A DNA stretch of 64,000 bases, from the NCBI RefSeq assembly GCF_012027615.1, contig NZ_SNUT01000008.1, positions 1 through 64,000 on the forward strand, in the 5' to 3' direction. The position numbers and the translations under genes are program-made. The stretch is from Thermococcus sp. 21S7 (GTDB taxonomy: Archaea > Methanobacteriota_B > Thermococci > Thermococcales > Thermococcaceae). Every line of letters starts with the position of its first letter. The stretch's first letter is position 1. The notes beneath the pieces are model-generated. The model saw nothing but the letters and a program-made list of their open reading frames with translations, was not told the origin of the DNA and searched no databases. Of this stretch, positions 1 through 64,000 are shown piece after piece.

Positions 1-13
1 ACCAGTAACTGGT
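1..13. promoter_or_regulatory. Palindromic operator candidate ACCAGTnACTGGT, copy 1
   Basis: The window opens with ACCAGTAACTGGT, two perfect 6-bp arms around one central base, followed by a run of seven G and then the ATPase start codon at 22. The same palindrome with central T occurs at 1093-1105, ahead of the next ATPase gene. Its place at the start of the transcription unit suggests a repressor site. The copy may be cut by the window edge. Confidence 0.5.
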
Positions 14-21
14 GGGGGGGT

Positions 22-1086
22 ATGCTGTTCAACCCTAAACCCAAGATGAGACGGGGGGAGCTATATGACCGCGAGGAGGAGCTTTCTCTGATTGAAAACT
101 CGATAGAGAAGGGCCTCTCACTCATAGTGCTCCTTGGAATCAGGCGTCTCGGCAAGAGTTCCCTTCTGAACGTTGCACTGAACGAGCTCCCTTATAGAAG
201 CGTTAAGATTGATGCAAGAAAGGTTTACTCCGAGTTCGGAAGCGTTCCAAAAGAAGCCATCGGGAAGCTCATACTTCAGGGCTACCTCAAGGGCTCCACG
301 AAGGAACGTGCCAGAGAGACCTTAAAATCCCTCAAAGGGGTTCGTATTGGGGGACTGGGGATAGAACTGAGCGTTGACAGGAGAGTGAGTCTTCACGAGG
401 TTCTTGAGCGCATAGACTCCATCGGAGAGCGCTTCATAATAGCCATCGATGAGGCCCAGTACCTGAGGTTCTCAAATTCAAGGTACCCGGAGCTAATAGC
501 TTGGGCGATGGACGAACTTCAAAACGTGAGCTTCATCCTGACGGGCTCGGAGATAGGTCTGCTGGAGGATTTTTTGGACCTCCATAACCCAGAATCAGCC
601 CTCTTTGGAAGAGCCCACAGGGAGATAAGACTGAAAAGGTTTGAGAGAAGGCAGAGCAGAGATTTCCTCATAAGGGGTTTTGAAGAGGTTGGAATAAATG
701 TCCCGGAAGACGAAATCGGGGAGGCAATTGGCGAGCTCGACGGAATAGTCGGCTGGCTGACCCTCTACGGCTACAACCGCTACCTCGGCATGTCCCACAG
801 GGAAGCGCTGAACAGGCTCAAAGAGGACGCGAGAAGGCTAATCCTTGCGGAATTCTCTGCCCTGGAAAAGCTCTCCCACCGCTATGAGCTGGCAATGAGG
901 GCGGTGGCCAACGGAAAACACCGCTGGAAGGAGATAAAGGAGACCGTTGAACTCCTTGAGGGCAAGAGAATAGACGACAAGAACTTTTCCAACGTCCTCA
1001 ACAACCTCGTCCGCTACGGCTATCTGGAAAAGACCATCGAGGGCTACTTCATCCCCGACCCGCTGGTGGAGCATGCCTTTAGGTAA
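22..1086 (+). CDS. Archaeal P-loop ATPase (AAA family)
   Basis: A 354-residue ATPase of the archaeal ATPase family often seen in many copies in Thermococcales. The Walker A loop is at residues 39-46 (GIRRLGKS) and Walker B at about 138-145 (IIAIDEAQ). The C-terminal third (about 270-354) looks like a winged-helix module ending in a FIPDPLVEHAF segment. It carries no nuclease-like tail, unlike the neighbour at 1159. The ATG at 22 follows the G-run and the palindrome at 1-13. Cellular role is not known for this family; regulatory, defence or mobile-element roles have been proposed. The family assignment is solid, the function is not. Confidence 0.85.
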   Translation: MLFNPKPKMRRGELYDREEELSLIENSIEKGLSLIVLLGIRRLGKSSLLNVALNELPYRSVKIDARKVYSEFGSVPKEAIGKLILQGYLKGSTKERARETLKSLKGVRIGGLGIELSVDRRVSLHEVLERIDSIGERFIIAIDEAQYLRFSNSRYPELIAWAMDELQNVSFILTGSEIGLLEDFLDLHNPESALFGRAHREIRLKRFERRQSRDFLIRGFEEVGINVPEDEIGEAIGELDGIVGWLTLYGYNRYLGMSHREALNRLKEDARRLILAEFSALEKLSHRYELAMRAVANGKHRWKEIKETVELLEGKRIDDKNFSNVLNNLVRYGYLEKTIEGYFIPDPLVEHAFR

Positions 1087-1092
1087 GGGGCC

Positions 1093-1105
1093 ACCAGTTA
1101 CTGGT
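1093..1105. promoter_or_regulatory. Palindromic operator candidate ACCAGTnACTGGT, copy 2
   Basis: ACCAGTTACTGGT repeats the palindrome seen at 1-13 and is also followed by GGGGG. It lies 7 bp past the stop codon of the first ATPase and about 25 bp upstream of the TATA box (1130-1140) of the second, so it is placed to control the second gene. The two copies differ only in the central base. Confidence 0.5.
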
Positions 1106-1158
1106 GGGGGCGAATTTCATCGAAACATATTTATATATAATCGTACTTATACTATCTT

Positions 1159-2484
1159 GTGAAAACCGTGGAGTTCATAGACCGCGAGAGGGAGATTGAA
1201 GTTCTCTCACGCGAGTGGAGAAACCGGCCGTCCTTCGTCGTTCTCTACGGCAGGAGAAGGGTTGGAAAAACGAGGCTCATGCGCGAGTTCTCTAAGGACA
1301 AGAGGACGTCCTTCTTCACGTTCCCCGAGGCCATTAAGGAGGTTCAGATGAGGGAGTTCAAACGCGCGATTGCCTCGTTCCTTGGGGACGAACTAATCCT
1401 GAAGGTCGAGACTGATAACTGGTTCGACCTGCTGAGCTATCTCGCCGAAAGAGTTAATGACTGTCTCATAGTCCTTGACGAGTTCACGTACGCCATAAAG
1501 TCTGATCGGAAGATTCTGAGCGACCTCCAGAGGGTCTGGGACGGAATTTTGAGCGAGAAAAACGTCATGCTCGTCATCTCCGGTTCGCTACTTGGTATGA
1601 TGTGGGACGATGTTCTAAGCCACGCTTCGCCCCTTTACGGCAGGAGGACGAGGAGCATTCACTTAAAACCCTTAGATTATCCCAACGCCCTGAAGTTTTT
1701 TCGGGACGGGGAATACGGGATAAGGGCCTACATGCTCGTTGGGGGAATTCCGCCCTACCTGAGGCTCGCCTCCCGCTATTCCTCGATTGAGGAGTTCGTG
1801 AGGGAGGAGTTCCTGAGCGACTACGGCCTGTTCTACGACGAGCCCTACGTAATCCTCGGCGAGGAGCTGAGGGAGCTGAAAAGCTATTTCTCAGTCCTCA
1901 GGGCGATTGCAGAGGGCAACAGGAGGCTTGAGAGGATTGCGAACTACCTCGGCCTTCCGGCGAGGAGCGTTTATCCCTACATCGAGACCCTCATGAGGCT
2001 CGGCTTCGTTGAGAAGGAGACCCCAATCCTAGGGAGCAGGAAGGTGAGCCTTTACAGGATAAGCGACCCGGTTCTGCTGAGCTGGTTCGTTCTGACTTAC
2101 CCCCAGATGACTGACATCTCCTCCGGAACTGCGAGGCTCGATGACCTCTACAAGGTTTTTTCAGTCCGCTTTGAGGACCTCGCGAGGGAGTTCCTTCTCC
2201 TCAAGAGGCCGCTTGAGTTCGAGACCCTCGGCAGGTGGTGGTTCAGGGGTGAAGAAATCGACATCATGGCCTTGGGCAAAGATACGGCCAGCTTGATTGA
2301 GGTCAAGTGGAAGGACTTGAGCGAGAGGGACGCGAGGAGGGTTTTGAAGGAACTGGAAGGCAAATCAACGCTCGTCAGGTTCGAGGGCACTTTCCGCTTC
2401 GGAATCATTGCAAGGAACATCGAGGGGAAGGAGGAGCTGAGGGACGAGGGCTATCTTGCGTGGGACTTGGGTGATTTCTATTAG
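1159..2484 (+). CDS. Archaeal ATPase with C-terminal DUF234 nuclease-like domain
   Basis: A 441-residue ATPase with Walker A at residues 31-38 (GRRRVGKT) and Walker B at about 103-109 (LIVLDEF). The middle holds a winged-helix segment, and the last 120 residues match the DUF234 type. There an EIDIMAL strand is followed by LIEVKW, giving the D...ExK arrangement of restriction-endonuclease-like folds. The start is GTG at 1159. A strong TATA box (TTTATATATAA, 1130-1140) sits about 25 bp upstream, so the mRNA is probably leaderless. It is in tandem with the ATPase at 22-1086 but separated from it by its own promoter and palindrome. The biological role is unknown. Confidence 0.85.
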   Translation: MKTVEFIDREREIEVLSREWRNRPSFVVLYGRRRVGKTRLMREFSKDKRTSFFTFPEAIKEVQMREFKRAIASFLGDELILKVETDNWFDLLSYLAERVNDCLIVLDEFTYAIKSDRKILSDLQRVWDGILSEKNVMLVISGSLLGMMWDDVLSHASPLYGRRTRSIHLKPLDYPNALKFFRDGEYGIRAYMLVGGIPPYLRLASRYSSIEEFVREEFLSDYGLFYDEPYVILGEELRELKSYFSVLRAIAEGNRRLERIANYLGLPARSVYPYIETLMRLGFVEKETPILGSRKVSLYRISDPVLLSWFVLTYPQMTDISSGTARLDDLYKVFSVRFEDLAREFLLLKRPLEFETLGRWWFRGEEIDIMALGKDTASLIEVKWKDLSERDARRVLKELEGKSTLVRFEGTFRFGIIARNIEGKEELRDEGYLAWDLGDFY

Positions 2485-2513
2485 TCCTTCCAAAACCGCC
2501 AACAGAGGACAGG

Positions 2514-5294
2514 TCAAACTTCCTTCTGGCTGTTCCCGGTTTCATTCTCTTTCTTATCCACCCAGAAGCGCCTCGTCCTTATGAACTGCCGCTCCCTCTC
2601 CATGAGGGCGACGAGCAGGGCGTCCCCTTTGTACTGGGCCAGAATCCTCGCCGCCGTGTCAGGACCGGTGCCGTAGCTGGCCAAAGCCAAGACCGCCTCG
2701 AACCCGTAGGAATCCACGAGGTCTGCCGCCTTCAGTAGCTTCCTGTAGGTTCTCTCCTCCTTCCGCTCCAGCGGCTTCCCGTGGCGGACCTTCTCCAGGA
2801 CGGGGAGAAACTCTTCCGCGTCAATCGGGTGGGCAACGGCGAGCATCTTCGAGCCGCAGCGCGGGCACTGCCTCAGCTCTATATTCTGGAGCCTCACAAC
2901 CTTCGTCTTCGAGTGCCAGCCGCAGTTGGTGCAGACCAAGACGACCTCGTGGTCGAGCAGTCTCTTCCTGAACAGCTCCAGTATCTCGTCCCTCTCCAGG
3001 ACGCCGGAGAGCAGGAACTCGCCGCCAACGGTCATGTTGAGCCTAGCCAGCGTTGACGGCTCCCTCCTAAGCTCGGTCTTCACCCTCATCGTGCCCCTAT
3101 TGAGCATCTCCAGAACCAGCTCCCCCTTCCTAACGTCCACCTTGTCGTGGTACAGCTCGCTCAGGGTTTCCCTCTCCACCACGGTGCCCTCGAAGAGCCT
3201 CTCGATTCTCCTTATCCTGGCGTCCCTCCTCAGAGCACCAAACCGCTTCGCCACGTTTAGCATTCTCCAGCGGTAGGCGTGGGAATCCCTCATGGCGCGG
3301 GAGACGATGAACTCCAGGCTCTCCGGTTCCTGGTAGAGGTAGCCCTTTACCTCCTCCGGGTTCAGCTGGAACGGCGTCTTGAATACTATCGCGTGGGCCT
3401 GTGAGCGGACGGAGAAAACCCTCCCGTAGCGCAGAATCAGAAGCGAGTGAACCAGCCGTCCGAGGGCCTCGTTGGCCCTGTTCCCGAAATCGGCGTGTAT
3501 GACGAGCGCCTTGGGTGTGCTCTCGACGACGATATCGCGGTCGGTTGAGAAGGGTTCGTCTTTGATTTCCCTAAAGGCCCTCCTCAGTTCCTCCTCGCTG
3601 AACTCGACCCCCTTCAAAAGCCTTTTCGCCTTCTCGAAGTCGAAACTTAGCTCCCTCTTCAGCCTGCCGACGTCGAGGGCAACGCTGAACGGAACGGGGA
3701 TCATCTCACCCTCCCAGCTCGGTATTGCACTCTCAAGGCTTTTGCTCTCGCGTACCTTCAAAAGCCTCGCCTCGTCGTCTATCTTGAGCACTATCCAGCT
3801 CCGTCCGTTCATGACGAAATCCATGCCCTCCTCCAGATCCATGACGAAGCTCTCGTCGAGCCTGCCTATAACGTGGCCGCTCCCCGCGTCGAATACCCTC
3901 CACGAAACCTCATCCGGAATCGTCGAGAGGTTCTCGTAGTAGTACTGGAATGCCCCGCGCCTCAGATAGAGCAGGCCGCTCTCCTCGTCGTAGCCTATCA
4001 GCCTGGCATCCTCCAAAACGCGGAGAACGTCGAGATAGTCCTCCCAGCTCAAATCCCTGTAAACGTAGGCCCTTTTCGCTATCTCGTAGGGCCTCTCGCG
4101 GGGCAGTCTTTTGTACTCGATGAGCAGGCCGACGACGAAATGAGCCAAAACGTCCAGCCCTCCCATCGGCTCGACCGCCTCGAAGCGGCCTTCGAGGGCG
4201 TGCTTCGCTATAACGAGGCTCTGGAGGTAGTCCTCGACGTTGGATGTTATGACGTAGCCCTCGCTCACCTCGCCTATCCTGTGCTTCGCCCTTCCAACGC
4301 GCTGAACTAAGCGGTTCACCTGCCTCGGGCTCATGTACTGGATCACAACATCAACGTCGCCTATGTCTATGCCCAGCTCCATCGAGGAAGTACAGATTAG
4401 TGCCTTGATTTTGCCCTCCTTCAGCGCCCTCTCCGCCTTAACGCGCGCCTCCCTCGAAAGCGAGCCGTGGTGAACCTCGACCGGCTTTCCCCAGACCTTG
4501 AGGCGATGCGCTAAAATCTCCGCGAACTGGCGCGTGTTGGTGAATATGAGGGCCTTTCCGTGCTTCTCAACTATCTCCCAGAGGAGCCCCAGCCTCGCCG
4601 CTATCTCGGGCGAGAGGCTCAGCTTCTTGGCGAGTTCCATGTCCCTCTCGCCGGGCTTTGGATAGAGGACGTGGAAGCGGTAGTTCTTCCTCCAGCTCGG
4701 CTTCACTATGACGTCCGCCTTCAGCCACTCCCTCACCTCCTCCTCGTTGCCCACAGTCGCCGTCATGCCTATTCTCCTGAAGTCCACTATCTCGGCCAGA
4801 CGCTCAAGGCCGAGGAGGAGCTGCGCACCGCGCTTGTTGTCCACCAGCTCCGCTATCTCATCGACGATGACGAACCTCACGTTCTCAAGGTGCTTTCTAA
4901 GAGACTTAACCGTCAGAATCACGCCGAGGGTTTCGGGGGTTATGATGAGCATCCCCGGAGGATTCTTCGTCTGCTTCGCCTTCCTGTAGGCTGAGGTGTC
5001 GCCGTGTCTGACCTCAACGGTTATTCCGAGCTTCTGCCCCCACCATTCAAGTCTTTCAAGCAGGTCCCTGTTTAGGGCCTTGAGAGGTGCGATGTAGAGT
5101 GCAGAAATAGGTTTAAGCCCCTCCTCAAGGATTTCGTTGAAGACGGGCAGAACGGCCGCTTCGGTCTTTCCGGAACCGGTTGGCGCGATGATCAGAACGC
5201 TCTTCCCAGAGCTAACCTCGCGGAATGCCTTGGTCTGAACCTCGTTGAGCCTTCCGAAGCGCTCCCTGATGGCCTTTCTTAGGAGGGGGTGCAT
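2514..5294 (-). CDS. Lhr-family superfamily 2 ATP-dependent helicase with Cys4 motif
   Basis: A 926-residue DEAD/DEAH-type helicase. Motif I is GSGKT at residues 40-44, motif II is DEIA at 145-148, and the RecA2 domain contains SSMELGIDIG and a QRVGRAKH motif VI. The long C-terminal region has the Lhr-type winged-helix and beta-sheet modules. Four cysteines near residues 788, 791, 810 and 813 form a CxxC-x18-CxxC zinc-binding motif. Archaeal Lhr proteins fall into two groups; the Cys4 motif suggests the aLhr1-like group, but I hold that loosely. These enzymes act in DNA repair or RNA transactions. A second Lhr-family gene, with an intein, is at 33190-37368. The gene converges on the ATPase at 1159-2484 with a 29-bp gap, and vapC lies 3 bp upstream. 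Confidence 0.9.
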   Translation of the reverse strand: MHPLLRKAIRERFGRLNEVQTKAFREVSSGKSVLIIAPTGSGKTEAAVLPVFNEILEEGLKPISALYIAPLKALNRDLLERLEWWGQKLGITVEVRHGDTSAYRKAKQTKNPPGMLIITPETLGVILTVKSLRKHLENVRFVIVDEIAELVDNKRGAQLLLGLERLAEIVDFRRIGMTATVGNEEEVREWLKADVIVKPSWRKNYRFHVLYPKPGERDMELAKKLSLSPEIAARLGLLWEIVEKHGKALIFTNTRQFAEILAHRLKVWGKPVEVHHGSLSREARVKAERALKEGKIKALICTSSMELGIDIGDVDVVIQYMSPRQVNRLVQRVGRAKHRIGEVSEGYVITSNVEDYLQSLVIAKHALEGRFEAVEPMGGLDVLAHFVVGLLIEYKRLPRERPYEIAKRAYVYRDLSWEDYLDVLRVLEDARLIGYDEESGLLYLRRGAFQYYYENLSTIPDEVSWRVFDAGSGHVIGRLDESFVMDLEEGMDFVMNGRSWIVLKIDDEARLLKVRESKSLESAIPSWEGEMIPVPFSVALDVGRLKRELSFDFEKAKRLLKGVEFSEEELRRAFREIKDEPFSTDRDIVVESTPKALVIHADFGNRANEALGRLVHSLLILRYGRVFSVRSQAHAIVFKTPFQLNPEEVKGYLYQEPESLEFIVSRAMRDSHAYRWRMLNVAKRFGALRRDARIRRIERLFEGTVVERETLSELYHDKVDVRKGELVLEMLNRGTMRVKTELRREPSTLARLNMTVGGEFLLSGVLERDEILELFRKRLLDHEVVLVCTNCGWHSKTKVVRLQNIELRQCPRCGSKMLAVAHPIDAEEFLPVLEKVRHGKPLERKEERTYRKLLKAADLVDSYGFEAVLALASYGTGPDTAARILAQYKGDALLVALMERERQFIRTRRFWVDKKENETGNSQKEV

Positions 5295-5297
5295 GGT

Positions 5298-5747
5298 TTA
5301 AGGGAGAACCTTCACCTCTTGAACTTTACTGTAGTCCCTGTCAAAGGTCGCGATGGCATCAATCCCTCTCTCCACCGCGGTGGCGAGTATCGTGGCGTCG
5401 TTTGGGAGGAGGGAGTACTTCCGCATGAATCCCCTTATGGCTTCCCAATCGCCCGAGTCCGGAATCCTTTCGATTCCTAAAGCCTGCAGAACGAACTCCA
5501 TTCTACTCAGGGGTTCCTCAAAAGGCTTGTATCCCCTTTCTCTCAGAATCTCTTTGACCCTGTAGTACGAACGTGCCCCGAAAGCTACCTCTGCCGTTTT
5601 TCGTATTATGGCATAGCTCAGTTCGTTCAGGACTTTGCCGCTGACGTAGAACTCGTAATCCTTCGACAGAACATCCTTCGCCTTTGGCGTTAGTTCGGTT
5701 CTGTAGAGGTAGTTGTACAGGACGTTGGTATCAAGGAGAACCCTCAT
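5298..5747 (-). CDS. vapC: PIN-domain ribonuclease toxin, VapC family
   Basis: This 149-residue protein has the PIN-domain layout. Asp6 lies in LLDTN, a conserved Glu sits in LNELSYA near residue 45, and Asp residues occur in LPNDATILATA and ATFDRDY near the C-terminus. These acidic residues form the Mg-binding nuclease site of the family, which usually cleaves tRNA or rRNA. The frame stays open upstream, but I chose the ATG at 5747 because it gives the canonical MRVLLDTN start and overlaps the antitoxin stop by 17 bp, typical of coupled toxin-antitoxin translation. The helicase start is 3 bp downstream of its stop. The PIN fold is certain; action as a toxin is inferred from the pairing. Confidence 0.85.
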   Translation of the reverse strand: MRVLLDTNVLYNYLYRTELTPKAKDVLSKDYEFYVSGKVLNELSYAIIRKTAEVAFGARSYYRVKEILRERGYKPFEEPLSRMEFVLQALGIERIPDSGDWEAIRGFMRKYSLLPNDATILATAVERGIDAIATFDRDYSKVQEVKVLP

Positions 5748-5946
5748 CGTGAAGTTCCCCCAGGTATTCTTCCACCTCGGTCGCTCTCCCCTCGCCGAGG
5801 ATTCCGGCCAGCCTTTCAACCAGCTCCTTTCTTGTGAGTATCCTGACAGTGATGGTGTCTCCCTCGTGGAGTTCCTTCCCATCGATTATGATAAGCTCCC
5901 CCTTTCGATATACCCCTGAGATTACCTCGGACATGCCCGCACCCAT
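5731..5946 (-). CDS. vapB: Antitoxin, AF2212/DUF104-like (VapB partner)
   Basis: A protein of about 71 residues with the short beta-rich N-terminus VISGVYRKGELII followed by a conserved Gly-Asp turn and a charged helix, as in the AF2212-like (DUF104) antitoxins that accompany archaeal VapC toxins. I chose the ATG at 5946 because GGGAG lies 8 bp upstream. Other starts are a GTG at 5982, close to the expected transcription start, and an ATG at 5934. The 3' end overlaps vapC. The promoter is shared divergently with the MFS gene at 6030: a TTTATAAAT box near 5988-5996 faces this gene. Confidence 0.75.
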   Translation of the reverse strand: MGAGMSEVISGVYRKGELIIIDGKELHEGDTITVRILTRKELVERLAGILGEGRATEVEEYLGELHDEGSP

Positions 5947-5995
5947 CTGTATATCTCCCTTGGAGTTTATAAGCCCAACCACCGTTAGATTTATA

Positions 5996-6019
5996 AACGA
6001 TATATCGTTCGATACATCG
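5996..6019. promoter_or_regulatory. Tandem palindromic boxes in the vapBC/MFS divergent promoter
   Basis: AACGATATATCGTT at 5996-6009 is a perfect 14-bp palindrome. Its core CGATATATCG (5998-6007) is repeated as CGATACATCG at 6010-6019, exactly 12 bp downstream. The pair lies 11 bp before the MFS start codon and overlaps the core promoter. Two boxes about one helical turn apart suggest cooperative repressor binding, as in drug-efflux promoters. Confidence 0.5.
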
Positions 6020-6029
6020 GTGATAGAAT

Positions 6030-7508
6030 ATGAACGTCGCTAGGAATAACGGAACCTACGACATGACCTACGCCAAGAGAGCAATGCTGGTAGTGGTCAT
6101 TCTCCCACTGCTCGTCATGTACACCGAGGCGATGCTCACTCCGGCACTTCCGACGATACAGAAGGAGTTCGGGATAAACCCCAACGACGTCAGCTGGGTT
6201 CTCACAATCTACCTCCTCGTCGGAACGGTGAGTGCCGCCATACTCGGCAAGCTCGGGGACATGTACGGTAAGAAGAGGATGTTTCTGGTCGCCCTTGGCT
6301 TCTACACGCTCGGTGTCATACTCAACGGCTTTGCACCGAGTTTCCACTGGCTTCTCGTTTCCCGCGGAATCCAGGGCCTTGGGATGGCCATATTCCCGTT
6401 AGCGTTCAGCCTCGTCCGTGAGGAGTTCCCGCCCGAGATGGTGCCGCAGGTTCAGGGGATGATAAGCGCCATGTTTGGCGTCGGTATGGTCATCGCGCTT
6501 CCCCTCGGAGCTTACGTAACCCAGAATTATGGATGGAGATGGACGTACCACTCGGCGGCGCCTTTTGCGGTTCTGATGTTCATCCTCGCATGGAGGGTTC
6601 TCCGCGAGAGCCGCTATGTGAACCCCGGAAAGCTCGACTGGCCCGGGGCGCTCTTCCTGGTCTGGGCCGTCGTGCCGGCCCTGGTAGCGGTGACCAGGGC
6701 ACCCACCGTCGGCTGGAGGGCGGAGCAGACTCTCGCGCTCTTCGGAGTGTCCATCGTTGGAGTCATCGCCCTCTACCTCTGGGAGAAGAGAGCCGACAAC
6801 CCGCTGATCCCGCTCGACATAATATCCTCCAGAAACCCCGCCATAGTGAACCTCGGCATAATGTTCGCGGCCTTCGGAATATCCATGATGAGCCAGGCGA
6901 ACACCTACATCTTCCAGATGAAGCCGCCCTACGGCTTCGGTAAGACGATACTCGAAAGCGGCCTGCTCATGACCCCGATGGCCGGCGTCATGCTGGTCGT
7001 GGCTCCCCTGGCCGGCAAGCTGATGCCCAGGATAGGTGCGAAGCCTTTGGCCATAACCGGTGCCCTAACGGCGAGTGCCGGCCTGGCCCTGCTCTCCCAG
7101 TACGCCACCCAGCTCTCCCTCACCCAGTTCGTGGCCCTCATAACGGTCGTCGGGGCCGGGATAACCCTCATGAACGTCTCCTTCATTAACGTGCTGGTGT
7201 TCTCGGTTCCGCCGAGGGTCATGGGAGTTGCCACCGGAGCGAACAGCCTGTTCAGAAACTTCGGCTCGACCTGGGGGCCGGCCATAGCGGGGACAGTCAT
7301 GAGCACCTACTACATACTCGTGCACATCCCCCAGATTCCGGTGCCCATCAAAATACCGACGGAGAAGGCCTACGAAGTGCTCTTCGGCACTTCGGCGCTC
7401 GTCTACCTTTTCCTCGCCCTGCTGAGCCTTGCTATCGTTGAGGTCATGAAGGGCGGAAAGATACATGAGGTCGAGAACGAGGGGGAAAGGGAAGTCGAGG
7501 TATTGTAG
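6030..7508 (+). CDS. MFS transporter, DHA2-like (14-TM) multidrug exporter
   Basis: A 492-residue membrane protein with about 14 hydrophobic segments, the layout of the DHA2 (EmrB/QacA) drug:proton antiporters. An MFS motif A is visible as GKLGDMYGKKRMF between the second and third segments near residue 75. The length matches the 14-TM subgroup. The ATG at 6030 has GGTGAT about 6 bp upstream; an in-frame ATG at 6063 would give a shorter N-terminus. It likely exports small hydrophobic compounds across the cytoplasmic membrane, but the substrate cannot be read from the sequence. The tandem palindromic boxes at 5996-6019 suggest ligand-responsive control. No TetR/MarR-type regulator lies next to it. 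Confidence 0.88.
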   Translation: MNVARNNGTYDMTYAKRAMLVVVILPLLVMYTEAMLTPALPTIQKEFGINPNDVSWVLTIYLLVGTVSAAILGKLGDMYGKKRMFLVALGFYTLGVILNGFAPSFHWLLVSRGIQGLGMAIFPLAFSLVREEFPPEMVPQVQGMISAMFGVGMVIALPLGAYVTQNYGWRWTYHSAAPFAVLMFILAWRVLRESRYVNPGKLDWPGALFLVWAVVPALVAVTRAPTVGWRAEQTLALFGVSIVGVIALYLWEKRADNPLIPLDIISSRNPAIVNLGIMFAAFGISMMSQANTYIFQMKPPYGFGKTILESGLLMTPMAGVMLVVAPLAGKLMPRIGAKPLAITGALTASAGLALLSQYATQLSLTQFVALITVVGAGITLMNVSFINVLVFSVPPRVMGVATGANSLFRNFGSTWGPAIAGTVMSTYYILVHIPQIPVPIKIPTEKAYEVLFGTSALVYLFLALLSLAIVEVMKGGKIHEVENEGEREVEVL

Positions 7509-7558
7509 GCCCCAAGGATGGGCTTAGGCTTTTATACCTCTTCTTTATATTCTCAGCC

Positions 7559-8437
7559 ATGGGGTGGAGGGCTGCGAGAAACCTCCTGTTGACTGGGCTC
7601 TTCTTCAAGTTGCTGGGAGACTACATGGCAGTGCGGGAGTTTAGAATCGCGGGCGCATTATTTGCCCTTTTTGGCATAGGGGTTGGGATAGTATCGCTTT
7701 TTGAGGCGCTGAGAAATGAGTGTCATGCCAAGCTGTATGCGGACATGTTTCTCTGGAGTATTACCCCGTGGGGCATCTGGACGACGGCAAGGCAGTTGCG
7801 GGCGGAGATAAAAGGTAGAAAACGCGCTGTAGCTGATATTAAACATTACAGACCCGGGCTTGTGGTGATCCCGCCGTTTAGGGGTTGCTGGTACGTCGTC
7901 AATGGAGGGGTTACCCGGGATACAAGCCATTCCTGGGAACTTGTAGGGCAAAGATTCGCTTATGACCTTGTACGGGTGGAGGACTCGTCAAAACTAGAAA
8001 ATCCCTGTTCTTACAAGCAACTCGATGAATGGGCAACCTATGGTTCCGAGGTCGTGGCAGTGGCGGATGGCATAGTCGTTGACGTTTCTGATGGTATGAA
8101 GGACAATCCCGTTGGAAGAATACCCCTTTCGGTCAAGGAAATTTTAGGAAATTACGTTGTGATTGATCATGGAGGTGTTTATTCCCTCTACGCCCACCTA
8201 AAGAACGGTAGCGTGTCCGTAAGGCCTGGTGAGAGGATAAAGGCGGGTGCTGTTATCGGTCTCGCAGGAAACAGCGGTATGTCCTCCTGTCCTCATCTCC
8301 ACTTCCAGCTCATGGACAGAGGAGATTTTTATGACGCCGTAAGTCTGCCTGTGTTAATGCGGTACACTGCCGAAGGAAAAAACTGTGAAAAATACCCCCT
8401 AAAGAACGAAATCGTGTGTGGCTTTCACTCCCCGTAA
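7559..8437 (+). CDS. Membrane-anchored M23-family (LytM) metallopeptidase
   Basis: A 292-residue protein with an N-terminal membrane anchor (about residues 28-50) and a C-terminal M23 domain. The zinc-site motif PHLHFQL, a YSLYAHL segment supplying another His, and a GxIGLAGNSG turn are all present. The first zinc motif is the variant GQRFAYDLV, with Asp but no His four residues before it, as in a divergent M23 subgroup. M23 enzymes cut Gly-containing peptides; archaea lack murein, so the target is probably an envelope protein or a competitor. Base composition is visibly more AT-rich than the flanking genes. The 3' end overlaps the convergent alcohol dehydrogenase by 13 bp. Confidence 0.8.
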   Translation: MGWRAARNLLLTGLFFKLLGDYMAVREFRIAGALFALFGIGVGIVSLFEALRNECHAKLYADMFLWSITPWGIWTTARQLRAEIKGRKRAVADIKHYRPGLVVIPPFRGCWYVVNGGVTRDTSHSWELVGQRFAYDLVRVEDSSKLENPCSYKQLDEWATYGSEVVAVADGIVVDVSDGMKDNPVGRIPLSVKEILGNYVVIDHGGVYSLYAHLKNGSVSVRPGERIKAGAVIGLAGNSGMSSCPHLHFQLMDRGDFYDAVSLPVLMRYTAEGKNCEKYPLKNEIVCGFHSP

Positions 8438-9561
8438 AATGCTCTCAGATACAGCTCCCTTATCTCCTCGGGCTTTGGCTCGACGGGGTTGAAGAACACC
8501 AGCCCGTCGCGGTAGGCTTTTTCGGCCATCTCCTCGACCCTTTCGGTGAAGGTCTCCTCATCAACCAGCTCGCCCAGTTTTGGAACGCCGAGCATCTCGT
8601 TGAGCTCTCTCACGACCTCAATGAGGTCCTTCGCCGTCTGGAAGCCAAGCTCCCTCGCTATCTCAGCGTAGCGCTTCCTCGCGTAGTCGCTCCTCTCGGC
8701 GTTGAACTCCATCACGTAGGGCAGGAATATCGCGTTGAGGAGTCCATGCGGGCCAATCCATGCCGCTTTGTGGCTCATCGCGTGGCATAGGCCGAGGCGC
8801 GCGTTGAGGAATGCTATCCCCGCCATCGTTGCCGCGTAGTGAACACTCTCCCTAGCATCCTCGTCGCCCCTAACCGAGAGCGGAAGCCACCGGTAAACGG
8901 TCTTTATCGCCTTAATCGCCATGGCGTCGCTGAAGGGGCTGGCGACCTTGGTTGTGTAGGCCTCTATCCCGTGAACGAGGACATCAAGACCAGAGTTCCG
9001 GGCCACCTCGGCTGGCATTGTCCTCGGCAGCCGGGGGTCGAGGATGGCCACGTCGGGCGCTATCTCGGGGGTGACTATGTTGTATTTGACGCCGCCCTTT
9101 TTCAGCACGCTCGCCCCTGAAACCTCGCTTCCCGCTCCGCTCGTCGAGGGTATTGCTATTAACCTCGTCCTCAGCTTAGGAACCGGCTTCGGCTTCGAAA
9201 ACCTGTCTATGAATGCTATCTCCTCGAAGTTCAGCTCGGGGGCATCGTAGAAGACCTTCAACGCTTTCGTAGTGTCTATCACGCTTCCCCCACCGAGGGC
9301 AACCAGAAGGTCGGGCTCGAACTCCCTCACCTCGGGCAGGAACTCCTCTATGACCTCGACACTTGGCTCCGCCGGAAGACCCGCTATCGAGAAGACCTCC
9401 GCACCGGCCTCCTTCACGTAGTCCTCGGCCTCGCTCAGGAAGCCGTGCCTCTTCATTGAACGGGAAGCCAAGATAAGAACGCGTTCGTGCCCCCTCACTT
9501 CCTTGGAGAGCCTTCTAAGGGAGCCCTCTCCCTCGATGAGTTTCGTCTTCAGCCAGAACAT
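8425..9561 (-). CDS. Iron-containing alcohol dehydrogenase
   Basis: A 378-residue group III (Fe-dependent) alcohol dehydrogenase. The nucleotide-binding loop GGGSVIDTTKA is near residue 97. The metal ligands are visible in order: Asp and His in GLDVLVHGIE, His in LCHAMSH and His in GPHGLLN. These enzymes interconvert alcohols and aldehydes with NAD(P)H in the cytoplasm, and Thermococcales homologues are thought to dispose of reductant or detoxify aldehydes. I chose the ATG at 9561, which follows GGTGGTGGAG; the frame extends three codons further to a GTG. The gene is monocistronic and converges with the M23 gene. The exact substrate is unknown. Confidence 0.92.
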   Translation of the reverse strand: MFWLKTKLIEGEGSLRRLSKEVRGHERVLILASRSMKRHGFLSEAEDYVKEAGAEVFSIAGLPAEPSVEVIEEFLPEVREFEPDLLVALGGGSVIDTTKALKVFYDAPELNFEEIAFIDRFSKPKPVPKLRTRLIAIPSTSGAGSEVSGASVLKKGGVKYNIVTPEIAPDVAILDPRLPRTMPAEVARNSGLDVLVHGIEAYTTKVASPFSDAMAIKAIKTVYRWLPLSVRGDEDARESVHYAATMAGIAFLNARLGLCHAMSHKAAWIGPHGLLNAIFLPYVMEFNAERSDYARKRYAEIARELGFQTAKDLIEVVRELNEMLGVPKLGELVDEETFTERVEEMAEKAYRDGLVFFNPVEPKPEEIRELYLRAFYGE

Positions 9562-9680
9562 CTCCACCACCGGTGAAGATTGGGTGGATGGGCTTTTAAC
9601 GTTCTCGGCCGGATTAACTTCAAGTTCGAAACCTTTCGGTAGAGAAACTCTTTAATCCTTGCCTTTTTAGCCTATATTCG

Positions 9681-9971
9681 ATGCTCGTGAGAGGCAAGGT
9701 TATCGGCGAGAATGTTACCGCGCCCTTTGAGATTCTAAAAACCGGGGACGGCATCTCCCTCAGGGTCGAACTCCCGGGCGAACCCTTCGAGTACTCGACG
9801 GACTGCTCCTGCCTGGAACCCCTTGAGCTTCTCGGCCTCCTCCTGCCGGCCATAGAAGAGGAAATCGGAGAGATAAAGGGAGTCTTCGTGGAAGAGGTTG
9901 TTGAGGAAAAGAAGGGAAAAGTTCACTCAATTTTGAACAGCCTCTTCAAATTCCTCTCGAAGGGCGGGTAA
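9681..9971 (+). CDS. Conserved hypothetical protein, 96 aa
   Basis: A small acidic protein. The N-terminal half reads as alternating beta strands (VRGKVIGENV, ISLRVELPG) with a CSC pair near residue 43, followed by an acidic region rich in Glu and a basic C-terminus. No signal peptide or membrane segment is evident, and I do not recognise a family. It has its own TATA-like sequence (TTTTTAGCC region, 9663-9672) and a short leader. Its 3' end overlaps mtnA on the opposite strand by 49 bp, the largest convergent overlap in the window, so the last 16 codons may serve two genes or the real stop usage deserves checking. Confidence 0.6.
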   Translation: MLVRGKVIGENVTAPFEILKTGDGISLRVELPGEPFEYSTDCSCLEPLELLGLLLPAIEEEIGEIKGVFVEEVVEEKKGKVHSILNSLFKFLSKGG

Positions 9972-10990
9972 ACGACGCCTCTGTCGGTTATTATGCCTGT
10001 CAGGTACCTGTGCGGGGTGACGTCGAAGGCAGGGTTGTAGACGTCAACATCGGGAGCGATTCTACAGCCCCCGCAGGTCAGAACTTCCTCCGGCTTCCTC
10101 TCCTCTATGGGTATCTCCTTTCCGCTCTTCAGGCTCATATCTATCGTTGAGAGCGGTGCGACCGTGAAGAACGGTATCCCGTGCTCCTTGGCGAGGACAG
10201 CCAGGGTATAGGTGCCTATTTTGTTGGCGAAGTCGCCGTTGGCCACTATCCTGTCGGCACCCACGATTATCGCGTCAACCTTCCCCTGCTGCATCACAAA
10301 GCCGGCCATGTTGTCGGATATAAGCTTGAGCGGAATGCCGTCGTAGTGATACTCCCAGGCGCTAAGGCGGGCACCCTGAAGAACCGGTCTCGTCTCGTCC
10401 ACCCAGAGGAGCTTAAGGCTGCCGTCACGGTGCATGACCCTCAGAACCGCCCCAACGGTTCCGAGCTGAACGGTCGCCAGGCTCCCCGCGTTGCAGTGGG
10501 TGAGAACGTTCCCCTCAGGCAAAGCCTCTGCTCCGTAGTGTCCCATCCTGAGGTTGGCCTCGACGTCTTCGTCCGCTATCTTCTGCGCCTCAGCGACGAT
10601 GAGCTTTTTAATCTCCTCAAGAGGGCTCTCAAGGTTCTCCTCAACGAGCCTCTTAATCCTGTTGAGGGCCCAGAAGAGGTTTACGGCTGTGGGCCTCGTG
10701 TTCTTCAGCCTGTCATAGGCACGATAAAAGCCGTCCATGAACTCGTCCCTGGTTTTGGCCTTCGTCGTGTCAGCGTAGAGGGCAAGACCGAAAGCCGCCG
10801 CCGCTCCAATGGCCGGAGCACCGCGCACCTTCATCGTGATAATTGCCTCTGCGACTTCATCAACGGTTCTCAGCTCGATGGTCTTGAATTCCCTCGGTAG
10901 GAGAGTCTGGTCAATCATGATGACCTTTCCGGTTTCGTAGGTCACGCTCCTCGGCAGTCTCGTGAGTTCCTCTGGCTTGTACCTCAGCAT
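9923..10990 (-). CDS. mtnA: S-methyl-5-thioribose-1-phosphate isomerase (eIF2B-alpha-like)
   Basis: A 355-residue member of the aIF2B/MtnA family. It has the MtnA signatures VRGAPAIGAAAAFG near residue 55, the catalytic Cys in HCNAGSLAT near 160 and the catalytic Asp in IVGADRIVANGD near 240. It converts 5-methylthioribose-1-phosphate to the ribulose form in methionine salvage. The related ribose-1,5-bisphosphate isomerase of the archaeal AMP pathway is a shorter protein, so I prefer MtnA even though AMP phosphorylase is in this window at 42822. The ATG at 10990 follows GGTGGTG. It is divergent from the THEP1 gene with a 55-bp shared promoter region. Confidence 0.88.
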   Translation of the reverse strand: MLRYKPEELTRLPRSVTYETGKVIMIDQTLLPREFKTIELRTVDEVAEAIITMKVRGAPAIGAAAAFGLALYADTTKAKTRDEFMDGFYRAYDRLKNTRPTAVNLFWALNRIKRLVEENLESPLEEIKKLIVAEAQKIADEDVEANLRMGHYGAEALPEGNVLTHCNAGSLATVQLGTVGAVLRVMHRDGSLKLLWVDETRPVLQGARLSAWEYHYDGIPLKLISDNMAGFVMQQGKVDAIIVGADRIVANGDFANKIGTYTLAVLAKEHGIPFFTVAPLSTIDMSLKSGKEIPIEERKPEEVLTCGGCRIAPDVDVYNPAFDVTPHRYLTGIITDRGVVYPPFERNLKRLFKIE

Positions 10991-11045
10991 GAGCACCACC
11001 CCAAAGGGTTTAAGGAAGGAACTTAAATCTCCTTCGGTGGTTGAA

Positions 11046-11588
11046 ATGACACTGAGAATATTCGTTACCGGTCCGGCGGGAGTCGGAAAGACAACGCTCG
11101 TGGAGAGGATCGCTAAAGAAGCCGACCGCTGGGGCTATCTCATCGGCGGAATGATCACGAGGGAAGTGCGGAGAGGGGGAAGGCGCGCGGGATTCAAGAT
11201 CACTGCCCTCGATACTGGGGAGGAGGGGACGCTCGCGAGCCTCCGCGGAACCTCGCACCTCCCGGGAGTTCCATTCGGGAAGTATGTTGTCCACGTTGAC
11301 GAAATAGACCGCGTCGGTGTTTCGGCGATAAAACGCGCGCTGGTCGAGGCAGACCTGATAGTCATAGACGAAATCGGCCCGATGGAGTACAAAAGCGACG
11401 AGTTCGTGAGGATTATCGGGGAAGTCCTGAAATCAGAAAAGCCCCTTCTGGCGGTTGTCCACAGAAGAATGGCCGATAAGTTCCGTCCCCTCGGGAAACT
11501 CTACACGTTGAGCGTTGAGAACAGAAACAGAGCCTTCGCTGAGGTGCTTGATGAAGTTATGAAAGAACTGAAGGGAGTCAAAGGTTGA
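11046..11588 (+). CDS. THEP1-type nucleoside-triphosphatase
   Basis: A 180-residue P-loop NTPase of the THEP1 family. Walker A is GPAGVGKT at residues 9-16, directly after the first beta strand, and Walker B is DLIVIDEIGPMEY near 100. Family members hydrolyse several nucleoside triphosphates slowly in vitro; the cellular role is unsettled. I chose the ATG at 11046 because GGTGG lies 5 bp before it and the P-loop then falls at the usual place; an upstream in-frame extension of 28 codons overlaps mtnA and looks non-coding. The 3' end overlaps the convergent CBS gene by 11 bp. Confidence 0.88.
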   Translation: MTLRIFVTGPAGVGKTTLVERIAKEADRWGYLIGGMITREVRRGGRRAGFKITALDTGEEGTLASLRGTSHLPGVPFGKYVVHVDEIDRVGVSAIKRALVEADLIVIDEIGPMEYKSDEFVRIIGEVLKSEKPLLAVVHRRMADKFRPLGKLYTLSVENRNRAFAEVLDEVMKELKGVKG

Positions 11589-12111
11589 GGCTGTCCTTGC
11601 AGCTCTCGCATATCCACTTCTCGCCGCCCTCGATGTAGACCTTGTAGAGCGGGCCGTACTGTCCGCAGAGCTCGCAGATACCGTAGACCTCGGTCTCCTC
11701 GCTGGTTTCCTCCTCACTCTCACTGCTGTACGCGTTGAGCGCAGCGAGAAGGTCCGCCGCGGTGACGAAGCCTATCGGCCTTCCGAGCCGGGTAACGAGG
11801 AGCCTCCTGATGCCTTTGTCCATCATCTTGTCGATCGCGTCCTGAACCTCGTAGTCGTCCTCGATGGTTATCGGGTTCTTCGTCATGACCTCCTCGACCT
11901 TGACGGTCTTCGGATCGCGTCCCTTCGCGACGACCTTGTCCAGTATATCGCGGTCGGTTATTATTCCAACGATTTCGTCGTCTTTAACCACGACGGCACT
12001 CCCTACCTTGTTCTTTGAGAGAATCTTGGCGACCCTGTGGACGGTGTCGTCCGGCTTGACGATGACTGCCTTCCTCTTAACCACTTGTCCCACGGCTATC
12101 CTAGGTGCCAT
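11578..12111 (-). CDS. CBS-domain pair protein with C-terminal zinc ribbon
   Basis: A 177-residue protein with two tandem CBS domains (about residues 8-62 and 73-127), an acidic Ser/Glu-rich linker, and a C-terminal rubredoxin-like zinc ribbon with CELC and CESC knuckles. CBS pairs bind adenosine nucleotides and act as energy sensors, and archaeal proteins of this build may sense AMP/ATP and bind nucleic acid or protein through the zinc module. There is no catalytic domain. It is the last gene before the membrane-anchored regulator on the same strand, with about 50 bp between them, so the two may be co-transcribed. The target of its regulation is unknown. Confidence 0.85.
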   Translation of the reverse strand: MAPRIAVGQVVKRKAVIVKPDDTVHRVAKILSKNKVGSAVVVKDDEIVGIITDRDILDKVVAKGRDPKTVKVEEVMTKNPITIEDDYEVQDAIDKMMDKGIRRLLVTRLGRPIGFVTAADLLAALNAYSSESEEETSEETEVYGICELCGQYGPLYKVYIEGGEKWICESCKDSLNL

Positions 12112-12161
12112 TTTATCACCTCGTCAACCGGGGGTTGGGAGAGAAACTTAAAAAGCTTTCT

Positions 12162-12818
12162 TCAAGCACGGCGCCTCAGGAAATACGAGACGAGGAGAAA
12201 CGTTAAGATGAACGCCGCAACGGCGAGAATTGCCGGAAGGTTCGAACTTCCCGTTGTCGGAGCCGTGGACGACATTACGGATGTTGTCGTCTTGAGTGCG
12301 GCCTCGGTACTCGTGTTAGCCGTCATCGGAACCAGGGCCTTCTCCGGCGTCGACATCACCGTGAAGTTGCTGGCCTCGTAGGTAACCCCAGATCTTGCAC
12401 TTCCCGTCTGACTCAACAGGCTGCGCGATACGGCGTACACACCGGCTGAGATTAGCCCTGCTATGCTGAGACTGATGATGTGAAGCCTCTCAAAACCAAA
12501 TGCGGCCTTCTTCTTGACCTTGGAGACGCTCTTTCTCGGGACGAGGAGAATGGGCCTGTTTGAGGCGCGATAGAGCTTGACCTCCTGGAGCCTCTTCCCG
12601 TACTTCTTCCCCGCCACCTCTATGAGGCCGACCTTGAGCATCTTGTCCACGTGGTACGATACCGTGGAAATCGGAAGGTCCAGCTCGCGCGATATCTCGC
12701 TTATCGAAAGGGCTTGGTCTTCCAGAAGGTGGAGGATGGCTATCGCTTTTTCGTTCATCAGAATCTGAGCAAGCTCCTTTGCCCGTTCATCATGAATGTC
12801 TATGGTTTCGTAGTCCAA
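12162..12818 (-). CDS. Membrane-anchored winged-helix transcriptional regulator
   Basis: A 218-residue protein with an ArsR-like winged helix-turn-helix at residues 18-95 (recognition part SISEISRELDLPISTVSYHVDKML). A basic linker (SVSKVKKK) leads to a membrane segment at about 112-130, an outside loop of some 60 residues rich in Ser and Thr (133-190), a second membrane segment at about 194-213, and an RRRA tail inside. The build suggests a one-component signal transducer that reads the cell surface and acts on DNA at the membrane. The Ser/Thr-rich loop could be glycosylated. A 9-bp inverted repeat at 12866-12891 just upstream of its TATA box suggests autoregulation. Confidence 0.8.
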   Translation of the reverse strand: MDYETIDIHDERAKELAQILMNEKAIAILHLLEDQALSISEISRELDLPISTVSYHVDKMLKVGLIEVAGKKYGKRLQEVKLYRASNRPILLVPRKSVSKVKKKAAFGFERLHIISLSIAGLISAGVYAVSRSLLSQTGSARSGVTYEASNFTVMSTPEKALVPMTANTSTEAALKTTTSVMSSTAPTTGSSNLPAILAVAAFILTFLLVSYFLRRRA

Positions 12819-12865
12819 GCCGAGGCACCCGGGAAGAATATGGCACGGACGTATTAAAGCTTTTC

Positions 12866-12891
12866 ACAACTTCAAGCTGACCTGAAGTTGT
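12866..12891. promoter_or_regulatory. Inverted repeat upstream of the membrane-anchored regulator
   Basis: ACAACTTCA (12866-12874) and TGAAGTTGT (12883-12891) are perfect 9-bp arms separated by 8 bp. The repeat lies just upstream of the TATA-like element (AGCTTTAATAC on the minus strand, near 12850-12860) of the HTH gene at 12162-12818. Symmetric arms of this spacing fit a dimeric winged-helix protein. It could also end the alba transcript, but no T-run follows. Confidence 0.5.
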
Positions 12892-12930
12892 TAGTAAGGA
12901 CATGAGAGTAAAAGGAAAGGAAGCTCAAAT

Positions 12931-13206
12931 TTACGGCTTCTCCATAACGATCTCTATGGTCGAGGTGTTGGCGGTCCTGCCGTCGGCAGTCGGAAGCTCC
13001 TCGGTGCCGATCTTGATCTCCTTGACCCTGACCTCTGGGAGGAACCTGTTCCTGACGATCTCGGCGACGTCAACAGCCCTGCTGATGGCCCTACCGCGAG
13101 CCTTGACGCTGACCTCCTTAGCGCCCTCGTTGAACTGGGTTATCACGGCGAGGACGTAGTTCATAACCGGCTTCTTTCCGATGTAGACGACATGCTCCTC
13201 TGCCAT
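12931..13206 (-). CDS. albA: DNA/RNA-binding protein Alba
   Basis: A 91-residue Alba chromatin protein. The N-terminal [15 protein letters not shown] segment carries the Lys pair that contacts nucleic acid (residues 11-12, equivalent to the acetylatable Lys of Sulfolobus Alba). The [20 protein letters not shown] helix and the C-terminal [10 protein letters not shown] strand complete the fold. Alba dimers coat DNA and RNA in the cytoplasm. The ATG at 13206 follows GAGGTG with 7-bp spacing; a GTG-type extension of three codons is possible. The promoter contains GTATTTAACC at about 13250-13259 on the minus strand. The gene is divergent from purB. Confidence 0.95.
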
Positions 13207-13397
13207 CTTTGGCACCTCCGGAATTTTGTCGTTAACCTGTCGTGGGATTTTGGTTAAATACTTTTCGGTATTTTCCCTGCGTTATTGGACAATCCTGTGG
13301 CTTTAACGGATTAATCGAATGTTCATCCATGCTCCTGCAAATTCGTGTCAAGCGAAAGGTTTTAAGACCAAAAAATTGCCATAGATTTGGTGATGAG

Positions 13398-14753
13398 ATG
13401 GCCGTTCACCCGATTGATTACCGCTACGGGAGCGAGGAAATGAGACGTATCTGGGACGAAGAGAACAAGTTGCAGAAACTTCTGGACGTTGAGGCCGCAC
13501 TCGCGAGGGCACACGCAAAGCTCGGCAACATCCCCGAAGAAAGCGCCAGGGTAATCTCCGAGAGGGCCAACACGAAGTGGGTGAAGCTCGACCGCGTTAA
13601 GGAGATAGAGGCTGAGATACACCACGATATAATGGCCGTCGTCAAGGCTCTGAGCGAGGTCTGCCACGAGCACGGTAAATACGTCCACCTCGGCGCCACA
13701 TCCAACGATATAATAGACACGGCCAACGTACTGCTCATAAAGGAGAGCCTTGCCATAGTGGAGAACGACCTTCGGGAAATGCGCTCGATTCTCAAGAACC
13801 TCGCCAAGGAGCACAAGTACACCGTCTGCATAGGGAGAACCCACGGCCAGCACGCGGTTCCAACGACCTACGGGATGAAGTTTGCCATATGGCTCGACGA
13901 GATACAGCGGCACCTGGATAGGATAGAAGAGCTGAAGGAAAGAATTCTAGTCGGCCAGATGAGCGGCGCCGTTGGAACGATGGCGAGCTTCGGGGACAAG
14001 GGACTTGAGATACAGCGCCTAGTTATGGAGGACCTTGGCCTAAAACCTGCCAGGATAAGCAACCAGATAATACAGCGCGACGTCTATGCGGAGCTTATGG
14101 CGGTTCTTGCCCTCATAGCTTCAACCCTCGACAAGATTGCCCTGGAGATAAGAAACCTTCAGAGGACGGAAATACTCGAAATCAGTGAGCCCTTTGGGAG
14201 GAAACAGGTTGGTTCCTCGACCATGCCCCACAAGAGGAACCCCATCAGGAGCGAGAAGGTGAGCGGTCTGGCGAGGGTTCTCTACTCGAACGTGATCCCC
14301 GCGTTGCTGAATAATCCACTCTGGCACGAGAGAGACCTCACTAACTCCTCCGTTGAGCGCGTTATCCTTCCCGAGAGCTTTGTCCTGCTCGATGAAATGC
14401 TCAAGAGCATGAAGAAGGTCCTCTCTGGGCTGGAGTTCTTCCCTGAGAACATTGAAAGGAACCTCTACATGACCCACAACCTCATCATGGCCGAGCCGCT
14501 GATGCTGAAGCTGACCGAGAAGGGTATGGGGAGGCAGGAGGCACATGAACTCGTCAGACAGCTTGCCATGAAGGCGTTTGGGGAGAACAGGGACCTGATC
14601 GAGGTTGCCAGGGAAAACGAAGATGTGAAAGAATTCTTGACTGAGGACGATTTTGAGAGCCTGAAGCCGGAGAACTACATAGGGATGGCACCGCAGATAG
14701 TCGATAACGTAATCGCCTGGATAGAGGCGAAAGAGCAAAAAGAAGGTCTTTAA
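13398..14753 (+). CDS. purB: Adenylosuccinate lyase
   Basis: A 451-residue member of the fumarase/aspartase superfamily. It shows the PurB features GRTHGQHAVPTTYG near residue 140 and the signature loop GSSTMPHKRNPI near 270. The enzyme splits adenylosuccinate into AMP and fumarate and also acts on SAICAR in purine synthesis. I chose the ATG at 13398 because GGTGAT lies a few bases upstream and the protein then begins MAVHPIDYRYG, as family members do. The frame continues 52 codons upstream, but those codons overlap the TATA-like AGGTTTTAAG at 13356-13365. It is monocistronic, followed by a T-run, and is the last normal-GC gene before the AT-rich island. Confidence 0.95.
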   Translation: MAVHPIDYRYGSEEMRRIWDEENKLQKLLDVEAALARAHAKLGNIPEESARVISERANTKWVKLDRVKEIEAEIHHDIMAVVKALSEVCHEHGKYVHLGATSNDIIDTANVLLIKESLAIVENDLREMRSILKNLAKEHKYTVCIGRTHGQHAVPTTYGMKFAIWLDEIQRHLDRIEELKERILVGQMSGAVGTMASFGDKGLEIQRLVMEDLGLKPARISNQIIQRDVYAELMAVLALIASTLDKIALEIRNLQRTEILEISEPFGRKQVGSSTMPHKRNPIRSEKVSGLARVLYSNVIPALLNNPLWHERDLTNSSVERVILPESFVLLDEMLKSMKKVLSGLEFFPENIERNLYMTHNLIMAEPLMLKLTEKGMGRQEAHELVRQLAMKAFGENRDLIEVARENEDVKEFLTEDDFESLKPENYIGMAPQIVDNVIAWIEAKEQKEGL

Positions 14754-14756
14754 TCC

Positions 14757-14763
14757 TTTTTTT
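14757..14763 (+). terminator. T-run terminator after purB
   Basis: Seven consecutive T begin 4 bp after the purB stop codon, followed by further T-rich sequence (CTTAATTTG). Archaeal transcription ends at T-runs without needing a hairpin, so this fits termination of the purB transcript. Confidence 0.6.
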
Positions 14764-14770
14764 CTTAATT

Positions 14771-15493
14771 TGAAGTTACAATTTCCCTTTTTGGATTTTT
14801 GGCCCTTGCCCTGATGGGGCCGGATGCCTCTCAATTTTTTGCTAAATTTTTACGTCTTAATATTATTATGATTATATTTTATATCATTGGCTCAATTTTT
14901 AATATTAATTTTTTTGTTTTTAATCATACTTTTTATTGGTTAAAAATTACAATCTAAAAAATTAAATTTTGATGATTTCTGACTATCCAATATAGTATGA
15001 ATGGGACAAATGTACAGAAATGTCTATACTGGTGGGTGGGGATTCTCTAGATAAATGACCCTTCCACGCACGTTTGCATCCTCCGTTCATGGAGACGTTG
15101 TCGATTAAACTTCTCGGGATGCCAAAAGTCTGTTCTAAGATCGGGCTTTCATGGTACAAAATCGGGTTACAATTAAAGGTGGTATGTGGATGGTGTATAC
15201 TTGATGCTGAGGCCGTGGCATTGGGACACAGGCCCATTGAAAAATCTCTGAGGCGGTAGTGTGTCCAGCAACGGGGATTTTATGGTCTCTTTAATTGGTT
15301 GAGTGCACCCGCTGGGGGTATATCTAATTTGAGAATGTGGGGGCGGAATTCAAGTGCCGGGCGCTGTCCAAGGGGGTGCATCTACCTTCCCTCACATGGA
15401 TATAGTTGTACTTTAGTTTGGGATATAATGTACCTTATATTAAAATTTTGTTTGGTGGTAATATTAACAAAATTTAAAAAGAAACCTCAAATC
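14771..15493. other. AT-rich non-coding left part of a genomic island
   Basis: About 720 bp with no convincing gene. From 14830 to 14990 the sequence is strikingly AT-rich, unlike the rest of the window; from 15000 to 15400 it is of mixed composition with only short frames. A 61-codon frame at 15074-15259 has no ribosome binding site and no family I recognise. A TATA-like ATTTAAAAA at 15472-15480 near the right end probably drives the nuclease gene. I see no tRNA, terminal repeat or transposase here. Together with 16540-16899 it flanks the two-gene nuclease operon. Confidence 0.6.
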
Positions 15494-16228
15494 ATGTATT
15501 TGGTGGGCGCAGTGGGTGCGAAAAACTTGGTTGATAGTCCAGAGGTATATGAGAGGTTAACTCCTTGGGAACCATTTGAGATTCTGAGGCCATTTAGGAA
15601 GTACTACGAGCTCAGAATATCCCTCAGAAACTTAAACCCGCGGACTTCAGCCATTCTTTTAATGCGAGCTGAAACGGGGGCGGATACTTATACATCTGCG
15701 TTATATTTGAGCACAACACTCAGAGCAAAGCTCTCCAGCCTTCAATCTGTTGCATCATGGAAACGGAACAATGCTAAAGATATACTTAAGTATATTCCCC
15801 ATAAACAAGGTCCATTAAGAGAGGGGGAAGTTTTATCTTTAATTCAAGAGGGAGTTGAGTTAGTAGCTTCCAAACTTAATTCCCTACAATTAAACCATAC
15901 CCGCTCAAAGCTTCCCCACTGGATAATAAAAACCCACATAGCCAAATGTTTAGCCAGCAGGACGGTGGTGTTAACAGAATGGACAATGACCAATAAACGG
16001 TATGACCTTTATCTACCCCTTGAGGAAGTCAAAGTTGAAATAAAATACTCATGGGGCTACACTCAGAACTATGGAAGATACCGAGGGGATAGTGATATTT
16101 ACGTCATTGTCGGCAAAAACGTATCCTCAGAGAAAATTGAACGCCTGAGCGAGCTCACCGGTTCAGTTTATATCCTCTACAGACTCGACTACAGAGAATT
16201 CTTCGTCTATGGGGGGGAGTTGAAATGA
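15494..16228 (+). CDS. Probable PD-(D/E)XK nuclease in an AT-rich island
   Basis: A protein of about 244 residues from the ATG at 15494; a GTG at 15509 is an alternative, and the frame is open from 15299. I do not recognise the family, but the C-terminal half has the order of a PD-(D/E)XK core: helix HIAKCLAS, strand ending RYDLYLP with Asp171, then VKVEIKYS with Glu182-x-Lys184, a Tyr-rich loop, and strand DIYVIVG. This is the layout of restriction and Holliday-type endonucleases. The N-terminal half is basic and may bind DNA. The TATA box at 15472-15480 fits a nearly leaderless mRNA. The stop overlaps the next start as ATGA. Codon use is AT-rich, suggesting transfer. No methyltransferase, ATPase or integrase is next to it. 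Confidence 0.65.
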   Translation: MYLVGAVGAKNLVDSPEVYERLTPWEPFEILRPFRKYYELRISLRNLNPRTSAILLMRAETGADTYTSALYLSTTLRAKLSSLQSVASWKRNNAKDILKYIPHKQGPLREGEVLSLIQEGVELVASKLNSLQLNHTRSKLPHWIIKTHIAKCLASRTVVLTEWTMTNKRYDLYLPLEEVKVEIKYSWGYTQNYGRYRGDSDIYVIVGKNVSSEKIERLSELTGSVYILYRLDYREFFVYGGELK

Positions 16229-16539
16229 GCGAGTACAAACACCTTAGACCCCTGGCGGGGGAAGTTATATCGGCAAAACTTAGAGAAGTTCTATTCGTAA
16301 AAAATTACACCAAGCCGTTCTTTAAGGAGAATCCCCGCACGGGGGAGGTTGAGCTCGTTATTCCAGCTAAGTCTCTGAACCGGCTGGAAAGGGAAGTCCT
16401 GAAAGCTGTGGGGTATTCTCCCAAGCCTGTACGAGTTGGAGATGGCGTTGTCATGGCTTTCGTTATACCTGCAACGGAGAGCATGGCAATTGACTCCCAC
16501 CTATCTGAGCTAATCCTTAAAGTGTATCGTGGTTCTTGA
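16225..16539 (+). CDS. Small partner protein of the island nuclease, 104 aa, unknown
   Basis: A 104-residue protein translated from an ATG inside the ATGA overlap with the nuclease gene, so the two are almost certainly co-translated. GGGGGG lies about 7 bp upstream as ribosome binding site. The sequence is mixed alpha/beta, with a basic N-terminus and a hydrophobic VVMAFVIPA strand near residue 75. There is no signal peptide, no membrane helix and no cysteine pair. I do not recognise it. By position it could be an inhibitor, a specificity subunit or a DNA-binding partner of the nuclease. Confidence 0.6.
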   Translation: MSEYKHLRPLAGEVISAKLREVLFVKNYTKPFFKENPRTGEVELVIPAKSLNRLEREVLKAVGYSPKPVRVGDGVVMAFVIPATESMAIDSHLSELILKVYRGS

Positions 16540-16899
16540 TTGTGAATATCTTTTTTGTTTTGTTTGTTGTATCATATTTTTAACTTTTTCTTGTAAATTC
16601 TTCCTAAAATTTAATTTTATTGAATTGTGTTTATATTACTTTTTTAAAATAAAGTTGTTAAACTAATTTTAGTGATTTTTATTTATCCTCTTTTCTTGTA
16701 TTAGGTAAATATTTATAGTAGTTATAATAAACAAAATTAAATAAATCATGACCCTAAGATAATTAAAAGTAAAAACCCTCTGAAAATCTCAAAGCACCAA
16801 GCAATTAGGTACGCTAAAAATAAAAAGAGGCCTGAAAAAGTGCCGTTTAGTAAAAGGGCTGAGAAGAAGGCTTAAGAGGGAATTTAAAAGAATAATACC
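16540..16899. other. AT-rich non-coding right part of the island
   Basis: About 360 bp with no gene. The first 200 bp are very AT-rich with several T-runs (16551-16556, 16579-16588) that could end the nuclease operon transcript. Composition returns to normal near 16850. I looked for a repeat matching the left side of the island and for tRNA fragments and saw none. Confidence 0.6.
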
Positions 16900-17253
16900 T
16901 CAGAGTTCTTCCTCAAATCTTTTAGGCACCTCGTTTCCCTGCGGTAAAATTATGAGCTCCCTCCCCTCCACCAGCATCTGGGCGACTTTTTTTCGGGCCG
17001 AGCTCAGCGCCCTCCACACGGTGCCGCGCGAGACTCCCATTCTCTTTCCGGCTTCCTCCTGCGTCAGCCCTTCGTGATCCACCAGCCTAAGGGCTTCGAA
17101 TTCCTCGTAGGTCATGAAAATAGGTGGTTTTGGCTGACCCATCGGGGGTAACGCGGGATAGAAATGCCTAACCTCTGGAACGAACCCTATCATCCGCCTT
17201 TTCCTTCTCCTTCCCCTTCCACGGCCCCAGCCAGGTCCCGTTCCCATCGGCAT
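16900..17253 (-). CDS. UPF0251/DUF134 DNA-binding protein
   Basis: A 117-residue protein with a Gly/Arg-rich basic N-terminus (GPGWGRGRGRRRKRR), the family motif PPMGQPKPPIFMTYEEFEALRLVDHEG, and a sigma-70 region 4-like helix-turn-helix (TQEEAGKRMGVSRGTVWRAL). UPF0251 genes are often found near NifX-like and Mrp-like genes, as here within 6-10 kb, so a regulatory role in metal-cofactor metabolism is plausible. The ATG at 17253 is my choice; a TTG at 17262 and an ATG at 17247 are close, and none has a strong ribosome binding site. It is divergent from queD. Confidence 0.85.
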   Translation of the reverse strand: MPMGTGPGWGRGRGRRRKRRMIGFVPEVRHFYPALPPMGQPKPPIFMTYEEFEALRLVDHEGLTQEEAGKRMGVSRGTVWRALSSARKKVAQMLVEGRELIILPQGNEVPKRFEEEL

Positions 17254-17348
17254 GGCTATCAAAACCCATTGACGTTTGGGGTTTATAGGGATTTCCCTGC
17301 CCAGTAAGGGTTATAACTCCCTCCCGCGAACCCTGGGTGGTGGGAGAT

Positions 17349-17807
17349 ATGGGGTTTCACGTGACCGAGAGGAAGATAGGATGGCACAAAGACTTTGACA
17401 GCTCGCATTTTCTTGCCCTGCCCTACGAGAGCAAGTGCCTCAGAATACACGGGCACACTTACAACGTGGACGTCGAGATATGGGGTGACCTCAACGAGAA
17501 CGGCATGATATTCGACTTCAACCACCTCAGCAGGCTTATCAAGCTCCTCGACCACAGAATCATCGTAAGCGGGAGATGGGTTGTGGGGAGGAAAGGGGAC
17601 AGTATCGTCATTGAAAAGAATGGAAAACGGCTGGAACTGCCTGCCGACGAGGCGGTGGTTTTGGATAAGCCCAATGTTACCGCCGAGTATATAGCGGAGT
17701 GGTTCGCGGAGAGGATAGCGGAGAAGGCGGGGGACAACGTAAGGAAAATTCGCGTGAAAATCTGGGAAGATCCGAGGAGCTACGCGGAGGTAATCCTTGA
17801 GAGATGA
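17349..17807 (+). CDS. queD: 6-carboxytetrahydropterin synthase / PTPS-family protein
   Basis: A 152-residue T-fold enzyme of the QueD/6-pyruvoyl-tetrahydropterin synthase family. The zinc ligands are His20 (SSHF), His34 and His36 (IHGH). Cys30, four residues before the HGH motif, sits at the QueD catalytic position. The NGMIFDFNHLSRLIK segment and the C-terminal KIWEDP with its acidic residue also fit. In archaea QueD feeds 7-deazaguanine synthesis for archaeosine; the insertion enzyme of that pathway is encoded at 39873. The ATG at 17349 follows GGTGGTGGGAG. An insert at about residues 75-105 is longer than in bacterial QueD. Confidence 0.87.
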   Translation: MGFHVTERKIGWHKDFDSSHFLALPYESKCLRIHGHTYNVDVEIWGDLNENGMIFDFNHLSRLIKLLDHRIIVSGRWVVGRKGDSIVIEKNGKRLELPADEAVVLDKPNVTAEYIAEWFAERIAEKAGDNVRKIRVKIWEDPRSYAEVILER

Positions 17808-17901
17808 TGCTTAACGTCTTTTTGCCTTTGTCTCTATTTGAAACGGGAACAGAGAGAAACCAGTAAATAGAAAGACGTCGACTGTTCTTCGGGGCGATTT
17901 T

Positions 17902-18319
17902 ATGAAGTGGGTGACTCGTGAACACGTCCACGTTGACCGCGTGGCGTGCCCTTGGCTTATAAAGCGTTTTATTGACCCTGAGGCGGAGTTTGTCTTCGTG
18001 CCCCGCGACCATCACCGAGGGAGTACCCTTTGATTTTAAGGAGGTTGAGCTCGGTCATCACGATGGGAAATGCTCCTTCGACGCTTTCGTCGAGAGGTAC
18101 AACATAACCGACCCCGCCGTTCTGAAGATTGCCGAGATAGTTCGGGAGGCCGACACTCACGTTGAGAACCCCCAGCCTCTGGCGGTTGCACTCGATGTAC
18201 TCGCGAGAGGGTACAGGATGATATGCAAGGATGATCACGAAACCCTTGAGAGGGAGTTCTACCTCTACGACGCCATGTACGCATACTTTAGGGACCAGGT
18301 TGGAGAAGGGAAGGCTTAA
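17902..18319 (+). pseudogene. ChrB-like (chromate resistance) domain protein with +1 frameshift
   Basis: The reading frame begins at the ATG at 17902 (MKWVTREHVHVDRVACPW) and is in frame to the CCCC at 18001-18004. It then meets a stop within a few codons, while the family-like sequence (VPFDF, then ELGHHDGKCSFDAF and the YDAMYAYF end) continues in the +1 frame to the TAA at 18319. Dropping one C of the CCCC joins the two halves into an uninterrupted protein of about 138 residues. Both halves match the ChrB C-terminal family. It is either a recent inactivation, a homopolymer sequencing error, or programmed frameshifting. The 3' end overlaps the convergent gene by 32 bp. Confidence 0.75.
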
Positions 18320-18914
18320 TGGCCCTCCTTCCTTTTTTCAGGAAGGACCTCTTTTCAGGAAGGACCTCGTCGATTCCGCAGTCCGTGTAAACCCTCGCGA
18401 GAATCTCTCCAGCCTTCGTTCTGAGTTCGCTGAAATACTCCTCCTTGAAGGTTTCCTCCGCCTCTATTGCCAGCAGGTATGCGGTTTTCATGTAGGCAGG
18501 CCCCAGCTCGCAGTCGGACCTTTCTGCAATTTTCTCCGCAATGTCCACGAGGTAGCCAACGAACGAATGGAGGAGCCGCCTGTAATCGTTCCCGAAGCCG
18601 TTTTCGCTGAGCCAGCCCCTGAGGGTAAGGAAGACTTTGAATGCAGGCACCTCGACGGTTTCGTCCCCGTAGCGGCGGTATCTGATGAGGAGATACTGAA
18701 ATATCGAGATGAGAAACTTTCCCACGTCTGCCTTCGTTCCGCCGTTTTTCTCAACGAACTCCTCGAATTCCCTTAAACCGGTTTTCCCGCTCTCAAGGGA
18801 GGCCCTAAGCACCGCCGCGTAGGGTGTTGAGTACTGGGAGAAGTCAACCTCACCTAATTCCGGAATCTCTGGGAAAATACGCATTATCGCCCCTCTGGCA
18901 TCCATTCTTTCCAC
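18288..18914 (-). CDS. Hypothetical helical protein with C-terminus altered by a tandem duplication
   Basis: A mainly alpha-helical protein of up to 208 residues (MERMDARGAIMRIFPEIPEL...); starts at codons 1, 4 or 11 are possible. I do not recognise the family. It is acidic, without membrane segments. A perfect 17-bp tandem repeat at 18335-18368 lies in its last 30 codons. With a single unit the protein would end EVLPEKRKEGH at a TAA at 18316-18318. With two units the frame shifts and runs to 18288, adding a basic tail (KKGRRAIKP) and creating the overlap with the ChrB-like gene. The present C-terminus is therefore probably new. Confidence 0.65.
   Translation of the reverse strand: MERMDARGAIMRIFPEIPELGEVDFSQYSTPYAAVLRASLESGKTGLREFEEFVEKNGGTKADVGKFLISIFQYLLIRYRRYGDETVEVPAFKVFLTLRGWLSENGFGNDYRRLLHSFVGYLVDIAEKIAERSDCELGPAYMKTAYLLAIEAEETFKEEYFSELRTKAGEILARVYTDCGIDEVLPEKRSFLKKGRRAIKPSLLQPGP
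18335..18368. repeat. Perfect 17-bp tandem duplication
   Basis: TTTTCAGGAAGGACCTC occurs twice without a gap (18335-18351 and 18352-18368). Because 17 is not a multiple of three it shifts the reading frame of the minus-strand gene at 18288-18914. The perfect identity of the copies suggests a recent event. Confidence 0.9.
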
Positions 18915-18962
18915 CCAAAACCGTTAAATCGGGGAAGGCTTATTAGCTTTGAGGTGAGCATC

Positions 18963-19385
18963 GTGAGGTTCTCTAGAGGCAGGAACTTTCTGTTCAGGGT
19001 TCCGGAAGGGGAGGAACTCCTGAAGTTCATAAACGAATTTGCAAAGAAGAACAACGTTCTGATCGGGACGGTCAGTGCCATCGGGAGTTTGAGGAATCCA
19101 AAGATAGGTTACTTCGATGAGGATGCCGGTGAGTACAAGGTCATTGAGCTGACCGGCACCTATGAGCTGGTCTCCCTCGCGGGCAACATAAGTGTTAAGG
19201 ACGGTGAGCCGTTCGCCCACATCCACGTTGCCCTGGGCGACTCGGATGGCATGCTCTACGGAGGACATCTCGTTGAGGGGGAAGTCTTTGTGGCGGAGGT
19301 TTTCATGCAGGAGCTCCTCGGTGAGCTGCTTGAAAGAAAGCCGCAGGAGAACGGACTGGCACTGTGGGACGCGGTGGAACTTTGA
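18963..19385 (+). CDS. PPC/DUF296-domain protein
   Basis: A 140-residue protein that is one complete PPC (PCC, DUF296) domain: MRFSRGRNFLFRVPEGEELLKF start, IGSLRNPKIGYF strand, and the conserved HIHVALGD followed by GGHL metal-site motif near residue 85. The domain forms trimers; in plants it occurs in AT-hook DNA-binding proteins, but the stand-alone prokaryotic form has no firm function. I chose the GTG at 18963 because GAGGTGA lies 5-6 bp before it; the GTG at 18954 lies inside that ribosome binding site. It is divergent from the gene at 18288. Confidence 0.85.
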   Translation: MRFSRGRNFLFRVPEGEELLKFINEFAKKNNVLIGTVSAIGSLRNPKIGYFDEDAGEYKVIELTGTYELVSLAGNISVKDGEPFAHIHVALGDSDGMLYGGHLVEGEVFVAEVFMQELLGELLERKPQENGLALWDAVEL

Positions 19386-19438
19386 TTTTTATCCTTCTTT
19401 GAGCAAGATTCCACGAGTTCTGGGAAAGGTTTATATAC

Positions 19439-19479
19439 ATGTTAACTATACTTCACATTATGTTAGAAATATTTAACAT
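19439..19479. promoter_or_regulatory. TGTTA-type inverted repeats in the DUF2178/XRE promoter
   Basis: Just after the TATA box (TTTATATA, 19430-19437) lie ATGTTAA (19439-19445), ATGTTA (19460-19465) and TAACAT (19474-19479). The last two are 6-bp arms separated by 8 bp, and the first pairs with the last over 7 bp. The repeats cover the expected transcription start and leader, so the XRE protein encoded in this operon may bind here and repress it. Confidence 0.5.
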
Positions 19480-19493
19480 TCGGAGGGATCCAA

Positions 19494-19916
19494 ATGAAAC
19501 TGACCAAAAAATGGGCATCCGTGGTAATTGCCGGTTTGGCGGCGTTCCTCGTGCTCTGGTGGAGAACGGGATGGGAGGGAAGCGGCGCTTTGCTTGCGGC
19601 GATATTTGCCCTGATCGTTGCGAACCTCTTCCTCCTTGGCTGGAGGGCTTGGGAAGCCAAGAAGGAAAGGGAGGAGGGCTTTCCGTCCAAGGATGAGATG
19701 ACGCTGTACGTGGAGGGTAGGGCCGCCTATTATGCCATGAACGCCGGCCTCTGGTTCATGCTGGCGTTGCTCTGGTACATGTGGGGCATTCATGCCTTTG
19801 GACTGTCGCTGCCGGAACCCAGTGCCCCTGAGGCCATCATAATGTCCGCGCTCTTCATGGCGCTCCTCTTCCTCGGGCTTAAGTGGGAATTCGGCAGGAC
19901 AGGGAACCTCGGGTGA
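19494..19916 (+). CDS. DUF2178-type four-helix membrane protein
   Basis: A 140-residue membrane protein with hydrophobic segments at about residues 9-24, 32-50, 82-100 and 113-130 and short charged loops ([17 protein letters not shown]). The pattern and its coupling to a small XRE regulator fit the DUF2178 family. The ATG at 19494 follows CGGAGG. The XRE gene starts 6 bp after its stop and both probably share the promoter at 19430. Such membrane protein plus YozG-like regulator pairs are common, but their function is not established. I infer that the membrane protein may modulate the regulator. Confidence 0.7.
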
Positions 19917-19921
19917 GGTCG

Positions 19922-20125
19922 ATGAAGACGCGAATAAAGGAATTTCGCGCACGGTACAACCTCACGCAGGCTGAGCTGGCAAAGATAGTGGGGGTGAGGA
20001 GGGAGACGATAGTTTTCCTTGAGAAGGGGAAATACAATCCCTCACTTAAGCTGGCGTACAAGATAGCGAGGGCCCTGAACACGACGGTGGAAGAGCTATT
20101 TATCTTCGATGAGGACGAGCTTTAG
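19922..20125 (+). CDS. Small XRE-family transcriptional regulator (YozG-like)
   Basis: A 67-residue protein that is almost only a Cro/C1-type helix-turn-helix: [20 protein letters not shown], then [28 protein letters not shown], then an acidic end. The ATG at 19922 is preceded by GGGTGAGGTCG, and the gene directly follows the membrane-protein gene. It likely binds the repeats at 19439-19479. The 3' end overlaps the convergent DUF998 gene by 26 bp. Confidence 0.88.
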
Positions 20126-20696
20126 CTGGGGTTTCATTTTTGAGAAACTTCTCCCACAGCAACGCGTAGTGCCAGATTATCATGGCGAAGATTCCGATGA
20201 ACTCGGCGATGGCGACGCCGCTGAAGGTCTTAAACGCCCACCTCGCGAGGAGAACTTCTGCGGTGAAGAGCAGAACGGTGAAGGCTCCGAATCTTCTTCG
20301 ACCTTCGAGCCAGAGGGCGGCCCCGGCTATCAGGAATCCAAGGCTTCCCCCCAAGAAGAACCCCCAGCTGACGTGGTAGTGCGGTTCAGTTCCTTCTGGA
20401 AAGACCGCTATCCCCGCTAGGAAGATCAACCCAAGGATAAAAACGCCGATTCCAAGCTTAGAGACGGGATTTTTAACCTCCTTGAAAAGGCCCGTCACGT
20501 AGTAGATGGCGAGAACCGCGGATATGAACAGAGGAACGTTCATTACCCCGTTGTACGGAAGGCCGACCTTTCCCAGGTCGCTTATCGCGTTGTTCGTGAG
20601 TCTCCACCAGGAGCGGTTTATGAGGATCGCCGCCCCTATCCCGCCGAGGGCGATTGGGGGAGAAAGAATGCCAGCCAACAGCTGGCTCTTTTTCAT
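20100..20696 (-). CDS. DUF998 family membrane protein
   Basis: A 198-residue membrane protein with about six hydrophobic segments and the DUF998 hallmark near the N-terminus ([18 protein letters not shown]). A conserved [12 protein letters not shown] segment lies near residue 105. The family is widespread in archaea and of unknown function; a fold relation to lipid-associated membrane proteins has been suggested. It follows the ABM-like gene on the same strand with a 6-bp gap, so the two are probably co-transcribed. Confidence 0.82.
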
Positions 20697-20702
20697 CCTC
20701 GG

Positions 20703-21011
20703 TCACCCTTCGTAGAAGATTCTGTAGTGCTGGACGTACTTCTCCTTTTCCAGCAGGAAGTCGTCGTCCTCCGGGTAGTACTTAGCTATCTCCGGGTTCT
20801 CACCGGCGAACTTCTTGATGGACTCCATTGAGTCCCATATCGTGACGAGAAGGAAGTGGGCAACATCTCCTTCATCTTTTCTCGTGAAGTAGAGCTTTAA
20901 AAGGCCATCAACGGAACCGTAGTCCGGGACCGCCCTTTCGATAAGGAACTTTTCGTATTCGTCCGCCTTTTCGACCGGCACCCTTCCGTGCCAGAGCCTC
21001 ATAACTGCCAC
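20703..21011 (-). CDS. Antibiotic biosynthesis monooxygenase (ABM)-like small protein
   Basis: A 102-residue alpha/beta protein of the dimeric alpha-beta barrel type. Strand MRLWHGRVPVEKADEYEKFL, a central strand with HFLLVTIWDSMESIKKFAG, and the YVQHYRIFYEG end are typical of ABM-like proteins, which include heme-degrading and quinol monooxygenases and many without known activity. The GTG at 21011 is chosen because GAGGTGA lies five bases upstream. Substrate and role are unknown. Confidence 0.72.
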   Translation of the reverse strand: MAVMRLWHGRVPVEKADEYEKFLIERAVPDYGSVDGLLKLYFTRKDEGDVAHFLLVTIWDSMESIKKFAGENPEIAKYYPEDDDFLLEKEKYVQHYRIFYEG

Positions 21012-21065
21012 TAAAATCACCTCGTCATTATTCTCGGCCGCATCATATAAAAACCTCCCGCGGCA

Positions 21066-22082
21066 TTACTGGGTAAACGCCCATCTGGCGCTCTTCTCAA
21101 AACTCACGACAGCAACAACGCTCGCAAAGGCCCAGAGGGCCATGATAACTGCAACCCCAAGCTCCGGCAGCGCGAACGTTTTGATTGAGGTGGAGGCGGT
21201 TGCAGAGATTACGAAAACCCCTGTCAGTCTGCTGAGCCTTCTAAGTTCAAGCCTGCATTCCGTGAGCCCAACCTCTCCGTGCTCTCGGGACTTCTTTAGG
21301 GCGCGGTACAGCAGGAAGAACGTGGCCGCGTAGAGCAGCCAGATTGGGGCCTGGGCGGAGAGGCCAGGGAGGGCTTCCCTTCTCAGCAGGGAGCCGAAGA
21401 TGATGTAATACGCGAGGAGAGCCAGAAACAGGGGTTTTAGCTCCTTTGACGTTGGAAGGAGCCCTTCCATGTCATAGCGTCCGCCTTTAAAACGCCCCAG
21501 CCAGATGTGTACGAGGAGGATCAGGAACGCCGAGGAGGAGAACGTGGAGAGGAACGAGTGGACTGGTGTGGGTGCATTTGAGGATTCGACGATGCCGAGG
21601 AGTGCGGCAGTAATGTACGGATGTCTGAGCACGATATCGGGGAGAATCTTCCTCCCCGAAGTCAGGAGCTCCGCGACTCCAACTGGGATTATGAACGACA
21701 TGAACGGGTGCCAGAAGAGCACCACGACGAGAACCTCGAAGATTCCGACGCCACCGATCTTGAGGACGGAGTCCCACTCAGGGTTCCACACCACTTTGGT
21801 TATGTACGCCTCGTAGAGGCCAAAGAGGATTCCCGCGAGGTAGAGGGTCTCGAACCGGGGCTTCCCAAAGCGGTAGACGATTCCCGCTAGAACCAGGGTG
21901 TGGAGGCCGTAGAGGGGAAGGAGGGAAATTATTCCCCAGGGAGTGAAGTACGGGTAGAGGTATGAGGCCACCGTCACCTCGGCAAAGAAGACTGACAGCG
22001 AGGCGAGGAGAAACCAGAAGAAGTACCCCTGCATCCCCCGCCCGCCCGTTGTGTGTCCCATGTAGGTGTTTATCGGGCGCAT
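21066..22082 (-). CDS. Polytopic membrane protein of unknown function
   Basis: A 338-residue protein with about nine hydrophobic segments spread over its length, a cytosolic charged stretch near residue 265 (ALKKSREHGEVGLTECRLELRRL), and no cofactor motif that I can recognise. A short polar loop SSNAPTPVHSF near residue 180 and EAYITKVVWNPEWDS near 95 would be candidates for a binding site. The ATG at 22082 follows GGTGAACC. The small membrane protein gene at 22102 lies 19 bp upstream, so they may form one operon. Confidence 0.6.
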   Translation of the reverse strand: MRPINTYMGHTTGGRGMQGYFFWFLLASLSVFFAEVTVASYLYPYFTPWGIISLLPLYGLHTLVLAGIVYRFGKPRFETLYLAGILFGLYEAYITKVVWNPEWDSVLKIGGVGIFEVLVVVLFWHPFMSFIIPVGVAELLTSGRKILPDIVLRHPYITAALLGIVESSNAPTPVHSFLSTFSSSAFLILLVHIWLGRFKGGRYDMEGLLPTSKELKPLFLALLAYYIIFGSLLRREALPGLSAQAPIWLLYAATFFLLYRALKKSREHGEVGLTECRLELRRLSRLTGVFVISATASTSIKTFALPELGVAVIMALWAFASVVAVVSFEKSARWAFTQ

Positions 22083-22101
22083 GGTTCACCAACTATCAAT
22101 C

Positions 22102-22290
22102 TTACAGGTAGTTTCTCAGTATGAACACGGCGAACCCCAGAGCGAGTATTCCAAGAATGATGACTATTACGGTTTCAAGGGTTGAATACTCCCGGAGTGC
22201 TCCCCTCTCGCGTTGGAACCTTTCAGTCCTTTCGCGGGCAAGGGGGTCGGACCTCTTGATGGTGACTTGGTCGGGGAACGGACCGCGCAT
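22102..22290 (-). CDS. Small tail-anchored membrane protein, 62 aa
   Basis: A 62-residue protein with a charged N-terminal half (TIKRSDPLARERTERFQRER) and a C-terminal hydrophobic segment of about 20 residues (ETVIVIILGILALGFAVFIL). The ATG at 22290 follows GGTGAG; an in-frame start at 22332 exists but overlaps the likely promoter. It is probably inserted by its tail with the basic part inside. It precedes the polytopic membrane protein at 21066. Function unknown. Confidence 0.55.
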   Translation of the reverse strand: MRGPFPDQVTIKRSDPLARERTERFQRERGALREYSTLETVIVIILGILALGFAVFILRNYL

Positions 22291-22409
22291 GGACTCACCA
22301 TTGTTTTCTCCGCTCTGGAGATATTTTAACATTTTGCGGGCTCTATGTTAGAACTTTAACTTTTGCTGAGAGTGTGCTCACGAAAAATGTTGGAAGAAGG
22401 TGCTCAAGT

Positions 22410-22868
22410 TCACCAACCACCACCGCGGCCGCCGCCCATTCCACGGCCCATACCTCTGCCTCTTCCCATGCCGCGTCCCATACCTCTTCCCATTCCTCCG
22501 CCGGCTCCACCTCCCTCGGGGCCAAAAACGGCCTGGGTGAGCTCACCCCTCAGGAAGGCTTCGACGGCTTCTCTGACGGTCATCGTGGCCGGGGCCGAGA
22601 CCATCCTTATGCCTGCGGCCTGGAGTACTCCCGATGAGTTGGGCCCAAAGCTTCCCGCAATGACAACGTTGGCCCCCTGGTCTATGCAAAACTGCGCCGC
22701 GGTAACTCCGGCTCCCCTCGGCTGGCTGTAGCCGGGGTTCTGGACGACCTGAGCGTTGGTTATTCCCCCGTTCTCGACGTCAACTATCGTGAAAGTGGGG
22801 GTTCTTCCGAATGCCGGGTTCACCCTGTCATCAAGCCCTCCGTTTACGGTTGAGACTATGATCCTCAT
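22410..22868 (-). CDS. NifX-like (dinitrogenase Fe-Mo cofactor domain) protein with MGRG-repeat tail
   Basis: A 152-residue protein. Residues 1-108 form a NifX/NifB C-terminal-type domain: MRIIVSTVNGGLDDRVNPAFGRTP, the IVDV strand, and GANVVIAGSFGPNSSGVLQAAGI. The domain binds iron or iron-sulfur clusters in nitrogenase cofactor assembly; here no nif genes are present, so it more likely handles metal in another pathway. From residue 118 on, the protein is a low-complexity tail made of repeated GMGRG units. The ATG at 22868 follows GGAGGTGATGTGA. Its promoter carries a TTTTGAGCGTATGCA element and a TTAGG...CC.AA box shared with two other loci. Confidence 0.87.
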   Translation of the reverse strand: MRIIVSTVNGGLDDRVNPAFGRTPTFTIVDVENGGITNAQVVQNPGYSQPRGAGVTAAQFCIDQGANVVIAGSFGPNSSGVLQAAGIRMVSAPATMTVREAVEAFLRGELTQAVFGPEGGGAGGGMGRGMGRGMGRGRGMGRGMGGGRGGGW

Positions 22869-22888
22869 TCACATCACCTCCTGGAGAA

Positions 22889-22929
22889 TTAGGAAAACCG
22901 AACTTAAAAAAGTTTGCATACGCTCAAAA
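22889..22929 (-). promoter_or_regulatory. Shared promoter module B: upstream element, TATA, iron-box-like site
   Basis: Read on the minus strand, TTTTGAGCGTATGCA (22929-22915) is followed by a TTTTTTAAG box (about 22911-22903) and TTAGGAAAACCGAA in inverse orientation (22889-22902). The first 15 bases are identical to those at 26432-26446 and near-identical to 23847-23861, and the order of the three elements is the same. The last element resembles the DtxR/IdeR iron box TTAGGTTAGCCTAA. It drives the NifX-like gene at 22410. Confidence 0.6.
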
Positions 22930-23145
22930 TGGCCTCCCCCATCCCCAGAAACGGGGCCTCAGGAATGACCTGAGGACTAGAAGGGCCGCGAGACCCAGAG
23001 CGTATGGAAACGCCACAACGAATAGCTTGAACATGAAATACAGGATCCCCACAAGGAAGAGCAGGTCGATTAGACCGTACGCACCGCCGAAGGGATAAAA
23101 TCCGTACCCTGGCCTGCCGTATCCCCTTCCCATTCCCCTTGGCAT
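22924..23145 (-). CDS. Small Gly/Arg-rich membrane protein, 73 aa
   Basis: A 73-residue protein with a GMGRGYGRPGYGF N-terminus and one or two membrane segments (LIDLLFLVGILYFMFKLFVVAF, then YALGLAALLVL), ending RPRFWGWGRPF. The Gly/Arg-rich start resembles the tails of the two NifX-like proteins that flank it and the N-terminus of the UPF0251 protein. It lies between those genes on the same strand. A coding role is supported by its regular hydrophobic pattern and placement. Function unknown. Confidence 0.6.
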   Translation of the reverse strand: MPRGMGRGYGRPGYGFYPFGGAYGLIDLLFLVGILYFMFKLFVVAFPYALGLAALLVLRSFLRPRFWGWGRPF

Positions 23146-23201
23146 TCTCCTTCCTCCGATACGTTCTCAAAGCTTGTGCTCATAAGGTAAAAAGAGAGGG
23201 T

Positions 23202-23819
23202 TCACCACCAGCCGTAGAGCCAGCGAAGGGTTCTCCTGCTGGGCTGGCCGGTCCAGGGGCAGTAGCCGAGTCTGGCCCCCCAGCCTCTTCCTCCTCTGCC
23301 CCATCCACGGCCGAAGCCTCTGCCTCTTCCCCAGCCGCCACCGCGGCCCCAGCCCCTGCCCGGGCCAAAGCCGTAGCCGTAAGCCGGGTAGGCAGGGTAT
23401 GTGGGCGTCGCCGGATACGGGCCATATGCTGGAGCCGGCGTTGTCGGGGCTGTTGGAGCCGCAGGCACTGGGGCGGTAGGCTGTCCGGCGCTTCCAGTGG
23501 TGGCGGCCTTTATCGCCTCCTCAACTGGAGTTCCCGGAGCGACCTGGTAGAGCCTTATCCCCGCGGCCTGTATGGCTCCGAGGGCGTTGGGGCCGACCTG
23601 CGGTGCTATCACCGCTTCGACGCCCTCGTTGATGAGGGTCTGCACTGCCATCGGCCCGGCTCCACCGCCGGCCATGGCGGCACCGTTCTGGATGACCCTG
23701 CTGTTGGTGACGTTGCCGTTTTCGTCAACGTCCGCTATGAGGAACGCGGGCGCCCTGGCAAAGACAGGGGCAACGGTGTCTTCGAGCCCCCCTCCGTTGG
23801 TGGGTATCGCGATTCTCAT
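23202..23819 (-). CDS. NifX-like protein with Pro/Ala linker and Gly/Arg/Trp-rich tail
   Basis: A 205-residue protein. Residues 1-105 are a NifX-type domain (MRIAIPTNGGGLEDTVAPVFARAP, then GVEAVIAPQVGPNALGAIQAAGI), followed by a Pro/Ala/Thr-rich linker at about 110-140, a Pro/Tyr-rich stretch, and a GRGWGRGGGWGRG tail. The domain is close to that of the gene at 22410, so the two are probably diverged duplicates. The ATG at 23819 follows GAGGTGGTTGG. It is divergent from the M23-like gene at 23947, and promoter module C lies between them. Metal-cofactor handling is inferred from the domain. Confidence 0.85.
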   Translation of the reverse strand: MRIAIPTNGGGLEDTVAPVFARAPAFLIADVDENGNVTNSRVIQNGAAMAGGGAGPMAVQTLINEGVEAVIAPQVGPNALGAIQAAGIRLYQVAPGTPVEEAIKAATTGSAGQPTAPVPAAPTAPTTPAPAYGPYPATPTYPAYPAYGYGFGPGRGWGRGGGWGRGRGFGRGWGRGGRGWGARLGYCPWTGQPSRRTLRWLYGWW

Positions 23820-23846
23820 CCCAACCACCTCACTTTTGTTCTGTTA

Positions 23847-23889
23847 TTTTGTGCATATGCACAGTATTTAAAGTTTTCGGTTATCCTAA
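23847..23889. promoter_or_regulatory. Shared promoter module C between NifX-like and M23-like genes
   Basis: On the plus strand TTTTGTGCATATGCA (23847-23861) contains the perfect palindrome TGTGCATATGCACA (23850-23863). A TATTTAAAG box (about 23865-23873) and TTCGGTTATCCTAA (23876-23889) follow; the last is TTAGGATAACCGAA on the other strand. The order and bases match modules A (26432-26476) and B (22889-22929). The TATA box can be read in both directions, so the module may control both divergent genes. Confidence 0.6.
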
Positions 23890-23946
23890 TTCAATTGAAC
23901 CGCAGTTCCCGCAACTTTCATATGGGGGGAGAAGGAACGGGGATCC

Positions 23947-24756
23947 ATGAGGATAGCCATCGTCGAGGAATTAGCCCTTGATGTGCCAAAGGATGCGTGG
24001 TGGAGCTTCTACAACAGTCCATACCCGGCCCACAGACTCGGGACTGCGGTTGATGTCTATTTTCCAGACGAGGCACTCTTTCCCTTTGAAGAGGGCAGGG
24101 TGGTGGCCACGAGGAGGGTCAGGACGCCGGGCTACGTGCCCGTGAGGGAGGATTACCTCACTATCATAAAGGTTGAGGGTTTCTGTCTCAAGGTGCTCCA
24201 CGTGAAACCCGCTGTGGGGGAGGGTGAACGTTTGGTTCTTGGCGATTCCTTAGGGAAGATGGTGGTCTCGGGCTTCTTCAGCTCCTGGAGCGACAGACAC
24301 GCACACTTTGAGCTCAGGCCTTGCCACGACGCCTACCGGGCGCGCGGGGCGTTTTTAATGCATCCCCTTTCCCTTAAGCTGGTTCTCTCTCTGAGGGGAA
24401 ATGAGCTTGAGGTAGTGGAATGCACGGAAAACTACTGCTGGGCACGACCATTGAAAACCGCGGGAAGCTCCATCACACCCCTGGCATCAGAGGGCTTTTC
24501 CATTGAGGGCGGTCTCCCGCACTACCGCTACGGGGCGCTCTTTGGTGATGGAGAAAACGTGAGGCTTTTCGGTCTGGAGATTCCGGTTGGGGAGAGATTA
24601 TCAAACGGCGTCTCGATTTTTGACGCGAACTTCAAGGTGCTGGCCAACGGAAAGGAAATAAGGGGGGTTGGGGTTTACTGCAACAACCCCCTCTTCAAGC
24701 TCGTGGGCAGGTTTGAGGAGGGTGAAGCCGTGAAGCTGACCTTTACGGGGCCGTGA
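23947..24756 (+). CDS. M23-like (LytM fold) protein of unknown role
   Basis: A 269-residue cytosolic-looking protein without signal peptide. Its first 125 residues carry the zinc-site residues of M23 peptidases in the right order: His29 and Asp36 (HRLGTAVD, spaced wider than the usual HxxxD), His85 (KVLHVKP) and the HxH of RHAHFEL at 118-120. The second half (about 140-269) is beta-rich and unrecognised. M23 enzymes are normally exported, so a cytosolic member next to NifX-like genes is odd; it could be a metal-binding or lipoyl-like domain instead of a peptidase. The ATG at 23947 follows GGGGATCC weakly, and an upstream GGGGGGAGAAGG is present. Confidence 0.65.
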   Translation: MRIAIVEELALDVPKDAWWSFYNSPYPAHRLGTAVDVYFPDEALFPFEEGRVVATRRVRTPGYVPVREDYLTIIKVEGFCLKVLHVKPAVGEGERLVLGDSLGKMVVSGFFSSWSDRHAHFELRPCHDAYRARGAFLMHPLSLKLVLSLRGNELEVVECTENYCWARPLKTAGSSITPLASEGFSIEGGLPHYRYGALFGDGENVRLFGLEIPVGERLSNGVSIFDANFKVLANGKEIRGVGVYCNNPLFKLVGRFEEGEAVKLTFTGP

Positions 24757-24791
24757 GGTTTTAACGTTGGCTTTGGGAATTGATTCAGCCA

Positions 24792-25229
24792 TTAGTCGTA
24801 TTTCTTTCTCGTTTCTTCATCGCAGATGACGTACTTCAGTTTTTCCTCCCAGTCGGGCGAGTTCCACGTGCCCAGAGCTTTGTGGGTCGTGTAGTATTTC
24901 TGCGGAATGGGGTGGGTTCCAAGGACGACCTTGAGGCCGTAGTTCTCCTCGATGAACCTCTTGAAGTAGTCTGTCCATGGACAGGGAGGATAGCCCACCA
25001 GAAAGCCTGTTGCGAGGTGGATCACCTCGGCACCGTTCTTCTTCATCTCTGCTGGGGCGTATTCAATGTTCCCTCCGGGGCAGCCTCCACAGGTGGTGTA
25101 TCCGACAACCTCAACATCCTGGTCTTTGTATCTGCTGAAGGCTCCCTCGCGTTCCCTCAGCGCCCTGAAGCACTTACCGCCCGCGCAGGTGCGGTAGCGG
25201 TCGCAAATTATAATTCCAATCTTTACCAT
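24792..25229 (-). CDS. CGGC-domain putative metal-binding protein
   Basis: A 145-residue protein with the CGGC domain: MVKIGIIICDRYRTCAGGKCFRAL at the start and YTTCGGCPGG near residue 50. Five to seven Cys and conserved His make it a probable metal or cluster binder, and the family is annotated as metal-binding. The ATG at 25229 has GGGAG nine bases upstream. A short palindrome CTAAATGTTTAG at 25243-25254 precedes it. It stands alone between the M23-like gene and trmO and belongs functionally with the Fe-S and NifX genes around it. Confidence 0.85.
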   Translation of the reverse strand: MVKIGIIICDRYRTCAGGKCFRALREREGAFSRYKDQDVEVVGYTTCGGCPGGNIEYAPAEMKKNGAEVIHLATGFLVGYPPCPWTDYFKRFIEENYGLKVVLGTHPIPQKYYTTHKALGTWNSPDWEEKLKYVICDEETRKKYD

Positions 25230-25334
25230 TTTCGGCATCTCCCTAAATGTTTAGACAGACATCTTAACAAAAAAGTTGGCTTAAAGCTTTTGTACTGATG
25301 CAGTTGCTCAACGTGAATGCGGAAGAATAAACGG

Positions 25335-25823
25335 TTATCCTTTCACGAACCTGCCGTCGTCTCTAGTTTCCGGGAGCTTGTGAACCTTTCGCTCCAGCCA
25401 GCCCGTCCTCTCGACCCTTCTGATGTCAAACTCGGGCACGTACGGTTTTATGTCGAGTACCGGCGTCCCGTCAACGATGTCAACGTCTTCGATGTGGAGC
25501 ACGTTTCCCTCGACGCCGATGAGTCTCACTACCGAGAGGCCGATCGGGTTCGGTCTGCTTGGGGCGCGGGTGGCGAAGACTCCGTGTTCCTCGTCGTCCA
25601 TGTAGGGCCTGACGAGGAGCCTTCCTGGATCCGCGAGGTGGAAGTGGTAGAGCAGTATGATGTGTGAGAACCCTTCGATATCCTTCAGTCCGAGAGCGTA
25701 CTCCGGGAAGACCTCAACGGCCCCTCTAACCCCTCTAGCCGCCGAAGGCTGTATCGGAACACCCCTTGGCTCTTTGAACGGGCTGTGGACGACTCCAACA
25801 AAGCGGTAGGTTACTTTCTTCAC
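25335..25823 (-). CDS. trmO: tRNA (t6A37) N6-methyltransferase TrmO-like
   Basis: A 162-residue TsaA/TrmO-family (UPF0066) protein: FVGVVHSPFKEP at the start, a central EGFSHIILLYHFH strand, then APSRPNPIGLSVVRL and the DGTPVLDIKPYVP end, all SAM-site motifs of the family. Bacterial TrmO methylates t6A in tRNA-Thr; the archaeal homologues are assumed to do the same. A TTTTAAA box at about 25855-25861 on the minus strand suggests a short leader. It is separate from the metal-cofactor genes on both sides. Confidence 0.88.
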   Translation of the reverse strand: MKKVTYRFVGVVHSPFKEPRGVPIQPSAARGVRGAVEVFPEYALGLKDIEGFSHIILLYHFHLADPGRLLVRPYMDDEEHGVFATRAPSRPNPIGLSVVRLIGVEGNVLHIEDVDIVDGTPVLDIKPYVPEFDIRRVERTGWLERKVHKLPETRDDGRFVKG

Positions 25824-26012
25824 GGCAGTTCCCTACCTTGGTTGGGAATGGAGGTTTAAAATTCTTTCAAAGAATTCGCGGGATGAGCGCGATGTGGCCC
25901 CTCACCTCATCGTAAGTTCTTTCTAAGCGGCCTCTGCGAAAGAGAAAAGTCGAAACCGCGCAGGAGCCGCGAAAAAGGGAAACTTCGGGAATAGTCCAAG
26001 GAACTCCGCCGC

Positions 26013-26420
26013 TCACTCCTCTATCGGCGGCTTTTCGGCTTTCTTCGCCTGAACTTGGCTGTAGAGGTCGTCGAAGTTCTCAACGATGCGCTGGAGGGCT
26101 ATCTTAAGGTCCCTCGTCCTCGTGAAGAATGCCACCTTGTTGGTCTTGTCGCGGATCCTCAGGAAGTTCGGGCCCATTCTAAAAGCAGCCAGGACGTCGA
26201 CATCGAGAAGCTGGCTCACGACGGCCCTGAACTTTCTGGGGTCGCCGTGGCCGTCGTCCTCTTCCTCGAAGTCCCTGGCCTTGTTGTGCCTCTTTTCGAG
26301 CAGCTTAACGCTCCCGTTTTCACAGACCTCGTATATCGCGAAGAACTCCGAGTCCCCGTAGTGTGCATCTATGAGCGTCTCGTCGTTCTCCATTCCAAAC
26401 GCGACCTTCAGGCACCTCAT
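26013..26420 (-). CDS. NifX-like iron-molybdenum cofactor domain protein
   Basis: A 135-residue NifX/NifB-C domain protein: MRCLKVAFGMENDETLIDAHYGDSE, the FAIYEVCENGSVKLLEKR strand, an acidic EEEDDGHGDPRKF insert, then LLDVDVLAAFRMGPNFLRI. The ATG at 26420 is chosen because GGTGAT lies four bases before it. No Gly/Arg tail is present, unlike the two relatives at 22410 and 23202. It is divergent from the Mrp operon and shares its promoter region with it. Binding of iron or an iron-sulfur cluster is inferred from the family. Confidence 0.85.
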   Translation of the reverse strand: MRCLKVAFGMENDETLIDAHYGDSEFFAIYEVCENGSVKLLEKRHNKARDFEEEDDGHGDPRKFRAVVSQLLDVDVLAAFRMGPNFLRIRDKTNKVAFFTRTRDLKIALQRIVENFDDLYSQVQAKKAEKPPIEE

Positions 26421-26431
26421 GAGCATCACCG

Positions 26432-26476
26432 TTTTGAGCGTATGCACAAAGCTTAAAAGCTTTTAGGTTAGCCTAA
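26432..26476 (+). promoter_or_regulatory. Shared promoter module A with a near-perfect DtxR-type iron box
   Basis: TTTTGAGCGTATGCA (26432-26446), an AAAGCTTAAAAGCTTT symmetric TATA region (26448-26463) and TTAGGTTAGCCTAA (26463-26476) lie just before the Mrp start codon. The last element equals the first 14 bases of the classical DtxR/IdeR operator consensus. The same three-part order is seen in modules B and C. It probably mediates repression by a metal-loaded DtxR-type protein; no such gene is in the window. Confidence 0.65.
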
Positions 26477-26492
26477 TTCTGGAGGTGAGAAC

Positions 26493-27362
26493 TTGCAGAT
26501 AGCGGTGAGTGGTGGAAAAGGTGGCACCGGAAAGTCCACGGTCGCGATTAACCTGGCGATAGCGCTCAGGGAGCGCTACGACCTTGTCCTGGCGGATCTC
26601 GATGTCGAAGCTCCCAACGACCACCTTTTGCTGGGCGTGGAGCTGGCCAACGAGGAGCCGGTTGAACTGTTCATGCCGCGCTTCGACTATGGGAAGTGCA
26701 CCCGCTGCAGGAAGTGTGCGGAGGTCTGTGAGGAGCACGCGATAATAACCATGCGCGATGGGACGCCCTTCCTGATGCCGAACCTCTGCTCCGGCTGCGC
26801 CGCCTGTGAGATAGTCTGCCCGGTTCCGGGGGCGATTCTGCCGGGCAAGAAGCTGATGGGGCACACCTACCTCACTGAGACCCCCTACGGCTTCCCGCTG
26901 GTCACTGGGAGGCTCCTTGAGGGTGAGGAGAGGGCGATGCCGATAGTTTCCCGGGCCAAGAAGCGCGCCCAGGGGCTTGGGAAGGAGCTTTTAATGGTTG
27001 ACACCGCCGCGGGGACGAGCAACACAGTATCAAAAGCCCTTGAGGACTCAAGGCTCATCATAGCCGTCACCGAGCCAACTCCCCTCGGCATTCACGACGG
27101 CGAGCTGATTCTCAGGCTGGCGAAGCTGATGGAAATTCCCGCGGTGGTCGTTGTGAACCGCTCGGACCTCGGCGACGTGGCCAAGGTTCATGAGATTGCC
27201 GGGGAGTATGGCGCGGAGGTAATCGCGGAGATTCCCTACAGCGAGAACATCATAAGGAGCTACGTTAAGGGGAGGCCCATAGTCCTGACGGATTATCCCG
27301 AGGCGGGGCTCTTCAGGGAGATTGCTTCCAGGGTCGTTGAGTTCCTCGGAGGTGGTGAGTGA
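26493..27362 (+). CDS. Mrp/MinD-type P-loop ATPase with inserted ferredoxin domain (first copy)
   Basis: A 289-residue ATPase with the deviant Walker A SGGKGGTGKST at residues 6-16. Two [4Fe-4S] motifs are inserted at about 66-115 (CTRCRKCAEVC and CSGCAACEIVCPVPG), and a MVDTAAGTSN Walker B-like motif lies near 170. Mrp/NBP35-type proteins carry or deliver iron-sulfur clusters. The start is TTG at 26493, supported by GGAGGTGA five bases upstream. It is the first gene of a two-gene operon with its paralogue and is controlled by promoter module A, so iron-dependent expression is expected. Confidence 0.9.
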   Translation: MQIAVSGGKGGTGKSTVAINLAIALRERYDLVLADLDVEAPNDHLLLGVELANEEPVELFMPRFDYGKCTRCRKCAEVCEEHAIITMRDGTPFLMPNLCSGCAACEIVCPVPGAILPGKKLMGHTYLTETPYGFPLVTGRLLEGEERAMPIVSRAKKRAQGLGKELLMVDTAAGTSNTVSKALEDSRLIIAVTEPTPLGIHDGELILRLAKLMEIPAVVVVNRSDLGDVAKVHEIAGEYGAEVIAEIPYSENIIRSYVKGRPIVLTDYPEAGLFREIASRVVEFLGGGE

Positions 27363-28249
27363 TGCAGCTGGTCATAGCGAGCGGCAAGGGAGGCGTTGGA
27401 AAGAGCACCGTCACGGCCTCGCTCCTCTACCTGCTGAAGGACGAGTACCGGTTCGTTGCCGTTGATGCCGACGCTGACGCACCGAACCTCGACCTGCTCC
27501 TCGGCGTGGAGCGCTGGGAGGAGGAGAGGGAGCTGGTAGGGGCAAAAGTGGCGAGGATAAACACGGAGAGCTGCATAAGGTGCGGCATCTGCCAGGAGCG
27601 CTGCCCCTACGACTGCATCAAGGTTATTGATGGGGACTACGTTGTCAGCGAGCTGACCTGTGAGGGCTGCAACGTCTGCGGCCTCGTCTGTCCGGTTCCG
27701 GGGACGATAAGCCTCGACGAGGTTCGCTCTGGAGTCGTCAGGAAGACGACCACCCGCTACGGCTTCCCGCTGATTTCGGCCCAGCTTGACGTCGGCAGGC
27801 CCAACAGCGGAAAGCTCGTCACCGAGGAGAAGGAGTGGGCGAAGAAGCTCATGGGCGAGCTTGGCCTGAAGCACATGGTGGTTGACAGCGCCGCCGGAAT
27901 CGGCTGTCAGGTTATAGCGAGCATAGGCGGGGCTGATCTGACGATACTCGTGGCGGAACCTACCCCTGCTTCCCTCAGCGACGTGCAGAGGGCCTACAAG
28001 GTCGTCCAGCACTTCAGGCAGCCGGCTTACCTCATCATCAACAAGGCCGACTTCAACCCGGGCTTCACTGCCCTGAGGGAGTGGGCCGAGGCCGAGGGAA
28101 TCCCGATACTCGGCGAGATACCCTACGACAGGGCCATTCCGAGAAGCATGAGCATGCTCAAGCCCTTTGTCGAGGCCTTCCCCGACTCAAAGGCGGCCGA
28201 TGCGATGAGAGAAATAGCGGAGCGGGTCAGGGAAGAGATACTGAAGTGA
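27362..28249 (+). CDS. Mrp/MinD-type P-loop ATPase with inserted ferredoxin domain (second copy)
   Basis: A 295-residue paralogue of the preceding gene. Walker A is SGKGGVGKST at residues 7-16, and the inserted cluster motifs are CIRCGICQERCPYDC and CEGCNVCGLVCPVPG at about 73-121. The ATG at 27362 overlaps the stop of the upstream gene by one base and has GGAGGTGGTGAG before it. Tandem pairs of these ATPases next to NifX-like genes are common in hydrogen-metabolising archaea. The pair may form a heterodimer that binds bridging clusters. The stop abuts the stop of the convergent gene at 28250. Confidence 0.9.
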   Translation: MQLVIASGKGGVGKSTVTASLLYLLKDEYRFVAVDADADAPNLDLLLGVERWEEERELVGAKVARINTESCIRCGICQERCPYDCIKVIDGDYVVSELTCEGCNVCGLVCPVPGTISLDEVRSGVVRKTTTRYGFPLISAQLDVGRPNSGKLVTEEKEWAKKLMGELGLKHMVVDSAAGIGCQVIASIGGADLTILVAEPTPASLSDVQRAYKVVQHFRQPAYLIINKADFNPGFTALREWAEAEGIPILGEIPYDRAIPRSMSMLKPFVEAFPDSKAADAMREIAERVREEILK

Positions 28250-29080
28250 TCAGGGGACTCCCCCCAGGGGGAGTCCTGCTTCCTTCCCGTTTGTTACCAC
28301 TGCGATTTTTAGGGAGATTGGGAGGCCATCCTGCTCATTTACCGTACCGTTGAAGACGACCACAAAGTATCCGTATATGCCGTTGGTTGCTATTCCTATT
28401 GAGTCTGTGGTGTCTGTTAAGATGGGTGCAAATTCGCCTTTCCCGTCTTCCTCGCAGGAGCCTATCTCTGCCCCGTTCTCGGTGTAGTGCCAGCATCTCC
28501 AGGCTATCTCGCCGGTAGTCTCGGCGATGCTGAGGTTCTTTGGATAGAAGAATGAGATGCCCTCAACTCTTTCAACAGTCTCGGGATTCGAGAGATAATA
28601 CAGGAACACAACTCCTTTTCCGTCGATCTCCGTGTATATCATGCCGTAGAGGATGTCAAACTCCTTGGTGTTGGGGGTTATCTCTCTGATCGGAGGCACG
28701 GCCAGGTAACGTTCTTCCATATACCAACCAGAGGAGGCGCTGACGGTCTTGGAACAGTTGGCGAAGGAGTAGGCATACCTCTGATAGACCCTTTCCGCCT
28801 TTCCGTCCTCGACCAGTTTTTTCACAAGGGCAATGGGATAATTCGGATCGAGCGAGGCGTTGAATGACTTTATCAGAACAGTCCTGAGGCTTTCAGGGCC
28901 GTTCACTTCCCTGGCCCATTCTTTAACGTACGCTGGATTCACGGAGGGGCATACCGTGTACGAGATGTGATTTGGTGGTTGGGTGCTTTCACCATGATTC
29001 TGGATGTCTGAGAAGGATAAGATAAGTCCGGCTGCGATAACAAGAATCATTCCAACAACCAGTAGCTTCCCGAAGCTCAT
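28250..29080 (-). CDS. Secreted or membrane-anchored hypothetical protein
   Basis: A 276-residue protein with an N-terminal signal anchor (about residues 4-23, KLLVVGMILVIAAGLILSF) and a large outside domain with several N-glycosylation sites (NCS, NAS, NLS, NGT) and four Cys that could form two disulfides. I do not recognise a family; the C-terminal half (GYFVVVFNGTVNEQDG) looks beta-rich. The ATG at 29080 follows GTGGTTGAC. The start of a 22-bp perfect hairpin, 28255-28276, lies within its last codons. Confidence 0.62.
   Translation of the reverse strand: MSFGKLLVVGMILVIAAGLILSFSDIQNHGESTQPPNHISYTVCPSVNPAYVKEWAREVNGPESLRTVLIKSFNASLDPNYPIALVKKLVEDGKAERVYQRYAYSFANCSKTVSASSGWYMEERYLAVPPIREITPNTKEFDILYGMIYTEIDGKGVVFLYYLSNPETVERVEGISFFYPKNLSIAETTGEIAWRCWHYTENGAEIGSCEEDGKGEFAPILTDTTDSIGIATNGIYGYFVVVFNGTVNEQDGLPISLKIAVVTNGKEAGLPLGGVP
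28255..28276. terminator. Perfect hairpin at the convergent Mrp / secreted-protein junction
   Basis: GGACTCCCCC and GGGGGAGTCC are perfect 10-bp arms with a 2-base loop. The hairpin starts 6 bp after the Mrp stop codon and lies within the last codons of the opposite gene. No long T-run follows on either strand, so classical termination is not certain; it may instead protect 3' ends or block antisense read-through. Confidence 0.4.
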
Positions 29081-29189
29081 GTCAACCACATAATTTCGTC
29101 GTGCACACAGTAAATAACTTTTTTGCCTGCTTGGTAATCCGGACCCAAACCTTAAAAGCCTCCCCGCGTAGTCTTCCCGGTGGTGTGAA

Positions 29190-29630
29190 ATGGCCGAGAT
29201 GAACGAGCAGCTTGAAAGGCTCGCTTACGAGTACCAGCTCCTTCAGGCCCAGGCGCAGCTCCTGGCCCAGAACCTCGAACTGCTCACCCTGGGGAGGAAC
29301 GAGTTCCAGGCTGTGAAGGAGACGCTTGAGGAACTCAAGAAGGTCGAGGAGGAGAAGCCAGAGATACTGGTGCCGATCGGGGCCGGCTCCTTCCTCAAGG
29401 CGAGGATAGATGACAAGGAAAACGCGATAGTCAGCGTCGGCGCCGGCTACGCCATCGAGAAGAACCTCGACGACGCGGTGGCATACCTCGATGCGAGGAT
29501 AAAGGAGTACGACGAGGCGATAGCCAGGACCCAGGAGGCTCTCAAAAAGCTGGAGGGTCAGCTGGGAGAGCTTGCCCAGAAGGCGCAGGAGCTTCAGCAG
29601 AAGCAGGCCATGGGCTTCAAAGTCAGGTGA
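29190..29630 (+). CDS. pfdA: Prefoldin alpha subunit
   Basis: A 146-residue prefoldin alpha subunit: an N-terminal coiled coil ([21 protein letters not shown]), the central beta-hairpin region [34 protein letters not shown], and a C-terminal coiled coil rich in Gln. With prefoldin beta it forms the jellyfish-shaped hexamer that hands unfolded proteins to the thermosome. GGTGTGAA precedes the ATG at 29190. It is monocistronic. Confidence 0.95.
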
Positions 29631-29680
29631 TTCCGGCTGCATCTTCATTTTTAAGCTTCGGTTTTCAACGGTGTTTGGCT

Positions 29681-29694
29681 GGGTTTATAAACCC
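29681..29694 (+). promoter_or_regulatory. Palindromic TATA region of the secreted DUF2341-like gene
   Basis: GGGTTTATAAACCC is a perfect 14-bp palindrome centred on a TATA box. The ATG at 29713 lies about 25 bp downstream of its centre, which fits a leaderless mRNA. The symmetry could be the archaeal BRE/TATA only, or a repressor site laid over it. Confidence 0.5.
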
Positions 29695-29712
29695 CTTCGC
29701 GGATACTGATTG

Positions 29713-31134
29713 ATGATGCCGCGGAAGTTTGAGCTCTTGGCCGTGGTTCTCGTTGTAACGCTCGTTCTTGGCGTTGGATTAGCCGTTCCCAGCGTGAGGG
29801 TTGGCGTGCAGGAGGTTGGTGCGGGTGGCTGTAAAGTGAGGAGTCCCGTCAGGTGGGCAACGCTCACCCTGGATTGGGACAGGGAAGGGTGGACGTGGAC
29901 TCTCTCCGGAGCATCCGTTGTCTTCTCCGACGACGTTCCTGGGCCCTTCAACTTCACGGTACGCTTCGATGTGGTGGGCTACCACTCCTTCTGGGACGGC
30001 TTCCCCTCCACGGACTCCGTTGGGGGCGCGTTTTCAACCCCCTCCAGTGTAACCGCGGGGACTCCCTATCCGCTTGTACTGAACGCGAGCCCCAGCTACG
30101 TTGTATCGCCGTTCTTTGGGATTCCGGAGCCGTCCGTTTCTGAGGCACGGGGTGCGGTTTTGGGGGGCTTGTCCGCGTGTCCCGGGGGGATTGGGGTCCT
30201 CGTGGAGGGAATAGGGATGGGCTCAACGAGCTACTCCCCGCCCCCCGCGGACGTTCCAGATATAAACGTCACCGTCGACAACACCGGAAACCCCGAGCTG
30301 AGGAACTACGTCGTCAACTTTACGGTTTCTCCGTCGTGCGTACCGGATTTGGGCAGGGTTTACGTTACGGATTCCTCCGGAAACCCGCTCTACTTCTGGG
30401 CCTTCAACGACTCCCCGAACGGGAAAATCTGGTTCTGGGTGAACTACACCGTACCGGCGGATTCGGTCACCGAGATAGTCGTCCATCTGAACGGGACCGG
30501 TGTGGGGGAGTACCTTAACCCCGACAGGGTTTTCTGGTACTTCAGCGACGTCGATGTTGTGCTGCAAGGAACCCTGTGGGGGGCATCGGTTCGCGTCCTT
30601 CCATTCGATGTCTACGGCTTCTTAAACGCCGGCTACCCAGGATACGCTGTGGATACCGGTGCGAGTCTTGGGAGGGTGGGTCTGGATATCCCCGCCGTGT
30701 GTCCGTATTTTCTGGCGTTTACCAATGGGAACTACTACGGCATAGGGGTTGCGGACGACGGTTTTCTTTACGAGGTCAGCGGCCGCTTCCTCGATGGCGT
30801 TAACGGAGCGGGGAATCCGCTGGGAGAACTTCCCTCATGGGGTCCGGGGATTTATTCAATAGCCGTGTACGGCCGCGGGGGAATCCTCCATACCGACATG
30901 TACTTCGAATCGGAGGGGTTCCTGAGACACCCCTGGCCATCCCGGCTGGGCCTTGACTTCAGCCCGTACTTCGTTCTGGGTCAGAAAGGGTTCCTTGGAA
31001 TGGATGACCCAAGCGTCTACGACTGGATTGGAATGAGGCCCATAACCTATCCAGCGCCGAAGGTAACCGTCCCCGATGACTGCTGGACGGGTGGAGGAGG
31101 AGACTACGCCCTCACCCTCTACTTCCGCCCCTGA
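29713..31134 (+). CDS. Secreted DUF2341-like beta-rich protein
   Basis: A 473-residue protein with a signal peptide or anchor (about residues 6-25, ELLAVVLVVTLVLGVGLAV), then an extracellular region with many Asn-X-Ser/Thr sites and little charge. Its centre (PLYFWAFNDSPNGKIWFWVNYTVPADSVTEIVVHLNG) has the pattern of DUF2341 domains, which occur in archaeal surface and pilin-like proteins. I see no class III pilin signal. It starts as a probable leaderless mRNA at 29713; an ATG three bases later and a TTG three bases earlier are alternatives. The 3' end overlaps galE by 16 bp. Confidence 0.7.
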   Translation: MMPRKFELLAVVLVVTLVLGVGLAVPSVRVGVQEVGAGGCKVRSPVRWATLTLDWDREGWTWTLSGASVVFSDDVPGPFNFTVRFDVVGYHSFWDGFPSTDSVGGAFSTPSSVTAGTPYPLVLNASPSYVVSPFFGIPEPSVSEARGAVLGGLSACPGGIGVLVEGIGMGSTSYSPPPADVPDINVTVDNTGNPELRNYVVNFTVSPSCVPDLGRVYVTDSSGNPLYFWAFNDSPNGKIWFWVNYTVPADSVTEIVVHLNGTGVGEYLNPDRVFWYFSDVDVVLQGTLWGASVRVLPFDVYGFLNAGYPGYAVDTGASLGRVGLDIPAVCPYFLAFTNGNYYGIGVADDGFLYEVSGRFLDGVNGAGNPLGELPSWGPGIYSIAVYGRGGILHTDMYFESEGFLRHPWPSRLGLDFSPYFVLGQKGFLGMDDPSVYDWIGMRPITYPAPKVTVPDDCWTGGGGDYALTLYFRP

Positions 31135-32045
31135 TACCACTCCACCGTTTTCTTCAGTCCGTCCTCCAATGAGAACTCCGGTTCGAAGCCGAGACTCCTA
31201 ATCTCACTTATGTCCGCGAGGCTGTGCCTTATATCCCCGGGCCTGGGCTTGTCGAAGAGTACCGGACTGTTGGCGCCGGTTATCTCGATAACCTTCATCG
31301 CCAGTTCGAGAATGGTCGTTCCCTTTCCGGTTGCGACGTTGAAAACCCTTCCGTTGCTCCTCCTGCTTTCGGCGACCAGTATGTTTGCCCTAACGACGTC
31401 CTTCACGTAGATGAAGTCTCTGGTCTGCCTGCCGTCGCCGAAGATAACGAGGGGCTCGTTCTCCAGGGCGCGGTTGATGAAGATGCTTATAACTCCCGCG
31501 TACTGGTTAAAGCCCTGCCTCGGTCCGAAGACGTTGAAGTAGCGGAGAGAGACGACGGGCAGGCCGTAGAGTTCGTGGTAAACGCGGAGGTACTCCTCTG
31601 CGGTCGCCTTGGTCACACCGTAGGGGGAAAGAGGTCTCGGCCTCTCCGTTTCTTTCAGCGGCAGGTTCGGATTGTCCCCGTAAACAGCGGCGGAGGAGGC
31701 GAAGACCAGCTTCCCATGGCCTTCCAGGAGGGCCCTCAGGATGTTGAGCGTTCCGAGGACGTTGACTTCTTCCGTGAAGACCGGGTCGCGTACGCTCTCG
31801 ACGACGCTCACCTGCGCCGCCTCGTGAAAAATGTAATCGGCGTGGCTTATCAGCTCCGCTATCGATTCGTAATCTCTTACGTCCGCCCTCACGAGCTTCG
31901 CTCCCGGCGGGATGTTCTCCTCCTTCCCAGTGTGGAGGTTGTCGATGACGATTACCTCGTTGTCCTTAACCAGCTCCCAGGCGATGTGGGAGCCTATAAA
32001 GCCCGCCCCTCCCGTGACCACGACGAGTTTGTTTTTTACCGCCAT
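31119..32045 (-). CDS. galE: NAD-dependent UDP-sugar 4-epimerase (GalE-like)
   Basis: A 308-residue short-chain dehydrogenase of the extended type. It has the Rossmann motif GGAGFIGS near residue 12, the catalytic Ser in FASSAAVYG near 115 and the YGVTK catalytic Tyr-Lys near 142, followed by the LRYFNVFGPRQ sugar-binding segment. It likely interconverts UDP-glucose/galactose or the N-acetyl forms for surface glycans. It is monocistronic with a short upstream gap. The exact substrate cannot be told from the sequence. Confidence 0.88.
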   Translation of the reverse strand: MAVKNKLVVVTGGAGFIGSHIAWELVKDNEVIVIDNLHTGKEENIPPGAKLVRADVRDYESIAELISHADYIFHEAAQVSVVESVRDPVFTEEVNVLGTLNILRALLEGHGKLVFASSAAVYGDNPNLPLKETERPRPLSPYGVTKATAEEYLRVYHELYGLPVVSLRYFNVFGPRQGFNQYAGVISIFINRALENEPLVIFGDGRQTRDFIYVKDVVRANILVAESRRSNGRVFNVATGKGTTILELAMKVIEITGANSPVLFDKPRPGDIRHSLADISEIRSLGFEPEFSLEDGLKKTVEWYQGRK

Positions 32046-32087
32046 GGTCTGTGGTTGGAGGGGGAACTTATAACTGTTTTCGACTTT

Positions 32088-32360
32088 TCACTGTTTCTGG
32101 AGGCGTATCTTTATCTCCTTCAGTATCTTCTCCTTCTTGGGGTACGGCTCGTCGGAACGTTCGTACGCGTTCTTTATGTCCCCGAGGATGAGAACCAGCT
32201 TTTCAAGGATGTCCTTGCTCTTGTTCCATGGCGTGGCGTATCTAAATTCAATAAGTTCGGCCAGCTCATCGATTGTGAACTCTCCAAGGTTAGTACCGTC
32301 CTCGCAATGAGTGACTGTTAGCTTCCCTTCCTCTATAACCAGTTTGATCGACCTTCCCAT
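32088..32360 (-). CDS. Conserved hypothetical protein, 90 aa
   Basis: A 90-residue protein: MGRSIKLVIEEGKLTVTHCEDG beta-hairpin, then helices (TIDELAELIEFRYATPWNKSKD) and a very basic C-terminus (KKEKILKEIKIRLQKQ). I do not recognise a family. The ATG at 32360 is preceded by GGTGGATACTGTGAAA, and a GTG six codons upstream is an alternative. It lies upstream of galE on the same strand and is divergent from the KaiC-like gene. Confidence 0.58.
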   Translation of the reverse strand: MGRSIKLVIEEGKLTVTHCEDGTNLGEFTIDELAELIEFRYATPWNKSKDILEKLVLILGDIKNAYERSDEPYPKKEKILKEIKIRLQKQ

Positions 32361-32493
32361 TTTCACAGTATCCACCAATTTATATTCTGTGATGATTGTA
32401 TTACTTTAATTTTTTGGTTTTGGCTGGTCGGTAGAACACCACGAAAAGTTCTTATATCTTCACAAGAACAAATCATCAATTGGGAGGGCGCAG

Positions 32494-33198
32494 ATGACCG
32501 TCGAGAGAATCTCAGTTGGCATACCCGGGTTGAATTCCATGCTCGGGGGCGGCCTGATTCCGGGACGGACGTATCTGATAAAAGGTGCCCCCGGTACAGG
32601 GAAGACTACCCTAGCCATGCATTTCGCGATGGCCGGTGTGGCCTGTGGAGAGAACGTGTTGTATGTTACGCTGGAGGAGCCGGCCGAAAATTTGAAAACC
32701 GATATGGAGCGGCTTGGCTTTAACCTGAGTTCTCCCAATTTGACTATAATAGACGCAACCCCGACCGCGGAGAGGTACGTCCTCGTGGAGAACTTCTTTG
32801 AGTCGTTTTCCGAAGGTATGGACAAGATGATTTCGGCCATAAAGGACCAATTCCGGCAGAGGTACTACCATCGTGTGGTTCTTGACCCGATAACCATGAT
32901 TAAAATGACAACCCGCGAGGAGATAGAGTATCGGCGTGCCTTTTTGACCTTTGTGAAGACCATGACACGGCTTAAGACAACCGTTCTGATAACCTCCGAG
33001 CTGGAAAAGACGAACGTTGAGGAGTACTTGGTGAACGGTGTAATTGAGCTTAAGATGTTTGAGATTCAGGGCAAGCTAACGAGGGGTATACGAATAACAA
33101 AATTCAGGGGCAGTGGCTTTGATGGTACGATACGGCCGTACGAGATAACCGACCGTGGAATCGTCGTCTATCACGACCGCTTTATATCTCTACCCTGA
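32494..33198 (+). CDS. KaiC-like RecA-superfamily ATPase
   Basis: A 234-residue single KaiC domain: RISVGIPGLNSMLGGGLIPGRTYLIKGAPGTGKTT (Walker A at about residues 30-38), catalytic Glu pair in VTLEEPAENL, and the HRVVLDPITMI Walker B region. Archaeal single-domain KaiC/RAD55-like proteins are presumed regulatory ATPases tied to signal transduction; the family does not imply a clock. The ATG at 32494 follows TGGGAGGGCGCAG. The 3' end overlaps the Lhr gene by 9 bp. Confidence 0.85.
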   Translation: MTVERISVGIPGLNSMLGGGLIPGRTYLIKGAPGTGKTTLAMHFAMAGVACGENVLYVTLEEPAENLKTDMERLGFNLSSPNLTIIDATPTAERYVLVENFFESFSEGMDKMISAIKDQFRQRYYHRVVLDPITMIKMTTREEIEYRRAFLTFVKTMTRLKTTVLITSELEKTNVEEYLVNGVIELKMFEIQGKLTRGIRITKFRGSGFDGTIRPYEITDRGIVVYHDRFISLP

Positions 33199-36100
33199 GG
33201 CATCTATCATTGCCATTATCTTTCTGTGGAGCTGCTTTATCATCTCCCTCCTGTCCTCCATGAGAACCACGTCGCTTGAGCCTATCACCTCAAGGTTGAA
33301 TGCGAAGGGGCTCGGGAGTTCGTTGTGCTCGATCACCACCCTTATCCTGCCCTCCCTGACCCAGCCGAGGAAGAGTTCGGCGCTTTCCACGTCCATCTTG
33401 TCCTCCATTATCTCACGGTAAACCTCCTTGAGCAGTGGAAAGTCCGGATGATTCTCCTTGAGCACTTTGAGGAGTGCAACGGCCATGACCTGCTGTCTGC
33501 CGAGGCGCTTGCTTCTGCCTACATACCTTCTCAGTATTAAAAGCCCCCTGTTCGCAACGTGCCTGAAGCGCCTCTTGAGGAGCTCCGTGTTGTCGAGGGC
33601 CTTCTTAAGAACCTCGCGGAGCTCTTCGATTTCAAAGAGCGCCCTTATCTCCTCCTCGCTCAACCTCTTCTCGGGCGGAAGGAGCAGGGCGAAGCCGTTG
33701 TCGTTTATCGCTATCCCGACGTTGCAGTTCTTCCGCTTGCTCACGAGGTAGGCGAAGGCCCTACTTAAGGCGTCGTTCGCGCGCCTTCCGATGAGGGTGT
33801 GGAAGAAGTAGCGGTTGCGCTTCTCCCCGAGGACTTCCTCGACGAGAACCGTCTCGTCGTCCGGAACCGTTGAATACTTCGCCTGCTCGCGGAAATAAGT
33901 CAAAATCGCCTTAGCGGCCCTCTCGTCTATGCCGTACTTTCTCATGAGCAGGCTCTTGGCGCGGTGGTTGCCCATTAAGCTGGCAACCTCTCTCCTAAAG
34001 CGCTGCAAGTCGAGGGCAAGGTCGAAGCTGAGCGGAAGCATCTCCGAAAACCATGCTGGAATGGTCGGCTTCGCCCCCTCGCGGGGGATTACGTAAATTT
34101 TATTGCCCCTGCTCTTAACGAATTCGTAGGTTCTGCCCGCCAAGACGAAGATGTCGCCGGGCATCAGCCTTTCGGCGAACTCTTCCTCAACCGTTCCAAT
34201 CATCTGCTTGTCCATGGTGTAAACCCTTATCTTTGCCTCGTCAGGTATCGTGCCGGTATTCATGTAGTAGATGGCTCTCGTCATCTTGCCGCGCTTTCCG
34301 AACTTCCCGTCCTCCAGCCATATCTTGGCGTAAACCTTCCTCTCCTCCAGCCCAGCGTACTCCCCGGCGAGATAGCGGAGAACGCTCATGAAGTCTTCAA
34401 AGGACAGGTCACGGTACGGATAAGCGCGCCTCACGAGCCTGTATGCGTCTTCAACATTCCACACCTGATTGAGAGCCATCCCGAGGAGATGCTGGACGAG
34501 AACATCGAGGGGATTCTTGGGAATCCTTATCCTGTCGAGCCTTCTGTTCCTCGCGTTGTGAGCTAAGACCGTAACCTCGATCAGGTCGTCGCGGTCAAGG
34601 GCGAGGATTACCCCCTTGCTGATGTCGTGAAGTCTGTGGCCGGCGCGCCCTATACGCTGCAGAGCCCTGTTGACGCTCTTTGGCGAACCGATAAGAATTA
34701 CAAGGTCAATTGTACCGATGTCAATTCCAAGCTCAAGGCTGGTTGAGCTGTTTTTCGAGACAAAGCCATTAACGGTGTAGTTTCCGGTTTCAGAGTTCAA
34801 GATGCCGTATGCCTCGGAGATGAAGACTGATTCGACAGATTCAACCCTGTCGAAGAAAACGTCCCCTTCAGCGAGTTTTCGAAGCTCCTCAATCTCGGGA
34901 ATGACACTGTCCACGTCCTTCTCTCTGGCCACCTTCCCGTAAAAATCGAGCAGTTTCACTAGGTTTCTCCTGCTGATTTCACGGGTTCCGAGTTCGACTT
35001 TCATGGGATTGTAGACTCCCATCTTTTGAAGTCTGTAAGAGCTGATGCCAAGCGCTTCCCTTATCCTCCTCAGACGATTGCCAGCTCCAGGAATTACATC
35101 TGAATTTGAGTATCCACCGTCGGTGAGCTCCTTTATTTTCTCAAGTTTGGGACGCCAGGGCTTTATTAGCTCCCCAAATTCCCTGAGATATTCACCCCCC
35201 AAGACGGCAACGGTGTAGGATGTACCCTTTTTTCTTATCTCCCTCCCCCTGAAGAACTGCCGTTCATTGTGGTGCCTCCTCCTGATGGACGCAACGATTC
35301 CGAGCTGGAGCAAGAGATTGCGCATCCCTTCGGCGAACTCGGAGTTGAACGTAACGAAGCCCGCCGAATACACACGCCGGCCCTCTTTTATCTCAAGGTA
35401 TCCGTCACCATCGAAGTAGCCGGAGAGAAACTGAATCTTGTGCTCCCTTGGAAGGCGGTAGAGTATTTCCGGAAATCTGCCATTGGTGGATTTCTTACCA
35501 TCTTCCCCCACGAGTTCCTTGAAGATGTGAAGAAGCACGTTAAATGAGAGCTCAAGGGAGTACGTGCTCTCGTTTTGCTTTCTTATGCTCCCCTCGATTC
35601 CAAACTCCTCCTTGACGAGCTCTGCATAACGCTTAAGCATCTTCAAATCGCTGGAGAACAGTGTTATTGTGCCACCCTTCCACGAACCGTCAGCAAGCCA
35701 AAAACCTAGCAATCTGGCCAGTCCCGGTGTGAACTTCTTGGGCAGTTCGTAGCTGTTCTTGTCTGAGGTTATTTTCTCCACATCGTTTTCTTCAATGGTC
35801 ATGCCGACTTCGCTGAGAATCAGCTTTAATTTACTCCAGCCAAAGGGGTATTCTCCCCTAAGTTGCTTTGATAGGTGACTCTCACTCATGTTCAGTCTTC
35901 TTGTGAATTCTTTAATCGAGCCAAATTTAGCCCGAATGTTCTTCTTTAACTCCCTTAGAAATTCGATCCGTAGATGTAGATAAGCGGAGTCTGGAAGGAT
36001 TTCAAAAATGGACACTTCTTCATCGGGACTTGGTAACCTGCGCAGAACCCCAACGTAGTCTCCGGGTTTTAGCTTCTCCGCCTCAATCCAAGTGAGCTTT

Positions 36101-37368
36101 CCGTCCTTTATCGTCAGAAACTTATGTTCCCGTGTGGCTTCAACTTCAAATCCCAGCCTTGTCCTGAGCTTGACCCCCGTTGAGTTGTATTTAATCCGAT
36201 GGGTTCCCTCGAATCTTACCAATCTCCCTTTAGAGTCCTCAATCCCAACGATCCTCTCGCCGTCCCCAACGCTGTCTATTCTCATGATTCCTTTCGAGGT
36301 GAAGAGTTTAGAATGGCCCGGGACGCACACAACCGCCTTAAGCTCTCCCCTCTTGAGCTTCTCCTCGACGTCCAGCCGAACCTCCCTCGAAAGGCTTGAG
36401 TGATGTGCCTCTATCAGCCCTTCGAACTCCGGATACCGCTTTTTCAGATTGTAGGCGACCCTCTCAGCCCCGCTCCTCGTGTTTGTGAATATGAGCGTTG
36501 TCCTGTGCTCCCTGATGAGCTCCGCTAAGCGGCTGTACAGGGCATTGCTGAGCGTCCCGGCGTCCGTATAAACGAGGTCGTCAACCACGCTCTCGACCCA
36601 TATCTTCGTCTCTTTGGCGAAGCTGACGTCAACTATCAGGCCAGGCCTCGGCTTCCCATCGTCGTCAAAACCGAAGACGAACTTCGCGACCTCGTCCAAG
36701 GGGTGTATCGTCGCGCTCAGGCCTATCCTCACAAACTCTTTCTCCGACCAGCTGGCGAGCCTCTCGACGCTGAGCGCGAGGTGGGTTCCCCTCTTGTTCT
36801 CCGCCAACGAGTGAACCTCGTCTATGATGAGGTATTTGACCGTCTTGAGCCTCTCGCGGAACTTGGGGGCGTTCAGGGCTATGGCGAGGCTCTCGGGGGT
36901 TGTGATAAGTATATGCGGCGGCTTTTTCACCATCTTGCTCTTCTCGTAGCTCGATGTGTCGCTCGTCCTTATGCCCACCCTTATGTCCGGAATCTCATAG
37001 CCAAGCTCCTTTGCCACCTCGTTTATCTCGGCCAGAGGCCCCTCAAGGTTCCTCTTGATGTCGTTGTTGAGCGCCCTCAGGGGGGAGACGTAGAGCACGT
37101 AGATTTTATCCTCAAGCTTTCCGGCCTTGGCCAAAAGTATCAGCTCGTTTATGGCCGCGAGAAACGCCGAGAGCGTCTTTCCAGAACCTGTTGGAGAGGA
37201 TATGAGCACGTTCTCACCCCTGTGGATTTCAACAACCGCGTAGCGCTGGGGAGGGGTGAAGGTTCCAAACTTCCTCCTAAACCACTCCCTAACCGGCTCG
37301 GTGAGTATCTCGAATATCTCCTCATCCGTGTATTCCCTCTCGGCGTAGCGTATCCTTTCCTCGCTCAT
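33190..37368 (-). CDS. lhr: Lhr-family helicase interrupted by an intein
   Basis: A 1392-codon gene. Residues 1-347 and 874-1392 together make an 866-residue Lhr-type SF2 helicase: the motif I SPTGSGKTLSAFLAA region near residue 60, motif II DEVHSLAENKRGTH, SSTSLELGIDIG after the insert, QRIGRAGHRLHDISKG motif VI, and Lhr C-terminal modules. Residues 348-873 are an intein (34750-36327). Lhr enzymes unwind DNA and RNA/DNA hybrids in repair. It lacks the Cys4 motif of the Lhr-type gene at 2514. The ATG at 37368 is preceded by a TTTTTAAG box; the divergent gene at 37459 shares the promoter region. The splice junction falls in a conserved helicase motif, as is usual for inteins. Confidence 0.93.
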   Translation of the reverse strand: MSEERIRYAEREYTDEEIFEILTEPVREWFRRKFGTFTPPQRYAVVEIHRGENVLISSPTGSGKTLSAFLAAINELILLAKAGKLEDKIYVLYVSPLRALNNDIKRNLEGPLAEINEVAKELGYEIPDIRVGIRTSDTSSYEKSKMVKKPPHILITTPESLAIALNAPKFRERLKTVKYLIIDEVHSLAENKRGTHLALSVERLASWSEKEFVRIGLSATIHPLDEVAKFVFGFDDDGKPRPGLIVDVSFAKETKIWVESVVDDLVYTDAGTLSNALYSRLAELIREHRTTLIFTNTRSGAERVAYNLKKRYPEFEGLIEAHHSSLSREVRLDVEEKLKRGELKAVVCVPGHSKLFTSKGIMRIDSVGDGERIVGIEDSKGRLVRFEGTHRIKYNSTGVKLRTRLGFEVEATREHKFLTIKDGKLTWIEAEKLKPGDYVGVLRRLPSPDEEVSIFEILPDSAYLHLRIEFLRELKKNIRAKFGSIKEFTRRLNMSESHLSKQLRGEYPFGWSKLKLILSEVGMTIEENDVEKITSDKNSYELPKKFTPGLARLLGFWLADGSWKGGTITLFSSDLKMLKRYAELVKEEFGIEGSIRKQNESTYSLELSFNVLLHIFKELVGEDGKKSTNGRFPEILYRLPREHKIQFLSGYFDGDGYLEIKEGRRVYSAGFVTFNSEFAEGMRNLLLQLGIVASIRRRHHNERQFFRGREIRKKGTSYTVAVLGGEYLREFGELIKPWRPKLEKIKELTDGGYSNSDVIPGAGNRLRRIREALGISSYRLQKMGVYNPMKVELGTREISRRNLVKLLDFYGKVAREKDVDSVIPEIEELRKLAEGDVFFDRVESVESVFISEAYGILNSETGNYTVNGFVSKNSSTSLELGIDIGTIDLVILIGSPKSVNRALQRIGRAGHRLHDISKGVILALDRDDLIEVTVLAHNARNRRLDRIRIPKNPLDVLVQHLLGMALNQVWNVEDAYRLVRRAYPYRDLSFEDFMSVLRYLAGEYAGLEERKVYAKIWLEDGKFGKRGKMTRAIYYMNTGTIPDEAKIRVYTMDKQMIGTVEEEFAERLMPGDIFVLAGRTYEFVKSRGNKIYVIPREGAKPTIPAWFSEMLPLSFDLALDLQRFRREVASLMGNHRAKSLLMRKYGIDERAAKAILTYFREQAKYSTVPDDETVLVEEVLGEKRNRYFFHTLIGRRANDALSRAFAYLVSKRKNCNVGIAINDNGFALLLPPEKRLSEEEIRALFEIEELREVLKKALDNTELLKRRFRHVANRGLLILRRYVGRSKRLGRQQVMAVALLKVLKENHPDFPLLKEVYREIMEDKMDVESAELFLGWVREGRIRVVIEHNELPSPFAFNLEVIGSSDVVLMEDRREMIKQLHRKIMAMIDASG
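34750..36327 (-). mobile_element. Intein with LAGLIDADG homing endonuclease and embedded HTH segments
   Basis: A 526-residue intein, residues 348-873 of the Lhr precursor. It begins with Cys (CVPGHSKLF, block A), has a block B-like EATREHKF with Thr-x-x-His, and ends with GYGILNSE..GNYTVNGFVSKN, Asn followed by extein Ser. The endonuclease has two LAGLIDADG helices: LARLLGFWLADGSW and IQFLSGYFDGDGYL. Between block B and the first lies a helix-turn-helix (EFTRRLNMSESHLSKQLRG). A second similar one (RRIREALGISSYRLQKMG) comes after the endonuclease. The boundaries follow from aligning the extein to the helicase motif VxxTSxELGID. Base composition is more AT-rich than the exteins. Confidence 0.93.
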
Positions 37369-37458
37369 CGAAGGTTGGTTCGGTTTTGGATTTTTAAGCT
37401 ATTCGGTTATCTTAACAAACTTTTTAAGTGTCAATTGAGAACTAAAATCGGTGGGAAC

Positions 37459-37737
37459 ATGGAATTCCTGAGGCGCGTCATAGATGAGTTCAACAGACTC
37501 CACGGAAGCGAGGCCCAAGCGAGGATACTGCGAGTTGAGGGAGACGGGGCCGTCATCGAGTTCTCGGGCTCATTCTGTGCCACGTGCGGGCTCTACGACT
37601 ACTTCGACGATATCAAGTGGGAAGCCCTGGACTTCGGTCTCGAAATCGAGCCCGTGGAGGTTTTGGAGGCCGAGGAAGACGAGTTCGAGCACGGCAGGTA
37701 CGTGGTGAGGTACAGATTGGGAAATCCCTCTCCTTAG
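37459..37737 (+). CDS. Conserved hypothetical protein, 92 aa, CATC motif
   Basis: A 92-residue acidic protein, MEFLRRVIDEFNRLHGSEAQARIL then the strand RVEGDGAVIEFSGSFCATCGLYDYFDDI with a CxxC pair, and a negatively charged C-terminal half. It may bind a metal through the Cys pair plus neighbours. The long open frame upstream is antisense to the helicase; I chose the ATG at 37459, which has GGTGGGAAC before it. It is divergent from lhr. I do not recognise the family with confidence. Confidence 0.65.
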   Translation: MEFLRRVIDEFNRLHGSEAQARILRVEGDGAVIEFSGSFCATCGLYDYFDDIKWEALDFGLEIEPVEVLEAEEDEFEHGRYVVRYRLGNPSP

Positions 37738-37781
37738 AACTCCCGGATAAAGATTAAAAGCTCCCCACCGGAATTCCCAAC

Positions 37782-38831
37782 ATGAACCCGCTCCTCCTCG
37801 GTCTCGTCGTCATCCTCCTCTGGGACGGCTACTTTTTCTTCAATTACATAATTAGTCTTTTCCGTGATTACAGAATTCGGGAATGGAAGCCCAGAGTCTC
37901 CATTATAATCCCCGCCTACAACGAGGGAAGGAGGGTTCTTAACGCCATCGAATCCGCCCTTGCCCAGGAGTACCCCGACTTTGAGGTCATAGTGGTCGAT
38001 GACGGGAGCGAGGATGACACCTTTGAGGCCGCTTCATCTGTCAAAAACGCCAAGTTGAAGGTTTACAGGGTGGAGCACGGCGGAAAGGCGAAGGCTTTGA
38101 ACTTCGGCCTCTCGAAGGCTTCCGGCGAGGTTGTAGTGACGACCGACGCAGACAGCCGTCTCGAACCCGATGCGGTTAAGGAGCTCGTGAGACGCTTCTA
38201 CTCGGATGAAGTCCTCGGAGTCGGCGGCCAGGTCCGCGTCTCCGGAGGCTCTTTCCTTGAGATGGCGCAGGACGCGGAGCACCTCAGGATAGCCATGTTC
38301 CGCAGGGCCAAGGAGCTGGACGACCTGAGCCTCGCCCCCGGCCCGATAGCGGCCTTCCGCAGGGAGGCCCTTGAAAGAATCGGAGGCTTCGTTGAGGATA
38401 TCGTCGAGGACTACGCAACCACAAAGGCCGTTAAGAAGTTTGGGAAAGTTGTTTACGCTCCCCGCGCGAGGGTATGGACGAAGATGCCCAAGAGCCTTGC
38501 CGTGCTCTGGCGCCAGAGGAAGCGCTGGTTTCTCGGCGACCTGAAAAACCTCGGGGGAGGCTTCACGAAGGATTTGGCCTTTCTGCTCCTCTCCGATGTT
38601 GTGGCGCTTTTCGATGTGATAGTTCCCCCGCTTCTCCTTCTCACCGGCCAGTTTGAATTCTTCGTCCTCTGGTGGTTCTTCGAGACCTTCACGATGCTTT
38701 TACCGACCCTCTTCGAGGGCGGAAGGCTGATAAACGCGCTCCTGTTTCCGGTTATAGTCTGGTTCTGGGCGGCCTTTTACCTCACCCTCCACATCTACGG
38801 CTATCTCTCGGTGCTCCTCGGGAAGGTATGA
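37782..38831 (+). CDS. Family 2 glycosyltransferase with membrane segments
   Basis: A 349-residue processive-type GT2 enzyme. A membrane segment lies at residues 1-25, then the GT-A domain with IIPAYNEGRRVLNA, VVVDDGSEDDTF, a DXD-like TTDADSRLEP near residue 120, the acceptor loop GPIAAFRREALERIGGF, and RQRKRWFLGD (QxxRW type) near 250. Three or four C-terminal membrane helices follow. It likely builds a surface polysaccharide or glycan at the inner face of the membrane. The sugar is unknown. The gene stands alone between the CATC gene and the phosphate transporter. Confidence 0.87.
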   Translation: MNPLLLGLVVILLWDGYFFFNYIISLFRDYRIREWKPRVSIIIPAYNEGRRVLNAIESALAQEYPDFEVIVVDDGSEDDTFEAASSVKNAKLKVYRVEHGGKAKALNFGLSKASGEVVVTTDADSRLEPDAVKELVRRFYSDEVLGVGGQVRVSGGSFLEMAQDAEHLRIAMFRRAKELDDLSLAPGPIAAFRREALERIGGFVEDIVEDYATTKAVKKFGKVVYAPRARVWTKMPKSLAVLWRQRKRWFLGDLKNLGGGFTKDLAFLLLSDVVALFDVIVPPLLLLTGQFEFFVLWWFFETFTMLLPTLFEGGRLINALLFPVIVWFWAAFYLTLHIYGYLSVLLGKV

Positions 38832-38875
38832 GGGGTACCGGGCGAAACCCTTTTAAGTGCTCACTTCCGTACTAC

Positions 38876-38913
38876 ATAGACTATATAGATTATGGTGCAA
38901 CAAATAGACTATA
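38876..38913. promoter_or_regulatory. Direct repeat ATAGACTATA ahead of the phosphate transporter
   Basis: ATAGACTATA occurs at 38876-38885 and again at 38904-38913, 28 bp apart, with a short palindrome CTATATAG (38881-38888) in between. The second copy ends 3 bp before the chosen ATG. The spacing is close to a whole number of helical turns, so the boxes may bind one regulator; a TATA role for part of the sequence is also possible. Confidence 0.4.
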
Positions 38914-38916
38914 GTG

Positions 38917-39831
38917 ATGACGATGATAACGGCGCTCTTCATGGCGTGGGCGATAGGTGCAAACGACAGTGCAAAGGCCGTCGGAACGGCCGTTGGTTCG
39001 GGTGTACTGGGCTTCAAGAGAGCCGTGCTCCTCATAGGGATATTCACCACTCTGGGCGTTTTTCTTGGAGGTTCCGGCGTTTCCGGAACGGTCTCCGGGC
39101 TAGCCGAGGGCATGTCCGCGGGCGAGGTCGGACTCGTCCTCTTCAGCGCGGCCTCTGCCGTAACCCTCGCGAGCCTCTGGGGAAGGCCCATCTCAACGAC
39201 CCAGTCCATAATAGGCGGTCTCGTCGGGGCTTCCCTCGCCCTCGGACTGCCGGTTGACTGGTGGACGGTTGGCAGAATAGCATCGGCGTGGGTTCTCTCA
39301 CCCATTGTTGCCGCGCTCTTTGCGGTGGCTGTCTACAGGCTCTACAAGCCCCTGCTGAGAAGGATAAAGTGTCTGCGGAACCTTGAGCTGACCCAGAAGT
39401 GGCTCGTCTTCACCGCGGCGGCCTTTTCGGCCTTCAACCTCGGCGCCAACGAGCTCTCCAACGTCGCCGGGCTGATGGAAGGCCTCGGAATAGACGGTCC
39501 TTTTAAGCTCCTCCTGGCGCTTACCCTAACCATGGGAGCGCTGACCTTCAGCTACGACGTGATGATGACTGTTGGAAGGGACATCTCGCCCCTCGGGCCA
39601 ACCTCGGCCTTTTCGAGCCAGTTCGGGGCATCTTTGGCCGTCAGCTCGGCCAACCTGATAGGCCTTCCCGTCAGCTCGGGTCAGGCCATAGTTGGGGCCA
39701 TAAGCGGCCTGGGCCTCTACAAGGGCGAGCACGTGAACCTCAAACTCCTTGTGGGAATCGTGAAGGGCTGGGTAATAGCGCCGGTTTTCGCAGGTGCAAT
39801 ATCCTACGTTCTCATAACGTTCTTAGCTTAG
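38917..39831 (+). CDS. PiT-family inorganic phosphate transporter
   Basis: A 304-residue membrane protein with about eight hydrophobic segments. It carries the duplicated PiT signature: GANDSAKAVGTAVGSGVL near residue 17 and GANELSNVAGLMEG near 185. PiT carriers move phosphate with protons or sodium. The GTG at 38914 and ATG at 38923 are alternative starts; I took the ATG at 38917. The DUF47/PhoU-like gene often found beside pit is absent. Expression may be governed by the repeats at 38876-38913. Confidence 0.9.
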   Translation: MTMITALFMAWAIGANDSAKAVGTAVGSGVLGFKRAVLLIGIFTTLGVFLGGSGVSGTVSGLAEGMSAGEVGLVLFSAASAVTLASLWGRPISTTQSIIGGLVGASLALGLPVDWWTVGRIASAWVLSPIVAALFAVAVYRLYKPLLRRIKCLRNLELTQKWLVFTAAAFSAFNLGANELSNVAGLMEGLGIDGPFKLLLALTLTMGALTFSYDVMMTVGRDISPLGPTSAFSSQFGASLAVSSANLIGLPVSSGQAIVGAISGLGLYKGEHVNLKLLVGIVKGWVIAPVFAGAISYVLITFLA

Positions 39832-39872
39832 GCTTTTAAACCGACCGCCGAAGGGCTTAGCGGTGTTGAGAG

Positions 39873-41615
39873 ATGGTCGAGTTCAAGTTCGAGGTCAGGG
39901 CGAGAGATGCCGCCGGAAGGATAGGAAAGCTGACCGTTAACGGAAAAACGATAGAGACACCGGCGATAATGCCGGTCATCAACCCGAAGCAGCTGATAGT
40001 GACGCCGAGGGAACTCGAGGAGATGGGCTTTGGAATGGTGATCACCAACTCGTACATCATCTACAAGACGCCCGAGCTCAGAGAGAAGGCCCTCGATGTG
40101 GGAATCCACAGGCTCCTCAACTACGATGGCATTATCGAGGTTGACTCCGGCTCTTTCCAGCTCATGCGCTACGGCGGCGTGGACGTTACGAACAGGGAGA
40201 TAATCGAGTTCCAGGAGAGGATAGGCGTTGACATCGGCACCTTCCTCGACATTCCGACACCGCCCGACGCACCGAGAGAGAAAGCAGAGGAAGACCTCAG
40301 GATAACCCTTGAAAGGGCTAGGGAAGCCGAAGAGGTCAAGAACATCGCGATGAACGCCGCCGTTCAGGGTTCAACGTACCCGGACCTGAGAACCTACGCC
40401 GCGAGGGAGCTTAGCAAGATGAACTTCGAGATTCACCCGGTAGGGGCAGTCGTCCCCCTGATGGAGAGCTACCGCTACCGGGACTTGGTAGACGTTGTAA
40501 TAGCCTCAAAACTCGGTTTAAGGCCCGACAGGCCGGTTCACCTGTTCGGTGCCGGCCACCCGATGATTTTTGCTTTGGCCGTAGCGATGGGAATCGACCT
40601 CTTCGACTCGGCGAGCTACGCTCTCTACGCGAAGGATGACCGCTACCTGACGTCCGAGGGCACCAAGAGGCTTGAAGAGCTGGAATACTTCCCGTGCTCC
40701 TGCCCTGTGTGCTCCCGCTACACTCCCCAGGAGCTCCGCGAGATGCCGAAGGAAGAGAGGACGAGGCTTCTGGCTTTGCACAACCTCTGGGTAATCCGCG
40801 AGGAGCTCAACCGGGTCAAGCAGGCGATAAAGGAGGGAACCCTCTGGGAGCTCGTCGATGAGAGGGCCCGCTCCCACCCGAAGATGTTCGCCGCCTACAA
40901 GAGACTGCTGGAGTACAGGGAGTACCTTGAGAAGAACGAGCCGGTGACCAAGGCGAGTGCCTTCTTCAAGGTGAGCGAGGAAGCGATGAGCTGGCCGATC
41001 GTCCAGCGCGCTAAAGAGAGGGCCGAGCGTGTTGCTCAAAAGTTCCCGGAGAGGGTAAGCCACCCAATCTTCGGCGAGATTCCGAAGTACCTCAGCCTGA
41101 GCTACCCCTTCGCCCAGAGTGAGGGAGAGGAAGACTTCACCATAACCAAGCCCGCCGGGGGAGAAGCAAGGAGCTACATCATGGCCATAGCGGAGTACCA
41201 GTTCGGCGAAGGTGCCGGGGAAGCGTTCAGAGATGCATTCGTCGAGCTATCGCGGAAGACTGGCATGCCGAGGCAGATAAAAGCGAAGGGCAAGCACCTC
41301 GCGACCTTCAGGGCCGAGGACGGCCTCTTAACCCTCGGAATTGAAGGTGCCAGAAGGCTTCACGAGGTTCTGCCGTTCCCGAGGATGCGCGTTGTGGTTA
41401 ACGAAGACGCGGAGCCTTTCGCGAAGCGCGGAAAAAACGTTTTCGCCAAGTTTGTAGTTGATGCCGATCCGGGGATACGGCCCTACGACGAGGTTCTGGT
41501 GGTGAACGAGAGGGACGAGCTTTTGGCCACCGGACAGACACTCCTGAGTGGTGAGGAACTGAAGGTCTTCCAGAGCGGTCTAGCTGTGAAGGTTCGCAGG
41601 GGCGTCGGGAAGTAG
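39873..41615 (+). CDS. tgtA: tRNA-guanine(15) transglycosylase (archaeosine TGT)
   Basis: A 580-residue enzyme. The N-terminal catalytic domain has nucleophile motifs VDSGSFQLMRYGG and DIPTPPD near residues 90-130 and GGxLP-like loop VGAVVPLME near 193. A zinc site CSCPVC...H lies near 275-300. The C-terminal domains include a PUA module at about 505-578 (VVVNEDAEPFAKRGKNVFAK). It inserts preQ0 at G15 of tRNA in archaeosine synthesis. The ATG at 39873 has GGTGTTGAG upstream. It lies directly before a tRNA-Val gene and shares the pathway with QueD at 17349. Confidence 0.95.
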   Translation: MVEFKFEVRARDAAGRIGKLTVNGKTIETPAIMPVINPKQLIVTPRELEEMGFGMVITNSYIIYKTPELREKALDVGIHRLLNYDGIIEVDSGSFQLMRYGGVDVTNREIIEFQERIGVDIGTFLDIPTPPDAPREKAEEDLRITLERAREAEEVKNIAMNAAVQGSTYPDLRTYAARELSKMNFEIHPVGAVVPLMESYRYRDLVDVVIASKLGLRPDRPVHLFGAGHPMIFALAVAMGIDLFDSASYALYAKDDRYLTSEGTKRLEELEYFPCSCPVCSRYTPQELREMPKEERTRLLALHNLWVIREELNRVKQAIKEGTLWELVDERARSHPKMFAAYKRLLEYREYLEKNEPVTKASAFFKVSEEAMSWPIVQRAKERAERVAQKFPERVSHPIFGEIPKYLSLSYPFAQSEGEEDFTITKPAGGEARSYIMAIAEYQFGEGAGEAFRDAFVELSRKTGMPRQIKAKGKHLATFRAEDGLLTLGIEGARRLHEVLPFPRMRVVVNEDAEPFAKRGKNVFAKFVVDADPGIRPYDEVLVVNERDELLATGQTLLSGEELKVFQSGLAVKVRRGVGK

Positions 41616-41653
41616 AAAATTTTATAACGTCCCTCCCTTCTCCTATTTCGGGC

Positions 41654-41730
41654 GGGCCCGTGGTCTAGATGGTTATGACGCCACCCTTACAAGGTGGAGG
41701 TCCGGGGTTCGAATCCCCGCGGGCCCACCA
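41654..41730 (+). tRNA. tRNA-Val (anticodon TAC)
   Basis: A 77-nt cloverleaf: acceptor GGGCCCG/CGGGCCC, D arm GTCTAGATGGTTATGAC, anticodon stem CCACC/GGTGG with loop CTTACAA (TAC, Val), variable AGGTC, T arm CGGGG-TTCGAAT-CCCCG, discriminator A and encoded CCA. No intron. A TTTTATAAC box at 41620-41628 is at promoter distance. Confidence 0.95.
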
Positions 41731-41812
41731 TAAGAACCTTTTACCGAGCAAAAATCTGATCGAGGAGTGATTTTTTTGGAGAAATGATGAAATTCGCACC
41801 ACGGTGAACATC

Positions 41813-42808
41813 ATGCTCGCCGTCAAAGTCCCCAAGCGCGAAGCCGAAAGAACGCGGAGGAAGCTCATAGAACTTGGAGTTTTAGCTAAAGGGTACGCCG
41901 TCAAAAGAGAAGGTGACTTCGTTCTCTTTCCAGTAATCGGAGAAGTTGAAGGCTTTGAACTTGTCGAGGCCGAGTTTGAGCGGCTTGAGAGGAAACCTCA
42001 CAGCTACCGGGAGGTCGTTGAGGTTCCGGAAGGGGTTAAACCTCTTCTCCCCAGCTCCTTCGATATAATAGGCGATATCGCGATAATCGAGCTCCCCGCG
42101 GAGCTGATGGAGTACGGGGAGGCAATCGGCGGGGCGATTCTTAAGGTGCACCGCCACATTAAAGCAGTCTTTGCCAAGGGCAGCAGGGTTTCTGGGGAAT
42201 ACCGGGTCAGGGGGCTCGTCCATCTCGCCGGGGAGAGGAGAACCGAGACGCTCCACCGCGAGAACGGGATAAGGTTGGCCCTCGACGTTGCAAGGGTCTA
42301 CTTCTCACCGCGCCTCGCGACGGAGAGGATGAGGATTTTCAAGAAAGCCCAACCTGGAGAAATCGTATTCGACATGTTTGCAGGTGTTGGGCCCTACTCA
42401 ATCCTCCTTGCGAAGAAGGTAAGGCGGGTCTTTGCCGTCGATTTGAACCCCTGGGCGGTTCGCTACCTTGAGGAGAACCTCCGGCTGAACAAAACCGGCA
42501 ACGTCGTTCCAATCCTTGGCGACGTTAGGAAGGTTGCCGGAAAAGTTGAGGCGGACAGGGTTATAATGAACCTCCCCAAGTTTGCAGACCGCTTTTTGAG
42601 GGAGGCAATGCTGAGCGTTAGGGATGGTGGCGTAGTGCACTACTACGGCTTCGGCCCTGAGGAGGACCTGTTTTCGGAGCACGAGGCAAAGATTAAAGCA
42701 GCCGCGAGGGAACTCGGCTTTAAAGTTGAGTTCCTGGGGGAGAGAAAGGTCCGCCCCTACGCACCGAGGCAGTTCAACATCGCGATTGACTTTCGGGTTC
42801 TGAAGTGA
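41813..42808 (+). CDS. trm5b: tRNA (guanine37-N1)-methyltransferase Trm5, b-type
   Basis: A 331-residue class I SAM methyltransferase of the Trm5 family. It has an N-terminal D1-like domain, then IIGDIAIIELP near residue 90, the SAM loop FDMFAGVGPYSILLAKK near 185, AVDLNPWAVRYLEENL, and the catalytic NLPKFADRF motif near 260. The NLP motif fits Trm5b, not the a-type (Taw22), where it is altered, to my recollection. It methylates G37 for reading-frame maintenance. I chose the ATG at 41813, preceded by GGTGAACATC. It converges on deoA with a 13-bp gap. Confidence 0.88.
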   Translation: MLAVKVPKREAERTRRKLIELGVLAKGYAVKREGDFVLFPVIGEVEGFELVEAEFERLERKPHSYREVVEVPEGVKPLLPSSFDIIGDIAIIELPAELMEYGEAIGGAILKVHRHIKAVFAKGSRVSGEYRVRGLVHLAGERRTETLHRENGIRLALDVARVYFSPRLATERMRIFKKAQPGEIVFDMFAGVGPYSILLAKKVRRVFAVDLNPWAVRYLEENLRLNKTGNVVPILGDVRKVAGKVEADRVIMNLPKFADRFLREAMLSVRDGGVVHYYGFGPEEDLFSEHEAKIKAAARELGFKVEFLGERKVRPYAPRQFNIAIDFRVLK

Positions 42809-42821
42809 AGAGAGGAAAGGG

Positions 42822-44333
42822 TTAGATGTTCCCTATCCTCTGGAGGACCATCCCCTCTATCCTTATCGGCTCCGTTCTCCTAGCGAGGACTATCGCCTGG
42901 TCGAGTCTGGCCTCACTCTCGGCGCGTATCGTGAAGAGGGGGTCTCCTTCCTTAACCTTCTCTCCTACCTTGACGTAAAGCTCTATTCCGGCCCCCTTGT
43001 CCTCCGGTGCTCCGGCTGCCCTTGCTATTCCCGTTATGGCCTTATTGTCTATCCCGGTTATGTAGCCGCTGACCGGCGCAGTGAATGTATAGGTCTTGTC
43101 CCCTATCGGTATCTCCTCCGGCTTGATATCTGGATTTCCGCCCTGTTCCTCTATGATTTCCCTCATCTTCTCGTAGGCCTTTCCGCTCTCCAGAATCTCC
43201 CTCGCCATCTTCTTGCCCATCCCCGTCGGCGCCACTCCTCCCATCTCAAGGAGAATGCCCGCCAGCCCTGTGGCCTTCTCTATCAGGCTTCCGGGGCCCT
43301 TCCCAGTCATGAGGGCGGAGAGGGCTTCCCTGGCCTCTAGAGCCGGACCAACGGTGTGGCCTATCGGCTGGCCGCCGTAGGTTATGGCCACTTCCACGTA
43401 CTGGCCGAGCCTCCTGCCCAGCTCTATGAAGTCCCTGGAGAGGGCCCTGGCCTGGTCAACGGTCTCCACCTTGACGCCCTTGCCCGTCGGGATGTCGATG
43501 AGAACGTACTGGCTTCCCATCGCGTACTTCTTTGACATTATGCTGGCGAGCATGAGGCCGGTCGGGTCGATGCTCAGCGCGCGTTCGGACTTTATCGTGA
43601 TGTCGTCGGCCGGAGCAAGGTTCAGGGCGCCGCCCCAGACCATACAGGCGCCTATCTTCTCCACTATGCGCTTTATCTCGTCGAGGGAGAAGCTGACGTC
43701 CGCAAAGACCTCGACGACATCCGCCGTCCCCGCGGCACTGGTGATTGCCCTTGAGCTGGTTTTGGGCACGGTTAACCCGGCGGCGGCAACAATGGGCACG
43801 ACGAGTATGTTGGTCTTGTTTCCGGGGACACCTCCGATGCTGTGGACGTCCATGATGGGCTTCCTGTCTATGTCGAGCATGTCCCCAGTCTCGGCCATCG
43901 CTATCGTCAGCGCGGCAATCTCATCCATGTCGAGGCCGTTTATCTCAAGTGAAGTGACGAAGGAGCTTATCTCGATGTCACGGAGCTTTCTGTCCACGAT
44001 GTCCTTGATTATCGCCTCTATCTCAACCTTCCTGAGCTTTTCCCCGCGCATCTTCTTCTTTATGTAGCGGACGCTCTCGGGAGTGCCGCTCGGTATAACG
44101 GTGACGACCTCCCCCTCGGAGAAGCTGTGAAGTCCGAGTATGTCCCTGCTTATCCCTATCTCTCCCTCCTTCACGAGGTTGCTCACGACAACGCTTCCGT
44201 AGACGGTTTTCTTTCCTGCTTCAATCTTCACAAGGTCATCCGGGTGGAGTTTGGCCTTCTTAGCCTCCTTCTCGTTGATGAAGACCGAATACCTCCCGCT
44301 GTACATGTCGAGTATCCTAATCTTGGCCTTCAT
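42822..44333 (-). CDS. deoA: AMP phosphorylase
   Basis: A 503-residue member of the thymidine/AMP phosphorylase family. An N-terminal double-psi-like domain (about 1-85) is typical of the archaeal AMP phosphorylase. The [23 protein letters not shown] phosphate/substrate motif lies near 195 and a C-terminal hammerhead domain ends the protein. It splits AMP to adenine and ribose-1,5-bisphosphate, the first step of the archaeal AMP-RuBisCO pathway. The length equals that of the Thermococcus kodakarensis enzyme as I recall it. The other two enzymes are not in this window. Promoter: CATTTAAGT at about 44382-44390. Confidence 0.94.
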
Positions 44334-44458
44334 GATTCTCCCTCCCTTTCACACACGAGTTCACAGTATTGGACAGAAGAGTACTTAAATGTTTTCAACT
44401 TATTGGTCGTCAAAATGATCACAGCCGTTCATAGAATCTGCAGGGAAATGTAAAAAAG

Positions 44459-44707
44459 TCAGCCGCTGAGGCCGTGGCCGTACTCTGCCACCGGAACCAC
44501 GCTGTTCTTAAGCTCACCGGTGCGGAGGAGAACCCTCACAACATCGGGGACTATCTCTTTTACCGCGGGGGGCAGGAGTCCGTCCCCTCTGAGATAGTAG
44601 CCAACAACCTCACTGATGGGGGCGCTGACGAGCCTGCTCTTAAAAACGCGAACCACGCCATTATCCACCTCGACTATCCTGTCTGGATAGCCGAGCCTAA
44701 CCTTCAT
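44459..44707 (-). CDS. Conserved hypothetical protein, 82 aa
   Basis: An 82-residue protein: MKVRLGYPDRIVEVDNGVVRVF beta-hairpin, then SEVVGYYLRGDGLLPPAVKEIVPDVVRVLLRTG and a short C-terminus ending EYGHGLSG. The ATG at 44707 follows GGGGTGGGG. The frame is open further upstream, but that part is AT-rich promoter sequence. No membrane segment or cofactor motif is visible. I do not recognise the family. Confidence 0.6.
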   Translation of the reverse strand: MKVRLGYPDRIVEVDNGVVRVFKSRLVSAPISEVVGYYLRGDGLLPPAVKEIVPDVVRVLLRTGELKNSVVPVAEYGHGLSG

Positions 44708-44796
44708 AGCGCCCCACCCCCAGAATGGACTTAATACTAAAGGACTTTTAAAATTTAACGCCACAGAAATGTTTAATAACAAAAAGGTGAAAAAGT

Positions 44797-45045
44797 TTAA
44801 AGGTTTCTGACTTCCTCGTCTATGGACTCCTCCAATGTCCTCTCCCAATCATCAACGTCAAAGTCGACAAGTTCGCTTTCAAGCTCCTCCTTCAGGCTGG
44901 TGACGCGCCTCTTGAGGGCGCTCTTGGTCTCTTCATCATAGACAACGTAGTACGGGTTGCTCTTGGCCGAGTAGTAGAGCATGAGGAGGACTATATTAAG
45001 CACTATGAGTATGATAACGATGCCGTAGAGCAGTGCCTCGGCCAT
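44797..45045 (-). CDS. Small membrane protein linked to minD
   Basis: An 82-residue protein with one N-terminal membrane helix (about residues 5-26, LLYGIVIILIVLNIVLLMLYY) and a charged cytosolic tail that looks helical or coiled-coil (TKSALKRRVTSLKEELESELVDFDVDDWERTLEESIDEE). Its ATG overlaps the stop of the MinD-like gene by one base, so the two are translationally coupled. It may be a membrane partner of the ATPase; this is inferred from coupling only. Confidence 0.65.
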   Translation of the reverse strand: MAEALLYGIVIILIVLNIVLLMLYYSAKSNPYYVVYDEETKSALKRRVTSLKEELESELVDFDVDDWERTLEESIDEEVRNL

Positions 45046-45824
45046 TACCTCTTCCCTCCGAACAGGGCTTTGAACACCCTCTTGATCGGGCTCTCTGGCT
45101 CAGGCGGCTGCCATTTGATCCCGGCGAGCTTGGCCGCGAGCTGTTTGATGGCTATGGCCGCCGGACTGGTCGGGTTCTTGATGACGAGGGGTACGCCGTA
45201 GGCGCTTGCGCGCTTGACCTCGGGGTCTTCGGGGATGATGGCCAGAACCGGCACCTCCAGGATGGCCTCTATCTCCTCCTGAGTCAGCTCGGTCTTCTCG
45301 TTGGTTACCCTGTTGAGTATAGCACCAAGCGGAAGGGTTCCGAGTTTCTCGGCGATAAGCTTGGTCTTGAGTGAGTCTGTGATGGCTGAGATTTCAGGGT
45401 TCGTGACGATTATAAGCTCCTTTCCGATGAGGAGTGCGGTGACGGACGTCATCTCAAGACCCGCGGGGGCGTCGATGAGAACGAAGTCTGCCATCTGGCC
45501 GATTTCTCTGATCAGTTGCCTGAGCTTCTCCGGCTTGGCCTTCTTTATCTTCTCAAGGCTCAATCCACCGGGGATGACCTTTACCCCAGCCGGCCCCTCG
45601 TAGATTGCATCCTTTAGGTCTGCCTCCCCTGCAAGAACATCGTGGAGCGTTATTGGGATGTCCTCCATACCGAGAACAAGGCTGAGATTCGCCATGGTTA
45701 TATCGGCGTCCAGCAGGATGACTTCCTTTCCAAACTGGGCAAGGGCAACGCCCAAGTTTGCGACGGTTGTTGTCTTACCCGTTCCGCCCTTTCCTGAAGC
45801 AAAAACAATTGAACGGCCTTCCAA
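45045..45824 (-). CDS. minD: MinD/ParA-family ATPase
   Basis: A 259-residue ATPase with the deviant Walker A GKGGTGKTT at residues 11-19, the DADITMANLSLVLGM switch segment, DFVLIDAPAGLEM Walker B, and a C-terminal amphipathic helix (SPIKRVFKALFGGKR) like the MinD membrane-targeting sequence. I chose the TTG at 45824 because GGAGGTG lies six bases before it; a TTG at 45839 would place the ribosome binding site inside the gene. Archaeal MinD proteins position surface structures and are not tied to FtsZ here. No MinE or MinC gene is near. Confidence 0.85.
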   Translation of the reverse strand: MEGRSIVFASGKGGTGKTTTVANLGVALAQFGKEVILLDADITMANLSLVLGMEDIPITLHDVLAGEADLKDAIYEGPAGVKVIPGGLSLEKIKKAKPEKLRQLIREIGQMADFVLIDAPAGLEMTSVTALLIGKELIIVTNPEISAITDSLKTKLIAEKLGTLPLGAILNRVTNEKTELTQEEIEAILEVPVLAIIPEDPEVKRASAYGVPLVIKNPTSPAAIAIKQLAAKLAGIKWQPPEPESPIKRVFKALFGGKR

Positions 45825-45996
45825 AGGCAACACCTCCAAGTGAGAGCCATTTCCTCGACAATTTTAACAATATCCCTCACGAATGCAACAAACTGAAGGT
45901 AAACTAGTCGAGTACAAGTTATGACTCCAATGCTTTTATTTTTTGCGGTTCATCCAGGGAGAGAAAAGAAAAGATGGAAGAAACGCCATCCGCGCC

Positions 45997-46854
45997 TTAC
46001 TCTTGTTCGGCTTTCGCCTCTGCTTCCTTTTCAGCTTCCTCACGGACTTCCTTCTCTAGCTTTATTCTTGCCACTTCGGCGGTCTCTCCCAGGCTCCTGA
46101 AGAGCTTCAGCATCTCCATCGGCAGGGTGAGCACGATGACGTTGCTCTTGTCGCTGGCCACGTCGCTTATGGTCTGGAGCGTCCTGAGCTGGAGTGCCAT
46201 CGGGTGCTCGCTGATAATTTCAGCCGCCTCGCGGAGCTTCTCGGCGGCCTGGCGCTCGGCCTCGGCGAGGAGTATCCTCGCACGCCTCTCACGCTCGGCC
46301 TCCGCCTGCCTTGCCATTGCCCTCTGCATTCCGCTCGGAAGCTCGACGTCCTTTATCTCGACCGTGCTGACCTTTATGCCCCACGGGTCAGTAGCCTCGT
46401 CTATAATCTTCTGAAGCTGAAGGTTGAGCTTCTCCCTCTCGCTGAGCAGCTCGTCGAGGTGAGCCTGGCCGATGACGCTCCTGAGCGTTGTCTGCGCGAT
46501 CTGGCTGGTGGCCATTATGTAGTTGCTGACCTGGGTGACTGCCTTGACGGGTTCTATGACGCGGAAGTAAACGACAGCGTTGACCCTGACGGGAACGTTG
46601 TCCTTGGTTATGGTCTCCTGGACCGGGACATCGAGGACCCTGGTACGGAGGTCAACTATCACCGCCTTTTCGAATATCGGGATTATGAAGAACAGTCCGG
46701 GCCCCCTGGCCCCAACTATCCTTCCGAGGCGGAATATCACTGCCCTCTCGTACTCCTTGACTATCTTTATGGCGCTTGCCAGTATAATCAACACAAACAA
46801 CAAAACTATGGCCAACACAACGTTTCCAGCAGTTACTAAGCCCATATTATCCAT
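45997..46854 (-). CDS. Stomatin/prohibitin-like SPFH protein (slipin)
   Basis: A 285-residue SPFH protein: membrane segment at residues 8-30, the stomatin core ([35 protein letters not shown]), a conserved [10 protein letters not shown] strand, a long coiled coil ([27 protein letters not shown]) and a Glu/Ala-rich end. It is very similar to the Pyrococcus horikoshii PH1511 protein, a substrate of the neighbouring membrane protease PH1510. An ATG at 46845 is an alternative start. The start overlaps the protease gene by 8 bp, so the pair is co-translated. Confidence 0.9.
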
Positions 46855-48184
46855 CCCTCCTTCCACCTATCCTTTCGACGATCAGGGTGAGCCCCTTAAC
46901 CTCAACAACCCTGACCTTCTCCCCGACGGGGATGTCCCCCCCATCCCTGCTCTCCGCCTTCCAGAGTTCGCCGTGGACCTTGACGACCCCCTCCGGGTCG
47001 AGGTCTTCAACGACCCTGCCAACCGCTCCCACCATCTCCTCCCTTCCGGCCTCCGGTTTTTTCCTGTGCGCCTTGACAACCGTCGCCGCACCGAAGAGGA
47101 AGAACAGTCCGAGAAGTATCGCCATGACGATGATGGCTATTCTGAGCATCGAGTACGTTTCATCGGTCACCAGGTATTCACCCCCGTTTCCGCTGAAGAG
47201 CATGATTCCACCCAGGACGAACGTTACAACGCCCGCCACGGTGAACAGTCCGAAGGTCGGCGTCAGCGCCTCTGCTATGAAGAATATCATGGCGAGGACG
47301 ATGAGTATGAGGGCGGCGCTGCTGTAACCGAAGTAGCCCAGACCGATGAGGCCGAGGACGAGCATTATGGCACCTACCGTCTCTGGAACGTGCCAGCCGG
47401 GCGTGAGGAAGCCAAATATGAGGCCGATGAATCCTAGGTTGAGGAGGAGGTACGCTATCGTCGGGTCGGTTATGTACTTCACGACCGTGTCCCTGAAGGA
47501 CGGCTCGATGTAAACGAGCCTTGCGTTCTTGAGATGCAGCGTTACCTTACCCTTTCCAGCCACGGGGACCTTTGTCTCCATTCCGTCGGCCTTCTGGAGG
47601 AGTTCGTCAACGTTCGTCGCGATGACCTCGATGACGCCGTACCTCAGGGCCTCCTCCGGCGTCACACTCCTGTCTTCCGTTATAAACTCCTCGGCGAGTG
47701 TCTCGTTTCTCCCGCTGATTCTCGCGAGCTCACGGATGTACGCCACGTAGAAGTTGGTTATCTTGGGCGGCGCCTCGACGATGCTACCGTTCTGACCGTA
47801 GCCGAGTATCGGCCTGCATGCCCCTATGACCGTGCCCGGCGTCATCGCTATCAGGTGCGAGCTCAGGGCTATATACGTACCCGCGGAGGCCGCCATCCCG
47901 CCGGAGGGATGGACGTAGATTATGACGGGAACCTTTGAGTCCTGTATCCTCGTGACGATGGCCTGCATTGCATCGGCGCGGCCGCCCGGGGTGTTGAGTT
48001 CGATTATTATCGCCTCGGCATCCTTCCTCTCCCCCTCGCTGATGTATCTGTCGAACTGGTCAACGGTGTATCCCGTTATCATGCCGTCAACTTTGGCCAC
48101 GTAAACCACGTTGCTTCGGGCATGGACGCTCGGAATGAGCATGAGGAGCATCAGCAGTGCAATCAGAGCAAACCTTGGCCTCAT
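46847..48184 (-). CDS. NfeD-type membrane serine protease (stomatin operon partner)
   Basis: A 445-residue protein: signal peptide (residues 1-22), a ClpP-like protease domain with Ser100 in GGMAASAGT and Lys141 in APPKITNF (the Ser/Lys dyad, as in P. horikoshii PH1510), then about five membrane segments from residue 230 and a C-terminal OB-fold NfeD domain. PH1510 cleaves the hydrophobic C-terminal part of its stomatin partner. Here the partner gene follows with an 8-bp overlap. The promoter (GTTTAAATC region, about 48217-48226) is divergent from the gene at 48278. Confidence 0.92.
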
Positions 48185-48277
48185 CCTTACCGCCTAATAG
48201 AAGGATACCACTGAAGGGTTTAAATCTTTTGCCTGTTATCCAAAAGTGATTTATACCTCCGACGTCAATCTTTTAAT

Positions 48278-48577
48278 ATGAGTTTGAAGACCCTCGTCAA
48301 GCTCTACCGCGTCGCCAGGGGCGATGAGAAGGTTGGGCTGGCATGGAAGCTTGTGCGGGAGGCGGCCAGGTATTCCATCCATGAACCTTATTGGGAGTTT
48401 CTCAAAAAGAGCTTTGACGTTCGCGCGGAGGATATAAAGGACGCCCTCCGCTTCCTCGAAGAACACGGAGAGGTTCAAATCAAACGCTCCATTGACGGTA
48501 AGAGGCTCTACGTCTCGACCCTAAAGGATATAAGGGAGAACCCCGTTAGGCTCGACCGATGGCTGGGATTGACCTGA
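48278..48577 (+). CDS. Hypothetical protein, 99 aa, possible winged helix
   Basis: A 99-residue protein: MSLKTLVKLYRVARGDEKVGLAWKLVREAARYS, then a helix-helix-hairpin pattern (VRAEDIKDALRFLEEHGEVQIKRSIDGKRLYV) that reads like a small winged helix. A GATTTATACC box at about 48249-48258 is at promoter distance, and the mRNA may be leaderless. Its last codons overlap the glycosylase gene by 19 bp, so the two are coupled; a regulatory or accessory role in DNA repair is possible. The family is not recognised. Confidence 0.6.
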   Translation: MSLKTLVKLYRVARGDEKVGLAWKLVREAARYSIHEPYWEFLKKSFDVRAEDIKDALRFLEEHGEVQIKRSIDGKRLYVSTLKDIRENPVRLDRWLGLT

Positions 48578-49389
48578 GGAAGACGGCGGGCGAGATGATA
48601 CGCAACGGAACGTGGAAGTTCGAAGACGGTGTTTTCTACCAGGCTTTTGAGAGCGGTATCGCCGGCTACGATGGAGAGGACTTCATTCTTCCCGATTCGT
48701 GGGGCAGAGGGGAAAGGAAGTCCGCGAAGGAAAAGCTGTCCTTTGTCCTCGGTCTCAAAACTGATCTGGATTCCTTCTACGCCGAGATAAGCGATTCCCC
48801 CTTCGCTTTCTTGGTCGACGAGTTTCACGGCCTCACCGCTCCCGCCTCACCGAGCACGTACCAGGCGCTGGTTGAGACGATAGCCCAGCAGCAGGTCAGC
48901 TTCGAATTCGCCCAGAGAACTATCGCGAACCTCGTGAAGCTCGCGGGCAGACAGGTGGGAGATTTACACGCATTCCCCGCCCCCGAGAGAATAGCGTCCC
49001 TGAGCGAGGAGGAGCTGAAAGGGGCCAAGCTCGGCTATAGGGCGGGCTACATAAAGTCCCTGACGGAGCTTTATCTTGCCAAAAAGCTCGACCTCGAACT
49101 CTGGGACTGGAACGTTGAGGAGGCCATCAAGTATCTCACGGGGTTCAGGGGAATAGGGAGATGGAGCGCCGAGCTTCTCCTCGCGTATGGCCTTAGAAAG
49201 AACGTCTATCCGGCCGGGGACCTCGGGCTCAGGAGGGGGATAGCAAAGATTTTTGGAAAGCGCGTTAAGGAAGTCCGTGAGAACGACGTGAGGGAAGTAA
49301 TCGAGCCATACGGGAAGTGGAAAGGGCTTCTGGCCTTTTACATCACCTGCTACGACAGGAAGACCGAGATGGAGAGGAAGAGAAAATGA
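48559..49389 (+). CDS. HhH-GPD DNA glycosylase (AlkA-like)
   Basis: A 276-residue glycosylase. The AlkA-like N-terminal domain is short; the catalytic part has the helix-hairpin-helix and GPD motif LTGFRGIGRWSAELLLAYGL near residue 190 followed by the catalytic Asp in VYPAGDLGLRRG. It removes alkylated bases such as 3-methyladenine, and some archaeal members act on hypoxanthine or uracil. The ATG at 48559 overlaps the preceding gene. The stop overlaps the ATG of the coiled-coil gene at 49386 (ATGA). Confidence 0.86.
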   Translation: MAGIDLRKTAGEMIRNGTWKFEDGVFYQAFESGIAGYDGEDFILPDSWGRGERKSAKEKLSFVLGLKTDLDSFYAEISDSPFAFLVDEFHGLTAPASPSTYQALVETIAQQQVSFEFAQRTIANLVKLAGRQVGDLHAFPAPERIASLSEEELKGAKLGYRAGYIKSLTELYLAKKLDLELWDWNVEEAIKYLTGFRGIGRWSAELLLAYGLRKNVYPAGDLGLRRGIAKIFGKRVKEVRENDVREVIEPYGKWKGLLAFYITCYDRKTEMERKRK

Positions 49390-49718
49390 GGGAGGTTAGG
49401 ATTGTCCTGGAAAAAGAGAGATTCAAAGCCCTGAAGGGGCACGACATCAACGCTCTCCTTCGCGAAAACCTCCCCCGGGTGGAGGATACACTGAGGGCCG
49501 AGCGCGAGGAGGTTCTGCTGGAGAGGATAGCCAAGCTGGAGGAGAAGCTCGGGGAGATGGAAGGGGAGATAGAGGAGCTCAGGGAATTCTATGAGAGGGC
49601 TTTGAGGGACAAGGAATTCATGATGGCCCAACGTGAGAGGCTGAAACGGGAAAACGAAGAGCTCAGAAAGAATGTCGAGGAGAAAAGGAGAGAGCTTGAG
49701 AAAGTTCACAGATCATGA
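49386..49718 (+). CDS. Coiled-coil protein, 110 aa
   Basis: A 110-residue protein that is nearly all charged coiled coil after residue 40 (RIAKLEEKLGEMEGEIEELREFYERALRDKEFMMAQ...). The N-terminal 35 residues (MREVRIVLEKERFKALKGHDINAL) may form a small folded head. Its ATG lies in the ATGA overlap with the glycosylase stop. Co-translation suggests a structural or tethering partner of the repair enzyme, but coiled coils are promiscuous in homology and I see no further clue. Confidence 0.62.
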   Translation: MREVRIVLEKERFKALKGHDINALLRENLPRVEDTLRAEREEVLLERIAKLEEKLGEMEGEIEELREFYERALRDKEFMMAQRERLKRENEELRKNVEEKRRELEKVHRS

Positions 49719-49745
49719 ACGGGCCGTTCATGGAGTGTGAACGAG

Positions 49746-50144
49746 ATGAAGCTTATCATCAAGCCGAACAAGGGCTTCGGGAAAATCGAGGTCGAGATAA
49801 ACGAAGAACTGTGGGGGGAGATAGAGCGTCTCGGCGAGAGATACGGCGTTTCTCCTGAGAGGGTCATAGAGATTGCCCTCGCCGGGGAGTTCAAGGAGCC
49901 CAAAGGCGATCTTGGGGAGCTTGAGAGGAAGGTGAGAGAGCTTGAGGAAAAAACATGGGAGCTTGAGAAGGAGTACGCCCCGCTCCGCTTCAAGGCCTAC
50001 GGCCTGAGCGAGGACAACAAGATACTCGCCATCGAGCTCTCGGGCCTAATAGCCGAGAACAGCCAGCTTAAGAGGTTTCTGAGAATGAAGCCCGAGCGCA
50101 ACGTCGAGCTGAGAAAGCTTATATCCTACTACCTCCAAGGTTGA
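49746..50144 (+). CDS. Ribbon-helix-helix-like protein with coiled coil, 132 aa
   Basis: A 132-residue protein. Residues 1-50 (MKLIIKPNKGFGKIEVEINEELWGEIERLGERYGVSPERVIEIAL) look like an N-terminal strand and two helices of the ribbon-helix-helix kind; the rest is coiled coil (ELERKVRELEEKTWELEKEY) and a helical end. The ATG at 49746 has GGAGTG eight bases upstream; a GTG at 49737 is an alternative. It directly follows the coiled-coil gene, so glycosylase and the two coiled-coil proteins form one operon. A DNA-binding role is inferred only from the fold pattern. Confidence 0.58.
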   Translation: MKLIIKPNKGFGKIEVEINEELWGEIERLGERYGVSPERVIEIALAGEFKEPKGDLGELERKVRELEEKTWELEKEYAPLRFKAYGLSEDNKILAIELSGLIAENSQLKRFLRMKPERNVELRKLISYYLQG

Positions 50145-50148
50145 ACCG

Positions 50149-50201
50149 CGGATGATGACAGCGAATTGCGCGGATCGGTGAAGAGCAACGCTATCTGACG
50201 C
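50149..50201 (+). ncRNA. Probable C/D box guide sRNA
   Basis: Between the coiled-coil operon and nob1 the elements line up as in archaeal C/D sRNAs: C box ATGATGA (50152-50158), 12-nt guide, D' box CGGA (50171-50174), 3-nt spacer, C' box GTGAAGA (50178-50184), 10-nt guide, D box CTGA (50195-50198). The two guides would direct 2'-O-methylation of rRNA or tRNA. A CTTATAT box at about 50118-50124 is at promoter distance from 50149. D' and C' are imperfect, as often seen. Targets were not searched. Confidence 0.65.
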
Positions 50202-50263
50202 CGTCCCGGGCGGGCAGTGACGATTCCAAGACGGGCTGAACCGCTCCGCGGTTGTGACGTACC

Positions 50264-50767
50264 CTATGAGCGCCGAGCCCGTCCGGGGCGTTTTCTCCGG
50301 CGCTTCTTTGGCAGCAGCCTCACGGGACTGCCGCAGTCGGGGCAGATTCCCTCCGGCGGCATCTCGGAAAACTTCTTCCCGCAGCCGATGCAGACGTAGT
50401 TCCAGCGGATGACTCGCTTTATCCCGCGCTTCAGGGTTCTGAACTCTATCCCTAGGGTTTTCGCTATGTTCTGCAGGTTGTAGTCGTCGGTGAAGAGAAC
50501 CCCCCCGAGCTCGTACGCGAGGGCGAGAACCTCAAGGTCTGCCTCGCTGAGTTCGTTTAACTCGCCCGTCTTTCTGGCCGCTTCCCTTACAGCCTCAAGG
50601 CTCTCCCGAGATGGGGACAGAACCCTCACCTTTCCGGCGCTTATCAGCCCCTCTAAGAAAAGCCTCGACTCGGGGTCTTTCACCTCATCGACGACCTTCG
50701 GCGTCGTAACGCCTTCCACCTCGAACCCCTGAATGAAGACCGCCGCATCGATGACCTGAACCTTCAT
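50264..50767 (-). CDS. nob1: rRNA maturation endonuclease Nob1
   Basis: A 167-residue protein: PIN domain with Asp7 (VIDAAVFI), Glu and the FTDDYNLQ motif near residue 93, then a zinc ribbon (CIGCGKKF...CPDCG, about 125-146) and a basic tail ([14 protein letters not shown]). Nob1 cleaves the 3' end of 16S pre-rRNA. The ATG at 50767 starts the canonical [11 protein letters not shown]. The PIN plus zinc ribbon order separates it from VapC toxins. Confidence 0.93.
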
Positions 50768-50826
50768 GGCCTAAACTCGGAGAAACCCTTTTTTAGATTT
50801 CCGTCGAAATGAAGCCGGTGGTGCGG

Positions 50827-51594
50827 ATGAAGGTTGACCTGAACTCGGACCTCGGCGAGAGCTTCGGGAGGTACAAGCTCGGCCTCGACGAGGAGGTCAT
50901 GAACTACATTACGAGCGCCAACGTTGCAACGGGCTGGCACGCCGGTGACCCGATGGTCATGAGAAGGACGGTCAGGCTCGCGAAGGAGAAGGGCGTTGCC
51001 GTCGGGGTGCACCCCGGCTACCCGGACCTTCTCGGCTTCGGAAGGAGGTACATGAAGCTCTCACCCGAGGAAGCTCGCAACTACATCCTCTATCAGATCG
51101 GCGCCCTCTACGCCTTCACGAGGGCGGAAGGAATCGAGCTCCAGCACGTCAAGCCGCACGGGGCACTTTACAACGCCCTCGTTAAAGAGGAAGAGCTCGC
51201 GAGAGCTGTGATAGAGGGAATAGCGGACTTCGATAGGAACCTGATATTCGTGGCCCTCTCCGGCTCAAGACCTGCAGAGATAGCGGAGGAGATGGGGGTT
51301 AAGGTAGCCCACGAGGTCTTCGCGGACCGCGCGTACAACCCCGACGGAACGCTCGTCCCGCGCTCGAAGCCCGGAGCGGTTATCCACGAGGTGGAGGAGA
51401 TAGCGGAGCGCGTGGTCTCGATGGTCAAGGACGGTGGAGTCAGGGCAATAAACGGGGAATGGGTCGAGCTTAGAGCAGATACAATCTGCGTCCACGGTGA
51501 CAACCCAAGGGCGGTTGAACTCGCGGCGAGGATAAGGAGGGTCCTTGAGGAGGAGGGCGTTAGGGTAGTGCCGATGAGGGAAGTCGTGCGGTGA
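50827..51594 (+). CDS. pxpA: 5-oxoprolinase subunit A (LamB/YcsF family)
   Basis: A 255-residue LamB/YcsF-family protein: [19 protein letters not shown], the [21 protein letters not shown] metal-site region, [13 protein letters not shown], and a [12 protein letters not shown] motif. PxpA works with PxpB and PxpC to hydrolyse 5-oxoproline, a spontaneous product of glutamine/glutamate at high temperature, to glutamate with ATP. The ATG at 50827 follows GGTGGTG; an ATG at 50809 is possible. Its stop lies 4 bp before pxpB. Confidence 0.92.
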
Positions 51595-51598
51595 GACC

Positions 51599-52294
51599 AT
51601 GCAACCAACGATAAAACCCGCCGGCGATTCAGCGCTGCTCGTGTCCTTCGGCGAGGTCATCGACGAGGAAGTAAACGCCAGAGTCCATGCCATTGCCGAT
51701 GCAGTGGAGAGGGCTGACTTTGAATGGCTCGTTGAGGTGGTGCCGGCTTACTCGACGGTCTACGTCTTCTACGACCCCATCAAGGCGAGCTTCAGCGAGG
51801 TGAAGGCAGCCATTGAGCCCCTCCTTCAGGTTCCGCCGGAATCCTTCAAGGGGAAGCTCGTCGAGATACCCGTAGTTTACGGCGGCCGGTACAGCCCGGA
51901 TATCGGCTTTGTGGCGGACCACAACGGCCTGGCCGTCGATGACGTTATCGAGATACATTCCAAGCCGACCTACCGCGTCTACTTCCTCGGCTTTCTGCCG
52001 GGCTTCGCATACCTCGGAGGCATGGACGAGCGTATAGCGACACCCCGCCTTGAGAAGCCCAGACTGAAGGTTCCCGCCGGCTCCGTTGGAATAGCGGGGA
52101 AGCAGACCGGCATCTATCCCCTCGAAAGCCCCGGCGGCTGGAGGCTCATTGGAAGGACTCCGCTCAGACTGTTCAACCCTGAGAGGGAACCCCCGACCCT
52201 TCTAAGGCCCGGTGACATGGTGAGGTTCGTCCCAATCGACGAGTCCGAGTTCCGGGAGCTCTACGAGGCCGAATGGGGGAATGGAGATGATTGA
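51599..52294 (+). CDS. pxpB: 5-oxoprolinase subunit B (KipI family)
   Basis: A 231-residue KipI-family subunit: IKPAGDSALLVSFGE at the start, FLGFLPGFAYLGGMD near residue 125, and RLEKPRLKVPAGSVGIAGKQTGIYP, the cyclophilin-like carboxyltransferase core. With PxpC it forms the ATP-dependent part of 5-oxoprolinase. The ATG at 51599 follows GGTGAG. It overlaps pxpC by 8 bp. Confidence 0.92.
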   Translation: MQPTIKPAGDSALLVSFGEVIDEEVNARVHAIADAVERADFEWLVEVVPAYSTVYVFYDPIKASFSEVKAAIEPLLQVPPESFKGKLVEIPVVYGGRYSPDIGFVADHNGLAVDDVIEIHSKPTYRVYFLGFLPGFAYLGGMDERIATPRLEKPRLKVPAGSVGIAGKQTGIYPLESPGGWRLIGRTPLRLFNPEREPPTLLRPGDMVRFVPIDESEFRELYEAEWGNGDD

Positions 52295-53291
52295 GCTCCT
52301 CAACGTTCCTTCACTCCTCACCGTTCAGGACTCCGGCAGGAGGGGCTACCGAAAGCTCGGTGTCCCTGTTTCCGGCTTCATGGATGATTACTCCGCGAGG
52401 ATAGCGAACTACCTCGTCGGAAACCCCGGTGACGCGCCCCTCCTTGAGTTCCTCCTCGCCGGCCCAACGCTCAGGTTCAACGCTTCCTGCGTTTTTGCTG
52501 TTGCTGGGGACGTTGACGTGAAGCTCAACGGCACCCCCGTAGAACCCTGGATGAGCCACTGGGCAAAGAGGGGGGATATCCTTGAGGTTGGCGCATTGAA
52601 AAGTGGGCTCTACGGTTACATAGCCTTCGCTGGAGGGATAAAGTGTGAGCCGCTCCTCGGGAGTTGCTCGGCCTATCCCAAGGCCGGGCTTGGAAGGCCG
52701 CTGAAGGCCGGGGATGTTCTGAACATCGGCTACGCGATACTGACCGGGAAGGATGGGAGATACCTCCCTCCGGAACTGAGGCCGGACTATTCAGCGAAAG
52801 AAAAGACCGTTCGCGTTGTTCTCGGCCCCAACCTCGACCACTTCACCGGGGAGGGGATAGAGACCTTCCTGAGCGAGTCCTACACCGTAACTCCCGAGTC
52901 CGACAGGATGGGCTACCGTCTCGATGGAAAGGCCATAGAGCACTCGGAGAAGGGCGCAGGGATAGTGACGGACGCCATACCGACAGGCTCGATTCAGGTT
53001 CCGGCCAACGGAAAGCCAATAGTGATGCTCCGCGACGCCCAGACGACCGGTGGCTACGCGAAGATAGCCGTCGTTTCAACGGCGGACCTCCCCCTAGTTG
53101 CACAGAGCCGGCCGGGGGAGAGGCTGAGGTTTGAGGCGGTGAGCGTCGACGAAGCCCGGGAGCTGCTGATTAAGCGCGAGAGAACCCTGATGGCAATCAG
53201 GGACTTCCTCGACGGTAAGATGCGCGCCTACAGGATAAGAACAGGGGAAGAAGAGATGATTGCGTTCACAAAAGTGGAAGGAGGAGGTTAG
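52287..53291 (+). CDS. pxpC: 5-oxoprolinase subunit C (KipA family)
   Basis: A 334-residue KipA-family subunit: [26 protein letters not shown] at the start, then a carboxyltransferase-like core with [19 protein letters not shown] near residue 130 and [28 protein letters not shown] near 230. The last two stretches are family hallmarks. I chose the ATG at 52287, seven bases after GGGGG; an ATG two codons earlier is possible. The 3' end overlaps the convergent UPF0179 gene by 4 bp. Confidence 0.92.
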
Positions 53292-53722
53292 TCCTTCTTG
53301 CGCATGACCTTGACGACCTTGTAGGTCTTGCCGTCGCACTCGACGTCGTCGAGGATTTCTATTATCTTCACGTGGTCGCCCTCGAAGAGGCCCTCGGGCC
53401 TGAAGAGGTCGGCCTTTTCCTTGTCGCTGCAGTCCGCGAAGTGGAGCTTTATCACCGAGCCCGCTATGGCCAGCCTCGGCTCTATCGCGACCTCGATGCT
53501 CGGCTCGACGACTTCAACAACCCTAACCTTGCCCTCGTGAAGCGGACAGGAGTGTGAGGGCATGCTCCTTACCCGGAGGATTTTGTACCTCCTGCCGGGT
53601 TCGAGGTTTCCGACGCAGACTCCTGCGAGCTTGCACGTCTTGCACGGTTCTGCCGGGCCGTAATATATGAATTCAACCCCTGGTCTTGCCAGCTTTTCCC
53701 CAACTAACGTGATTATTGCCAT
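53288..53722 (-). CDS. UPF0179 family Cys-rich protein
   Basis: A 144-residue protein of the UPF0179 family: [36 protein letters not shown], then [14 protein letters not shown] and HFADCSDKE. Four Cys in the first half ([10 protein letters not shown] with HSC) could hold a zinc or an iron-sulfur cluster. The function is unknown, with archaeal distribution. The ATG at 53722 has GGAGGTG eight bases upstream. Confidence 0.85.
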
Positions 53723-53755
53723 TCCAAACACCTCCGTTTTGTGAAGCGGTGATCT

Positions 53756-54796
53756 TCAGATGACTCCTGTGATTTTAGCGGCCTTCTCGGCTGCCTCTCG
53801 CGTGAGACCGTCCTTCCCGAGGATCGTATACCTCTCGGGCCTTATCGTGTGGGCAATCGTGAGGGCCTCGATTATGTACTCCGGGTCGATCCCAAGTTCG
53901 TATGCGTTAGTTGGCGCCCCGACCTTCTTTAAGGTTTCCCTAATTCTCTCCCACTTTAGGCCGTGGAGGTAGGCCATTATTATCGCCCCAACGCCGACCT
54001 GCTCGCCGTGCAGGGCCGGTTTCGGTGCTATGGCATCGAGCGCGTGGCTGAAGAGGTGCTCCGCGCCGCTCGCTGGCCTTGAAGAGCCGGCTATGCTCAT
54101 GGCCACGCCGCACGAGATGAGGCCCTTCACAACCTTTCTCACGCTCTCCTCGTTGCCCAGCCTTATTATGTCGGCGTTCTTTATCACCATCTTGGCGCTC
54201 ATCAGACTCAGCGAAGCCGCGTACTCGCTGTAGTACTCGCCCTTTATCCTGTGGGCCAGCTGCCAGTCCTTTACAGCGGTCAGGTTGCTTATCATGTCGC
54301 CCACTCCAGCGGCTAGGTAGCGGTAGGGGGCGGTTTTGATGACCCTGACGTCGGCTATCACCGCCACGGGCGGCACGGCCTTGACGGAGGTCTTGGTTCC
54401 GAGGTCTTTGATGGATGCATTTGCACTCGCTATGCCGTCGTGGGAAGCGGTTGTCGGAAAGCTTATGAATGGAATCCCCGCTTTGAAAGAGGCGAGCTTG
54501 GCGACGTCGATTATACTTCCGCCGCCGACGGCTATGAGCCAGTCAATGTTATCGTCCCTGATTTTAGCAAGGGTTCTCTCAACCTCCTCCATGCTGGCCT
54601 CTCGAAGTACCAGCGCGTTTACATCAAACGATTCCCTGAGGCTCTCTTCGATGTCCCTTCCGGCTATCTTCTTGGTCTTTGGTCCGTAGAGCACTAGAGC
54701 CCTCTCGCCGAGGCCGAGCCTCCTCGCAACGTTAACAGCCTCCCCCTTGAGATCCTCGCCGAGCAAAACCTCCCGCGGGAGCTGCATCAGGTGCAC
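53756..54796 (-). CDS. egsA: sn-glycerol-1-phosphate dehydrogenase
   Basis: A 346-residue enzyme of the Fe-ADH/glycerol dehydrogenase superfamily with EgsA marks: GGGSIIDVAKLASFKAGIPFISFPTTASHDGIAS near residue 85, and metal ligands in VGDMISN, SGAEHLFSHALD and PALHGEQVGVG. It makes sn-glycerol-1-phosphate from DHAP, which defines archaeal membrane lipids. I chose the GTG at 54796 because GGTGAGGG lies five bases before it; the frame starts four codons earlier. It is divergent from the DUF63 operon. Confidence 0.93.
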   Translation of the reverse strand: MHLMQLPREVLLGEDLKGEAVNVARRLGLGERALVLYGPKTKKIAGRDIEESLRESFDVNALVLREASMEEVERTLAKIRDDNIDWLIAVGGGSIIDVAKLASFKAGIPFISFPTTASHDGIASANASIKDLGTKTSVKAVPPVAVIADVRVIKTAPYRYLAAGVGDMISNLTAVKDWQLAHRIKGEYYSEYAASLSLMSAKMVIKNADIIRLGNEESVRKVVKGLISCGVAMSIAGSSRPASGAEHLFSHALDAIAPKPALHGEQVGVGAIIMAYLHGLKWERIRETLKKVGAPTNAYELGIDPEYIIEALTIAHTIRPERYTILGKDGLTREAAEKAAKITGVI

Positions 54797-54869
54797 TTTT
54801 TCCCTCACCGCTTAACCATAGGGTGGGAAAAGCTTTAAGGCTATCGGAACAACGGTCTATGGTGGTCGA

Positions 54870-55679
54870 ATGGGGCTCTACGAGTTCTTTTACGAGTACT
54901 TCATCAGACCTATACAGGAGAATCAGGGTTACAACCTGGTGAACACGACTGTGTACGCCATAATCCTTGGAGTGGCGGTTCTTCTGCTCTACAGGATGCT
55001 CAAGCGGATGGGTGTAAAGGTTGACGACCGCTTCTTCAGGGCCCTCATTCCGTACATAATCCTCGGCCCGCTGATGAGGAGCATGACGGACGTCGGAATT
55101 CTGCCTAGAACCTACCTGACCGTCAGCCCCGGCGGCTACTTCGTCATAGCGGCCTTTGCGATAGCCTCTCTGTACGTCGTCTGGAGGAACTGCCCGGGTG
55201 AGAAGCTCTATTCCCTCTACCGGGACTTTGGATGGGTTCTGCTCGGCGGGCTCGTCTTCGTCCTGATAATAAACCTGGGGAAGGTTGACTTCAACCCCGG
55301 GGTCTTCAAATACTTCATCCCGGCGCTGATAATAGCCGAGGCCTTCATATGGCTCGTCTCGAAGAAGCTCGCCCTCGTTAGGGCTAACTCGCTCCTCTTC
55401 TACACCCATTTCTACGACGCGACAACAACGTTCGTTGGAATTCAGTTCCTTGGCTTCTGGGAGCAGCACGTCCTCGCGAGATGGCTGATGGATACCTTTG
55501 GAACGCCGGCGGTTATATACGCCGAGAAGTTTATTATACTGCTTCCAATCGTCTGGATACTGGACAGGGCCATGACGGAGGAGGACCAGGATTTAATAAA
55601 CTTCGTGAAGCTCACGATGTTCATCCTGGGTTTTGGCCCGGGAACGAGGAATCTGCTGATAATGCTGATGGGTGGTTGA
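54870..55679 (+). CDS. DUF63 family membrane protein
   Basis: A 269-residue membrane protein with about seven hydrophobic segments and the DUF63 hallmark FYTHFYDATTTFVGIQFLG near residue 172. The N-terminal part (MGLYEFFYEYFIRPIQENQGYNLVNTTVYAIILG) is also typical. Function unknown, found across Euryarchaeota. The ATG at 54870 follows GGTGGTCGA. The stop is followed at once by the IMPase start, so the two are in one operon. Confidence 0.87.
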   Translation: MGLYEFFYEYFIRPIQENQGYNLVNTTVYAIILGVAVLLLYRMLKRMGVKVDDRFFRALIPYIILGPLMRSMTDVGILPRTYLTVSPGGYFVIAAFAIASLYVVWRNCPGEKLYSLYRDFGWVLLGGLVFVLIINLGKVDFNPGVFKYFIPALIIAEAFIWLVSKKLALVRANSLLFYTHFYDATTTFVGIQFLGFWEQHVLARWLMDTFGTPAVIYAEKFIILLPIVWILDRAMTEEDQDLINFVKLTMFILGFGPGTRNLLIMLMGG

Positions 55680-55680
55680 T

Positions 55681-56448
55681 ATGATAAACTGGAACGAGAT
55701 AGCCCTCGAAACCGCGAGGGAGGTTGAGAAGGAAGTGATGCCCCTCTTCGGCACCCCAAAGGCCGGGGAGGAAATGGGAGAAAACGTCAGTGGGGACGTT
55801 ACCAAGTACGTTGACAAAGTGGCTGAGGACGTCGTTCTGAGCAGGCTCCAGCCGTTGGGGGTCAACATAGTCAGCGAGGAAATAGGCTTCATAGACAACG
55901 GGAGCGACTACACCGTCATCGTTGACCCGATAGACGGATCCTACAACTTCGCCGCTGGGATACCAATATTCGCCTTCAGCTTCGCTGTCTTCAGGAGAAA
56001 CGAACCCATCTACGGTGCGATATACGAGTTCGTGCCGAGGCACTTCTACGAGGCAGTACCGGGTGGGGGGGCCTATATGGACGGAAGGCCCATTAGGGTA
56101 AGAAAACCCGGGCGCGGGAAGGAAGCTTTGAGCTTCTACACGCGCGGCAGGTGTCTGGGATTAATAGAGCGGGTCAAGCGGGTTCGGGTCCTCGGGGCCA
56201 TAGCGGTTGAGCTGACCTACCTCGCCAAGGGGGCCCTCGACGGCGTATTGGACATAAGGAACTACGTGAGGACGACAGACATAGCCGCGGGTGTGCTTAT
56301 AGCCAAGGAAGCTGGAGCGATAGTCACCGACGAGACCGGTAGGGAGCTGGGGCTGAGGCTCGACGCGACCACCAAGACTAACGTCATAGCCGTTAACGAC
56401 CGCTACCTGCTGGATATAATCCTGGAGGAGCTGGAAAATGAGTCTTGA
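55681..56448 (+). CDS. Inositol-1-monophosphatase / fructose-1,6-bisphosphatase family enzyme
   Basis: A 255-residue IMPase-family phosphatase: VDKVAEDVVLSRLQPLGVNIVSEEIG metal motif, VIVDPIDGSYNFAAGIPIFAFS (catalytic Asp pair) near residue 80, and DIAAGVLIAKEAGAIVTDETG near 200. Archaeal members act on both inositol-1-phosphate and fructose-1,6-bisphosphate and may feed di-myo-inositol phosphate, a heat-protective solute of Thermococcales. The ATG at 55681 follows GGTGGTTG. It overlaps the rhomboid gene by 11 bp. Confidence 0.9.
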   Translation: MINWNEIALETAREVEKEVMPLFGTPKAGEEMGENVSGDVTKYVDKVAEDVVLSRLQPLGVNIVSEEIGFIDNGSDYTVIVDPIDGSYNFAAGIPIFAFSFAVFRRNEPIYGAIYEFVPRHFYEAVPGGGAYMDGRPIRVRKPGRGKEALSFYTRGRCLGLIERVKRVRVLGAIAVELTYLAKGALDGVLDIRNYVRTTDIAAGVLIAKEAGAIVTDETGRELGLRLDATTKTNVIAVNDRYLLDIILEELENES

Positions 56449-57052
56449 GGGCTACTTCCACCGCTACGGGAAGGCGACCTTCACCCTCTTCCTGATAAAC
56501 GTAGTGGTTTACGTCCTGGAGTCAATACTCAGCGGGAATCCCTTCAGCATAAGCATTGAAGTCTTGGCAAGGCTCGGCCAGTGGAACTACGCCGTTCTCA
56601 ACTACGGATGGTGGTGGCAGCTCCTCACAGCGATGTTCGTGCACGTGGGCATACTTCACATAGGCTTCAACATGTACTTCCTCCTGATGATGGGGAGACA
56701 GCTTGAGGGAATCCTTGGGCCAAAGAGACTCGTCATGGTCTATCTCGTCTCGGGCCTGGCAGGTAACCTGCTGACTCTCTTCCTGTTGCCTGCCAACTCG
56801 GTCAGTGCCGGCGCGAGCGGCTCGCTCTTTGGCATAGTTGGGGCGCTGATACTCATAACCGGCGTCGTCGGCGGCAACATGCAGGGGGCGTTAATAAACG
56901 CCTTTGTCCTCTTCCTGATAAACAGCCTCCTGCCGAGCGTCAACGTCTACGCCCACCTTGGCGGCCTCCTTGTGGGCATGGCGATAGGCTACTACTACGG
57001 CAAACGGATCAAAAGGCACCTGATGGCGAGGCTGTACGGCTACGGGTGGTAG
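56438..57052 (+). CDS. Rhomboid-family intramembrane serine protease
   Basis: A 204-residue membrane protein with six segments. HVGILHIGFNMYF near residue 70 carries the first conserved His/Asn; the catalytic Ser is in GASGSLFGIVGAL near 127 and the catalytic His in NVYAHLGGLLVGMAIGY near 170. The core of six helices without extra domains is the bacterial type. It likely cuts membrane proteins within the bilayer; substrates unknown. The 11-bp overlap with the IMPase gene couples its translation. T-runs at about 57062-57066, 57078-57083 and 57091-57096 follow it. Confidence 0.92.
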   Translation: MSLEGYFHRYGKATFTLFLINVVVYVLESILSGNPFSISIEVLARLGQWNYAVLNYGWWWQLLTAMFVHVGILHIGFNMYFLLMMGRQLEGILGPKRLVMVYLVSGLAGNLLTLFLLPANSVSAGASGSLFGIVGALILITGVVGGNMQGALINAFVLFLINSLLPSVNVYAHLGGLLVGMAIGYYYGKRIKRHLMARLYGYGW

Positions 57053-57209
57053 TCCTGCCTTCTTTTTCGCTATATATTTTTTGGAAGCCTTTTTTGGGAG
57101 TTAAACACTGTAAAACCTGCCGATTGAAGAGTGGATCATCTGAGAGGCAATGCCCTTGGAATTGCACCCCATCTTTCCGCCAGCGCTCAGCCTTTGAAAA
57201 GGCTGGCGA
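57053..57209 (+). other. Non-coding stretch after the rhomboid gene with T-runs and a hairpin
   Basis: No gene is visible. T-runs close to the rhomboid stop (57062-57096) look like terminators. CAGCCTTT (57188-57195) and AAAGGCTG (57198-57205) form an 8-bp hairpin; an alternative outer pairing CGCCAG/CTGGCG (57178-57183, 57203-57208) also exists. Confidence 0.5.
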
Positions 57210-57457
57210 AAAGTTTGTAGCTCCTGTGGAAGAACCCTAAAAGTTCCGATTTTCTTTTGGGAAGTTGCTGTGAATTAGGAAGCTCTTTTCAAAACTGCAA
57301 CTTTCGAGGGGTTTCTCTCCTCCGACGCCCTCTGGGCGTTCATTCAAAAGTAAACCCAGCTCAGAAAAGCGTCCTAAAGAAGCTTCGCTTGAGGAGTGGC
57401 AGTAGGCAAGGAAAATCAACTCCAAAATTGCACTTCAAAAAAGGAGCTACAACCTTT
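57210..57457. repeat. Imperfect inverted-repeat element beside tRNA-Met (possible MITE)
   Basis: AAAGTTTGTAGCTCCT (57210-57225) recurs in inverted form as AGGAGCTACAACCTTT (57442-57457), 15 of 16 bases matching. The two ends bound about 248 bp with no convincing gene. Further small inverted repeats lie inside, including ACGCCC/GGGCGT near 57326-57340. The layout suggests a miniature inverted-repeat element. It could also be a decayed integration remnant next to the tRNA. Confidence 0.4.
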
Positions 57458-57460
57458 GAT

Positions 57461-57484
57461 GAAACTTTGCGCAGACAAAGTTTC
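57461..57484. repeat. Perfect 9-bp hairpin abutting the tRNA-Met 3' end
   Basis: GAAACTTTG (57461-57469) and CAAAGTTTC (57476-57484) are perfect arms around a 6-base loop, 2 bp from the encoded CCA of the tRNA (minus strand 3' end at 57487). It may define the 3' end of the tRNA transcript or be part of an integrase site. Confidence 0.5.
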
Positions 57485-57486
57485 TG

Positions 57487-57594
57487 TGGTGCCGGGGCGG
57501 GGCTTTGAACCCCGGACCTCTCGGTTTCTCAGGCTCCCCCGAGGGGGAGCGGCCCTATGAGCCGAGCGCTCTGACCAGGCTAAGCTACCCCGGC
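57487..57594 (-). tRNA. Elongator tRNA-Met (CAT) with a 30-nt intron
   Basis: A cloverleaf on the minus strand: acceptor GCCGGGG/CCCCGGC, D arm GCTTAGCCTGGTCAGAGC, anticodon stem CTCGG/CCGAG with loop CTCATAA after splicing, variable AGGTC, T arm, discriminator A and encoded CCA. The intron (57526-57555) sits after position 37, the canonical place, and its ends can form the bulge-helix-bulge read by the splicing endonuclease. A G1-C72 pair and the anticodon stem differ from archaeal initiator tRNA, so it is the elongator. Confidence 0.93.
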
Positions 57595-57721
57595 ACTGCC
57601 CGAGCGCCCGGGTTATACCTCCCGGGGGGCATTTTTAAATCTTTCGATAGTTCCAGTGGCACGGACAGAAGGGTTCCGAAGGGGTCGATTATAAGAAACT
57701 CAGAAGAGGAAAAGGAGAGCT

Positions 57722-57925
57722 TCAAAGCATCTTGCCCTCTTCCTTCATCCTCACGAGCCTGGTTATGTAGCCGGCTATCCTGTTCCTGATGGTCTTGCTG
57801 GTGACGTTGGTGAGCTCCTCAACCTTTCTCTTGTTGTGCTCGAAATCGCTGGTGAACTCGTTCGGGTAGCGATCAAACAGCTCCCGGGCAACCCTCTTGA
57901 TGAACGTCTGCTTGATGTTTCCCAT
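57722..57925 (-). CDS. rps17e: 30S ribosomal protein S17e
   Basis: A 67-residue protein, complete for archaeal S17e: [21 protein letters not shown], then [20 protein letters not shown] and the [15 protein letters not shown] end. It binds the small ribosomal subunit. I chose the ATG at 57925; an ATG just before and a TTG at 57931 are possible. GGGGGG lies upstream as ribosome binding site. The region upstream on this strand holds the tnpB relic, so its promoter may lie inside former transposon sequence. Confidence 0.93.
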
Positions 57926-57939
57926 CATCAATCCCCCCG

Positions 57940-58142
57940 TTAGCTTGACTCTGGCAGCCTGACCTCCTCCCCGCTGTGGGGGTTTAACCCCTTGTCGTGC
58001 GGTTTGGTTTGCGGGCCTTTCCTACTCCCGTCACCGGTTTCGGTTCAGCCCGCGGGCCCGGTCTCGGGCCCATCACCCCAACGGGCAAAGCCCGCTCGGG
58101 GTTTCTTTTAAAGGCCGTTCTTGGAGTTTTAGCCATCCCACC
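57940..58142 (-). pseudogene. tnpB: 3' relic of an IS200/IS605-family tnpB gene with its right-end RNA scaffold
   Basis: The minus strand has two overlapping frames that together read like an archaeal TnpB C-terminus. The first (58142 to about 58036) contains RNPERALPVGVMGPRPG. After a frameshift near 58034-58046 the second gives [17 protein letters not shown], then [14 protein letters not shown] before the TAA at 57940-57942. The same DNA (hairpin GGGTTAAACCC and GGGGAGGAGGTCAG) has the look of an IS605 right end that encodes the guide-RNA scaffold. I recall this tail from Thermococcales TnpB proteins; it is not a search result. The rest of the gene is absent. Confidence 0.6.
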
Positions 58143-58398
58143 AAACGGTCATTGAAAGGACGCCTTACGGCGTCTTCCCCCGCCGGTGGGAGGATGCGTG
58201 AACCCTATGAGAGGGGTTGTTTTTCCGTGGCCTCTCCGAGGCCTTATCAAAAGGCAACAACATTTAAGGGTTTCGGTTGTCCGGGACTTCTTGGACAGTT
58301 CACTGCATCTCGCCCTGAAGGTGCAGCCCTCAAAGAAAAAATGTACCTCACATCAGGGGAATGCCTTTAAAAGTGGCCCGGGGAAGGAAAGGGGGGGC
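58143..58398. other. Hairpin-rich segment without a gene
   Basis: About 250 bp. Visible hairpins on the plus strand: GACGCC-TTAC-GGCGTC (58159-58174), AACCC/GGGTT (58201-58205 with 58214-58218) followed by TTTTT, GGCCTC-TCC-GAGGCC (58229-58243). CCCACC near 58138-58142 can pair with GGTGGG near 58184-58189. A TATA-like TTCTTTTAAAG at 58103-58112 would fit a plus-strand start near 58137. It may be a small RNA or the right end of a second IS605-type element (frame with SSPAGGRMREP). A 72-codon frame here is not convincing. Confidence 0.45.
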
Positions 58399-58554
58399 TT
58401 ACTTCCTCCTCAGTTTCTCGTAGAGCCACTCGCCGAGATGCACGGAGGTCTTTCTGGGCCAGACGACGTCGAGGGAGTAGCATCTAACGAGGGCGAAGCC
58501 AGAGTTTATCCTCACGAGCCCCTTCAAAATGTTCCTCACCGAGACCTTCACCAT
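58399..58554 (-). CDS. Small basic protein, 51 aa
   Basis: A 51-codon frame, MVKVSVRNILKGLVRINSGF followed by VRCYSLDVVWPRKTSVHLGE and a basic end. A strong ribosome binding site GAGGTGGT lies a few bases before the ATG at 58554, and a TATTTTATG sequence farther upstream could be the promoter. The protein is basic with two to three short strands and helices. I do not recognise a family. The clear translation signal and free space on both sides make coding likely. Confidence 0.6.
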   Translation of the reverse strand: MVKVSVRNILKGLVRINSGFALVRCYSLDVVWPRKTSVHLGEWLYEKLRRK

Positions 58555-58645
58555 GTTACCACCTCTGTTCGTTCATAAAATATGAAGCGTATCTCACTTA
58601 TAAGATTTTCGTGAGGTTTAAATAGGCGGGAGGGTACCCCCATCC

Positions 58646-59065
58646 ATGCTGAGGGAGGTAATTCGCTGCAGGGGTCACGAGAACGTCAGGGCAACGCACA
58701 AATCGACGCTGGAGTTCACAAAGGAAGACTATCTAACGCCGCGTGGAGACTGTATCCTCTGCATCGAGGCCGATAAGGGCATAAACGACCTTAGCGATGA
58801 ATTTAAATCTGCTCTGAGGGCCGGAAAACGGCTCCTTATTAGGATAAAGGTTGGGAATCTGGTGGATGATGTTCTCGCCGAGGGCAGTCCTGGGCTGATA
58901 CTCGACCATGATTTTTCGATGGTGGTTCGAAAGAGCGACTACATCGACGCCAGAACCCTCGCAGTAAGGGCAAACAAAGCCGCGAGGGATATAGACAGAA
59001 AAATAGTGGAGCTCCTGAAGAGCCCCGAAACCACGGCTGAGATTGAGCTGGTGATTATAGGTTAG
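58646..59065 (+). CDS. DUF371 family protein
   Basis: A 139-residue DUF371 protein: MLREVIRCRGHENVRATHKSTLEFTKE at the start, ILCIEADKGINDLSDEFK, and VRKSDYIDARTLAVRANKAA near the end. It is restricted mostly to archaea, of unknown function, perhaps RNA-related. A GTTTAAATAG box at about 58616-58625 lies 25 bp before the ATG, so the mRNA is probably leaderless. The 3' end overlaps the DUF835 gene by 4 bp. Confidence 0.87.
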   Translation: MLREVIRCRGHENVRATHKSTLEFTKEDYLTPRGDCILCIEADKGINDLSDEFKSALRAGKRLLIRIKVGNLVDDVLAEGSPGLILDHDFSMVVRKSDYIDARTLAVRANKAARDIDRKIVELLKSPETTAEIELVIIG

Positions 59066-60000
59066 CCACTGTTTGTGGATTCCTCCTGGACATCCTCGGT
59101 AGTTGTGGTTTTGGAAATTCCCGCTGTTTTGTGTCGCAGTTCCTCCCTTGCGATGGCCCCAAACAACGCTGCATCCCCCATTGTCTGGGCGATTTTTTTC
59201 CACTCCAGCGGGGGAAGTTCTTTTCTCAGGATCGCCATTTGGCTCTCGTCGAAGATTTTCTCGTCGATAACAACTATGAGTGTCGAATTTGTGAGGATCA
59301 TGTAATCCTTCATTATGGTTAGGAATTTTACCACACTTTTGAACTCATTGTAGAGTATTAGGTGATCAACTCCGCAGAGAATTATTAGGGAGCCCTCGCC
59401 GTGCCTTGATACGAAGTGCATTATCTCATCTTGCAGAACGTGGAGCTTTGATGGGTTGATGCTGTTCGGCGCGTTTATTCTGGTAATCCAGATAACGTCA
59501 TCAAACTGACACCACTTCACGTCCGGCTTTCTCCCGACGTAAAGGGTTGATGTGGCAAACTTGCAGACCTGGCGAAGTCCGGACATGTGTTCCGGGGGTA
59601 CAGTGAAAGCTCCGGATGGAAGAACTGGGTTTGTCTGCTTTTTGTCTGGAAGTGGGGGAGATTTTCTGAGTTCTTTTGGCGTTCCCCGCCCGAACTCCCC
59701 AGTTGTGGCTCTGTATAGGAGGTCTAAATACAAAAAAACCGCCATTATTATTACCGTGTAGGAGCCTGTGAAGAAAGTGGCCATAATCCACCACACATTC
59801 GCTCCGGTTGTTGATTGGAAACTCGTCCCTAGGCTTCCGATGATTGCCAATATTGCCGAGACGAAGACTGTGAGCGCGAGTTTTCTTGCTAGAGGGGTTT
59901 CAAGCTTTTTAAGGTACCCGTAGGATTTGTACGCGGTTATCAGCGAAATCACCAGGATTATCAACCCTGCGATTAGGCCACCAAGGTTGTGAATCCCCAA
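59062..60000 (-). CDS. Membrane protein with C-terminal DUF835 domain
   Basis: A 312-residue protein: three membrane segments in the first 95 residues, a Pro-rich linker, then a DUF835 domain (about 135-270) with SGLRQVCKFATSTLYVGRKPD and GEGSLIILCGVDHLILYNEFKSVVKFL. DUF835 looks like a RecA-fold relative without a P-loop and often stands near KaiC-like or signalling genes; such a KaiC-like gene is at 32494 but not adjacent. It probably takes part in membrane signalling. Convergent overlap with DUF371. Confidence 0.8.
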   Translation of the reverse strand: MGIHNLGGLIAGLIILVISLITAYKSYGYLKKLETPLARKLALTVFVSAILAIIGSLGTSFQSTTGANVWWIMATFFTGSYTVIIMAVFLYLDLLYRATTGEFGRGTPKELRKSPPLPDKKQTNPVLPSGAFTVPPEHMSGLRQVCKFATSTLYVGRKPDVKWCQFDDVIWITRINAPNSINPSKLHVLQDEIMHFVSRHGEGSLIILCGVDHLILYNEFKSVVKFLTIMKDYMILTNSTLIVVIDEKIFDESQMAILRKELPPLEWKKIAQTMGDAALFGAIAREELRHKTAGISKTTTTEDVQEESTNSG

Positions 60001-60038
60001 CGTGCCCGCCCCTCTTAAAATACATGTTATGATTGTAC

Positions 60039-60968
60039 TTAAACATTGCTGGACTTTTGGGAACTTCCCAGCTTAATGGTTCCCACCGCTAAGCCAACGT
60101 GTCTATCCGCCCCGCCGTAGTAGAGGTAGTATCTGCCCCCGTGCTCCACCATTGCCTCGGCGAAAACCACGTTGTCAACCCAGCCGTACCTCTCCCAGTC
60201 GAAGGTCGGCCTGAGGATAGGCTCCTCTGTTCTCCAGATGAGCTTTCTCGGGTCTTCCCTGCCAAAGAGGGCCGCGTGTGTGTAGTAAACGAGCTTTCCG
60301 TCCTCGTAGAAGGCTTCGCTGTGTATCAGGAGTATTCCCTCCTCCGTGAGGATGGGTGCGGGCCCGGGCTCAGCGAGATGTCCCCTCGGCCTCAGGACGG
60401 GTTCCTTTTCGTACTCCCAGTGGAGGAGGTCCCTTGAATATGCCAGCCAGATATTGGAATCTCCGAAGTACATGATGTAGTGCCCCCCGAACGGCCCGGA
60501 CTTCATTTTTTCGGGCAGGATGGCCCCGCTCTTGGTCCAGTTGGGCTTTCCGTTCTTGAGGAACGGAAACTCCTCAAAAACCACCCCGTGCTTCCTCCAG
60601 TTCAGCAGATTCTTCGAGGTGGCGATGCAGAGCCGCGCCGTCCTTCCATCGTAGCCGGTGTAGGTCATGTAGTAGGTCTTTCCGATTCTCACGATACGGG
60701 GGTCTTCAACGCCGAGGCTCTCCCACCCGTATTCCGGCTCCATAACAGGTTCTGGGTGTTTGATGAAGCGAATTCCATCTTCGCTCAGCGCCAGCCCGAT
60801 TCTTCCGGTTATCTCCTCTTCCTTTGCCTCCGCCCGGTAGAGCATGACTGTTTTTCCTCTCCTTTTGACCACCGCGGGATTGTAGACGTTCTTTGAGTCG
60901 AATCCTCCGTCGGAAGGGGAGAGCACGGGGTTTGGTAGTTTTTCAAACCTGAACTCATAGGGGTTCAA
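60039..60968 (-). CDS. GH130-type glycoside phosphorylase/hydrolase
   Basis: A 309-residue five-bladed beta-propeller enzyme of family GH130: NVYNPAVVKRRGKTVMLYRAEA, EDPRIVRIGKTYYMTYTGYDG with the conserved catalytic Asp region, and later blades ending LYYGGADRHVGLAVG. GH130 members phosphorolyse or hydrolyse beta-mannosides. I chose the TTG at 60968 because GGAGGAG lies six bases before it; an ATG at 60983 has a poorer site. It overlaps the debranching-type gene upstream by 14 bp, so they form one operon. Confidence 0.83.
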   Translation of the reverse strand: MNPYEFRFEKLPNPVLSPSDGGFDSKNVYNPAVVKRRGKTVMLYRAEAKEEEITGRIGLALSEDGIRFIKHPEPVMEPEYGWESLGVEDPRIVRIGKTYYMTYTGYDGRTARLCIATSKNLLNWRKHGVVFEEFPFLKNGKPNWTKSGAILPEKMKSGPFGGHYIMYFGDSNIWLAYSRDLLHWEYEKEPVLRPRGHLAEPGPAPILTEEGILLIHSEAFYEDGKLVYYTHAALFGREDPRKLIWRTEEPILRPTFDWERYGWVDNVVFAEAMVEHGGRYYLYYGGADRHVGLAVGTIKLGSSQKSSNV

Positions 60969-62820
60969 CGCTGACTCCTCCATTGGCCCTTATCGAATAC
61001 CTCCTGCCCCCGAACCTCACTTCGCGCACGAGGAGATTCACACCCTCCACCGGCCGGATGGTGAGCTCATCCCCTGCCTCCATTCCCAGCGCGGCGGTGA
61101 TGAAGGCGAAAACGCTCGCCGCACTCCATGCCTGCGGGGAGTTGGCCCTCGGAACGGGAACGAGCTCGTTCAGGCCGCTGTACAGCTCCGGAAGCTCCCT
61201 CGCTGGCAGAAGCTTTGCGGCGTCGAAGGTGGCGTCCATAAGCGTCTTTGCCATGTCCGTTCTTCCAGCCCTCGCCAAGCCGAGTGCTATCAGCGCGTTG
61301 TCGTGCGGCCATACGCTTCCGCGGTGGTAGCTGAACGGGTTGTAGGCTTTCTCTCTGGCACTCAGGGTTCTTATCCCGTACCGGGAGAGCATGTCCGGCT
61401 GGAAAAGCCTCTCCGCAAGCTCCTCCCCGTGCTCGGCTATCCCCGTCAGGAGCAGGTGCCCCATGTTCGAGGAGACAACCCTAAGTGGCCTCCCCTCCCC
61501 GTCCAGCGCGAGGGCGTAGTAGGAGCCGATCCAGAAGTCGCGGTTGAACCTTTTCCTGAGCCGCTCTGCCTTCGTGAGGAGGGTCTTTTCATCGAGGTCT
61601 GTCAGGTCAAGCTCTCCCGCAAGCTTAAGCGCCCAGTAAGCGTAGCCCTGCACCTCGACGAGCGCTATCGGCGGCTTTGGAAGTTTTCCCTCTTCATCAA
61701 CTATCGCGTCCCTTGAATCCTTCCACCCCTTGTTGCCGAGTATCCCTGGAACGTAGGTTATGTAGCCGCCATCATCGAGCTTTCCGAGTATCCACTCGAC
61801 GGCAGCCGTCAGGTTAGGCTTCAGTTCCTCAATCAGCCCTCTGTCCTTGGTCCAGCGCAGGTACTCGCCCGCCAGCGCCACGTAGAGTGGGGTGGCATCG
61901 ACCGTGCCGTAGTACGGCGCGAAGGGAACCCTCCCCGACTGCGCAAGCTCCCCGAGGCGGAACTCGTGGGGTATCTTTCCCGGCTCCTCCTCGTTCTTCG
62001 GGTTGGTTCTCTTCCCCTGGAGCCGCCCAAAGAGCCTCAGCGTGCCCGCTGTGTACTCCGGGTAGTACGGCAGGAGAAAGAGTGAGGTTATTATCGCGTC
62101 CCTTCCGAAGGGACAGGCAAAGTACGGGATTCCGGCGAGGGGAACCGGGCCGAAGCGCGTGAAGAGCGTCAGGGCGTTGATGTTCTCCACGGCCCTTTCA
62201 AATATCCCGTCGATGCTGGATGAGCCGGTGAAGGCAACGTTTTTTATCGTTTTCCTTTTCTCCGCGAGTATCTCCGAGACCCTGCCCTCGATTTTTGGAA
62301 TGAAGCGGACGTAGAGGACTGCCTTTCCAAGGGGAGGTATCGCGAGCTCCGCCCTTAGGACGCTTCCCTCCCTTTCCATGTTGGTCTCAAGGAAGAGAAC
62401 CCTCCTTCCCTCGGGGCCCTCCTTTACATACCTCCCCCCGGCCGGGGCTATCGCCTCCCCGCTTTTCAGCCCCATGAATCCCCTGACCTGGAATATGTCT
62501 TCAAGGGGCGCTTCGTAGGAGTACCTGACCCGGACCTTGAGCGGTTCGCCGGACGTGTTGTAGAAGGCGAATCTTTCCTCGTAAACCCCATCCAGCGTTC
62601 TCAGCCTCACCAGAATTGCCCGTCCGTCGAGGGAAAAGTGCGAAACTGCCCTGGTGAAGGTTGAGGATGTTCCAAGGAACTCCGGGTCTGGAGAGACCTC
62701 AAGCCTTGCCCTCCGGACGAACCTGGTGTCGAGAAAATAAAAACCGTCGTAATGGGCGGGCATGTCCCCTCTCTCATCGCCCAGCACGAAGGCACCGTTG
62801 CCGGCTAGGATGGTTCTCAT
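60955..62820 (-). CDS. Glycogen-debranching-type glucosidase (GDE_N_bis plus alpha/alpha-barrel)
   Basis: A 621-residue protein. An N-terminal beta domain of the GDE_N_bis type (about 1-200: GNGAFVLGDERGDMPAHYDGFYFLDTRFVRR) is followed by an (alpha/alpha)6-barrel with PFGRDAIITSLFL near 248, YGTVDATPLYVALAGEYLRW near 312 (catalytic acid region) and PFSYHRGSVWPHDNALIALGL near 505. It is an amylo-alpha-1,6-glucosidase-like enzyme; relatives act on varied alpha- or beta-linked sugars. In this operon it may release sugars for the GH130 enzyme. The ATG at 62820 is 3 bp after the stop of the upstream gene. Confidence 0.85.
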   Translation of the reverse strand: MRTILAGNGAFVLGDERGDMPAHYDGFYFLDTRFVRRARLEVSPDPEFLGTSSTFTRAVSHFSLDGRAILVRLRTLDGVYEERFAFYNTSGEPLKVRVRYSYEAPLEDIFQVRGFMGLKSGEAIAPAGGRYVKEGPEGRRVLFLETNMEREGSVLRAELAIPPLGKAVLYVRFIPKIEGRVSEILAEKRKTIKNVAFTGSSSIDGIFERAVENINALTLFTRFGPVPLAGIPYFACPFGRDAIITSLFLLPYYPEYTAGTLRLFGRLQGKRTNPKNEEEPGKIPHEFRLGELAQSGRVPFAPYYGTVDATPLYVALAGEYLRWTKDRGLIEELKPNLTAAVEWILGKLDDGGYITYVPGILGNKGWKDSRDAIVDEEGKLPKPPIALVEVQGYAYWALKLAGELDLTDLDEKTLLTKAERLRKRFNRDFWIGSYYALALDGEGRPLRVVSSNMGHLLLTGIAEHGEELAERLFQPDMLSRYGIRTLSAREKAYNPFSYHRGSVWPHDNALIALGLARAGRTDMAKTLMDATFDAAKLLPARELPELYSGLNELVPVPRANSPQAWSAASVFAFITAALGMEAGDELTIRPVEGVNLLVREVRFGGRRYSIRANGGVSVEPL

Positions 62821-62823
62821 GGG

Positions 62824-64000
62824 CTATCCCTCAAGGAAGGACTTTACTTCCCTTGGGTCTTCAAGGTTGATTGCCTTTACCCTCCAGAGTCTCGCGGTAA
62901 AGCGGAGCTCCTCGGTGTAGTCGCCGGGAACAAGTGAGAGGTGGTTGGCTCCCATGGCGGAGATAAAGCCATCCTTGTCGAGCGGGTTCTTTATGGCCGT
63001 GTGCGGCCACTGCCGGCCCCATTTGAGCTTTGATTCCAGCCCCTCCGTTATCTCGACCCCCTCCGCGAGGAAGTAGAGGAGGTAGTACTCTCCCCCGCGC
63101 CGTATGAGCCTCGCCACGGTGAACTTCGCCGGTGGGGTTCTGTAAGTGAGCGCCCCGCCGCTCGCTCCCTGGCACTGTCCCTGAACTGTGGTGGCTCTGA
63201 GGTTCTCCTCCGGGTTCTCGCTCAGCCTGGCGTAGTAGAGCGAAGCCGCGCCGCAGTTGGCTATCATGACGACCTCGTCGTCCACGTACTTTATGTCCCC
63301 GAAGAGCGGGGGGTTCCCGCTCAGATAGAAGAGGAGCGCCGAGCTTATCGTGCCCTTGACGTCGCCCTCGCAGGTGGCCGGGATTACCTCCTTCTCGCCT
63401 TCGGCGTCTAGGTTGAACGGGAACAGCGCAGGAATCAGGCAGGCCGTAACGCCGTAGACCTCGCTCAGCTCTGGCTGGCACTTTATCGAGACGGCCGAAA
63501 CGCCTCCCTGTTCGCTCCAGCTCTCCTTTGCGGCGAGATAGAGCGCTATCTGCCTCCTCAGTGCCTCTGGTGTCAGCATGATGTCGTCAAACTTGACTTC
63601 CGTTTTCTCTGTCAGCCAGTCGTAGAACTCCTCCACACGAATCCTCAGCTTCTCGTCCGAGAGGAGCTTCTCCGCCTTCCTCACCAGAACATACTGGTCG
63701 AGCATTATGAAGTCGCCGACGATTCTCTTAAGCCTCGGCAGGTCGTCCATTAGGTGCTCCATCCCGAGGGTGTAGGGCGCGCCCCAGAGGAGGAGGGACT
63801 TCTTGGAGAGCTTTGAGACAGCCTCAGCGGCTCTGACCCAGGCCTTTACCTTTTTAACGTCCCCTTTGAGGCGGACGTGGTTCAGTGCGTACTCGTTCAC
63901 AGCACTCTCCCAGAGTGAGGCCCCGACAGACGTGATGCACGTGGTTCCGGCCCACGCGGGGTCATCGTCGGCGTAGAGGAGTATCGGCCTCTCGGTTCCC
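62824..64000 (-). CDS. L-fucose/L-arabinose isomerase-like protein, 5' end beyond the window
   Basis: The frame runs to the right edge of the window and its start lies beyond it. The visible 392 codons begin TERPILLYADDDPAWAGTTC, then contain MNEYALN-like VNEYALNHV, a domain with CQPELSEVYGVTACLIPALFP near the middle, GDVKGTISSALLFYLSG, and a C-terminal KNPLDKDGFISAMGANHLSLVPGDY. This matches the fold of fucose/arabinose isomerase-like proteins. A GTG at 63900 is not the true start because the homologous sequence continues upstream. It heads the carbohydrate operon in this window; the substrate is unknown. Confidence 0.75.
   Translation of the reverse strand, partial: GTERPILLYADDDPAWAGTTCITSVGASLWESAVNEYALNHVRLKGDVKKVKAWVRAAEAVSKLSKKSLLLWGAPYTLGMEHLMDDLPRLKRIVGDFIMLDQYVLVRKAEKLLSDEKLRIRVEEFYDWLTEKTEVKFDDIMLTPEALRRQIALYLAAKESWSEQGGVSAVSIKCQPELSEVYGVTACLIPALFPFNLDAEGEKEVIPATCEGDVKGTISSALLFYLSGNPPLFGDIKYVDDEVVMIANCGAASLYYARLSENPEENLRATTVQGQCQGASGGALTYRTPPAKFTVARLIRRGGEYYLLYFLAEGVEITEGLESKLKWGRQWPHTAIKNPLDKDGFISAMGANHLSLVPGDYTEELRFTARLWRVKAINLEDPREVKSFLEG

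Follow-up and report, generated by a model that had tools for sequence, protein, structure and literature searches.

A horizontally exchanged two-gene cassette at the XerA dif site of Thermococcaceae, encoding a probable nuclease and its putative antidote

Two small overlapping genes of no recognised family sit by themselves in a strongly AT-rich stretch of DNA between purB and a DUF134 gene. What holds such a pair at this position, how does it travel, and what might its two products do to one another? The original prediction took it for an undescribed defence or mobile-element system built around a PD-(D/E)XK nuclease. We analysed the pair in the window, by which we mean the whole stretch of 64,000 nucleotides under study, in the genome to which the window belongs (G000; 2.37 Mb, 99.9% complete) and in related genomes.

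A gene pair beside dif

Both reading frames are open on the + strand, at 15494-16228 and 16225-16539, and share the ATGA at 16225-16228, just as first described. The pair is flanked by purB (13398-14753) and the DUF134 gene (16900-17262, minus strand), and no further plausible gene is found between these neighbours, so the description of two genes alone in a low-GC stretch stands. The whole window has 55% GC, whereas the stretch 14754-16899 has only 38.6%; gene 1 (42.7%) and gene 2 (48.3%) lie in between. What the prediction overlooked in this setting is a unique XerA dif site beside the pair, and this adjacency explains both where the pair lives and how it is exchanged. The features of the locus are as follows.

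15165..15185, + strand: motif X (GGTTACAATTAAAGGTGGTAT), a repeat on the purB side of dif; single copy genome-wide at up to 3 mismatches
15395..15417, - strand: native dif flank retained on the purB side, reading TG-ACA--CATT outward from dif; from compared dif sites
15418..15445, no strand assigned: XerA dif, with arm TTGGGATATAA, spacer TGTACC and arm TTATATTAAAA; the sole dif-like site in the genome
15446..15481, + strand: left end of the cassette with a TATA-like box at 15472-15481, in place of the native flank; from cross-genus comparison
15494..16228, + strand: gene 1, probable PD-(D/E)XK nuclease, 244 aa; from AlphaFold2 topology, invariant residues and dN/dS
16225..16539, + strand: gene 2, proposed antidote or immunity partner, 104 aa; present in 23/115 genomes and under purifying selection

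The dif site first appeared as a conserved near-palindrome when purB-DUF134 intergenic regions from many Thermococcus genomes were compared. It is an 11-6-11 imperfect inverted repeat with conserved flanks, present in one copy per genome, and it lies 48 bp upstream of the gene 1 ATG; the arm facing gene 1 deviates from the symmetric consensus. In G036, taken as T. nautili from coordinate agreement, the last base of the motif falls on 772,784, the coordinate published for dif. The archaeal XerA dif was defined, and 23-bp sequences flanking it described, in a study which suggested that a partner may bind these flanking sequences and which found that P. abyssi XerA recombines dif in vitro without partners (PMC2958812). 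The genome of the window encodes one strong candidate for a XerA-type recombinase. Motif X is conserved close to dif across most of the Thermococcus genomes, in one orientation or the other, and may be where a partner of dif binds.

At nearly all cassette-free dif sites examined, a single flank type (TTATATcnAA....TGnACA.....CATT) is read outward on both sides, and this two-sided arrangement extends to genera g28 (presumed Pyrococcus) and g27 (presumed Palaeococcus). Cassette-bearing dif sites keep the native flank on one side only; the other side carries ttatatgacaATTATGTATAGTGGTAAAATnAACAAA or, in the window, a diverged version of it. Between the same neighbours, cassette-free genomes have DNA that is just as poor in GC (34-44%). 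It follows that the AT-rich island is the dif region itself, and its composition does not mark the pair as foreign. In all Thermococcus genomes examined, about 1 kb around dif is ORF-poor, with 36-54% GC and very AT-rich borders (14754-15417 in the window, with equivalents in L102-L121). Rfam gave no match in the island of the window, so the conserved ORF-less stretch is not a known RNA.

Both reading frames are under purifying selection and are thus true genes rather than chance ORFs: dN/dS among homologues in other genomes is about 0.1-0.4 for both, with 0.15-0.21 for gene 1 (intact, non-saturated pairs) and 0.08-0.36 for gene 2. The start codon of gene 1 is uncertain. Because the TATA-like box at 15472-15481 predicts a transcript start at about 15502, GTG 15503 or GTG 15512 may be the real start instead of the ATG. 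The claim that the pair matches no recognised family survived searches of Pfam, PADLOC, NCBIfam and PHROGs, which returned no family match for gene 1 and, for gene 2, a single PHROGs match at chance level. Sequence searches of the PDB gave chance matches only, and neither gene shows homology to known toxin-antitoxin families.

Predicted fold of the gene 1 product

We modelled the gene 1 product with AlphaFold2 from a six-row alignment of homologues (pLDDT 72.5, pTM 0.78); a single-sequence model reached a pLDDT of 31.6 and was not usable. The model has a helical N-domain (residues 9-130) followed by a core made of a helix (139-154), three strands (160-165; 168-174, with D171; 179-187, with E182 and K184), a further strand (202-208), a helix (212-222) and a strand (225-230). 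The resulting alpha-beta-beta-beta-alpha-beta topology is the PD-(D/E)XK order, with the conserved D and (D/E)xK on adjacent strands, as expected of that fold. Asp171, Glu182 and Lys184, which had been numbered correctly (codons 16004-16006, 16037-16039 and 16043-16045), are invariant in all gene 1 homologues.

The structural check proposed at the outset thus recovered the predicted core; it did not yield a significant structural relative, as Foldseek found nothing at E <= 0.001 for the model. Several of the weak viral Foldseek matches are annotated as PD-(D/E)XK, MmcB-like or DUF559 proteins. Further, the DpnII-MboI family (PF18742) matches the D...ExK strands in 4/6 homologues, below threshold (E 0.03-0.14), with scores of ~12-14 bits that lie far under the family cut-off of 27 bits. 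Together, the modelled topology and the invariant residues make gene 1 very probably a PD-(D/E)XK nuclease, an assignment that is well supported though not proven. Conservation peaks outside the catalytic core, in residues 47-92 of the N-domain (63% invariant, compared with 53% for residues 138-190), which suggests a conserved binding target; the helical N-domain probably recognises DNA.

Boundaries, spread and decay of the cassette

The pair abuts dif in three Thermococcaceae genera whose neighbouring genes differ: purB together with DUF134 or pyk in genus g1, and a small membrane protein together with PTPS in g29 or with MinD-like ATPases in g30. The small membrane protein, of about 110-145 aa (MLEILGFIFYAGAALVILF...), adjoins dif or the same neighbour in g28, g29 and g30 (L059 5542-5925, L062 6319-6660, L068 6190-6534 and L125 1801-2136) and is absent from beside dif in the genus of the window.

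The junctions of the cassette are sharp. G047, which carries it, and its sister G045, which does not, are 85% identical as far as the final base of the dif core (TTATAT); beyond dif they hold unrelated stretches of 1171 bp and 334 bp, respectively, after which 85% identity resumes at motif X'. Homology between G013 and G032 likewise breaks at dif, and a junction at the dif core is compatible with XerA or homologous recombination alike. The cassette end reads ATTATGTATAGTGGTAAAAT, and the counterpart of the left end, ATTATGTATAGTGGTAAAATnAACAAA, is nearly invariant in three genera, even after loss of gene 1. X' directly follows gene 2 in genus g30 as well; it is not recognisable 3' of gene 2 in the window, in G034 and G036, or in the clade that has gene 2 alone. 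G034 and G036 have kept gene 2 (frameshifted in G034) and yet have a native-like flank. In G010, decayed copies of the genes are found in reversed orientation on the side of dif that faces purB, which indicates that either half of dif can be occupied.

We rejected insertion between two dif sites, as no second dif-like site bounding the cassette was found at any locus or in any genome; no circular form of the cassette was seen. A GACA-type arm was rejected as a strict mark of the cassette because it is present in G009, G010, G011 and G021, where there are remnants of a cassette or none at all, and is missing from the cassettes of the window and G113. At two loci without a cassette (L107 in G021 and L108 in G011), the GACA-type arm may have been left behind by a cassette since lost, or may simply be a natural variant.

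Gene 2 occurs in 23 of the 115 genomes of the phylum, all within three genera of one family; it is absent from the other 92, including all searched g27 and g28 genomes, which have dif. Homologues of gene 1 are rare, being intact in G000, G030, G047, G113 and G128 and broken or reduced in G127, G121, G117, G034, G036 and G010. No relatives beyond Thermococcaceae came up in searches of viral contigs, phages, plasmids and GTDB contigs; the single match was to a T. paralvinellae MAG.

The cassette has been transferred horizontally between genera. G047 and G128, a member of another genus, share 88% identity across the segment that starts at dif and ends shortly after gene 2, while the adjacent purB is 72% identical; dS is 0.38 for gene 1 and 0.48 for gene 2, and purB is saturated at synonymous sites, a disparity that indicates horizontal transfer. 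In the purB tree, G047 falls among cassette-free species. A second case is provided by the window and G036, with a dS of 0.47 for gene 2, 1.21 for purB and 1.62 for PTPS. Read together with the junctions, these comparisons indicate that the cassette passed from one genus to another by taking the place of one half of the dif region. Mobility, one half of the suggestion that the pair is a defence or mobile element, is thereby borne out; nothing positive was found for the other half, defence.

The two genes decay in a set order. An intact gene 1 is always accompanied by an intact gene 2 (5/5), while 13 genomes from several lineages have an intact gene 2 without an intact gene 1. These genome counts share ancestry and are thus not independent trials, and G125, in which a contig end cuts the locus, was left out of them. 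Clean losses of gene 1 have left gene 2 behind the cassette promoter at four loci (L064, L066, L068 and L069), and solo gene 2 is under purifying selection (dN/dS 0.15-0.36). Where gene 2 is broken, gene 1 is absent or broken too (G034, G035, G010 and G009). Retention of gene 2 after loss of gene 1 is as expected of an antidote if the poison keeps returning by horizontal transfer, and agrees with the original suggestion that this tightly linked partner could be an immunity protein.

Competing readings and related elements

Our best explanation, held with about even confidence, is that the pair is a selfish poison-antidote cassette of two genes, resident at the XerA dif and exchanged horizontally, in which gene 2 would be the antidote or immunity partner of gene 1. 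The cassette enters by replacing the interval from dif to X', and with it the native flank on that half of dif. This would be an allelic exchange in which XerA or homologous recombination makes the crossover at dif and a second crossover falls at X' or close to it. Gene 1 would act as a nuclease, as its model and motif suggest, and gene 2 would neutralise it, as the pattern of loss suggests. A cell that lost gene 2 while the nuclease remained, or that was newly exposed to the nuclease, would then be damaged, and through this addiction populations would keep the cassette or just gene 2. Against this reading, neither gene resembles a known toxin-antitoxin family, the Foldseek search of the gene 1 model had no match at E <= 0.001, X' is not recognisable at several of the loci, and neither a second dif copy nor a circular form turned up that would point to XerA.

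The main rival, which we consider unlikely, makes gene 1 a homing-type nuclease that would cut the unoccupied, symmetric extended dif or the spacer between dif and X'; repair from an occupied chromosome would copy the cassette in, the lost native flank would shield the carrier, and gene 2 would assist or restrain the nuclease. Several observations fit: what the cassette displaces is precisely the conserved flank on one half of dif, and empty and occupied sites differ there as a result; its junctions lie at dif and X'; gene 1 has been gained and has decayed recurrently; and its N-domain is strongly conserved (63% invariant over residues 47-92). However, the other dif half keeps its native flank, hence a half-site target would still be cuttable, and solo gene 2, unneeded for homing, persists under selection, which fits a helper of a homing nuclease less well because a helper has less reason to stay. 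It is likewise rather doubtful that the locus harbours a gene drive, in which the nuclease would recognise the empty extended dif, the cassette would be copied in via XerA and the X repeats, and gene 2 would protect the carrier.

We regard as improbable a restriction-like defence system at dif, with gene 1 attacking invading DNA and gene 2 serving as sensor or protector of the host. Its nuclease core, the sub-threshold DpnII-MboI match over the D...ExK strands and a patchy, mobile distribution would suit such a system, but no methyltransferase or other defence gene lies near the pair in the window or at the other loci, PADLOC gave no match, and phage, plasmid and viral copies were absent from the sets searched. 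Moreover, the pair is always at dif and never in a defence island, and it is the effector that has been lost repeatedly while the partner was kept. The absence of a linked methyltransferase had been stated correctly; the defence role proposed with it is not upheld. A function in dimer resolution, with gene 2 (and gene 1 where present) binding the dif flank to control XerA or process intermediates, draws on the constant position at dif, on the conservation of solo gene 2 and of the dif-proximal promoter sequence without gene 1, and on the suggested partner for dif-flanking sequences (PMC2958812). We nevertheless find this highly improbable, given that gene 2 is missing from 92/115 genomes, including all searched g27 and g28 genomes with their dif sites, and that P. 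abyssi XerA needs no partners on dif in vitro (PMC2958812).

Read as a poison-antidote pair, the cassette shares with type II toxin-antitoxin systems its small overlapping genes, a putative toxin never intact without its partner and a partner that persists alone; it differs in its toxin-first order, its PD-(D/E)XK-like effector and its lack of similarity to known families. Free-standing PD-(D/E)XK homing endonucleases exist, I-Ssp6803I being one, and a nuclease gene present in one allele, missing from the homologue and passing through cycles of gain and decay is reminiscent of them; the conserved partner gene, and a site that is dif rather than a coding gene, are not. The likeness to DpnII-MboI systems is confined to the weak PF18742 match over the D...ExK strands in 4/6 homologues, with a score far under the cut-off and the methyltransferase missing.

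Closer parallels are found among elements at Xer sites. IMEX are integrative elements that exploit Xer, such as filamentous vibriophages. The cassette is like them in having no recombinase gene of its own, a location at dif and a hybrid dif arm at the junction; unlike them, it has no second dif and no replication or phage genes, spans only 1.2 kb, and replaces dif-X' DNA instead of inserting beside dif. The dif (pdif) modules of Acinetobacter are likewise small cassettes at Xer sites that spread horizontally (PMC6449649); they have dif-like sites at both ends, are mostly plasmid-borne and are moved by XerC/D. Our cassette, by contrast, has a single dif, with X', a repeat other than dif, at its opposite end, and resides on an archaeal chromosome with a single XerA and new protein families. 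It thus resembles dif modules and IMEX but has one dif where they have two sites. A literature search of incomplete coverage found no dif-linked cassette in archaea, and part of a review of archaeal tyrosine recombinases treats dif solely as a resolution site (PMC8371274). The cassette looks like a member of the Xer/dif-associated mobile cassettes, and seemingly the first in archaea.

If this is right, it would be the first archaeal dif-resident mobile cassette and among the smallest, with two genes from two uncharacterised protein families, and the dimer resolution site of Thermococcales would be an arena for selfish elements. The occupied, empty and scarred alleles of related species would form a natural record of archaeal dif recombination, and the pair would supply a candidate partner for the sequences that flank dif, whose function has been an open question ever since the archaeal site was first reported. 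Were the gene-drive reading true, the cassette would represent a new class of mobile element living only at archaeal dif.

Exchange at dif was also seen apart from the cassette. In the comparison of L117 with L120 (G049 and G032), the right halves are 79% alike from dif on, while the left halves are unrelated and X is reversed. Each half of the dif region is thus exchanged on its own, a sign that recombination occurs at dif without the cassette.
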